Shown: piece after piece, positions 1 through 32,262 of the stretch
Position numbering within the stretch: position 1 is the stretch's first letter
How the letters are laid out: each line of letters begins with the position of its first letter
IMG/VR virus record: IMGVR_UViG_3300012920_000139
Coordinates: 1 to 32,262 of that record
Reading direction: 5' to 3' (one strand)
Source: a virus
Length of the DNA: 32,262 nucleotides
The notes under the pieces: model-generated
Seen by the model: the letters and a program-made list of their open reading frames with translations, nothing else
Told to the model about the DNA's origin: nothing
Database searches by the model: none
Made by a program: the position numbers and the translations under genes

Positions 1-1
1 C

Positions 2-238
2 GTGTCTCGCGATGCGACGCAAGACGCCGAGACTCAAAAATGGTATGCTCCTATTGTTTTTGCAGGTGACTGTCAAGCGCTCGCGGGTGAAGCGATCCCA
101 AACGGCGGGGGTTTTTTCTCTGTCGCAAATGGTAGAGTCACTCTGTCAACGGACCCTAACTTAGGAGTTATCGCTCCAAATATTTCAGGCGCTCCCGACC
201 GCGTAGCAGATAGTTTTGTGATGATTCATTTGAGATGA
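2..238 (+). CDS. Partial or short protein at window edge, probably virion-associated
   Basis: An open frame enters at the left edge and stops at 236-238. A GTG at position 2 could be the start, giving 78 residues, but no upstream sequence is visible, so it may equally be the C-terminal end of a longer protein. The visible part is rich in Gly, Ala, Asp and Ser and has no charged coiled coil or membrane segment, which fits a beta-rich structural protein such as a tail or fibre component. Its stop overlaps the next start as ATGA (235-238), so it is translated together with the membrane protein that follows. I do not recognise the family. Confidence 0.5.
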   Translation: MSRDATQDAETQKWYAPIVFAGDCQALAGEAIPNGGGFFSVANGRVTLSTDPNLGVIAPNISGAPDRVADSFVMIHLR

Positions 239-537
239 ATATGATTTACGAATATAAATATTTGGGTTTTTCTCTAGTCGGTTCAGGTCTAATTCTAGGC
301 GCTTACATTTTCGGAGTTCAACAAGGCGTAAACGCTGCTGAGTCTCAATATGAGAGTGACCGCGCTGAGTCTGTTATTGAGTTTAATCAAGTGAACCAAG
401 ATCTTGTTGCAACTCAGATTAAACTCACCGAGTGTGAAGCGCGGTCTGCCGGCGATTGCGCCCTTGACTGTGAATCGATCACTCAAGAGCGCGTCTCTCA
501 AGCGCTTGCGTCGTGCGCTGCGATATGTCGAGACTGA
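235..537 (+). CDS. Membrane-anchored coiled-coil protein, possible inner-membrane spanin (Rz-like)
   Basis: This 100-residue protein has a single N-terminal membrane segment at about residues 9-28, followed by a charged, probably helical region and a Cys-rich tail with five cysteines after residue 65. One N-terminal membrane anchor plus a periplasmic helix is the layout of i-spanins, which help disrupt the Gram-negative envelope at lysis, and cysteines there can make disulphide-linked dimers. The gene starts inside the upstream stop (ATGA) and ends one base before the next start. The two following genes also encode membrane proteins, supporting a lysis cluster. No lipoprotein partner with a clear lipobox was found, so the spanin call is inferred from topology only. 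Confidence 0.5.
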   Translation: MNMIYEYKYLGFSLVGSGLILGAYIFGVQQGVNAAESQYESDRAESVIEFNQVNQDLVATQIKLTECEARSAGDCALDCESITQERVSQALASCAAICRD

Positions 538-538
538 T

Positions 539-976
539 ATGATTTCGGCGCTCATCATCCTACAAGCGTTTATGCCTAGTACGCCCGCAAACGTGATTTA
601 TTTAGGCGAGCACTTGCCGCCGATACACGCAGATCGATCGCGGTGCGCGTCGTTAACGGGGTTTTGTATGACGATTACTCTAACAGAATTCTTACAACTC
701 AAAGACATGGCGCAAAATACGCCGAATATGTGCCGACGGGCGGTTGACCAGGCATCAACCGCATGTGCGAAGAGCGCCGCCGAGCTCGCCGACATCGTTA
801 GTCAACGCGAGCAAGATGACGCCGATTTAATTAAATCGTATCAAATACAAGTCAACACGCTCGACGCTAAAATCAATCGACTCAACGCGGCCCGCTTTCG
901 TTGGAAATGGGGCGCATATAGCGCCGGCGCGGTCGCCGTGATCACATCAACAATACTAGTGATTAAGGGTTTATAG
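539..976 (+). CDS. Signal-peptide, coiled-coil and C-terminal TM protein, probable lysis accessory
   Basis: ATG at 539 is chosen because it lies one base after the upstream stop; the open frame extends further upstream but would overlap that gene heavily. The product is about 145 residues. It begins with a hydrophobic, signal-like stretch (about 1-20), then has a Cys-containing segment (RSRCASLTGFC), a helical region (about 60-115), and a hydrophobic C-terminal segment ending ILVIKGL. Proteins with export signal, coil and C-terminal anchor often occur in phage lysis modules, sometimes with spanin roles. There is no good lipobox before the cysteines, so it is not a clear unimolecular spanin. 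Function is inferred mainly from position. Confidence 0.5.
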   Translation: MISALIILQAFMPSTPANVIYLGEHLPPIHADRSRCASLTGFCMTITLTEFLQLKDMAQNTPNMCRRAVDQASTACAKSAAELADIVSQREQDDADLIKSYQIQVNTLDAKINRLNAARFRWKWGAYSAGAVAVITSTILVIKGL

Positions 977-977
977 T

Positions 978-1256
978 ATGGACATCACCGGCGTTGATTT
1001 TGGTGTTATTCTCACAATCCTCGCGATGATCATAAAAGGGGCTCAAGATCGGGCTCGCGCTGCTGAGGAACTCGGCAAACTCAAGCAACAAGTCGCGAGT
1101 CTTGAGGCGCGAGGCTCACGCTGGGATAATCGATTTGAGTCTTTAGAATCAAAATTAGAGGTACTTATCGCCGCCGTCACACGCATCGAGGTATTATGCG
1201 AACGCGATTACAAAGCGCGCACACCTTTACCCCAACGAAGCGAGCCGCGCCGCTAA
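978..1256 (+). CDS. Small TM plus coiled-coil protein, holin-like or XhlA-like
   Basis: This 92-residue protein has one N-terminal hydrophobic stretch (about residues 7-20, GVILTILAMIIKG) followed by a long amphipathic helix with regular Leu, Val and Ile spacing (about 24-75) and a basic tail. Such short membrane plus coiled-coil proteins are common in phage lysis cassettes, as holin partners of the XhlA type. It starts one base after the preceding stop, so it is probably co-translated with the two membrane proteins before it. Its 3' end overlaps by 30 bp with the convergent RecT-like gene. A second holin-like gene sits beside the endolysin at 30191, so which protein sets lysis timing is open. 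Confidence 0.5.
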   Translation: MDITGVDFGVILTILAMIIKGAQDRARAAEELGKLKQQVASLEARGSRWDNRFESLESKLEVLIAAVTRIEVLCERDYKARTPLPQRSEPRR

Positions 1257-2471
1257 CATCGGTTTATGATCTTGAGATTTCGCGAGTTCTTTAAGCTCGG
1301 CTCGCGCGATGTTGAGCGATTCGCCGGTGTATGCTGCCGACACTTTCGCGGCTTCCCAAAACGAAGCGCGGCCCAACATTGCGGCGATTCGTCGGTTTTC
1401 AATGCCGACCAACGATTTAAACTCTTTTTTAAGCGCTTTAAATACGTGCTTTGCCTCGCTCAGATTGCGTTGCCAACCGTTTAAAAGCGCCGAGTTTCTC
1501 AGGTTGTGCGAGATGCACCACGTATAGAAAAACGCTTGTTTTTGCTGTTCTCCTAAATGTTCGATACTTACGCCGAGCCTCTTCGCGCACTGGACGACCT
1601 CGGGCCAAGGTATCGCATTATGCTCACACGCGGCTTTTAAGTCGTCAATCGTTGCAAATTGGTTGTAGGGTGTCGGCGTGGTCACATGCGAATATTCGAC
1701 GTCATCGCTTTTTTTTTGTTCAGTCTCGGCGCATACATCATCAATCGATGCGGCCGGTGTTGGTGCCGGTGTTGGTGCCGGTGTTGGTGCCGGTGTTGGT
1801 GCCGGTGTTGGTGCCGGTGTTGGTGCCGGTGTTGGTGCCGGTGTTGGTGCCGGTGTTGGTGCCGGTTGTGGCTGATTAGAGTCTAGTTTCAACTCTTCGC
1901 CGAGCGATTCCGCTGTGATCATAGCGCGCTCATAATCATCCATCGGCATAGTATCGATGATCTCATCGACACTATACAGGCCCGATACAGCATCGGGAAA
2001 GAGCGCACGAAGGGCCATCGTGAGAGCGCGAACGCGGTGCATTTGTCGGGGCATTGTATCCCAATTTCGATTTCTTGTGAGCCCTTGCGCCTCAGCCATT
2101 TGCCGAGTAAACGTAAACTCATGAATAACATCGACACCATTCACGCGCTCATCGACTCGGCTCACTTCATATGTACAGTGATTATCCGACCATGATGAGA
2201 TTCGCATAACGCCGACAAGGCCAGACTTGCGACAGATACCCGCGATTGCGTCGGCTTTTAGCGCCGGAGTGCCTTTTAGTACGTAACACTGACTTTTAAG
2301 GATGCCGAGGTCATAATCAAAATGATGCCCAAATTCGGCATAACACAAAACCATGTCATGAGCTCGTCGGTTGTCGCCCCCCGACAACATCATACACATA
2401 TTCCATAACTGATCTTGATCTTCAGGGCGAAAACGAAACGGGCCCGGTCGTTGTGAAGGCGGTAAAATCAT
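1227..2471 (-). CDS. RecT-like single-strand annealing protein with (PAPT)n linker
   Basis: This 414-residue protein has an N-terminal half resembling the divergent RecT-family annealing proteins of phages. Seen features are [10 protein letters not shown] (about 66-75), a CTYE strand, [23 protein letters not shown], and a conserved-looking [17 protein letters not shown] near residues 155-171. Such proteins anneal complementary ssDNA during recombination and replication restart. About 36 residues of a perfect PAPT repeat then lead to a C-terminal helical domain of unknown function (about 240-414). The start at 2471 is supported by GGAGAC six bases upstream. It is last in the leftward operon after the repressor-like gene. 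The two-domain layout with this linker is unusual. The family assignment rests on motif memory, not an alignment. Confidence 0.65.
1753..1866. repeat. 12-bp minisatellite encoding the PAPT linker
   Basis: The + strand unit GCCGGTGTTGGT is repeated nine times without a base change (1753-1860), followed by half a unit. In the minus-strand gene it encodes nine PAPT units, a stiff proline-rich spacer between two domains. Because the unit is a multiple of three, copy-number slippage would change linker length without breaking the frame. Confidence 0.97.
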
Positions 2472-2491
2472 TTTTATGTCTCCATTAATAC

Positions 2492-2584
2492 TCAGGTTTT
2501 GACGATCATCAGCGTGATAATGGTAATCAATAGAATGATAATTGTGATGAGGTCGCGCTTGATGCGACGGTCGAGAGGGTTCAT
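2492..2584 (-). CDS. 30-residue transmembrane miniprotein
   Basis: A short ORF begins with ATG at 2584-2582 and ends with TGA at 2494-2492. It encodes 30 residues: a basic N-terminus (MNPLDRRIKRD) followed by an almost uninterrupted run of Ile, Leu, Thr, Val and Met, then K and T. This is a textbook single membrane span with positively charged cytoplasmic side. The start overlaps the upstream stop as ATGA (2584-2581), and the ORF exactly fills the gap between that gene and the RecT-like gene, so it is probably coupled. The function is unknown; small phage membrane proteins can act in exclusion or membrane stress. Reality as a gene is inferred from coupling and composition. Confidence 0.5.
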   Translation of the reverse strand: MNPLDRRIKRDLITIIILLITIITLMIVKT

Positions 2585-2787
2585 CGCCGAAACCGGCGAG
2601 CGATATGCGCAGCCAAGCGAACGACGGCGCGGGTAAAATCGAACGGGTTCAGGGGCTCATTGATACGCTCGGCGAGGTCGACACCCCGAAGCGCGGCGAG
2701 TTCAACATCAGTGATCGAAGGGCGCGGCGGGTCTAATGTGACCGGCTTGAGATCGTAGCACGTCGGGTACTTGTCAGTAACGCACAT
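2581..2787 (-). CDS. Small hypothetical protein in early leftward operon
   Basis: The frame is open from 2817, but the best start is ATG at 2787, which overlaps the upstream repressor-like stop as TAATG, with a GGGGG tract about nine bases upstream. ATG at 2793 is an alternative. The product has about 68 residues: two N-terminal cysteines, a proline-rich centre, and a basic helical C-terminus ending AHIARRFRR. No known family was recognised. Its stop overlaps the start of the membrane miniprotein (ATGA), so the four minus-strand genes look like one translationally coupled operon running from the HTH gene to the RecT-like gene. Confidence 0.6.
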   Translation of the reverse strand: MCVTDKYPTCYDLKPVTLDPPRPSITDVELAALRGVDLAERINEPLNPFDFTRAVVRLAAHIARRFRR

Positions 2788-3212
2788 TACCATGCCCCCG
2801 TATTCCGTATAACGCAACCCTCGTACACGACAAACGGCGTCTCTTTCGCAAGTAGTCGAATCAATAACTTTTTAAGCTTAGGATTGTTTGAGAATCGGCT
2901 TGTCAACTCCTCAACCGAGAGCGGGCGAGTCTCTGCGAATGCTATACTAGTCACGTTAAAACATAACGTCGGTTCAAGCGCGAGAGTCAAATCGATGTCG
3001 CTGTTAAAATCCGATGCCGTGAAACGCTCACTTTCTACGCCGTATTCAGCGCACAATTGGTTTATTGTATTAGCGAGATCTACAGCGCGATATTCAGGCG
3101 CGGTGAGTCGACCGTTTAACACGCCGTAAATATATTGCGGTGATACCTGCGCTCTCTCGGCGACCGTTCGCACTGTAAGCGCTTTTATCACCTTTTGCTT
3201 TTCTTCGTTCAT
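2787..3212 (-). CDS. HTH repressor-like regulator (Cro/CI-type)
   Basis: ATG at 3212 is preferred over the longer frame because AAAGGGG lies just upstream and the protein then begins MNEEKQK. The 141-residue product has a helix-turn-helix near residues 12-35 (VRTVAERAQVSPQYIYGVLNG), the usual DNA-binding fold of phage repressors and Cro proteins. The remaining part may serve dimerisation and has no recognisable LexA-like Ser-Lys protease motif. It is first in the leftward operon and divergent from the replication operon. The dyad between them (3254-3282) is its most likely operator. No integrase is visible, so lysogeny cannot be concluded. Confidence 0.7.
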   Translation of the reverse strand: MNEEKQKVIKALTVRTVAERAQVSPQYIYGVLNGRLTAPEYRAVDLANTINQLCAEYGVESERFTASDFNSDIDLTLALEPTLCFNVTSIAFAETRPLSVEELTSRFSNNPKLKKLLIRLLAKETPFVVYEGCVIRNTGAW

Positions 3213-3314
3213 CTTTGCCCCTTTCGCGGGTTTGTAAAAAAATGTGAGTACACCTTGACACATGTTTAAAAGTCATGTCAAGTAGAAAGTGAAAGTTTTC
3301 AAAAGGGGTTTTAA
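3213..3314. promoter_or_regulatory. Divergent control region with dyad operator candidate
   Basis: This 102-bp gap separates the leftward repressor-like operon from the rightward replication operon. It holds an inverted repeat, CTTGACA (3254-3260) and TGTCAAG (3276-3282), separated by 15 bp, so each strand carries a TTGACA box like a -35 element. No good -10 box sits at the standard distance on either strand, so exact promoters are uncertain. AAAAGGGG before 3315 is a strong ribosome binding site. The layout suggests an autoregulated switch. Confidence 0.55.
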
Positions 3315-3893
3315 ATGAATGAGCATGAAGTAAGAATCGCAGCTTATGGTTTGAAGTTGTCGCCGGCGGTCAAACTCGTCTTGATTGGCATCATTTCGCG
3401 CGTGAACTGGAAATCGTGGACCGGTGAGATTTCTTTTCGAGATCTTGCGCAGCGCATGAACGTCTCGGCAAGCTCGGTTCGATCCGCGCTCAAAAAACTA
3501 AATGAGGCGGGTTTGATCGCGATCAAACACAATACAACGACGACTACAAACGGTAAGAATATTTTTAAACGCTCGACGGTCATCGTAAACGTTGAATCAA
3601 TCGTAGGTGTATCGCGGATTGATACACCCCCTGTATCGAGGATTGATACACCCCCTGTATCGAGGATTGATACACCCCCTGTATCGCGGATTGATACACC
3701 CCTGTATCAAAATACGGCACACCCTGTATCGCGGATTGATACACCCCCCCTGCCGCGGATTGATACACTTACAATAGAGGATAACAATTATACTACAATT
3801 AATAATTCAATTGAGGATCGACAACGCGAGCGAGCTGAGAGAGAGAAAAAAATGCGACTCGCTCAAAAACGCATGAAGAGAAGTTACAGATAG
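3315..3893 (+). CDS. Winged-helix replication initiator-like protein (lambda O-like layout)
   Basis: This 192-residue protein has a winged-helix N-terminus (about residues 15-75; SFRDLAQRMNVSASSVRSAL is the recognition segment). Residues 99-151 are repeats of VSRIDTPP, and the rest is a highly charged helix rich in Arg, Glu and Lys. The repeat DNA is itself a set of dyad iterons, followed by AT-rich DNA. The next gene encodes a DnaC-like helicase loader. This is the arrangement of lambda O and P, where O binds iterons within its own gene and its C-terminal part contacts the loader. ATG 3315 has AAAAGGGG upstream. The role is inferred from layout; the N-terminal domain could instead be a regulator. 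Confidence 0.65.
   Translation: MNEHEVRIAAYGLKLSPAVKLVLIGIISRVNWKSWTGEISFRDLAQRMNVSASSVRSALKKLNEAGLIAIKHNTTTTTNGKNIFKRSTVIVNVESIVGVSRIDTPPVSRIDTPPVSRIDTPPVSRIDTPLYQNTAHPVSRIDTPPLPRIDTLTIEDNNYTTINNSIEDRQRERAEREKKMRLAQKRMKRSYR
3608..3767. repeat. Dyad iterons, candidate replication origin
   Basis: TGTATC, a 7-bp centre (GCGGATT or GAGGATT) and GATACA form a hyphenated dyad. Full copies start at 3608, 3632, 3656, 3680 and 3725. Degenerate copies lie at 3703 (left arm kept) and 3751-3767 (right arm kept). The first four are exactly 24 bp apart, separated by C-rich spacers. Dyad iterons inside an initiator gene are typical initiator binding sites. Confidence 0.75.
3768..3822. other. AT-rich stretch beside iterons, candidate DNA unwinding element
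   Basis: Directly after the last iteron the sequence becomes strongly AT-rich (for example CAATTATACTACAATTAA near 3785-3802) before the GC-richer end of the gene. In lambda the origin iterons are likewise followed by an AT-rich segment that melts first. The call depends on the iterons being a true origin. Confidence 0.5.
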
Positions 3894-3902
3894 AGAAAAC
3901 TG

Positions 3903-4865
3903 ATGAGCAACGAAATGATATCACTGGCCGAAGCACTACCCCCAACGATCGACGATCATCTCAGCGAGTTAAAAAAAATCGCTCGGGCGAGGTCCGAAGC
4001 CGGAGGCAACCCCGCCCCAAGTTTCGGCGACTGGTCGCATCTTAATCACGAAAACCTTGAAGCTGAAAATTTTATCGAGCGCGGTGAAGTCACTTTAACG
4101 GCGTGTGACGTTCCGTTTTGCGGACGATGCCAAGAAGGATATTTCTTTAGTAGACCTAAACTCTCGCAAGCGTTCACCGCGCTAGAGTGTAAATATTGTG
4201 AGACGCCGCGTCGATTCATCGACCGACTTAATAAGATGAGACTACCCGCCGACGCGGTCGAAATGTCGTTTCATCGTTACGAATATGAATCTCAACATCA
4301 TTTTGATGCCATAAATCACATGAGGCGATGGATTCAACGCGACCCCGAAATCAAGCGGCCACCGGCGCTGTTCCTCTGCGGTTCATCTGGAAACGGCAAA
4401 TCTTCGGCGTTGTACTGTTTCGCACGTGAAGCTGCGTATCGTGATCGGTATCATCAAGAGGACCGGCGACGGCGGGCTCGTTACATTTCACACTCGGCGT
4501 TGATGAGCTCGATTCGCGCGTCGTTCTCCGACCGCAACGCGAAAGACCCGCTCAAGAACTGGCTAAACGGGGTCAACCTGCTACTCGTCGACGAGCTCGG
4601 CGGTATAGGGGGCAGCGCAAACCGCACAGGTTGGTGGATTGATCAATCCACGCAACTACTCGAACAGATCTATCGTCTTCATCGATCCGGTGAACTCGCC
4701 GTCGTGTTCACTTCTAACCTAGGGCCGCGGGGTTTACATCGCGCATTCGGCGAAAATGAAGCGGTCAAGAGTCGATTGAAGTACATGTTTCAACATTCTA
4801 CAGTAGAGATGTGCGGCCGTGATCGTCGCGTTGATGCCGATTGTGTCGGGCCTTGGTCCTTCTGA
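3903..4865 (+). CDS. DnaC/IstB-like helicase loader ATPase
   Basis: This 320-residue AAA+ ATPase probably loads the replicative helicase at the phage origin. Walker A is GSSGNGKSS (160-168), Walker B is LLLVDE ending at D230-E231, sensor 1 lies in VFTSNLG (269-275), and R291 in RLKYMF fits the arginine finger region. The N-terminal part has C73-X2-C76 and C96-X2-C99, with another Cys at 68, a probable zinc-binding module; such N-terminal domains often contact helicase or primase. It follows the initiator-like gene by nine bases, matching the lambda O-P pairing. DnaC-like loaders and IstB transposition ATPases look alike, but no transposase is present, so a replication role is favoured. Confidence 0.8.
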   Translation: MSNEMISLAEALPPTIDDHLSELKKIARARSEAGGNPAPSFGDWSHLNHENLEAENFIERGEVTLTACDVPFCGRCQEGYFFSRPKLSQAFTALECKYCETPRRFIDRLNKMRLPADAVEMSFHRYEYESQHHFDAINHMRRWIQRDPEIKRPPALFLCGSSGNGKSSALYCFAREAAYRDRYHQEDRRRRARYISHSALMSSIRASFSDRNAKDPLKNWLNGVNLLLVDELGGIGGSANRTGWWIDQSTQLLEQIYRLHRSGELAVVFTSNLGPRGLHRAFGENEAVKSRLKYMFQHSTVEMCGRDRRVDADCVGPWSF

Positions 4866-4898
4866 TTAAAATAATTTGTAAAATGTTTTAAAGTATAT

Positions 4899-4927
4899 TT
4901 GACAGAGGTTTTAAGTTAGGGCATAGT
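4899..4927 (+). promoter_or_regulatory. Candidate sigma70-type promoter
   Basis: TTGACA (4899-4904), a 17-bp spacer and CATAGT (4922-4927) fit the consensus at six and four of six positions. The region upstream is AT-rich. It would transcribe the small gene at 4978. Confidence 0.5.
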
Positions 4928-4977
4928 GAAGAAGTCAACACGACGCAACAGTAACCGGCACCGGCCGAAAGAGAGTA

Positions 4978-5244
4978 ATGATTGTGAAAAGACTAAAAGA
5001 GACGACGATCGAACGATATGACGCTCGGCAGCTGCGCCGGCATCTTGACCGCTTCATGACCTATTTTGAGGCCGCGTGGTTCGGCGCGGCACCGTATCGC
5101 ATTGATCAGTATCAAGTTTACTATTGGAGCGGTTTTATCTCCGATGATCATGCGTACACACCATACTGCGGCCTTCACGACCGCGAGGCACTTATCGCCG
5201 CGATTCGCGATTGTTACCGACAAGTGTTCCCGATACCGTTTTAA
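4978..5244 (+). CDS. Small hypothetical protein in early region
   Basis: This 88-residue protein is rich in Tyr, Arg and Asp and has no membrane segment. It contains an aromatic stretch (FMTYFEAAWFGAAPYRIDQ, about residues 22-40) and a C-terminal helix (DREALIAAIRDCYRQ). No family was recognised. It stands alone between gaps of 112 and 205 bp, with a promoter-like sequence upstream and a terminator-like hairpin downstream, so it may be its own transcription unit. It lies between the helicase loader and SSB, which suggests an early gene. GTG at 4984 is a possible alternative start. Confidence 0.65.
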   Translation: MIVKRLKETTIERYDARQLRRHLDRFMTYFEAAWFGAAPYRIDQYQVYYWSGFISDDHAYTPYCGLHDREALIAAIRDCYRQVFPIPF

Positions 5245-5342
5245 GCTTGACCGCGATGCGTTCATCGCGCTAGTGTCGCAACCCTCAAGGGGCTGAAACT
5301 CTAATAACACATTATATACGAGCTTATGAACACAGCCCCTGC

Positions 5343-5378
5343 AAGACGTCGACGTTGTGTTGGCGTCTTTTTTTTTGC
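5343..5378 (+). terminator. Candidate intrinsic terminator
   Basis: AAGACG (5343-5348) and CGTCTT (5364-5369) can pair across a 15-base loop. The right arm runs into an uninterrupted run of nine T (5368-5376). It lies about 100 bp after the 4978 gene and before ssb. The six-pair stem is short, so termination strength is uncertain. Confidence 0.55.
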
Positions 5379-5407
5379 TTGCACCCGCCGCGCCGATCAT
5401 CTAGTAT
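5379..5407 (+). promoter_or_regulatory. Weak promoter candidate for ssb
   Basis: TTGCAC (5379-5384) and TAGTAT (5402-5407) are 17 bp apart, directly after the T-tract and 43 bp before the ssb start. The match to consensus is modest, at three and four of six positions. Confidence 0.35.
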
Positions 5408-5449
5408 CACACGACCGCACAACGCGGTGAGTGATGATTGGAGTAGTGA

Positions 5450-5875
5450 ATGAATCAGGTGACGCTAGTCGCAAACCTCGGCGACGACCCCGAGATGAGG
5501 ACGACTAAAAACGGCGTGAGTTATGCATACATTCGCGTGTGTACGTCTGAGAATTATCAAGACAGTCGCGGCGAGTGGCAAACCTCTCGCGAGTGGCACA
5601 CGCTCAAGATCTGGAATAAATCAGCCGAGCGCGCGGTGAGTACGCTGCGTAAAGGCGATCTTGTTTCAGTTGTCGGCAGTATGAAATCTTTTCAGGGCGA
5701 AAAATCGAGACTTTGGGAGATAAGCGTTAAAGAATGGCGCAACCTCTCCGGCAACCGAGGCGATAAGGGCGTCGAGCGCCCTAACGATTATTTATTACCC
5801 CGTGAACCCGTCACCGCGTTTGATACGAGCGATCATACACCGACCCCCTGGGGTGAAGGATTTACGCGCCGTTAA
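5450..5875 (+). CDS. ssb: Single-stranded DNA-binding protein
   Basis: This 141-residue protein coats ssDNA at the replication fork. It starts MNQVTLVANLGDDPEMR and keeps the OB-fold sequence pattern of bacterial SSB: the strand around YAYIRVCTSENY, the segment EWHTLKIWNKSAE, and RKGDLVSVVGSM (residues 1-105 overall). The C-terminal tail is short and ends GEGFTRR, lacking the acidic DDxPF-type tip through which host SSB recruits partner proteins. That suggests a phage form that does not use the standard SSB interaction network. TTGGAG lies about six bases before the ATG. It sits in the replication block. Confidence 0.9.
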   Translation: MNQVTLVANLGDDPEMRTTKNGVSYAYIRVCTSENYQDSRGEWQTSREWHTLKIWNKSAERAVSTLRKGDLVSVVGSMKSFQGEKSRLWEISVKEWRNLSGNRGDKGVERPNDYLLPREPVTAFDTSDHTPTPWGEGFTRR

Positions 5876-5899
5876 ACAACTTTTGAGAATTGATTGAAA

Positions 5900-7306
5900 A
5901 TGAACATGATTAAACAACTTGATAACGAAGTCGCAGAGATGCACCGGCACGCGGGCGACCTCTTCGAAGATTTTTTTATTAAACTGGTGAAGAGCGAATT
6001 TGATGAAGACACCCGCAAAATCACCGATGTGAGAACATCGTTTGCCGATATGTCGACACCTTGTCGTGTATCTGTTGAGTTAAAAAGCCGTAAGTGGACG
6101 CGTGGGCACCCTTGTCTTACCCGATCTGATTTTCTTTATGAAAACAGTTTCAAGCAAATTCGGGCGGGGCTAGAGTTTGCAAGTCGCAGCGGTTCAAAAT
6201 ACGCATTTATCGTTGCCGTTCATGAGTTTGACAACGTTCAAAACTTACTATCATTAAAAAGCGATATGCGTAAGTTTCTGGCATCATATAAGTGCGTGCT
6301 CGTGCTTTTCGGTGACTGCGACGGCGTAACTTACCGTATTTATAACATGGTTGATCTGCTGACTAATTTAAATAATGAGTCATTCAGAGAGAAATTGACA
6401 GACGATCATTATGGCGAGATGAGATCGCTTGACGTCAAAGTCAACTTGGGTCTTGAGTTAGACCCAAATCGCTTGATTTGGAATGAAAAAAAATGGGCGC
6501 TTTACTTTAATCAAAACAATTTAAGTCAAGACTCAATTGTGTTTGACACTCAGCGATTATATCCATTCAGTGAGCTTATGTATGAGTCGGTTATGCTTGA
6601 AGGGTCGACTCGCCAACATGAACGAGGTTCAACCTATGGTTCTACCTTGGTTTCTGTTAAAAATCTTCAAGTATCAAAAACAACTAAACATGCGTTAAGT
6701 AAAAGTTTAAAAAGCGCCAATCTTAAATCTTATCGCATCCACGTATTAGAACCCGAAGCTCTTTTTGTTGCGTTAACGGTAATTCATCTTTGGTCAAAGT
6801 GTAAAAACGATCCACGGCGTCAAGAGGTTGAAGATTTACTACAGTCGAAAAATCATAAGTTACCCGTTAAAGTTTGGAATGTTGCAGCTAACTACAATGG
6901 GAGTTATCAATGGCTATGGCGACTTCATGAAATTTTAGAGTCAAATCACATCATCCAAAATTATCTTTTAATTGATCCGGTGACTTTTGATTATAAAGGT
7001 ATGCCTCACATAGAGTGGACTCATGAAGATCATGCGAACGCGATTTTAAAGCATTTAGACAACTTCGCCGAGGTCCAACCAGTCGCCGAGGTCCAACCAG
7101 TCGCCGAGGTCCAACCAGTCGCCGAGGCCCAACTGATCGCCGAGGTCCAACCAGTCGCCGAGGTCCAACCAGTCGCCGAGGCCCAACTGATCGCCGAGGT
7201 CCAACGTCTCAGGTTTGAACTTGGTAACGTACAAAAAGAGAACAGATACTTAAAAAGTGTAATCGAGGATTATAAACAATTCATTGGCGTCTATCATGAA
7301 CATTAA
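5900..7306 (+). CDS. Probable PD-(D/E)XK nuclease-like protein with AEVQPV repeat tail
   Basis: ATG 5900 is preferred to an in-frame TTG six bases earlier; the product is 468 residues. The N-terminal part looks like a restriction-endonuclease fold: a helix with acidic residues (GDLFEDFFIKLV, 19-30), D43 or D50, then VELKS with E60-L-K62 as E-x-K, followed by a Q-containing helix (SFKQIRAGLEFA) and a hydrophobic strand (KYAFIVAVH). The middle region is unrecognised. Residues about 390-436 are hexapeptide repeats (AEVQPV, AEAQLI), followed by a short coiled coil. Base composition is AT-richer than in the flanking genes, suggesting separate acquisition. It could be a defence, anti-defence or DNA-processing nuclease. 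The fold is inferred from motif order only. Confidence 0.5.
   Translation: MNMIKQLDNEVAEMHRHAGDLFEDFFIKLVKSEFDEDTRKITDVRTSFADMSTPCRVSVELKSRKWTRGHPCLTRSDFLYENSFKQIRAGLEFASRSGSKYAFIVAVHEFDNVQNLLSLKSDMRKFLASYKCVLVLFGDCDGVTYRIYNMVDLLTNLNNESFREKLTDDHYGEMRSLDVKVNLGLELDPNRLIWNEKKWALYFNQNNLSQDSIVFDTQRLYPFSELMYESVMLEGSTRQHERGSTYGSTLVSVKNLQVSKTTKHALSKSLKSANLKSYRIHVLEPEALFVALTVIHLWSKCKNDPRRQEVEDLLQSKNHKLPVKVWNVAANYNGSYQWLWRLHEILESNHIIQNYLLIDPVTFDYKGMPHIEWTHEDHANAILKHLDNFAEVQPVAEVQPVAEVQPVAEAQLIAEVQPVAEVQPVAEAQLIAEVQRLRFELGNVQKENRYLKSVIEDYKQFIGVYHEH
7067..7206 (+). repeat. 18-bp coding tandem repeat in nuclease-like gene
   Basis: Seven full 18-bp units lie at 7067-7192, plus a partial one. Type A is GCCGAGGTCCAACCAGTC and type B is GCCGAGGCCCAACTGATC, in the order A A A B A A B. 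The AAB block is thus itself duplicated, a sign of recent expansion. The frame is kept. Confidence 0.95.
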
Positions 7307-7490
7307 TCGACAACGAGCCGCTGATAAACTCGCCGCGCTACAATCCCGACTTAAGGGCAAGCCGACCCGCCACCGACCAAGTCGCGGCCGATTTGAAGGC
7401 GTTGGCAATTGTTGGCCGGCTCATTTACTCGGTGAGGATCTACCCGCGGACGATATGCCGCCGTGGTTGTTCCAGGTTAACGAACGATGA
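7296..7490 (+). CDS. Small basic hypothetical protein
   Basis: ATG at 7296 overlaps the last codons of the nuclease-like gene by 11 bp and is preferred to an upstream TTG at 7284. The product has 64 residues. The N-terminal half is strongly basic (RQRAADKLAALQSRLKGKP...RHRPSRGR), fitting nucleic-acid contact. The C-terminal half is acidic and proline-rich (GEDLPADDMPPWLF). Its stop overlaps the next start as ATGA (7487-7490), so three small genes here are coupled. No family was recognised. Confidence 0.6.
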   Translation: MNINRQRAADKLAALQSRLKGKPTRHRPSRGRFEGVGNCWPAHLLGEDLPADDMPPWLFQVNER

Positions 7491-7681
7491 GCGATACACC
7501 TGCGGCAATCTATCGACGAGCTCAACGCGAAAACGAGACACCCGAGCAACGAGAGAAGCGACTCGCATATCAACGAGAGTATCAACGACGCAAACGCGAA
7601 AACGAGACACCCGAGCAACGAGACGAGCGACTCGCGAATCAACGCGCAGCAAATAGAAAGCACCGACATGAGCAAAACTGA
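7487..7681 (+). CDS. STPR-like 23-residue repeat protein, putative nucleic-acid binder
   Basis: This 64-residue protein is mostly two perfect-length 23-residue repeats (residues 14-36 and 37-59). Both begin RENETPEQR, continue with (E/D)xRLA.QR, and end in basic residues. This matches what I recall of the STPR motif (one score and three peptide repeat) in silkworm FMBP-1 and other, mainly eukaryotic, proteins, where tandem copies form a helical DNA-binding domain. High Arg content fits binding to DNA or RNA. It is coupled to the gene before it by ATGA and overlaps the gene after it. The role in the phage is unknown. The repeats are seen directly; the family link is from memory. Confidence 0.6.
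   Translation: MSDTPAAIYRRAQRENETPEQREKRLAYQREYQRRKRENETPEQRDERLANQRAANRKHRHEQN
7526..7663 (+). repeat. Two 69-bp direct repeats encoding STPR-like units
   Basis: Units lie at 7526-7594 and 7595-7663. The first part (CGCGAAAACGAGACACCCGA, continuing to the EQR codons) is identical at the DNA level, and divergence increases toward the 3' end of each unit. A recent duplication of one unit is likely. Confidence 0.85.
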
Positions 7682-7856
7682 AGAGTGTAAAGGGCGTAAC
7701 ATTCTCGCCAGATTACAAGAGTTAATCATCGGCAGACTTAGCGAGTTAAACCCCGACGACCCCGAAGACGTGAATATTCGAGACGCATGTGATACATTAT
7801 ATCATCATATTGAGAGCGTTTTGAATGCGCTGCCGATCGATGAAACTAAAGAGTAA
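7668..7856 (+). CDS. Small acidic hypothetical protein
   Basis: This 62-residue protein overlaps the STPR-like gene by 14 bp. It is predicted to be helical and acidic (NPDDPEDVNIRDACD near the middle) with no membrane segment. No family was recognised. It closes the run of small genes and lies just before the terminase small subunit, separated by 40 bp that include an alternating CG run (CGCGCGCGCG, 7880-7889). Confidence 0.6.
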   Translation: MSKTEECKGRNILARLQELIIGRLSELNPDDPEDVNIRDACDTLYHHIESVLNALPIDETKE

Positions 7857-7896
7857 ATTCTTACAAATCTTACACTCTAACGCGCGCGCGTGAAGT

Positions 7897-8304
7897 ATGA
7901 CGAAATCAAGAGAAGTTCGAAACCAGTTACTTGAAGAATTGAGAGCGGGTTTAACGATAACCGACGCATGTGCTCAAGTGGGTATAACCAGAGTAACATA
8001 TTATGCATGGTTGGAAGATCCCGAATGGAGTTTAGAAGTTGACGCCGCGCGCACATTTCCGCGGGCGCAAATGACAAACGTAATGATACAAGCGGCGCTC
8101 GCCGGCGATTGGCGGCCCGCTCATGCCTATCTTAAAAGCGTAGCCCCCGACGAATGGAGCGAGCGACGAGAGGTCGAACTAAACGTAAATAATTCAGGTT
8201 CCGACGGGGCCGCGCTCGTTCAGGATATGATTGCTCAACTTCGCACTGATCTCGAATCATCGACAGAATCAACAGACAATGAACACGCCGACGCCGACGA
8301 TTAA
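7897..8304 (+). CDS. terS: Terminase small subunit-like DNA-binding protein
   Basis: This 135-residue protein has an N-terminal helix-turn-helix (about residues 17-40: LTITDACAQVGITRVTYYAWLED) of the type found in phage terminase small subunits (phBC6A51-like). Next come EVDAARTFPRAQM and a WRPAHAYLKSVAPDEWSER segment, also typical of these proteins. The C-terminus is acidic. Small subunits recognise the packaging site and stimulate the large subunit. The large-subunit gene starts inside its 3' end, which strongly supports the pairing. Confidence 0.8.
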   Translation: MTKSREVRNQLLEELRAGLTITDACAQVGITRVTYYAWLEDPEWSLEVDAARTFPRAQMTNVMIQAALAGDWRPAHAYLKSVAPDEWSERREVELNVNNSGSDGAALVQDMIAQLRTDLESSTESTDNEHADADD

Positions 8305-9658
8305 ACTCAACGAGCTCCAACGCGAGATCATAACAGCGTTAACATGCGATCAACGAGTCATCGCGGCGCGTTGCGGTTGGGGATCAGGCAAGACCGCGGC
8401 GCTAGTGTTCGCGCTCCTCTACGTCTCTCAAATGCGGCCTAAGACCTCATCATTATTAATCACCGACACGAACCCGCGTTATCGATCGGTGCTCATGCCT
8501 GAGCTGCAAAAGTGGCTCGGCGCGATTGGTTGGACCTATAACCACACGCTGCGGAAATGGACCGACCCCGAGACGAAATCATCAGTGTGGTGTCGTGCAT
8601 ACTTTCGACCAAATACCCGAGACACGACGCACAACCCGCTCGAAGGGCTCAACATTACGAGCGGCGTTTGTCTCGTTGACGAGTGTCAAACCCTCACCGC
8701 CGAAGTCGCACAAAAGGCGCTCGGTCGTCTTCGGTCGGGTCCATCGCCGATTATGATTCTCGTCGGGCTTCCGGTGTCGGGTGCCTGGTGGTGTCAGTTA
8801 GCAGAGACCGCGGGGTGTAAGCCGCTGCTATTTACCTCATACGTCAACGAAGCGAATCTATCCGAGGCATGGTTTGAAGCGACTAAACTGTTACCTCTCG
8901 AAGAGCGCGAGGCAATGGTCATGAATCGCCCGCGGCCGCCTTCGGGCCTGGTCTATTCCGAGTTCCGCGAAGATCAACACGTTTTAGATGATTGGGTTTA
9001 TCATCCGAGCATGAGCGGGCGCATCGCGATCGATTGGGGTTTTCGTAAGCCGTCGGTTTTAATAATCGTACACGACCCCGACTTAGGGGCCGACGTGATC
9101 GCTGCCGAAATGAACCCCGCCGAGGTCACTGTTGAAGAGTTAGCCCGGTTAATCCTTTGCGTCGCGTGGCCTAGGTCGCTAAAAGATCGCGCACCGTCGT
9201 CGCGCATTTGGCTCGATTATGGGGTCGCGGATAAAGCAGGGCGAGCCCGCAATGATCAGACCGGCCGCTCGGCTTTTCGGGCGATGAGAGCGGACCCGCC
9301 GCGGGGTTTAGGTATGCCGCTACGGTCAAACACCGATCCGATACGCACCGACATTTTAAACGGGGTTCAACGATTGAAGCGGGCGTTTTCACGGGGTCAA
9401 TATCGGATTACTCGCGAGGTATGGACCGCGGGCGAACGGGCGACGGGTAACTCGATCCGCAAAGCGCTCTTATCGTATGGTTGGGATAATAAAGAGTTAC
9501 CAAAAAAAGACGGCCGTGAAGATCCTCTCGACGCTTTGCGATACGACTGTATCACTTGGAATTGGGGCGAGACGTTAGTAGATCGCAGACAGTACACCGC
9601 GGCCGCACCTAGCTCGCGAAGAGTTCGTGTTGGCTCAAAACGAAAAGTCGAGTTTTAA
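8279..9658 (+). CDS. terL: Terminase large subunit
   Basis: ATG 8279 (MNTPTPTIK) is preferred to an upstream in-frame ATG because it leaves a modest overlap with the small-subunit gene. The 459-residue packaging motor has Walker A in RCGWGSGKT (31-39) and Walker B in VCLVDE (D134-E135). The C-terminal nuclease has the first acidic motif in IAIDWGFRKPSV and the last in GREDPLDALRYD near the end. It would cut concatemers and pump DNA through the portal. Normally portal follows directly; here three extra genes lie between them. Confidence 0.93.
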   Translation: MNTPTPTIKLNELQREIITALTCDQRVIAARCGWGSGKTAALVFALLYVSQMRPKTSSLLITDTNPRYRSVLMPELQKWLGAIGWTYNHTLRKWTDPETKSSVWCRAYFRPNTRDTTHNPLEGLNITSGVCLVDECQTLTAEVAQKALGRLRSGPSPIMILVGLPVSGAWWCQLAETAGCKPLLFTSYVNEANLSEAWFEATKLLPLEEREAMVMNRPRPPSGLVYSEFREDQHVLDDWVYHPSMSGRIAIDWGFRKPSVLIIVHDPDLGADVIAAEMNPAEVTVEELARLILCVAWPRSLKDRAPSSRIWLDYGVADKAGRARNDQTGRSAFRAMRADPPRGLGMPLRSNTDPIRTDILNGVQRLKRAFSRGQYRITREVWTAGERATGNSIRKALLSYGWDNKELPKKDGREDPLDALRYDCITWNWGETLVDRRQYTAAAPSSRRVRVGSKRKVEF

Positions 9659-9660
9659 AA

Positions 9661-10053
9661 ATGATTGTAAAAAATGTGATGGCGCATACCATCGATAATT
9701 GTACAACTTTTGAAGAGGTAATAGATTTTTATGATCAAACTGTAATTTTTGATTACCCGTATCAAAAAACTACAAATAAAAGCGGGGATATAGAATACTG
9801 GTATATAAAAGATAATAAAATATTATATTATGAACATTTAGCTCGAAAACCAAAAAAACCTATTCATGAGTTTGATATCTATCACATAGATATTGATGTA
9901 TTTAATATAAAAAAAATGGGAACATATGGTGATTTCACGATAATTCAAACAAAAAACAACCAAATACATATCATCGATGGATGGGTAAATGAATTTGCCG
10001 AAAGCGCCCTTCGGTCTATCATAGAGATTGAAAATGATTATGAGGGTTACTAA
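9661..10053 (+). CDS. AT-rich orphan gene, unknown function
   Basis: This 130-residue protein is rich in Ile, Tyr, Asp and Lys, with an acidic, aromatic character and no membrane segment or recognisable motif. Its DNA is strikingly AT-rich, with A and T favoured at third codon positions, unlike the GC-richer genes on both sides. It begins two bases after the terL stop; ATG 9679 is an alternative start. The composition and its position at the front of the terL-portal insert mark it as a recently acquired accessory (moron) gene. Its link to the cyclase pair downstream is unknown. Confidence 0.65.
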   Translation: MIVKNVMAHTIDNCTTFEEVIDFYDQTVIFDYPYQKTTNKSGDIEYWYIKDNKILYYEHLARKPKKPIHEFDIYHIDIDVFNIKKMGTYGDFTIIQTKNNQIHIIDGWVNEFAESALRSIIEIENDYEGY

Positions 10054-10078
10054 AGACGGGTTATATAGGGTCAGTTAA

Positions 10079-10864
10079 ATGCAGATCAAAACTCGCGAGC
10101 TCTCCATCGTTCTTCTTGACCTCATCGGCTCAACTCAATTCGTTCAACGTGTAGGTCACACGAAGGCGGCGGCGTGGTTGCAATATCACGACCGTTTGAC
10201 GCGCTCGCTAATGTTTAAATTCAGCGGCCGCGAGATCGACCGAAGCGACGGGTTTTTGATCTCGTTCGAGGAGACGATTAACGCGGTGAATTTTGCGCTT
10301 CATTATCAATCAACGATTCCAGACAAGACGCGGCTTAATACTCGAATCGGCATACACGTCGGCACGGTCGCAGAGGTTACACAACGCGAGCTCGATGTCA
10401 TGGTCGGCGCAAAGCCGGTTGAGCTCGAAGGCGTCGCTAAAAATCTCACAGCTCGCGTGATGTCGGTATGCGCCGCGGGTCAAGTGCTCCTCACGTCCGA
10501 AGCGTTCGCAGCGGTCAAAAATAAAACCAATCGCGACACCCCGCGACACACGCGATATGCACAAGTCGGCTTGTATAAATTTAAAGGCATCGCCGGCGCT
10601 CGCGTAATCTATGCCGTCGGGAGTAATATCAGATCACTGCAACCGCCGCCGAGCTCGGAGAAAGCAAAACGACTAGGCGGGCCATCGCGGATTAAAAGCC
10701 ACGCCCGCGACCGTCGGTTGATTGAGTGGTTTTGGTGGTCACTGCCTCGACTCGCGCTCATCAACGCGATTTACATCATTTACGTTTTATGGCCATATCT
10801 TTCGACACACTGGCCGCCGCTGCGGTTTGTCGTGATGATTGTGAAACGGGTGTTAAATGACTAA
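10079..10864 (+). CDS. Class III nucleotide cyclase with C-terminal membrane anchor
   Basis: Residues 5-165 match the class III adenylate/guanylate cyclase domain: VLLDLIGST with metal ligand D14, GREIDRSDGFLISF with second metal ligand D57, RIGIHVG (89-95), and a catalytic-type N122-x3-R126 in KNLTARV. These residues suggest an active enzyme making a cyclic nucleotide. The purine-selecting Lys usually four residues before the second Asp is Ile53, so the base used is uncertain. A linker of about 45 basic residues leads to a membrane span (about 224-243, LPRLALINAIYIIYVLWPYL) near the C-terminus. The stop overlaps the start of a two-TM gene. It lies between terL and portal, where no virion role is expected. 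Its base composition is like that of the phage. Confidence 0.8.
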   Translation: MQIKTRELSIVLLDLIGSTQFVQRVGHTKAAAWLQYHDRLTRSLMFKFSGREIDRSDGFLISFEETINAVNFALHYQSTIPDKTRLNTRIGIHVGTVAEVTQRELDVMVGAKPVELEGVAKNLTARVMSVCAAGQVLLTSEAFAAVKNKTNRDTPRHTRYAQVGLYKFKGIAGARVIYAVGSNIRSLQPPPSSEKAKRLGGPSRIKSHARDRRLIEWFWWSLPRLALINAIYIIYVLWPYLSTHWPPLRFVVMIVKRVLND

Positions 10865-11318
10865 ACGATCAACCGAGAAAGAATTAACGCGCACCGAGAA
10901 AGCGCGCCGCGGTTGGTGGTTTTCGGTCTTCTTTATGGCGCTCGTCGTTGGTCTAATCTTGTTTCTTACTTACGTCGAGATCGTTGAAAAAAACCGTGAT
11001 GTGCTCGTCGGTATACTCGGTATGATCACCGGATCGATCTCTTCGATGGTCGCGATTGCATCGGGCCGTGATCCTTCGGAAGTCGAAGACCTTAAAGATA
11101 AGCTATCGAGCGCGAACGCCGACCGCGCCGCGCTCATCGGCCGCTTACGTGATGCACAGATTCAAATGCAGATATTGAGAGATCAACAAAGCGAACTTCA
11201 GCAAGCGGTAATCGATAAGCTCAGTTTATTCTCAGGTGAGAACGTCGTTAAAACCCGCGACGAGTCAAGCGTTGTACTTCATCCGAGCGTAGAACAATGG
11301 TTACCGAGTAGCGATTAA
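10857..11318 (+). CDS. Two-TM coiled-coil protein paired with the cyclase
   Basis: This 153-residue protein starts 8 bp inside the cyclase stop. It has a basic N-terminus, two membrane spans (about 20-42 and 47-69) and a long coiled coil (about 75-125, EDLKDKLSSANADRAALIGR and on), then an acidic tail. The overlap implies co-translation and a shared role. In Pycsar defence a nucleotide cyclase is paired with a membrane or TIR effector; here no cyclic-nucleotide-binding domain is visible, so an effector role is only a hypothesis. A holin-like or membrane-scaffold role is also possible. Confidence 0.6.
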   Translation: MTKRSTEKELTRTEKARRGWWFSVFFMALVVGLILFLTYVEIVEKNRDVLVGILGMITGSISSMVAIASGRDPSEVEDLKDKLSSANADRAALIGRLRDAQIQMQILRDQQSELQQAVIDKLSLFSGENVVKTRDESSVVLHPSVEQWLPSSD

Positions 11319-11324
11319 ACTATC

Positions 11325-11393
11325 AAAGAGGACCGATCGAGCCGCCGGATAACCGGCACCCTTTGAGGCGGCCAAACTCGATCAATCCTCTTT
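11325..11393 (+). ncRNA. Long multi-tier hairpin before the portal gene
   Basis: Three nested helices can form: AAAGAGGA (11325-11332) with TCCTCTTT (11386-11393); GATCGAG (11335-11341) with CTCGATC (11377-11383); and CCGCC (11342-11346) with GGCGG (11367-11371). A competing inner hairpin GCCGG-ATAA-CCGGC lies at 11344-11357. Only small internal loops separate the tiers. The right arm ends in TCTTTTC, so it may act as a terminator, but the T-run is short. It may also be an RNA regulator or processing site. The helices are read directly; folding was not computed. Confidence 0.6.
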
Positions 11394-11533
11394 TCAAGTC
11401 ACAGACAAACCAATGTTCAAAAAGTATCTCATAAGCGGACCCTAGACACAACAGAAAATAAATTGTAAACTCGTCTTGAGCATTGATTGACCTCCGATTT
11501 TGGAGATGTAAAAAACGCCCTTCGAGGTTATCA
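11394..11533 (+). other. Non-coding leader of the head operon
   Basis: No convincing gene is seen between the long hairpin and the portal start. It contains short AT-rich tracts (for example AAAATAAATTGTAAAC near 11455-11470) and a small CTCC-GGAG hairpin (11492-11504 region). A promoter is plausible, but no box pair with standard spacing stands out. Confidence 0.4.
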
Positions 11534-12943
11534 ATGCATCAACCCGACACGACAATGTTTAAACACATGCGAGCGACGACGCCGCGCTTTAAAACGCGGG
11601 GTATTACGGGTACTCAATTGTCGGGCGGGGTCATCACGGGGTATGAGCAAAACGCGAAACTCACCGGCCAAAATTGGGTTAATGAGGCTGAGGAGATGTT
11701 GAGAACCGACCCGATCGTTATGCGTTCTTGGCATATGTTGAGACAGACTCTTTTGTCGGCGTCGTGGCGATTTGAGGCGGGTATCGAGAACGATGTAGTA
11801 AGTGAGGAGCTCGCGAGGTATGCAAACGAATGTTGGGGTTTTGACGGGTACGCGGGGCAAATGGCGTTATCTTGGGAAGATCAACTACAATATCTATTTC
11901 AATTTATCCCGCTCGGTTATCGATACGCCGAAGAGTGTTATAAAGTCGGGCCGGATTCAACGGGGCGCGTTCGCGTGTGGTTGAGTCATTACGCCGACCG
12001 CGAGCCGAGCGCGCATCAACGGTGGTTGTCTCGCGATAATCAAACGCTTGATGGCGTGTTGCAAAATACAGTCGGCACGACGAAGCAAGCCGAGCCGATC
12101 CCGTCAAATAAGCTCTTACTTTTGACGCTCAATAAAACCGGCTCGAACTTTGAAGGCATCGGCATGCTGCGGCCGGTTTGGTGGTACTGGCGAACGAAAC
12201 AGCGCATCTCAAATCTAATGTGCGTGGCTGCGGATCGTTGGGCTATCCCGACGCCTAAGTTAGTCATCGATCGGTCACAGGCCGAATCACTAGGACTCAC
12301 CGACGGTGATATTGACGCAATGATCAACGAGGGTGAAGGACAAGCGCAGGCGCTACTCGCTACCGAACAATCTTATCTTGTCGAAAATCCCGCGGTTAAA
12401 TTTGATACGTATTCACCGGCTAATAATTTTCACGTCGACGGCCCGCTCAACATCATCACAAAATGCGATTCTCAAATCAGCGCCGCTTTCCTCACTCAGT
12501 TCGCCGACCTCGGCAACACTGAAACGGGGGCGCGCTCGGTTGGTGAAATACATCTCAGCGTGTTTCGACGAGCCGCGATTAACCTATGTGATATCGTCGC
12601 CTCGGCGGTTAGTGGCATCGATCGACAAGGGGCGGGCACGATTGGCCGCTTGATTCGTTGGAATTATGGACTTGTTGACCCGTCGAAACTCCCGCGGTTA
12701 ACGCATACCGGACTCGATACCGATGATCTCGCCGACTCACTCGCCGCTTTGCCCGCGCTCGTTCAGGCGGGTCTATTGACGCCCGATGATGAGCTCGAAC
12801 GCGCAATACGTGAAAGGCTCGGCGCGGGGGATCTACCCGAAGACGCACAACGCTCGCCGCTCTCAAGAGTTGCCGCCGGCGGCGGGGGCGGGGCAGTTTC
12901 GGCGCTTACAGAGAAATTGATCGCGAGTCGTCGGCATGGTTAA
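11534..12943 (+). CDS. Portal protein, DUF935/Mu gp29-like
   Basis: ATG 11534 is chosen over an upstream in-frame TTG (11483) because GAGG lies nine bases before it. The product has about 469 residues. It resembles DUF935 portals: an early EMLRTDPIVMRSWHMLRQT followed by LLSASWRFEAG, a central segment of strands and helices with WWYWRTKQ, and a Gly-rich C-terminus preceded by an acidic helix (LPEDAQRSPLSR). Portals form the dodecameric ring for DNA entry and exit at one capsid vertex. The next gene begins 8 bp inside the stop. The family call comes from pattern and from the Mu-like genes that follow. Confidence 0.8.
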   Translation: MHQPDTTMFKHMRATTPRFKTRGITGTQLSGGVITGYEQNAKLTGQNWVNEAEEMLRTDPIVMRSWHMLRQTLLSASWRFEAGIENDVVSEELARYANECWGFDGYAGQMALSWEDQLQYLFQFIPLGYRYAEECYKVGPDSTGRVRVWLSHYADREPSAHQRWLSRDNQTLDGVLQNTVGTTKQAEPIPSNKLLLLTLNKTGSNFEGIGMLRPVWWYWRTKQRISNLMCVAADRWAIPTPKLVIDRSQAESLGLTDGDIDAMINEGEGQAQALLATEQSYLVENPAVKFDTYSPANNFHVDGPLNIITKCDSQISAAFLTQFADLGNTETGARSVGEIHLSVFRRAAINLCDIVASAVSGIDRQGAGTIGRLIRWNYGLVDPSKLPRLTHTGLDTDDLADSLAALPALVQAGLLTPDDELERAIRERLGAGDLPEDAQRSPLSRVAAGGGGGAVSALTEKLIASRRHG

Positions 12944-14867
12944 ACGTAAACGAACACAGGCTCAAACGCCCGCGCCGAAGCGCGACCGAATAAAGGGCAG
13001 CGCAAAAAACCCGAAAGGCTCGGCGAGTGGATCGCGGGGCGGTATCGAGATCAGTGAGAAGGCGGTTAAGTCGCTCGAAAAAATGCGAGATGAGCACAAC
13101 GCCCGATTTACGAAGAAAAAGCGCCGCGTTGATCTCGGTATGTTGAAAGCCGTATTTAGAAGAGGGGCCGGCGCGTTCAGTGTATCTCATCGGCCTAACA
13201 TGAATCGAACACAATGGGCACTCGCTCGCGTTCGCACGTTCCTCAAACTCGTCGCCACGGGGCAACGTAAAAAGGCATACACGGGCGATCTTGATTTATT
13301 GCCGAAGGGCCACCCGCAACACGTCGAAAAACGAAGCGAACCGGCGAAATACTCTCATATAGATTTTACACCGCCGAAGGGCGTACAAGAGGCGGCGGCA
13401 CGCGCTTTAGAGGTTCGCGAGTCTAAACCCGCTTCTCAAAGAGGTATGACGCCCGTAGGCATCGCGCGAGCTCGCGATCTTAAAAACGGTCGTGAGTTAT
13501 CACCCGACACCGTGCGCCGTATGCTTGCATATTTCACTCGCCACGAATCCGACAAAGAGGGGGCGACGTGGTCGGATCAGGGCAAAGGGTGGCAAGCGTG
13601 GCATGGTTGGGGCGGGGATGCCGGTTTCGCTTTTGCTAGAAAGGTTGTCGGTCAAATGAACGCCGCAGACGAAAAGACTAATACACTCGCATATGGTGAA
13701 TCAACACAACTCAGCGCGCTTTATGAAGTGCCCGAGGGTTTAACGATTGGTAAGCCGTTTAAAACTTTGGGGCTCGGTCCTGTATCGTCTCGGCTCACCG
13801 GTGACGGCATCGGCAAAGAGGTCGATCGTGAGTTGCTCTCTGAATTATTGAGGGTCTATCGAGAGCGACGCGACCGCGACCCCGTAATCATCGATTGGCA
13901 ACACGCGACGAGTCCATATCAAAGCGGCCCGCCGGCACCGCCGGAGAGCGGTAACGCGCTCGGTTTAATCATTGATTTAGAGTTACGCGACGACGGGCTT
14001 TATGCTGTGCCCGCGTACAACGAGCGCGGTTTAAACGTAGTCAATAACGCGGGCGGTGTCCTCTGGTCATCGCCTGAATTTCTCACCGGTGACGTATTCG
14101 ACCGCAGCGGCGGCGAACGCATCGGAGCGGCTCAACTGTTGGCCGTCACACTTACCCCGCGGCCGGCGCAGTCTCACGACCAAATCGACCGCATTACCCT
14201 AAACGAGAGGTTAAACGACATGGATGACATGAGCGTTGATGAGCTGCGGGCAATGCTCGAAGCTAAAGACGAGATGGTCAAGCAACTTGAGGCTAAAATC
14301 AAAGAGATGAAGAGCGACTCTGAGGCGGCGATTAATAAAGCCGGCGAAGAAGACGACGACGATAAGAAGCGCAAGATGACCGAAGAAGAAGACGACGATA
14401 AGAAGCGCAAGATGACCGAAGAAGAAGACGACGATAAGAAGCGCAAGATGACCGACTATAAGCGCATGAGCGAGCAAGCATCGCCCGCGCTTCTCTCTGA
14501 AGTTCAAGCGCTTCGTGATTCAGTCGCAACGCTCAAAGCGGAACGCGATGCGATGCAACGCGACCAAGCGGTCAACGCGCTACTCTCCGAGGGTCGTATC
14601 GCGCCGGTTGATGCCGAAGTCGCGGGCAAGGCATTCGAGCTTCGTGAACTTCAACCGGAGTTTTGGCGACACTTCAGCGAGCGCACCGCGGTCGCGGTTC
14701 CTCTCGCCGAGGTCGGACACGGCGCGAGCGGTGCAGAGGTAAACAAGCAGACTCTCGACGCGCGTATCAAGCAAGTCGCGACCGAGAAATCGATTAGTTA
14801 TAGCGAGGCGCTCGGCGTCGTGCGTCTCGAAGATCCATCATTTTATAATCAAGCATTCGGGGGCTAA
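12936..14867 (+). CDS. Mu I-like prohead protease/scaffold with N-terminal extension
   Basis: This 643-residue protein has three parts. Residues 1-245 are a basic extension holding two motifs I know from separate phage proteins, FRRGAGAFSVSHRP (74-87) and SPDTVRRMLAYFTRHE (189-204) with WGGDAG (225-230). Residues about 265-425 resemble the Mu gpI protease: VIIDWQHA (317-324, H323 a candidate catalytic His), GLYAVPAYNERG and WSSPEF (377-382, S378 or S379 a candidate Ser). Residues 429-643 are a coiled-coil scaffold with acidic-basic repeats (471-506). The protease cuts scaffold and itself during capsid maturation. The long N-terminal fusion is unusual. Start 12936 overlaps the portal stop. Confidence 0.8.
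   Translation: MVKRKRTQAQTPAPKRDRIKGSAKNPKGSASGSRGGIEISEKAVKSLEKMRDEHNARFTKKKRRVDLGMLKAVFRRGAGAFSVSHRPNMNRTQWALARVRTFLKLVATGQRKKAYTGDLDLLPKGHPQHVEKRSEPAKYSHIDFTPPKGVQEAAARALEVRESKPASQRGMTPVGIARARDLKNGRELSPDTVRRMLAYFTRHESDKEGATWSDQGKGWQAWHGWGGDAGFAFARKVVGQMNAADEKTNTLAYGESTQLSALYEVPEGLTIGKPFKTLGLGPVSSRLTGDGIGKEVDRELLSELLRVYRERRDRDPVIIDWQHATSPYQSGPPAPPESGNALGLIIDLELRDDGLYAVPAYNERGLNVVNNAGGVLWSSPEFLTGDVFDRSGGERIGAAQLLAVTLTPRPAQSHDQIDRITLNERLNDMDDMSVDELRAMLEAKDEMVKQLEAKIKEMKSDSEAAINKAGEEDDDDKKRKMTEEEDDDKKRKMTEEEDDDKKRKMTDYKRMSEQASPALLSEVQALRDSVATLKAERDAMQRDQAVNALLSEGRIAPVDAEVAGKAFELRELQPEFWRHFSERTAVAVPLAEVGHGASGAEVNKQTLDARIKQVATEKSISYSEALGVVRLEDPSFYNQAFGG
14220..14867 (+). CDS. Internal in-frame scaffold protein (predicted)
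   Basis: Within the protease gene, ATG 14220 (MDDMSVDELRAMLEAKDEM) is preceded by GAGAGG at 14205-14210, nine bases upstream. Starting here gives a 215-residue product containing only the coiled-coil scaffold part. In Mu the scaffold gpZ is made from an internal start in gene I in the same way. The start falls just after the protease domain ends, which fits a separate scaffold made in excess. Internal translation is inferred from the ribosome binding site and the domain border. Confidence 0.6.
   Translation: MDDMSVDELRAMLEAKDEMVKQLEAKIKEMKSDSEAAINKAGEEDDDDKKRKMTEEEDDDKKRKMTEEEDDDKKRKMTDYKRMSEQASPALLSEVQALRDSVATLKAERDAMQRDQAVNALLSEGRIAPVDAEVAGKAFELRELQPEFWRHFSERTAVAVPLAEVGHGASGAEVNKQTLDARIKQVATEKSISYSEALGVVRLEDPSFYNQAFGG
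14346..14453 (+). repeat. Three 36-bp repeats in the scaffold
   Basis: Units at 14346, 14382 and 14418 encode (E/D)-rich then basic 12-mers, EEEDDDKKRKMT; the last two units are identical and the first differs at one codon. They form an alternating acid-base segment within the scaffold coiled coil. Confidence 0.95.
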
Positions 14868-14869
14868 TC

Positions 14870-15271
14870 ATGGCTAACACTGACAATATTATCTCGATGA
14901 TTGCGGGCGGTGCTATCACCGAATTCGCAGTCGTCTCATTAGACGGAAATGGCAAAGCGGTCGTTACGACTGCCGGTACTGACGAAAAAGTAATCGGCGT
15001 CGCACAACGCGCGGCGAGCGCGGGCGATGCGGTTGAAATCTTGGTCCACGGTATCACGCGAGTGATCGCGGGTGAATCTATCACATTCGCAACGACTCCC
15101 ATTTTGTCGGCGACAACCGCGGGCAAGATTCAAGCGTGCGTTACTAGCGGTGGATCGGCTGATACCACGTTTTACCCGATCGCGCGGGCGTTGCCTAATA
15201 TCAACCAAAAGACCGCAGCAGACGGTGAACAGTTTTTTGCGTTCTTCGTCGGCCCGATGTCTCTAGTATAA
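14870..15271 (+). CDS. DUF2190-like capsid decoration protein
   Basis: This 133-residue protein is beta-rich, rich in Ala, Thr and Gly, with VIGVAQRAASAGDAVEILVHG (about residues 41-61) matching the DUF2190 pattern of small capsid decoration or stabilising proteins, comparable to lambda gpD in role. It starts two bases after the protease-scaffold stop, and the major capsid gene follows 12 bases after it with AAGGAG between them. Position and pattern agree well. Trimeric decoration of the head is inferred from the family. Confidence 0.75.
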   Translation: MANTDNIISMIAGGAITEFAVVSLDGNGKAVVTTAGTDEKVIGVAQRAASAGDAVEILVHGITRVIAGESITFATTPILSATTAGKIQACVTSGGSADTTFYPIARALPNINQKTAADGEQFFAFFVGPMSLV

Positions 15272-15283
15272 GGAGTCGCTTTT

Positions 15284-16282
15284 ATGGCTAGTCAGTATAG
15301 TAATTTACACCCAGTCGATCAGATTCTAACGAGTCTCGTCGTTGAATCGGTTCCTAGTGATAATCAGCTTATCGCCGATCGTATTTTTGAGAATATCAAT
15401 ATCCCTGAGCGATCCGGAACCCTTTTGCTCGAAGAGACTCGAAACTTTATGGGAGCGGGTGCCGGCCTTGATCTTGAACGCGCCGCCGGCGCGAGCCGTG
15501 CCACGATTGGCGGGTTTGATCGCTCATCGCAGACATTCAAAGCGTTGATTTATGCGGCCGCTGATTCGATCGCGATGGAGGACATTTTCGATTCGCAGTA
15601 TGCCGGCAGCGAAGAAGCGCGACTTGCTAAAAAGGTTTCTCGCGTGATGAAGCTCGCACGCGAGAAGCGCGCCGCCGATCTGCTCTTTGATACCGCATCA
15701 TTTAACAGCTCAGCGGCGAGCGCGAATTTTGACGCGGCCGGCGCTACTCCTCTCACCGATCTTCACCAGTTAAAAGATACGGTTTTTCAGGCGGCGCACG
15801 GCATCAACCCCGACTCGCTGATTTTCGGTCGCAAGGCGTTTAGGGCGCTTGCTCGTAATCCCGAGGTTCGCGGATATGTCGGCGACTCTTCACAGGCCGG
15901 CGCGTTCTCATCGGGTAACCAGATCTTGAACGATGAGGCGGTTTTGAGCGTTCTTCGTGACGTGCTCGGGATCCCTAATATCTACGTCGGCGCGGCGCTT
16001 CAAGACACCGCGAAGATCGGCGCGACTTCTAGCGAGTCGTTCATTTGGGATGGTACGAAACTCTTTATGGGTATCCTCAAGGGTTCCGACTCTATCGTAC
16101 AAAAGTCAGGCAACGTTAAGGGTATGCCCGTCGCCGCTTTAAACTTCCAGTTCAGCGGCATGGTCGCGGGTCAATACGACTCGCTCGATCGCACGCGCCG
16201 TTATGTATACGCCGAAGAGGTCCATCAGTTTAAGGCTATTGATTCGACGCTCGGTCACGTCCTCACCGGTTGTCATAGCTGA
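15284..16282 (+). CDS. Major capsid protein, HK97-fold type
   Basis: This 332-residue protein directly follows protease, scaffold and decoration genes. It begins with an N-terminal arm, then a helical segment with many charged residues (EEARLAKKVSRVMKLAREKRAADLL, about 109-133), a spine-helix-like region with LIFGRKAFRALARNPEV (about 179-195), and a C-terminal beta region. The pattern and gene order fit HK97-like capsid proteins of Mu-like and marine siphoviruses. The strong AAGGAG ribosome binding site nine bases upstream fits high expression. No separate delta domain was identified. Confidence 0.85.
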   Translation: MASQYSNLHPVDQILTSLVVESVPSDNQLIADRIFENINIPERSGTLLLEETRNFMGAGAGLDLERAAGASRATIGGFDRSSQTFKALIYAAADSIAMEDIFDSQYAGSEEARLAKKVSRVMKLAREKRAADLLFDTASFNSSAASANFDAAGATPLTDLHQLKDTVFQAAHGINPDSLIFGRKAFRALARNPEVRGYVGDSSQAGAFSSGNQILNDEAVLSVLRDVLGIPNIYVGAALQDTAKIGATSSESFIWDGTKLFMGILKGSDSIVQKSGNVKGMPVAALNFQFSGMVAGQYDSLDRTRRYVYAEEVHQFKAIDSTLGHVLTGCHS

Positions 16283-16288
16283 TGCATC

Positions 16289-17203
16289 ATGAGTTTAGAT
16301 TGGCCCCCTCAACACGTCACTTTAAGCGAAGATGACGCGGATCAACGCGCGGTCGATGACCTCACCGCGCAAGTAAAAGGTCAACGGGGGCCGATCGCGA
16401 CCATTGTGCGAGCTCGGCGAGATCAACTCAAAGCCGAGATCAGCACCGAACGCGCTTTTAAACGTGGTTTAGTTCAGGCGCAAAAACAACTAATAAGCGA
16501 CATAATGACGGCGGCCGACAACCCCGAATCACTCGCGGTTTTGTTGAGTCCTGATGCTGATCTAACCACGTTTATACTTCAAAGCGGACTCGGCGACGCA
16601 CTCGCCGATTTTATCGCGTCAACTGATGATATTAAAGACGCGATGACAAACGGGTTGAGCGCGGTTGGTATTGATCCGGCCGCGTCGACTCAACCTCAAT
16701 TAGATTTTCTTCAAGCGCAAGCGGCCAACGCTATTTTTGAAGATGTAATCGCACCGGACTTTAAAAGCGCCGTGCGCTCGGCGTTGACGTCGGTAGTTCA
16801 AGAGATACCGTTAACAGTTGTTAAAAGTAATCTCGAGATGCGGTTACAACGCTCCACCGGTCGACAGTTGACCGAAATTAGAACTCAGGTTTCAGAGTAC
16901 GGCCGATCGATCACGGCGACCGCGGCGGCCGCTGCTGATCTCGATTTATATCTATATACGGGCCCAGTTGATGGAATCGTCCGACCGTTTTGTAAACAAC
17001 TCGTTAATCTCGTCGTTGATGAGAAACAAATGAGTCAATTAAACAACGGGCAAGGTCGACCTGTTAAAACCTCATGCGGCGGGTATAACTGCCGGCACAG
17101 TTGGTCACCAGTGACCGCGGGGTTTGTCGAAGCGGCCGACCTTAAACGAGCAACCGCGAGCGACATTAAAGACGCAAACAAAGCGGCGAGAAAGAGGAGA
17201 TGA
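16289..17203 (+). CDS. MuF-like minor head protein
   Basis: This 304-residue protein has a long helical N-terminal part and a C-terminal segment with GPVDGIVRPFCKQLV (about 229-243), a strand-loop region, and CGGYNCRHSW (about 263-272). The motif of Cys, then Gly-Tyr-x-Cys-Arg-His near the C-terminus resembles the Phage_Mu_F/SPP1 gp7 head-morphogenesis domain, which sits inside the head and can be ejected with DNA. It starts seven bases after the capsid stop. Here it follows the capsid gene rather than the portal, a less common order. Its stop overlaps the next start (ATGA). Confidence 0.65.
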   Translation: MSLDWPPQHVTLSEDDADQRAVDDLTAQVKGQRGPIATIVRARRDQLKAEISTERAFKRGLVQAQKQLISDIMTAADNPESLAVLLSPDADLTTFILQSGLGDALADFIASTDDIKDAMTNGLSAVGIDPAASTQPQLDFLQAQAANAIFEDVIAPDFKSAVRSALTSVVQEIPLTVVKSNLEMRLQRSTGRQLTEIRTQVSEYGRSITATAAAAADLDLYLYTGPVDGIVRPFCKQLVNLVVDEKQMSQLNNGQGRPVKTSCGGYNCRHSWSPVTAGFVEAADLKRATASDIKDANKAARKRR

Positions 17204-18150
17204 TGTTAAAAGCGGTCAAGGATCAGATTTATCATTTCATTTGGAACCCGCCGGCCCCGTATGCGCCGACGCCGTCGATTACTGTTAAACTCAGCGGCGG
17301 CGACTACACTGCGAATTTTACGCAATCGCGAACCGACGCGACTGTAACCACAATCGCGAATGATCGACGTACTTTAACACTAAGCGCACCGATCGCGACC
17401 GCTTTAGAACGTGACGAGATCAAAGCTTTTTTAAAAACCGACCGTGACACTTTTTATGCTGTAACCGTTAGTAGATTAGGCGGCTCGGCGGCGATACTCG
17501 CCGAACCTCTCCCCCGTGAAATTGATCTCACATCATCGGCGACGCTTAATTTTACGATGAGCACGGTGGACATACCCGCGGCCAATCTCGACACGTCGGG
17601 AACGTATCCATATACTATTTCATTCACCGACACCGCCGGCGCTTCGCACGTAGAAACGGGGTTGCTAAAAGTCACCCCGCGACCATTCAACACCGGACTA
17701 TCTCACGACGAGCTCGTCGCGCAAATGGCGAATCTTGCCGACATGGTGCCCCGTCGTCAATCCGATTTTACCCCGCAGATCAGCGCGGCGCTTGATGATA
17801 TCGCGTTACGCATTCGCGACCATGTCGTCGCCGACGGGGTAACCGAAGACGAAGTGTTTAATCAACAAGCATTCATGCGGGCTCATGTATATTGTACAGC
17901 CGCTCTCATCTATGAAATGTCGCAACTCTTCGACGCTGCGAACGCTATGCGCGAGCGTTGCGAGGAATTGCTAGAGGTCGCACTAAGAAGCATTACACTT
18001 GACCTCGACGGCGACGGGGTTATCGATGAGGGCGAGAGCGATTTGCGCCGCGTCGGTGGTAATGCTCAAGATTTTCGTGCATCGTGGAAGACATACACGA
18101 AGACCGAGAACGATTCATTTTTTACACCCGCGAGAGGACAACGGCACTAA
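17200..18150 (+). CDS. Head-tail connector candidate with EF-hand-like loop
   Basis: This 316-residue protein has a beta-rich N-terminal half (about 1-165) and a helical C-terminal half. The latter resembles head-tail adaptor proteins, with long helices in DELVAQMANLADMV and AFMRAHVYCTAALIYEMSQ. A canonical calcium-loop pattern D268-x-D270-x-D272-G-x-I-D276-x-x-E279 lies near the C-terminus. AGAGGAG lies just before ATG 17200; ATG 17203 is equally possible. Position between head genes and tail completion genes supports a neck role. The N-terminal beta domain may instead be a virion decoration. The function is inferred mainly from place. Confidence 0.55.
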   Translation: MMLKAVKDQIYHFIWNPPAPYAPTPSITVKLSGGDYTANFTQSRTDATVTTIANDRRTLTLSAPIATALERDEIKAFLKTDRDTFYAVTVSRLGGSAAILAEPLPREIDLTSSATLNFTMSTVDIPAANLDTSGTYPYTISFTDTAGASHVETGLLKVTPRPFNTGLSHDELVAQMANLADMVPRRQSDFTPQISAALDDIALRIRDHVVADGVTEDEVFNQQAFMRAHVYCTAALIYEMSQLFDAANAMRERCEELLEVALRSITLDLDGDGVIDEGESDLRRVGGNAQDFRASWKTYTKTENDSFFTPARGQRH

Positions 18151-18657
18151 ATGACGAGTAAAGTGACTCTAAAAATACCCCGCGTCATTTGGGGCGCTCG
18201 CGATACGATGCGACTCGCGAGTGATACGCTCGCCTCGATTAAATTGAGGACGAGCCGCGGCATTGATGCAAACGGGGTTGAATTCGACGACTACTCAACA
18301 AACGCGATTTATGTCTCAAAACGCGGCGCACGTCTAAAACCGAAGGGCGGTCGGCCATCGCGAACGGGTCGGAGTATTTTCTACTCAGGCGGTTACGCTC
18401 AATATAAAAAGCAATCGCGCAACCCTCGCGGGGGAACAAGTACAAGCGCCGAAGTCGATCTAGTGTTGAGCGGCAACATGATGAATAATCTAGTGATTAA
18501 AGAAGCAACCGCCAATCATTTTGTAATCGGGCTAACTAAACATGCTCAATATGGTTACGCCGTAAATCGAAAACGTGAGTTTTTAGGACTGACTAAAAAG
18601 GATCGTGAGATACTCGTTAAGGCAGTCGAGATCGAATTGAGAAAGCGATTAACATGA
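18151..18657 (+). CDS. Virion-morphogenesis / HK97 gp10-like tail completion protein
   Basis: This 168-residue basic protein carries GIDANGVEFDDYSTNAIY (about 37-54), YSGGYAQYK (about 75-83), LVLSGNMMNNLVIKEA (108-123), and REFLGLTKKD near the end (about 149-158). This succession is typical of Mu gpG-like virion morphogenesis and gp10-like proteins, which complete the head-tail junction. Its ATG directly abuts the preceding stop, and its stop overlaps the next start. The C-terminal FLGLT-x-D motif gives most of the support. Confidence 0.75.
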   Translation: MTSKVTLKIPRVIWGARDTMRLASDTLASIKLRTSRGIDANGVEFDDYSTNAIYVSKRGARLKPKGGRPSRTGRSIFYSGGYAQYKKQSRNPRGGTSTSAEVDLVLSGNMMNNLVIKEATANHFVIGLTKHAQYGYAVNRKREFLGLTKKDREILVKAVEIELRKRLT

Positions 18658-19109
18658 GCCAAGGCATACAAGCGGCGCTGAGCTATTTACAAGCTCAAAT
18701 CGAAGCGATCGATCCAAAGAGCGACCCTCATCATGGATTTGTATGCTATGACGCCGGCGCGGGGTCAGTACCTCCACTCGAACAACGGCCGAACTCTAAC
18801 CGCTTTTTTGATATGCTGATTCGGGACTATCCGACCGATGATGGGGCGGCCGGTTTAAGTGGTCGTCGCCGCGCCGTGATTGATTGTCGTGTTCGTTATG
18901 ACATACCGGATGATTTTAATTATCTTCAGCGTGTTATCAGTGAAGACGCCGAGAAGATTCTAACGACGCTCAAAGGGCCGGTTTATTCGCTCGAAACGAC
19001 GGGCATAGTTTCAGTCATACCCGAGCAACCGATGGTCGAACCGCTCAACCTCGAAGAAACCGCGCACCTTTTAACGGTGCCTTTCACACTTTTATTTTTG
19101 GAGAGTTAA
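18654..19109 (+). CDS. Tail terminator-like protein
   Basis: This 151-residue protein lies between the tail completion gene and the tail tube gene, where tail terminators (lambda gpU-like) are found. It has a helical start (IQAALSYLQAQIEAI), a central region with RRRAVIDCRVRYDIPDDFNY, and an alternating beta C-terminus, matching the mixed alpha-beta layout of the family. Terminators cap the growing tail tube and join it to the head. No specific catalytic motif is expected. The call rests on size, order and secondary-structure impression. Confidence 0.6.
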   Translation: MSQGIQAALSYLQAQIEAIDPKSDPHHGFVCYDAGAGSVPPLEQRPNSNRFFDMLIRDYPTDDGAAGLSGRRRAVIDCRVRYDIPDDFNYLQRVISEDAEKILTTLKGPVYSLETTGIVSVIPEQPMVEPLNLEETAHLLTVPFTLLFLES

Positions 19110-19112
19110 AAA

Positions 19113-20405
19113 ATGACAGTTACTCACCGATCTCTCGGCGTTGCGGTTGAAACCGCTTACGCCTCAATCAGTACATCAACGGGCCGACCCGACAACAGCG
19201 GTTTAACGTATGTCTCGATTCCATGCGAGCGCGACCCGATTATCATAGCCGGCGAGCCGGTCGCATCAGAGCGCCTTGACGCCCGTGATGGTAATTACAA
19301 TTTACCTCCTGAACCCGACACGATGTATAACGGCGGTTCGCGGGTACGTCGTCGCACGGGTCAAGTCGTCGTAAGAGTCGACCTCACCACGATCGGCACG
19401 GGGGCCGCTGACTATAGCGCAAATTATCTCGGTTATCTCTTCGGCGCGGGTTTTAAGACGCGAGTGCCAACAAACTCGAGCGACACAGTTTCATCAATCG
19501 CAAACACCAACACTTACGCACCGACCGCGGCACCCGCCGAGGCAGACGTCGGCACGTTGCTCGGTGCCGAACTCAGCGGCCGCGCGGAATATTCAGCGAT
19601 CACTGATAACGACGAAGGCGGATCGGTTAAGATCTCGCCCGCGCTTTCGGCAGCGTTCACGGGTACGCCGACAATTCGACACCTGCAAACGTGGTACATG
19701 CCAGGTCGTGACCTCACCGGCACCCGCGAGCATTCTTTGAGTTTTAGAGTCGACGGGGTAAACTTCCGATCTTATGCCTACGGGTGCGTTTTAGAGTCGC
19801 TCAATATCTCTCTCGACTCCGGTAGACTCATGGCCGAATTCACGTATCAAGCGGCGGTCATTCAAGACGATCATGGTAGTGCAGGCGGGCCGATCGAACC
19901 GGTTTACAACACCGGCGCGGCTCAATTGTTTCGCGGTGCGTATGTGGTCGCGTCGAGTACGTCGCCGACGTCACTATCAAACGCGACGAGCGGCGATACA
20001 CTCGGGCGCACTCAACTCGCCGCCGAAGACTTCAGTTTAAGCGTAACGAATACGCTAACACCTCTCGGTCATAGCAACGACCTCGCCGCTATGTCGGGCA
20101 TGGAGATCAGCGAATCAACTGTTGAATTATCGTTGACGTTAAGCACCGTAAACACCGCGATCAACGAGGACTATTTTAACCGCACGGTTAGACAAATTCT
20201 CGTCGGTACTGGTCCGATAGGCGATGGCCTAGGGTGTGCGATCATGTTACCCGCTGCGATGCTTACAAATGACCCTTCGGTTTATGACGTAAGCGGCAAT
20301 GATATCGTGCGCCAATCTTTGACGTATCAGCAAAGTCGCTTCGGCGGCGATGTAGTCGAGACAAACGCGGGTAACTCACCTTTTAGAATTGGTTTAGGGA
20401 TTTAA
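19113..20405 (+). CDS. Major tail tube protein
   Basis: This 430-residue beta-rich protein stands between the terminator and the tail chaperone pair, the usual place of the tail tube. It is rich in Thr, Ser, Gly and Asp, with no membrane segment. A start like HRSLGVAVETAYAS and segments such as LTGTREHSLSFRVDGV and DLAAMSGMEISESTVELSL fit tube proteins with repeated beta sandwiches. It is longer than the common 150-250 residues, so it may carry an extra surface domain. AGTTAAAAAATG precedes the start. Confidence 0.7.
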   Translation: MTVTHRSLGVAVETAYASISTSTGRPDNSGLTYVSIPCERDPIIIAGEPVASERLDARDGNYNLPPEPDTMYNGGSRVRRRTGQVVVRVDLTTIGTGAADYSANYLGYLFGAGFKTRVPTNSSDTVSSIANTNTYAPTAAPAEADVGTLLGAELSGRAEYSAITDNDEGGSVKISPALSAAFTGTPTIRHLQTWYMPGRDLTGTREHSLSFRVDGVNFRSYAYGCVLESLNISLDSGRLMAEFTYQAAVIQDDHGSAGGPIEPVYNTGAAQLFRGAYVVASSTSPTSLSNATSGDTLGRTQLAAEDFSLSVTNTLTPLGHSNDLAAMSGMEISESTVELSLTLSTVNTAINEDYFNRTVRQILVGTGPIGDGLGCAIMLPAAMLTNDPSVYDVSGNDIVRQSLTYQQSRFGGDVVETNAGNSPFRIGLGI

Positions 20406-20406
20406 T

Positions 20407-20919
20407 ATGGCGCTTCGCTTTCTCACATCATCAGATATGTCGATTGATATAGTTGTCACTTGTGACGACGCGGTCGAATGCACCGAAGAGCAACGCTCAC
20501 AATATTTAGAAACCGGCGAGCTCGGTGCGCTTGATGTAGTAAGAGACGACGCGACGCGGTTTAATATTAAAGCGCTGTCACCCGCCGAACGCGAGCAAGC
20601 CGAGGCAAACGCGGGCGCTTTGACTCGCTCGGAGTTAGGGCGCTTGTTGTGGAGTGAAGCACCGAACGACACGACCGAGCGGGCGAAATGGCATCATGAT
20701 TTAGATGATGATGAGCGCGTGGCTATGTCTGAGTACCAACAGTATCTCAACCGCGTTTATGTTGAGATGATCCGCGCCGCGCTCGTCTCCATCGATGGCG
20801 AACCCGCCGACGTTGATCAGCTGCAAATGATCCGACCTGAACCCGCAAGGATTCAAACGATCAGCGAGCTTGTCTTGCACATTCAAAGGATTTCATTACT
20901 CGGTATTGAGGGAAAATGA
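20407..20919 (+). CDS. Tail assembly chaperone, short form (lambda G-like)
   Basis: This 170-residue acidic, helical protein sits between tail tube and tape measure, the invariant place of tail assembly chaperones. It ends in codons GAG GGA AAA TGA. The bases GGGAAAA (20910-20916) are a classical -1 slippery heptamer in the correct phase, placed directly before the stop. The short form is made by normal termination; a fraction of ribosomes should shift into the next frame and make a fusion. Chaperones of this type bind the tape measure and recruit tube subunits. Confidence 0.8.
   Translation: MALRFLTSSDMSIDIVVTCDDAVECTEEQRSQYLETGELGALDVVRDDATRFNIKALSPAEREQAEANAGALTRSELGRLLWSEAPNDTTERAKWHHDLDDDERVAMSEYQQYLNRVYVEMIRAALVSIDGEPADVDQLQMIRPEPARIQTISELVLHIQRISLLGIEGK
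20910..20916 (+). promoter_or_regulatory. Programmed -1 frameshift site GGGAAAA
   Basis: Zero-frame codons are G GGA AAA followed by TGA. After slipping back one base, reading continues GGG AAA ATG ATC ACC, exactly the frame of the downstream ORF. This mirrors the lambda G/GT site (GGGAAAG). The predicted fusion is 310 residues. Confidence 0.8.
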
Positions 20920-21338
20920 TCACCGCGGCGTCGGTATGGTTAGGTCATGCCGGCGGCCGCTCATGGTCATGTGATCAATGTAGAGATAAAAAAGGGTTGC
21001 GCGCACTTCGTGGCAATTGCGGCGGGCCGTTTCGTGAGGATTTGCCCCAATCGCGACGCGATGACCGCGGGGTATTCGTGCCCGCGTATCGGATCGCCCC
21101 CGATTGCGATGAGACGTTTTCAGAGTATGAGTTTAGATCGTGCCCCGTCGCGGGTGTCAATCAACTCGCCCCGCTCATCGGCGCTTACAATCGGCACCGC
21201 TCCGGCCTGTATCCGTTGTCTCATGCATACCCATCACCATCATGCGCTTTGATTGATGTGATGGAGACGCTAGAATCAAACCGAAACTCGGCGACGTTGC
21301 GGGCACAAAAACGAATGATAGATGAAAGTAAATCATGA
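20916..21338 (+). CDS. Tail assembly chaperone extension (lambda T-like part of GT)
   Basis: This frame adds 140 residues to the upstream chaperone through the -1 shift; the first codon after the shift happens to be ATG, which also overlaps the upstream stop (ATGA), so separate translation is possible. The segment has CDQC (about 19-22), another Cys at 35, a Cys in APDCDE, CPV and a late Cys, suggesting a metal-binding module. The end overlaps the tape measure start as ATGA (21335-21338). Frameshifted extensions of this type contact the tape measure in long-tailed phages. Confidence 0.75.
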   Translation: MITAASVWLGHAGGRSWSCDQCRDKKGLRALRGNCGGPFREDLPQSRRDDRGVFVPAYRIAPDCDETFSEYEFRSCPVAGVNQLAPLIGAYNRHRSGLYPLSHAYPSPSCALIDVMETLESNRNSATLRAQKRMIDESKS

Positions 21339-23605
21339 CGACGAATACAGTTGATATTGAAGTCCGATTAGACGGGGCACAAGAGGCTAAAAAGGGTTTA
21401 ACTGGCATCGGCGAAACGGCCGCGAGCATGGCCGATCGATTCGATAAGACTAACTCACATTTAGGCGAAGGGCTCGGCTCATTAGTCGGTAATGTCGAAG
21501 ATGCATCCGGCGCTTTTAAAGATCTATCATCGACAGTTAAGTCGCTCGGCACCGGCGGCAAGGCGTCTTTTTTATCGTTGATTCCCGCGATCGGTGGAGT
21601 CGTCGCGGTTGGCTTCGCGTTATATGAGACGTTTATTAATATCACCGGCGCGGCGCAAGAAGCTGAAGATGCTAATGAAGCATTCGGCGCGGCCGCTGCC
21701 GATCTTCAGAGTAAGCTTGAAGCACTCGCGGAAAAAGGAGTACGGCCGACTCGTAAAGAGTTAGAGAGTTTTACCCGCGCTAATCTAACCGCTCAACTTG
21801 CGAAAGAGGCAATCGAAAAACAAACGGTCAAAACATCGCGAGCGCTTGGTGTAGAAGCGGAGGCACAAAAAGAACTCACCGACGCGATTATCAATCGAAA
21901 TAGTTTTACACGTAAGTTTTTAATCACTCTTGGTTTTTATAATGACGTCTCTGAGGCCCGCTTAAAACTAGATAAAGCCGTCGAAAAGTCACAACGCGCA
22001 ATTAATAAAGGACTGAATCTTCAAGAGGAGGCTCAAAAAAGACTTGCGGCGGCTGAAAGTGAATATTTAGATTTAGAAAAACAAGCGCCCGAAGTCATCG
22101 CCGCAAAAACTAAGGAAAATATAGAACGTCTTAAAACGCTTCAACTTCTTGAAGCCGAGCAAGAGACTAGTAGAGAGATTCGAGAGGGTTACAAACTCGA
22201 CCTCGAAGCACAGCAAGAACTAATGAAAGCGCGTCTTAGAGATGCGGCAAAAGACAAGGCCGCGCTTGTTGAGTTTGCAAAAGAGATTGAACAACAATTA
22301 AGCGTTTTTGATGAGGGCCAATTAAGACAAGAGGACATTGACCGCCGGCGAGTAGAACTTAGCCGAGCAATAAAGGCAGAGAACGCGAAACTTAACGCCG
22401 AACTCATCGCACAACGAAAAAGCCGAAAATCCGTTGAAGACGCTATAGAGCGACAAACTCAAAACGAGATATTTACAATTCGAGCAATGTCGTTGCAACA
22501 CGCTCGAATGATGGGCGCGGATCAGTTAGACATTCTCGACGCTCAACATCAACTCGAACTCGAAAAAGCGGGCGATAACAATAACCGGCGGCTTATGGCT
22601 GATATAAAATATCAGATGAGTAAAACGCAACTGGAAAAAGCCGAAGGCGAAAAGCGGGCCGCTGAAGAGCAACGCCGAGCGGATCAACGCCAGGCCTTCA
22701 TTGCCGAATCACGAGCGTTTGATATCGACATGATGCAAGATGGGATTGATAAAGAACTCGCCGCGCTCAGGTTTAAATATGATCAAGAAAGAGCATTGAA
22801 ACAACATTCAGAAGAAGAGTTGACCGAGCTTACACGCCGATTTACTCTCGAAAGAACGGCGATACAAGACCGCGCTTTAAATGAACAAATGCAAGGGTTC
22901 AAAGATTTAGCGTTAAGCGCTGCCGAGAGTTTCGGACGTGACGCAACGAAAGCGCTTTATGATTCGTTGACAGATCAATCGTTTGATGAAGCGCGGCGAG
23001 ATCTGAATGCGACATTTACAGAACAACTGGAAGCCGAGAGAAAAGCGCTTAAAGAGTTTGAAGGTACGCAATCTGAACGGGTACAAGCGACCGCCGAGGC
23101 GAACGAGCGTATTTTAGAGCTACAACGTGAATTTACACAATCAAAGCGCGACATAGAAGCGCAAGAGAAAAACTCATTACCGCGGGCGATCGGTGAAATA
23201 CTTGTAGCGCTAGGACAACAGGCGGCCGTTGAGTCTCTTATGTTCGGGGCCAAAGCGATCGCGTCGCTATTCACAAACCCCGCACTCGCCGCGAATTACG
23301 GCATAGCCTCGGGCGTGATGGCCGGTGCCGCCGCAACCGCGGGCATTTATGGCCGATCTCTCGGCGCGGGGTCGGCTCCATCGGGCGGCGGCGGCGGGTC
23401 GCCGAGTTTCTCGCCGCTTGGTACGCCTCAAATCGCCCCCGATGAGGACCGAGAACAGGCCGAAACCGCGACGACTGTTTTTAATATTAATTTCGGCGGT
23501 GCGGTCGTGTATGATACTAAACGAGCGGCCGAAATCGCTTTGGCCGATCGTATCACGACGATTCAAAATCAAACGCGTCGCGGTGCGCCTCGCCGGAGGT
23601 TTTAA
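21335..23605 (+). CDS. Tape measure protein
   Basis: This 756-residue protein is dominated by coiled coil rich in Glu, Lys, Gln and Ala (about 120-610), with a hydrophobic segment near 76-100 (SLIPAIGGVVAVGFALYET) and an Ala/Gly-rich hydrophobic region near 615-670. This is the standard make-up of a tape measure, which fixes tail length and is ejected ahead of DNA, the hydrophobic parts entering the host membrane. With about 1.5 angstrom per residue in helix, a tail near 110 nm would be expected. It follows the chaperone pair with overlapping start. Confidence 0.88.
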   Translation: MTTNTVDIEVRLDGAQEAKKGLTGIGETAASMADRFDKTNSHLGEGLGSLVGNVEDASGAFKDLSSTVKSLGTGGKASFLSLIPAIGGVVAVGFALYETFINITGAAQEAEDANEAFGAAAADLQSKLEALAEKGVRPTRKELESFTRANLTAQLAKEAIEKQTVKTSRALGVEAEAQKELTDAIINRNSFTRKFLITLGFYNDVSEARLKLDKAVEKSQRAINKGLNLQEEAQKRLAAAESEYLDLEKQAPEVIAAKTKENIERLKTLQLLEAEQETSREIREGYKLDLEAQQELMKARLRDAAKDKAALVEFAKEIEQQLSVFDEGQLRQEDIDRRRVELSRAIKAENAKLNAELIAQRKSRKSVEDAIERQTQNEIFTIRAMSLQHARMMGADQLDILDAQHQLELEKAGDNNNRRLMADIKYQMSKTQLEKAEGEKRAAEEQRRADQRQAFIAESRAFDIDMMQDGIDKELAALRFKYDQERALKQHSEEELTELTRRFTLERTAIQDRALNEQMQGFKDLALSAAESFGRDATKALYDSLTDQSFDEARRDLNATFTEQLEAERKALKEFEGTQSERVQATAEANERILELQREFTQSKRDIEAQEKNSLPRAIGEILVALGQQAAVESLMFGAKAIASLFTNPALAANYGIASGVMAGAAATAGIYGRSLGAGSAPSGGGGGSPSFSPLGTPQIAPDEDREQAETATTVFNINFGGAVVYDTKRAAEIALADRITTIQNQTRRGAPRRRF

Positions 23606-23607
23606 CG

Positions 23608-24813
23608 ATGCCGATGAGCAACCCCGCCCCCAATTTCGCACTTCTCACCGCTTATGACATGCGTACATATTCGGGCGTAACGGCATTTACTCGCGGGTCG
23701 ACTTCGGTGACTATGCCGACATTCGCGACCGGTGCCGGCGTTTATGATGATGCGATTCTATTTTTAAACGGCCGATCAAGCGATACTCAAATCTCAGCAG
23801 CGGGTCAAATCGCCACTTCAAAAACCTTCGGCTCGTCATGGGTTGTAGAGCTCACCGACGCGGACAAGGTCAAAATTACGACGAATGTCGATTTTACACT
23901 CACTAACGTCGGAACCATCGACGCACTCGGCGCGGGGTCTAGCACACTCAACGCGACACTATCAAGCGCAACATACTCAGTAACATTCCCTAATGATTGG
24001 ACTCGCGGCGCGGTCAACTTGGGTGATGTTAGTTATAGAATCGATGAGGTCGGCGGGGCGGGTTCGTTTACATTTCCCGATATTTTGACGCATACTCAAG
24101 ACGTTACTGTTTTTATTCGCGACCGGTCGGCGGTGAGTGATGCCGATGTTTTCGGACTCGCAAGTCTCGAAGAGCGTGATCAAACGGCGATGAGTGACGA
24201 TCGTATTTCATGGTTTATTGATGATACGGGACGAGTCGCAAGTAGCTATTTAACGTCACTCGGTTCGATTTCGTGGTCATCCACAGAGATTCGAGACTTA
24301 CTCGGGTTCACCGGCGATGAGACGCCGGTCGTCTATTCGTCGTCATACTCGCTAATCACGGCGACACATAAAGCCGCGGGTGTCCTGGTGCCATCGCGGC
24401 CGTATCAAAGGCATCACATCAAAGCTGAGAATGTGAGCCAATCGCGCCGACTCATCGGCGGCGGTTATGTCTCTAACTATGTCGGCACTTATGCGACGTC
24501 TATGCTCAATTTTGATCTTGATGCGCGTCTTGATCTTTCAGACGACTATCAACATTTTATACACCGTTGGATGCCGTACGCATCGTCGGGCGAGCGTGTG
24601 AATTTTTATCAATCATGGGGTGATTCACGGCGAGCGCTGCGGACTGATCAAATCAACGCATCACAGCCCGCTTATGATTCGCTATTTACGAGCGAGTCAA
24701 ACGGCGATTACGGCCGCATTCGTTCGAGTATTGTGACTCCTGTATTTGATTTATCATATCCGACTCGCTTGCGTCGGCGGGTGCCGGTTTCGATGGAGTT
24801 AGAGCATTTATGA
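23608..24813 (+). CDS. Tail tip structural protein, unknown family
   Basis: This 401-residue beta-rich protein begins two bases after the tape measure stop; ATG 23614 is an alternative start. It is rich in Ser, Thr, Asp and Gly, with no membrane span or coiled coil. Its place directly after the tape measure suggests the distal tail or baseplate. Distal tail proteins of known siphoviruses are shorter, so a combined or additional domain is likely. Its stop overlaps the next start (ATGA), and the following two genes are also beta-rich, suggesting joint assembly. No specific family was recognised. Confidence 0.6.
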   Translation: MPMSNPAPNFALLTAYDMRTYSGVTAFTRGSTSVTMPTFATGAGVYDDAILFLNGRSSDTQISAAGQIATSKTFGSSWVVELTDADKVKITTNVDFTLTNVGTIDALGAGSSTLNATLSSATYSVTFPNDWTRGAVNLGDVSYRIDEVGGAGSFTFPDILTHTQDVTVFIRDRSAVSDADVFGLASLEERDQTAMSDDRISWFIDDTGRVASSYLTSLGSISWSSTEIRDLLGFTGDETPVVYSSSYSLITATHKAAGVLVPSRPYQRHHIKAENVSQSRRLIGGGYVSNYVGTYATSMLNFDLDARLDLSDDYQHFIHRWMPYASSGERVNFYQSWGDSRRALRTDQINASQPAYDSLFTSESNGDYGRIRSSIVTPVFDLSYPTRLRRRVPVSMELEHL

Positions 24814-25859
24814 GCAACTCATTTACATCGCCGCCCCTTCTCACCGACCCCGCGAGACTCACCGCAGGGCTTACGATCCGCTCAACTGAGCTATCACGCA
24901 TCGGCGACGCTCAAAATTATGCATTTGCTCACGCGGGAACCGGTGACGTAATCAATCAATTTTGGGATTCAGAGGTTTTTGAGTTTACGACGACGAGTCT
25001 TACAGAGTGTTGCCAATGGTATATTCCGAACCCGAGCGAAGAGCATACCGAGTTTAAATTTAGAATCTCAGCGAGTTCTAACACAAGCGGCGCGGTCGCA
25101 TCAGTGACTCTTACTTTCCCGCTTTCGGGTAACTCATACACATCGTCAACGACGATCACAGACTCGTCGCGATTCGCGGGCGGCTTTGATGTGATTACGG
25201 TCAACATTACAACGTCCGAACCTGAATTATACGCGATATGCAAACTCTCATTAAAATCGAGCGGGGGCACTATCGAAGTTGCCGCGGTGCAAGCGAACTG
25301 GTCGCCGATTGCGTCACCGCTGCCGACGCGATTACTTGGTCAATACGGTCAAGATTTTACACCTATGGGAGTTAATCGGCTCGGCGATGACCAAGCGTTG
25401 ACAAGTCGATTCGGGGTTGAAACGCTCAACAATATAAGCGAACTGAGAAAGCGCGGCCGAGTGTTGCTGAATTGGTCGGGCGTCGACAATGCGAGCTCGT
25501 CACCGGCGCGGGGTGTCGGTTCGTTGGATGCTCAACTCATGTACAACTATGTTTCGCTCTTCGCCGGTATGAATTTCAACGACCTTGATGTTGACGTATT
25601 TTTAAACGCTGTAAATATTACGTCACCAATTACCGTTGATGTCTTCGGTTATCGTTTGACAGTTTCTTTAAACGGTTGGAATTCATACGGCCTAGACTTG
25701 AGAACGCCTGAATCAACGTTAAGCGACGATTTCGGGTTGAGCATGTATCGTGTCGGTATTGATGAGACGATAAACAACGAGAGCGTTTTACTGAGCAAAA
25801 CGAACCCGATAAACATAAACCCCGCATACATTCGCGGCGTCGCAATCGTGGGTGTATAA
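24810..25859 (+). CDS. Tail tip structural protein, unknown family
   Basis: This 349-residue protein is composed largely of beta-type sequence, with Ser/Thr-rich strands (SNTSGAVASVTLTFPLSG near residues 90-107) that resemble carbohydrate-binding or jelly-roll modules. The C-terminal half has VGSLDAQLMYNYVSLFAG (about 234-251) and several hydrophobic strands. Overlaps on both sides (ATGA at the start, TAATG at the end) show co-translation with neighbouring tail genes. A role in receptor contact or baseplate architecture is plausible but not shown by a motif. Confidence 0.6.
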   Translation: MSNSFTSPPLLTDPARLTAGLTIRSTELSRIGDAQNYAFAHAGTGDVINQFWDSEVFEFTTTSLTECCQWYIPNPSEEHTEFKFRISASSNTSGAVASVTLTFPLSGNSYTSSTTITDSSRFAGGFDVITVNITTSEPELYAICKLSLKSSGGTIEVAAVQANWSPIASPLPTRLLGQYGQDFTPMGVNRLGDDQALTSRFGVETLNNISELRKRGRVLLNWSGVDNASSSPARGVGSLDAQLMYNYVSLFAGMNFNDLDVDVFLNAVNITSPITVDVFGYRLTVSLNGWNSYGLDLRTPESTLSDDFGLSMYRVGIDETINNESVLLSKTNPININPAYIRGVAIVGV

Positions 25860-26467
25860 TGTTAATCCCAACCGCGTTTCAACGTCTGCCGAGTTCGACT
25901 GGTTGTAATAACGGCCAAATGTTATTTGGCGGCGCTGTGTCTCAAATGTCGTCAGCGCTTGCGCAGCTAACACACTGCAAAATGTTAAACCATGCTCATT
26001 ATTATATCGGGCGAACCGTGGCGAGCGCCGAAGGTGGCCGCCGATATTTGCACAACGGTGAGTTAAAAGGGGCGACTGTTTATAATTTCCTATATCAATC
26101 AACCCCGCTCTCTAGTCATCTAGCAATCGCGATGGGTTACGTATGCGCTAATTTTGACGCGACGACAGTATCGGCGCAAGTTGAACTTAGAGCAACGACG
26201 GGCAACTCATACACCGCGACGATTTTAGATGTTGGCATTGAGTTTGGTGAGTCAAATCTTGAGGCGGACCCACAAATTGGTTTTTGGACGTTCACGGGTT
26301 GCGCTCGCGGAGATGCACCTACAAACGTCAACCCTGATCCGCCGCGGCCGTTATTTGTGCCGACGAGCTCGCGGGGTGATTTGCTAAATATTGCGCTTAC
26401 AACGACTCAACTCATACCGCTCGATTTTCATATCTACGATGTTTATGCGCCGGAGGTCACACCATGA
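25859..26467 (+). CDS. Tail tip structural protein, unknown family
   Basis: This 202-residue protein starts at TAATG shared with the preceding stop and ends in ATGA shared with the tail hub gene. It is beta-rich, with an N-terminal Cys (SSTGCNNGQ) and a short His-containing region (LNHAHYYIG). No membrane span or known fold motif is seen. Its size and place are like small baseplate proteins that bridge a distal tail protein and the hub. Function is inferred from position. Confidence 0.6.
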   Translation: MLIPTAFQRLPSSTGCNNGQMLFGGAVSQMSSALAQLTHCKMLNHAHYYIGRTVASAEGGRRYLHNGELKGATVYNFLYQSTPLSSHLAIAMGYVCANFDATTVSAQVELRATTGNSYTATILDVGIEFGESNLEADPQIGFWTFTGCARGDAPTNVNPDPPRPLFVPTSSRGDLLNIALTTTQLIPLDFHIYDVYAPEVTP

Positions 26468-29400
26468 CAGTTGATAGCGACCACGGCCGCCGAGTTTTTG
26501 CGCTTCAAATCGCCGGACTTAAATATCGTTATCATAGCGTATCACCGCCGGCATCAACGTCGCTAGATTCGGCAATCGTTACAGGTATTAACTATGTCGA
26601 TACTCAGGCAATCACCGCGGTCGGCTCGGTTAGCGCTTCAATTGATCCGAGCGGCGGCGTTGCGGATTACGGCGCGGTGAGTGTGACGCTCGGCATAAAT
26701 CGACGCGGTGGAGTTAGTGACGCGGGGCGCGTATTTGGGCGATGCGGTGCGCGCTCGGCATCAACCCGCGCGAAACTTACGGCGAGCGCATCGCGGACTG
26801 ATAACACGTTTTTTGTTTCTACTGATTTAAGGTCTTTCTCGTTTCCTCGATTGTTTCACATAGGAGCCGAAACGGTGCGCGCATCATCGGCGACATCAAC
26901 GACGCTTACAGTGACACGCGGCGCGGGTAATACGCCGACTCAAGTACATACGATTGATTTAGAGGGTTCAATCGTTCCTGAGTTAACCCAAGAAATTACG
27001 ACGTTTCGAGGTCGTCGTGCGCGTTTATACGCTGCGCATCAATACGCCGATGGATCGACGAGCACATATATCGAGGTCGTAAACGGTTTTATTGAATCAA
27101 GCCCGACAATCGAAGAGGGTGACGAGATAACGTTGTCACTCATGCCGCTTACCGCTTTAATCGACACCGATTTAAGCGACAAGGGTATCGCGCAAACTCG
27201 ACTTCTCGACGGGTTTCATTATTACGACGGGCGGCACGGGTCGATTTTAGAGTATGCGTTAAGCTTAATCAAAGATTTAGACGATAACGAGCCGACAATC
27301 GTACCCGATACAAGCGCCGCGATCACCGCGAGCACGTTTCAAACGACGATCGCACTAGGCCGAAATCATAATAACATGTTCGACGATTTTGACACATCAT
27401 TACCCGAGGGTCCAGACGTTGACAATTTCCCGAGAGAACACCCAAGATTTCCAAAACTGAGACGATCAGAAGATGTAGTTTTCAGTGATGCCGGTGTTTA
27501 CCCTAATTCGATCACATACGACGCCGCAATCAACGGTTATCAAGTACGCGCAAACGCTTCGGTCACTAGCGCGTTAAACGCTGCCGAGATCACCGCGAGT
27601 GAGTCGCTTAAAATCCGACTTCCGCTCGTTGAGATTAAACAACATGAGCTAGGCGACGCCGAGGTCAAAAGATGGCCCGATGTCATTAATGATACATTAT
27701 CAAGCGCGGGGCCATCATCGACCGCGGGCGTTTCGGGCGGGTTTGCTCGTTGGCGTTTAGATGCCGATAAAACGGTGAGAGTCGAAAAACTCAGCAACTC
27801 ACCATTTAGAGCGCGTCTTACGCTTTGGAATAACTCGGGAATATATCGCAATATACGGCGATTTTTAGAAGAACAGGGCGTGCGCTCTCCGCTGAGATGG
27901 GGCAGTTTTGGAACGTCGGGTGTTTTAGATGATCTCTCTCGTATTTCATACCCGATCATTTTATTTAGTGACGCGATTACTCAATCATTCCAAGATGAGC
28001 GCGGCTGGAAATTCAGCGAGACGACCGTAGGCTCATCAGGCGTGACGGGTGCGCTTGAATTGTTCGACCTCGCGAACGCTTATTATCAACAATATGAGAG
28101 CGGCATACTCGTCGCCGAGTCGCTTGGATTGCCAACGACCGCGACCGCCGGCGTGTTCCATTTTATAAATGTTGATTACTATGATTTGATTCTTAACGAG
28201 ATCAGAACACAGGTTTTTAAATGCACTCATCAAAGCGCGGTGAGTTTTGGCGGGTCAACGATCGGTTATGTGATACACATCGCAGATGATCACGATCATA
28301 GTGAAACTAAAAGCTTCGGTGATTGGCCTGATAAAGAGCGGGCGTTAATTTATCGCGGCGGCCGAGTAGAAGGGGAACGAGTCGGAACCGTTCTTTTACA
28401 GTTGCTTCAAAGTGGCGGCGGCGGGTCGATCAATGGCGCGTATGATCTGTTTTCAGTCGGGCTTGATATCTCCGCAGATGATATTGATGAGGCGTCATTT
28501 CTGGCGGCCGATGCTGCGGCGACGTTTACACTGACAGAGAATTACACCGGCGCGGCCGCTGATCTTCGTGAGACGTTCGACAGTGTATTACGATTGCTCG
28601 GCGCGGTGATCGTGATGAAGCGCGACCCGTTAACAGGGCGGTCAAAAATCACTCTGGTGCCGTTCGGCAATGAGAGAGCGTCGGCGAGTTCGTTGACAAT
28701 TGCGGCGGGCGATTGGATCGCGGAACCAGTGCCGAGATGGGGCATTCATGAAGATATTGTAACTCAAATACAATACCTTTTTGATTATGACTCAAGGGAA
28801 GACAAATACGCGAGCGAAGTGATTTTTAACAATCATGAGGCAATTAACCGATACGGCGGCGAGCGGTCAAAAATCACGTTAACTCTAAGCGGCCTAAACT
28901 CTCGACAATTCGGGCGCGGTGCCGGTGACAACTATGCGTATTTCTTGCCGACCTCGGCGCGCATTTTTAACCTTTTGTCGAATCCGCTGCGCACGTGGTC
29001 GGGCGAGATCGGCACGGGGCGCAGTATATTCATAGATGTAGGCTCATATATGACCGTTTCATCGCCTCATTTGCGCGGTTACTCTGATGATTACGGCGTA
29101 ACCGGCGGCGTCGGCATGGTGCGCGCTATTCGTCAAAATCTGATGAGCGAGGGTTGTGAGATTGAACTCATTACGACGGGAATCACCGCGGTAAATTGGA
29201 ATTCGGCGGCGAGGGTGTCGAGTTTTACGCCGACAAAGGTAGTGCTCGACGAGGACAAATACAGCGGCTCAACCGTCGCAGATATTGATTTTTTTGCCGT
29301 CGGCGATGTAGTCGACTATCTACCCGCGGGCAATCATGACGCGGCGATAACCGGCTTAACGATTTCTAGTATAAGCGGTAATGTCATTACGTTCACCGCG

Positions 29401-29541
29401 GCTCATGGTATTTCAGCGGCCGGCGGCACGATCGAACCAACGACGTTTTTAGGCGCATCAACATCGCATAAATCCGATGCGTATTTATCAAATAGTTCTG
29501 ATATACTGGGGGCGTCAACTGATGCTCAGGAGTTCAATTAA
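26464..29541 (+). CDS. Tail tip / baseplate hub protein
   Basis: At 1025 residues this is the largest complete protein in the window. It is beta-rich with several domain-like parts: an N-terminal domain (about 1-230) with an R-rich GRVFGRCGARS segment, a middle with WRLDADKTVRVEKL (about 436-449), a region resembling tail tip fibronectin or hub modules (about 680-770, with LRETFDSVLRLLGAVIVMKRD), and a C-terminal part with strand repeats. Large proteins at this position form the hub below the tape measure and the base for receptor-binding proteins. It is followed directly by the endolysin gene. The hub assignment is by position and size. Confidence 0.65.
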   Translation: MTVDSDHGRRVFALQIAGLKYRYHSVSPPASTSLDSAIVTGINYVDTQAITAVGSVSASIDPSGGVADYGAVSVTLGINRRGGVSDAGRVFGRCGARSASTRAKLTASASRTDNTFFVSTDLRSFSFPRLFHIGAETVRASSATSTTLTVTRGAGNTPTQVHTIDLEGSIVPELTQEITTFRGRRARLYAAHQYADGSTSTYIEVVNGFIESSPTIEEGDEITLSLMPLTALIDTDLSDKGIAQTRLLDGFHYYDGRHGSILEYALSLIKDLDDNEPTIVPDTSAAITASTFQTTIALGRNHNNMFDDFDTSLPEGPDVDNFPREHPRFPKLRRSEDVVFSDAGVYPNSITYDAAINGYQVRANASVTSALNAAEITASESLKIRLPLVEIKQHELGDAEVKRWPDVINDTLSSAGPSSTAGVSGGFARWRLDADKTVRVEKLSNSPFRARLTLWNNSGIYRNIRRFLEEQGVRSPLRWGSFGTSGVLDDLSRISYPIILFSDAITQSFQDERGWKFSETTVGSSGVTGALELFDLANAYYQQYESGILVAESLGLPTTATAGVFHFINVDYYDLILNEIRTQVFKCTHQSAVSFGGSTIGYVIHIADDHDHSETKSFGDWPDKERALIYRGGRVEGERVGTVLLQLLQSGGGGSINGAYDLFSVGLDISADDIDEASFLAADAAATFTLTENYTGAAADLRETFDSVLRLLGAVIVMKRDPLTGRSKITLVPFGNERASASSLTIAAGDWIAEPVPRWGIHEDIVTQIQYLFDYDSREDKYASEVIFNNHEAINRYGGERSKITLTLSGLNSRQFGRGAGDNYAYFLPTSARIFNLLSNPLRTWSGEIGTGRSIFIDVGSYMTVSSPHLRGYSDDYGVTGGVGMVRAIRQNLMSEGCEIELITTGITAVNWNSAARVSSFTPTKVVLDEDKYSGSTVADIDFFAVGDVVDYLPAGNHDAAITGLTISSISGNVITFTAAHGISAAGGTIEPTTFLGASTSHKSDAYLSNSSDILGASTDAQEFN

Positions 29542-30198
29542 ATGCCAACTAAAGCCGAATTGCAAACAAGGGTTGAGGGTTTGGAGCATGATGTGAGGCG
29601 CTTAAAGCGTGCTCTTCGTCAAGCTGAGATTGATATACATCAGCCACCGCCAAAAATGGTTTATTGGCCAACGCCGCATACTGATCAGCGATCGATTGAG
29701 GCAGTTGAGCGGGGGCTTGCTGAGTGGAAAGAGAACGTGGTTGACCCATCGCCGCGGATTGATACCTATATTCGGACTCAACAGGGGCTCGGTTGGAGTT
29801 GGGAGAAACAATATACTCGAAACGGTCAATTTGCTTGGTGCGGTGCGTTCGCGTCGTTTTGTTGGTCATCTGTTAAGCTAGACATCAGGAAAAAGACATT
29901 TGCATCGTGTTATCGTATGAATCGAGATTGGGGTCATACGAGCCGACGAATTGACGCTGAACTGATGCAGACCGGTGATATCGTTGTAGTTTATAGCGCA
30001 GCGCGTAAAAGCTACGGTGATCACATTACGCTATGCGTTGAACCTTCCGACGGTTCCGATACGTTTGAGACTGTCGAAGGTAATGCTCACGGTCAGCTTG
30101 GCGACGGCACGCGCGGCGAGGGTGTCATCACTCGCCGACGCTCTCTCGATGAGGTCGCGCACGTTTATCGATTACTCGGCGGTGATTTTGATGAGTAA
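29542..30198 (+). CDS. CHAP/NlpC-P60-like endolysin
   Basis: This 218-residue cysteine peptidase or amidase begins with a short coiled-coil segment (about 5-35). The catalytic domain is marked by FAWCGAFASFCW with nucleophile Cys100, SYGDHITLCVE with His161, and a third polar residue in EGNAHG (E179 or N181). This is the CHAP-like order Cys-His-Glu/Asn. It would cut peptidoglycan peptides at lysis or during DNA entry. No signal peptide is seen, so release would need a holin, and the next overlapping gene encodes a holin-like protein. Its ATG directly abuts the tail hub stop, so a virion-associated role is also possible. Confidence 0.8.
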   Translation: MPTKAELQTRVEGLEHDVRRLKRALRQAEIDIHQPPPKMVYWPTPHTDQRSIEAVERGLAEWKENVVDPSPRIDTYIRTQQGLGWSWEKQYTRNGQFAWCGAFASFCWSSVKLDIRKKTFASCYRMNRDWGHTSRRIDAELMQTGDIVVVYSAARKSYGDHITLCVEPSDGSDTFETVEGNAHGQLGDGTRGEGVITRRRSLDEVAHVYRLLGGDFDE

Positions 30199-30397
30199 TC
30201 AAACGCTAACAGGCAAAGCTGGCGGGCGAAAAGCGGCGGGGTTTTATGCCGCGCTCGCTTGCTCGTTTGTGTTAGCCCTAAGCGGCCGCGCATCGGGTGA
30301 AGTGCTCGGCCTAATAGATACTCTCTATCTCGTTTTCGCGGGCGCAAATGTCGCCGCTAAACGTGTTTCAAAAAAAACAGAGGAGACAAAAGAGTGA
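30191..30397 (+). CDS. Small holin-like membrane protein
   Basis: ATG 30191 overlaps the endolysin stop by 8 bp; a longer open frame upstream lies inside the endolysin gene and is not used. The 68-residue protein has two hydrophobic segments (about 16-31, FYAALACSFVLALSG, and about 37-55, VLGLIDTLYLVFAGANVA) and a charged C-terminal tail (KRVSKKTEETKE). Small size, two spans, basic tail and tight coupling to the endolysin fit a class II-type holin. The topology was judged by eye. The next gene begins at GTGA overlapping its stop. Confidence 0.7.
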   Translation: MSNQTLTGKAGGRKAAGFYAALACSFVLALSGRASGEVLGLIDTLYLVFAGANVAAKRVSKKTEETKE

Positions 30398-30768
30398 GCG
30401 GATTAAATACGACCGACCCGATTATCTCGGGCAATATTCGCGGTGTATATGACGCATCGACGGCTATTAATGATACGAATTGGAACGACCTATCAAGCGC
30501 AAATTTTCAAGACTCGACGACCGGCTCATCATGTGCCGCGGGTTTAAAATTCGTGTGGTTGGGTGTATCTAACGAGGGTTCAGACTCTGCATTTTTAAAG
30601 TACCGAGCGCGCACACTGGCAACTGATCCGACGAGCAACGAGATCGCCGTCGGTCAATTTTACAGTGATGACATAGGCACACTTTTAAACACTGTAACGA
30701 CGATCGCGATAAAAAAAGCGGCGGCCGGTGATAAAGTCCGACTTGTCGCCGGTTTTGCGAAATCATAA
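30394..30768 (+). CDS. Small virion-type protein before the tail fibre
   Basis: The start is GTG at 30394, overlapping the holin-like stop as GTGA. The 124-residue protein is rich in Ser, Thr, Asp and Ala and is predicted to be beta-rich, with no membrane segment. Its short strands (GLKFVWLGVSNEGSDSAFLK, about 50-69) resemble small decoration or fibre-associated proteins. It lies between the lysis genes and the fibre gene. No family was recognised. Confidence 0.55.
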   Translation: MSGLNTTDPIISGNIRGVYDASTAINDTNWNDLSSANFQDSTTGSSCAAGLKFVWLGVSNEGSDSAFLKYRARTLATDPTSNEIAVGQFYSDDIGTLLNTVTTIAIKKAAAGDKVRLVAGFAKS

Positions 30769-30778
30769 AGGGTAGATC

Positions 30779-32262
30779 ATGACAATTGTATTTTTACCAC
30801 CTAGTTCGAGCGGCGGCGGCGCGTCATCTGATACACTCGACGATGTTACCGGCCGCGGCGCAACGACGTCAAATGCGGTACAGGTTGGCGGCCTAAATGT
30901 CGCGGGTGCTTATGCGCTGCCTACGTCTGACGGTTCCGCAAATCAGGTTTTACAAACCGACGGCGCGGGCGCGATCTCGTTTACTACGATCAGCGTTACG
31001 GGCGGCCTGACGTATAAAGGTACGTTCAATGTGACAACGGCGTCGCCGAGTCTCGCGAACGCTCTAAAAGGTGATTTCTACATCATTCAAGGTGTCGCGA
31101 CTCTTTACGGCCAAAACTGGACCGACGGCGATCATTTAGTGATTAACGAAGACATGGGCGGGTCGATATCTAATGGAAAGATTGACAAGATCGATAATAC
31201 TGATCTCGTAAGCTCAGTGAACGGGTTAACGGGGCCAGTTGTCCTGAACGGGGCGAACGTCGACGGCGATCACACTGCAAGCAACTACTCGACGGCCGAC
31301 GATAAAATTGAGAGCCATCTTGCCGGAATCGATACGAAACTCGGCACCCTCGGCACGATGTCGACTCAAGCATCAAATAGCGTATCGATCACCGGCGGGT
31401 CGGTATCGGGTATCACCGACATAGCAATCGCGGACGGCGGAACGGGTGCAAGTACCGCGAGCGACGCCCGCACTAATCTTGGCCTCGATACTATGTCGAC
31501 ACAAGCGGCGAATAGCGTGAGCATTACGGGCGGGTCGGTCACTGGTATCACCGACATTACAATCGCCGACGGCGGCACGGGTGCAAGTACCGCGAGCGAC
31601 GCACGTACAAACCTCGGTGTCGCGATCGGTTCCGACGTTCAGGCGTATAACGCGAGACTCGCCGACGTCGCGGGATTAACTGCGACAAATAATCACGTAA
31701 TCGTCGGCGATGGTAATAATTTCACGGCCGCTCAACTTGACCTTAACAAGCTCTCAGATGTGAGCTATTCAGCCGGCGCGGGTATCGATAACTATGTACT
31801 AACATATGATCATTCGTCGACATCTTGGGGAGCAGAAGCGGTCGGCGCGTCATCTGATACACTGGACGCGGTCACTGGCCGCGGGGCGACGACATCGAAC
31901 GCGATTCAGGTCGGCGGGTTAAATGTCGCCGGCGCTTATGCGCTGCCTACTTCCGACGGGTCGGCAAATCAAGTGCTTCAAACCGACGGGGCGGGCGCTG
32001 TATCATTCGCGAGCCTCGGCACGATGTCGACTCAAGCGGCGAATAGTGTATCGATCACGGGCGGGTCGGTCACTGGTATCACCGACATTACAATCGCCGA
32101 CGGCGGCACGGGTGCAAGCAACGCGAGCGACGCACGTACAAACCTCGGACTCGGCACGATGTCGACTCAAGCGGCGAATAGCGTATCGATCACGGGCGGG
32201 TCGGTCACTGGTATCACCGACATTACAATCGCCGACGGCGGCACAGGGGCGAGCAACGCGAG
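30779..32262 (+). CDS. Tail fibre protein, repeat-rich, cut at right edge
   Basis: ATG 30779 opens a frame that runs to the end of the window without a stop (494 whole codons). It is rich in Gly, Ser, Thr and Asp, and carries motifs common in phage tail fibres: IADGGTGAS, ASDARTNLGL, SITGGSVTGITDI, and VQVGGLNVAGAYALPTSDG. Such repeats build trimeric beta-helical shafts, with receptor-binding tip and chaperone regions expected further downstream. A GGGTAG ribosome binding site precedes the start. Two kinds of repeat make the gene prone to recombination. The true length is unknown. Confidence 0.85.
   Translation, partial: MTIVFLPPSSSGGGASSDTLDDVTGRGATTSNAVQVGGLNVAGAYALPTSDGSANQVLQTDGAGAISFTTISVTGGLTYKGTFNVTTASPSLANALKGDFYIIQGVATLYGQNWTDGDHLVINEDMGGSISNGKIDKIDNTDLVSSVNGLTGPVVLNGANVDGDHTASNYSTADDKIESHLAGIDTKLGTLGTMSTQASNSVSITGGSVSGITDIAIADGGTGASTASDARTNLGLDTMSTQAANSVSITGGSVTGITDITIADGGTGASTASDARTNLGVAIGSDVQAYNARLADVAGLTATNNHVIVGDGNNFTAAQLDLNKLSDVSYSAGAGIDNYVLTYDHSSTSWGAEAVGASSDTLDAVTGRGATTSNAIQVGGLNVAGAYALPTSDGSANQVLQTDGAGAVSFASLGTMSTQAANSVSITGGSVTGITDITIADGGTGASNASDARTNLGLGTMSTQAANSVSITGGSVTGITDITIADGGTGASNA
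30821..32007 (+). repeat. Dispersed 161-bp direct repeat in fibre gene
   Basis: The segment at 30821-30981 recurs at 31847-32007, 1026 bp later, in the same frame, both encoding a GRGATTSNA to QTDGAGA module. Many differences fall at third positions, so it is an older duplication than the 135-bp units. Confidence 0.85.
31349..32262 (+). repeat. 135-bp fibre repeats in two tandem pairs
   Basis: Near-identical 135-bp units start at 31349 and 31484, and again at 32015 and 32150, the last one cut by the window edge. Each encodes a 45-residue unit with SITGGSV and IADGGTGAS. The two pairs are separated by non-repeat fibre sequence. Confidence 0.9.

Follow-up and report, generated by a model that had tools for sequence, protein, structure and literature searches.

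Phage lambda carries dyad iterons inside the gene for its initiator, O. An O dimer binds each iteron, and an AT-rich stretch is unwound (PMC6022878, PMC7466680). The annotated iterons of lambda O number four, follow one another at steps of 20, 24, and 23 bp, and fall in three reading frames. The gene 18 proteins of P22 and phage L are distantly O-like, and the coding region of each holds a repeat type of its own; the partner gene 12 encodes a DnaB-type helicase (PMC8022706). The intragenic-origin layout is already known from lambda, P22, and phage L.

A second group of comparable initiators carries an HTH_36-type winged helix. It includes those of phages BF10P2, BKO1-3, PD491P1, and FCV-1 (from Bacteroides, Parabacteroides, and Flavobacterium) and of a Eubacterium eligens plasmid, all annotated as hypothetical or HTH proteins. 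In the E. eligens plasmid, genes for a ZapE-type AAA+ ATPase and DnaB come next after the initiator.

The window described here (the whole stretch of viral DNA analyzed, 32,262 bp) contains an array of dyad iterons within a winged-helix gene. Judged by its sequence, this array is a candidate lambda-like intragenic replication origin bound by its own initiator, a reading to which we assign a probability of about 0.86; we infer that binding, unwinding, loading, and the start of replication take place there. As in lambda, the dyads lie inside the initiator gene, 20–24 bp apart and in several frames, and are followed by an AT-rich stretch and then by a helicase-recruiting gene. Unlike in lambda, the dyad is TGTATC-N7-GATACA, the 192-residue protein is outside PF04492 and has a short C-terminal helix only, its partner belongs to the DnaC-like AAA+ proteins, and next to the array stands an additional invariant 24-nt box. 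An earlier, sequence-only reading of this DNA had proposed the lambda O-ori-P layout with a different initiator, and the internal iterons, AT-rich stretch, and loader gene support it.

P22 and phage L likewise have repeats inside the initiator coding region, but the repeat sequences are others and gene 12 is a DnaB-type helicase where the window has a DnaC-like loader. The HTH_36 comparison set shares a homologous winged helix with the window, and translations of its phage members suggest a mixed-frame repeat linker as well. It differs in its iterons (for example, TGTGGTG and GGTTGGA half-sites, by eye), which track different recognition helices, and in its longer proteins (217–304 residues) with longer C-terminal parts.

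Table 1. Coordinates of the candidate origin and adjoining features in the window.
Feature	Position	Strand	Basis
Initiator gene (192 aa: winged-helix domain, linker encoded by the iterons, basic helix at the C terminus)	3315..3893	+	HTH_36, phrog_270, AlphaFold2 model
Recognition-helix codons (residues 52-64, SASSVRSALKKLN)	3468..3506	+	AlphaFold2 helix; in relatives, covariation of homologous columns with iteron bases
Iteron 1, exact TGTATC-N7-GATACA	3608..3626		pattern scan
Iteron 2, exact	3632..3650		pattern scan
Iteron 3, exact	3656..3674		pattern scan
Iteron 4, exact	3680..3698		pattern scan
Iteron 5, partial (TGTATCAAAATACGGCACA), 2 mismatches, other frame (LYQNTAHP)	3703..3721		
Iteron 6, exact	3725..3743		pattern scan
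Iteron 7, partial (CCTGCCGCGGATTGATACA), with an intact right arm	3749..3767		also found de novo by dyad finder
Candidate unwinding element, AT-rich (80% AT)	3763..3812		AT windows
24-nt box ACACTTACAATAGAGGATAACAAT (codes TLTIEDNN)	3765..3788		every base identical in four relatives
C-terminal basic helix codons (residues 166-191)	3810..3887	+	AlphaFold2 model; kept in A1
DnaC-like AAA+ helicase loader gene	3903..4865	+	phrog_50, 1.2e-18; homologous ORF at same place in relatives

The initiator and its predicted structure

The initiator matches the Pfam profile HTH_36 (PF13730) with an E-value of 5.9e-8 and 32.8 bits, against a curated cut-off of 25, and phrog_270, "replication initiation protein", at 1.4e-9; "O-like" PHROG families also matched. 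PF04492 (Phage_rep_O), which lambda O itself matches at 6.4e-37, is absent among the best 25 of the 32 families listed for the window protein. One initiator with the TGTATC-N7-GATACA dyad, L049, does belong to PF04492.

An AlphaFold2 model built from a four-sequence alignment contains a winged helix (residues 3–101) with its recognition helix at 52–64, and a basic helix at 166–191. Residues 102–165, whose codons make up the array and the AT-rich DNA, have pLDDT below 50, and the array-encoded region is predicted to be disordered. Foldseek comparison of the model with predicted viral proteins returned mostly phage HTH proteins, with protein O of phage Min27 at rank 7 (E 2e-6), and comparison with solved structures returned general winged helices. 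A sequence search of solved structures gave chiefly generic wHTH regulators, every match being weak. Tblastn against annotated phages found no relative of the initiator or loader, GTDB genomes held no relative of the initiator, and a search of Bacteroidia-class genomes gave two weak matches.

The iteron array

The five full and two partial dyad copies previously described within a winged-helix gene are borne out by the pattern scan and the HTH_36 match. All seven copies lie inside the initiator ORF; beyond the five exact ones the 32,262-bp contig has no further exact copy, and a reversed-pattern control gave zero. The seven iterons (3608–3767) follow at steps of 24, 24, 24, 23, 22, and 24. The sequence-only reading had pointed to the 23-bp step from 3680 to 3703 and its change of frame, and this holds, with the refinement that a second odd step, of 22, follows. 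Because of these two steps the copy at 3703 loses the frame (LYQNTAHP versus VSRIDTPP), which is then regained.

The Val, Ser, Ile, and Asp codons of the array are each uniform throughout and are those carried by the dyad unit. When the same peptide was recoded synonymously according to the codon usage of the phage, 20,000 trials yielded a mean of 0.012 exact dyads and a maximum of 2, versus the 5 seen. The five exact dyads are not a product of chance, since such recodings almost never yield the dyad.

The AT-rich stretch and the loader gene

The claim that an AT-rich stretch and then a DnaC-like loader gene follow the array is confirmed (Table 1). The stretch is the best 50-bp AT window, at a level reached by 0.2% of windows; three other contig regions also reach it. 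The loader carries a P-loop (GSSGNGKS) and a Walker B motif (LLLVDE), and a homologous ORF occupies the same position in L005, L015, and L065. GC skew shows no switch at the array in this short contig, whose termini are not defined.

The wider HTH_36 family

A set of 67 non-redundant linkers was drawn from 80 homologues of the HTH_36 initiator A2 plus four window-type genes, and mostly represents another HTH_36 family than the window's. An out-of-frame repeat, mostly at an offset of 22 or 23, exceeds all 60 codon shuffles in 48 of these 67 initiators, and out-of-frame repeats go beyond shuffles in 16 of 28 initiators of a second set. A de novo dyad finder returned arrays with steps of mostly 20–25 bp in the wider family. 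The 50 bp past the last iteron average 83% AT, as against 62% over the remainder of the gene, and are higher in every case tested (58/58). Downstream ORFs of L075, L100, L103, and L144 contain AAA+ loader or helicase motifs (by eye).

Runs of at least four C or G lie between neighboring iterons in 50 of 62 linkers. Linkers contain 286 G/C tract starts versus 96 from codon shuffles, a count in which repeat copies are not independent. Such tracts occupy the window gap at 3627–3631 and the equivalent inter-iteron gaps, and occur in the linkers of L075–L154. They may be codons for Gly or Pro that work whatever the frame, or may act as a spacer in the DNA.

Covariation between recognition helix and iteron

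Residues at helix positions 5 and 6 go with particular iterons: PT with TAAAG, QG with AAC, and QT with TCAAA. Among QG helices, the iteron is TAAAC when position 8 is I, M, or T, and mostly GCAAC when it is Q. Across 48 sequences less than 75% identical, mutual information peaks between helix position 6 and iteron position -2 (z 11.4) and between helix position 5 and iteron position -5 (z 10.7). Helix columns score above other columns (p 5e-4), with some non-helix columns scoring too, and phylogeny confounds these values, as related sequences are not independent. A stricter pairwise regression ranks the same helix residue first, at 0.291 versus a permutation threshold of 0.314 and so below it. 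The helix–iteron rule, fixed ahead of reading the linkers of the second set, proves correct in 4 of the 6 cases on which it could be tested (p 0.011; two truncated linkers excluded). The helix motif [NS][TS]-x-[RKQ], picked after the fact on a hand-picked list, occurs in 8 of 12 initiators with TGTATC iterons versus 1 of 47 others (p 2e-6). Since the half-sites change in step with the recognition helix, these sequence comparisons suggest that the initiator reads sites in its own gene.

For winged-helix phage initiators broadly, the balance tips slightly toward a general rule: the linker would be a frame-free array of the protein's own binding sites, usually separated by G/C tracts, with an iteron predicted by a few recognition-helix residues. 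The predicted pairs are PT with TAAAG, QG and I/M/T with TAAAC, QG and Q with GCAAC, QT with TCAAA, and N/S-T/S-x-R/K/Q with TATC.

The array could instead act as an operator or in copy control, with the initiator or a nearby Cro/CI-like repressor binding it, but it is the initiator's own helix that covaries with the iterons, and the AT-rich flank and adjoining loader gene suit an origin. Dyads of the TGTATC-N7-GATACA kind are typical of operators, and a repressor-like HTH gene lies at 2787–3218; yet the array sits about 290 bp inside coding sequence, and the intergenic DNA at 3219–3314 has another dyad (by eye) and no copy of the array's. A dyad scan of genome contigs found mainly alphaproteobacterial pairs resembling operators, and these many chromosomal pairs of the same dyad, seen at scan level, are in keeping with an operator. 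Weighed together, the evidence makes this explanation very unlikely, and the array may serve autoregulation besides replication. The intergenic dyad, at 3252–3282 between the repressor-like gene and the initiator, is an imperfect TTGACA-N15-TGTCAA and is perhaps an operator or a site of divergent promoters.

DNA and peptide conservation in relatives

A scan of viral contigs for two neighboring dyads returned 61 stretches; about 22 (counted by eye) are in initiator-like genes, and the remainder resemble operators or chance occurrences. The close relatives of the window are L005, L015, and L065, all found by DNA pattern, and an alignment search added none beyond these three. An exact search for SKFDT-type DNA patterns gave no match, nor did a peptide-repeat query, which was probably masked as low complexity.

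Dyad copies occur in mixed frames in the window, L006, L015, L017, L018, L023, L037, and L065. In the close relatives L015 and L065 the dyad is kept while peptide and frame alternate, the dyad of L065 being read as VSKPDTHP and as CINPRYTP. In L006 the dyad, or a degenerate form of it, is translated as VYQKTIQE and VSKTDT; in L037 it gives VSKIDT beside YQKLTQ, and in L018 VSASDT and CISEGYA. On the question posed earlier of whether the dyad is kept as the protein drifts, the homologues show the dyad staying while peptide and frame change; relatives that keep SRIDTPP and lose the dyad were looked for, and the opposite was found. The comparison favors conservation that acts on DNA rather than on the peptide.

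The box beside the array is identical at 24 of 24 bases in the window, L005, L015, and L065. In the same four genes, four-fold third positions of winged-helix codons are 35–50% identical, and invariant residues outside the box keep one codon in just 22%.

A repeat under selection for its peptide, a Pro-rich SRIDTPP linker, or one made by slippage duplication, with the DNA dyad incidental, is a shade less probable than an operator and is already largely refuted. Frame-shifted copies retain the dyad and lose the peptide, the recoding trials almost never create it, out-of-frame repeats mark the 48 wider-family initiators, and the peptide is predicted to be disordered, although the majority of the window's copies share a frame and are almost the same, and both the window and L005 score very high for in-frame repeats. 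As most window copies are in frame, recent tandem duplication accounts for part of the array. In a negative control, L053 (1412–1615), a 1208-residue protein has VSVSDTP repeats whose codons carry the same DNA dyad, showing that the dyad can arise from protein repeats.

Least probable of all is a partition (centromere-like) or recombination site: iteron arrays are also known in partition systems and a distant homologue on the Treponema plasmid pTRESU01 adjoins parAB-like genes, but the subset of window ORFs scanned gave no ParA/ParB or integrase match, and other relatives have an AAA+ loader or helicase gene adjacent or near.

A model for initiation and its implications

At an intragenic origin of this kind, the winged-helix domain (residues ~1–101) would bind each TGTATC-N7-GATACA dyad as a dimer. 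Seven sites 22–24 bp apart, or about two helical turns, would build a nucleoprotein complex that strains the adjoining AT-rich stretch, and the DnaC-like protein of the next gene would recruit the host's DnaB helicase to the melted region. The array-encoded peptide (VSRIDTPP and its variants) would form a disordered linker, free for that reason to take whichever sequence or frame the DNA sites dictate.

The open-access literature gave intragenic origins for lambdoid phages and no report of frame-free arrays or of a helix–iteron code. To our knowledge, and within the literature searched, what is new is the frame independence as quantified here, together with the invariant 24-nt box, the inter-iteron G/C tracts, and the apparent recognition code. 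The array would be a clean case of coding sequence shaped by DNA function, in which one motif persists across all three frames and the encoded protein tolerates the result. Since reader and sites share one gene, each metagenomic contig gives a matched protein–site pair, which opens both the winged-helix recognition code and uncultured-phage origins to testing with simple binding assays. If frame-free arrays and the helix code hold true, such origins could be located and matched to their initiators from sequence alone.

Other features of the contig

An ORF at 10079–10864 has a weak match to guanylate/adenylate cyclases (PF00211, E 0.0018, below the cut-off), which is unusual for a phage. In-frame tandem repeats occur in a RecT-like protein (1753–1866, 12-bp unit), an ORF of unknown function (7065–7205, 18-bp unit), and a Mu-like protease/scaffold ORF (14345–14455, 36-bp unit). 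Repeats of 135 bp at the contig end (31358–31602 and 32015–32262) resemble a repetitive tail-fiber gene that is cut off there.
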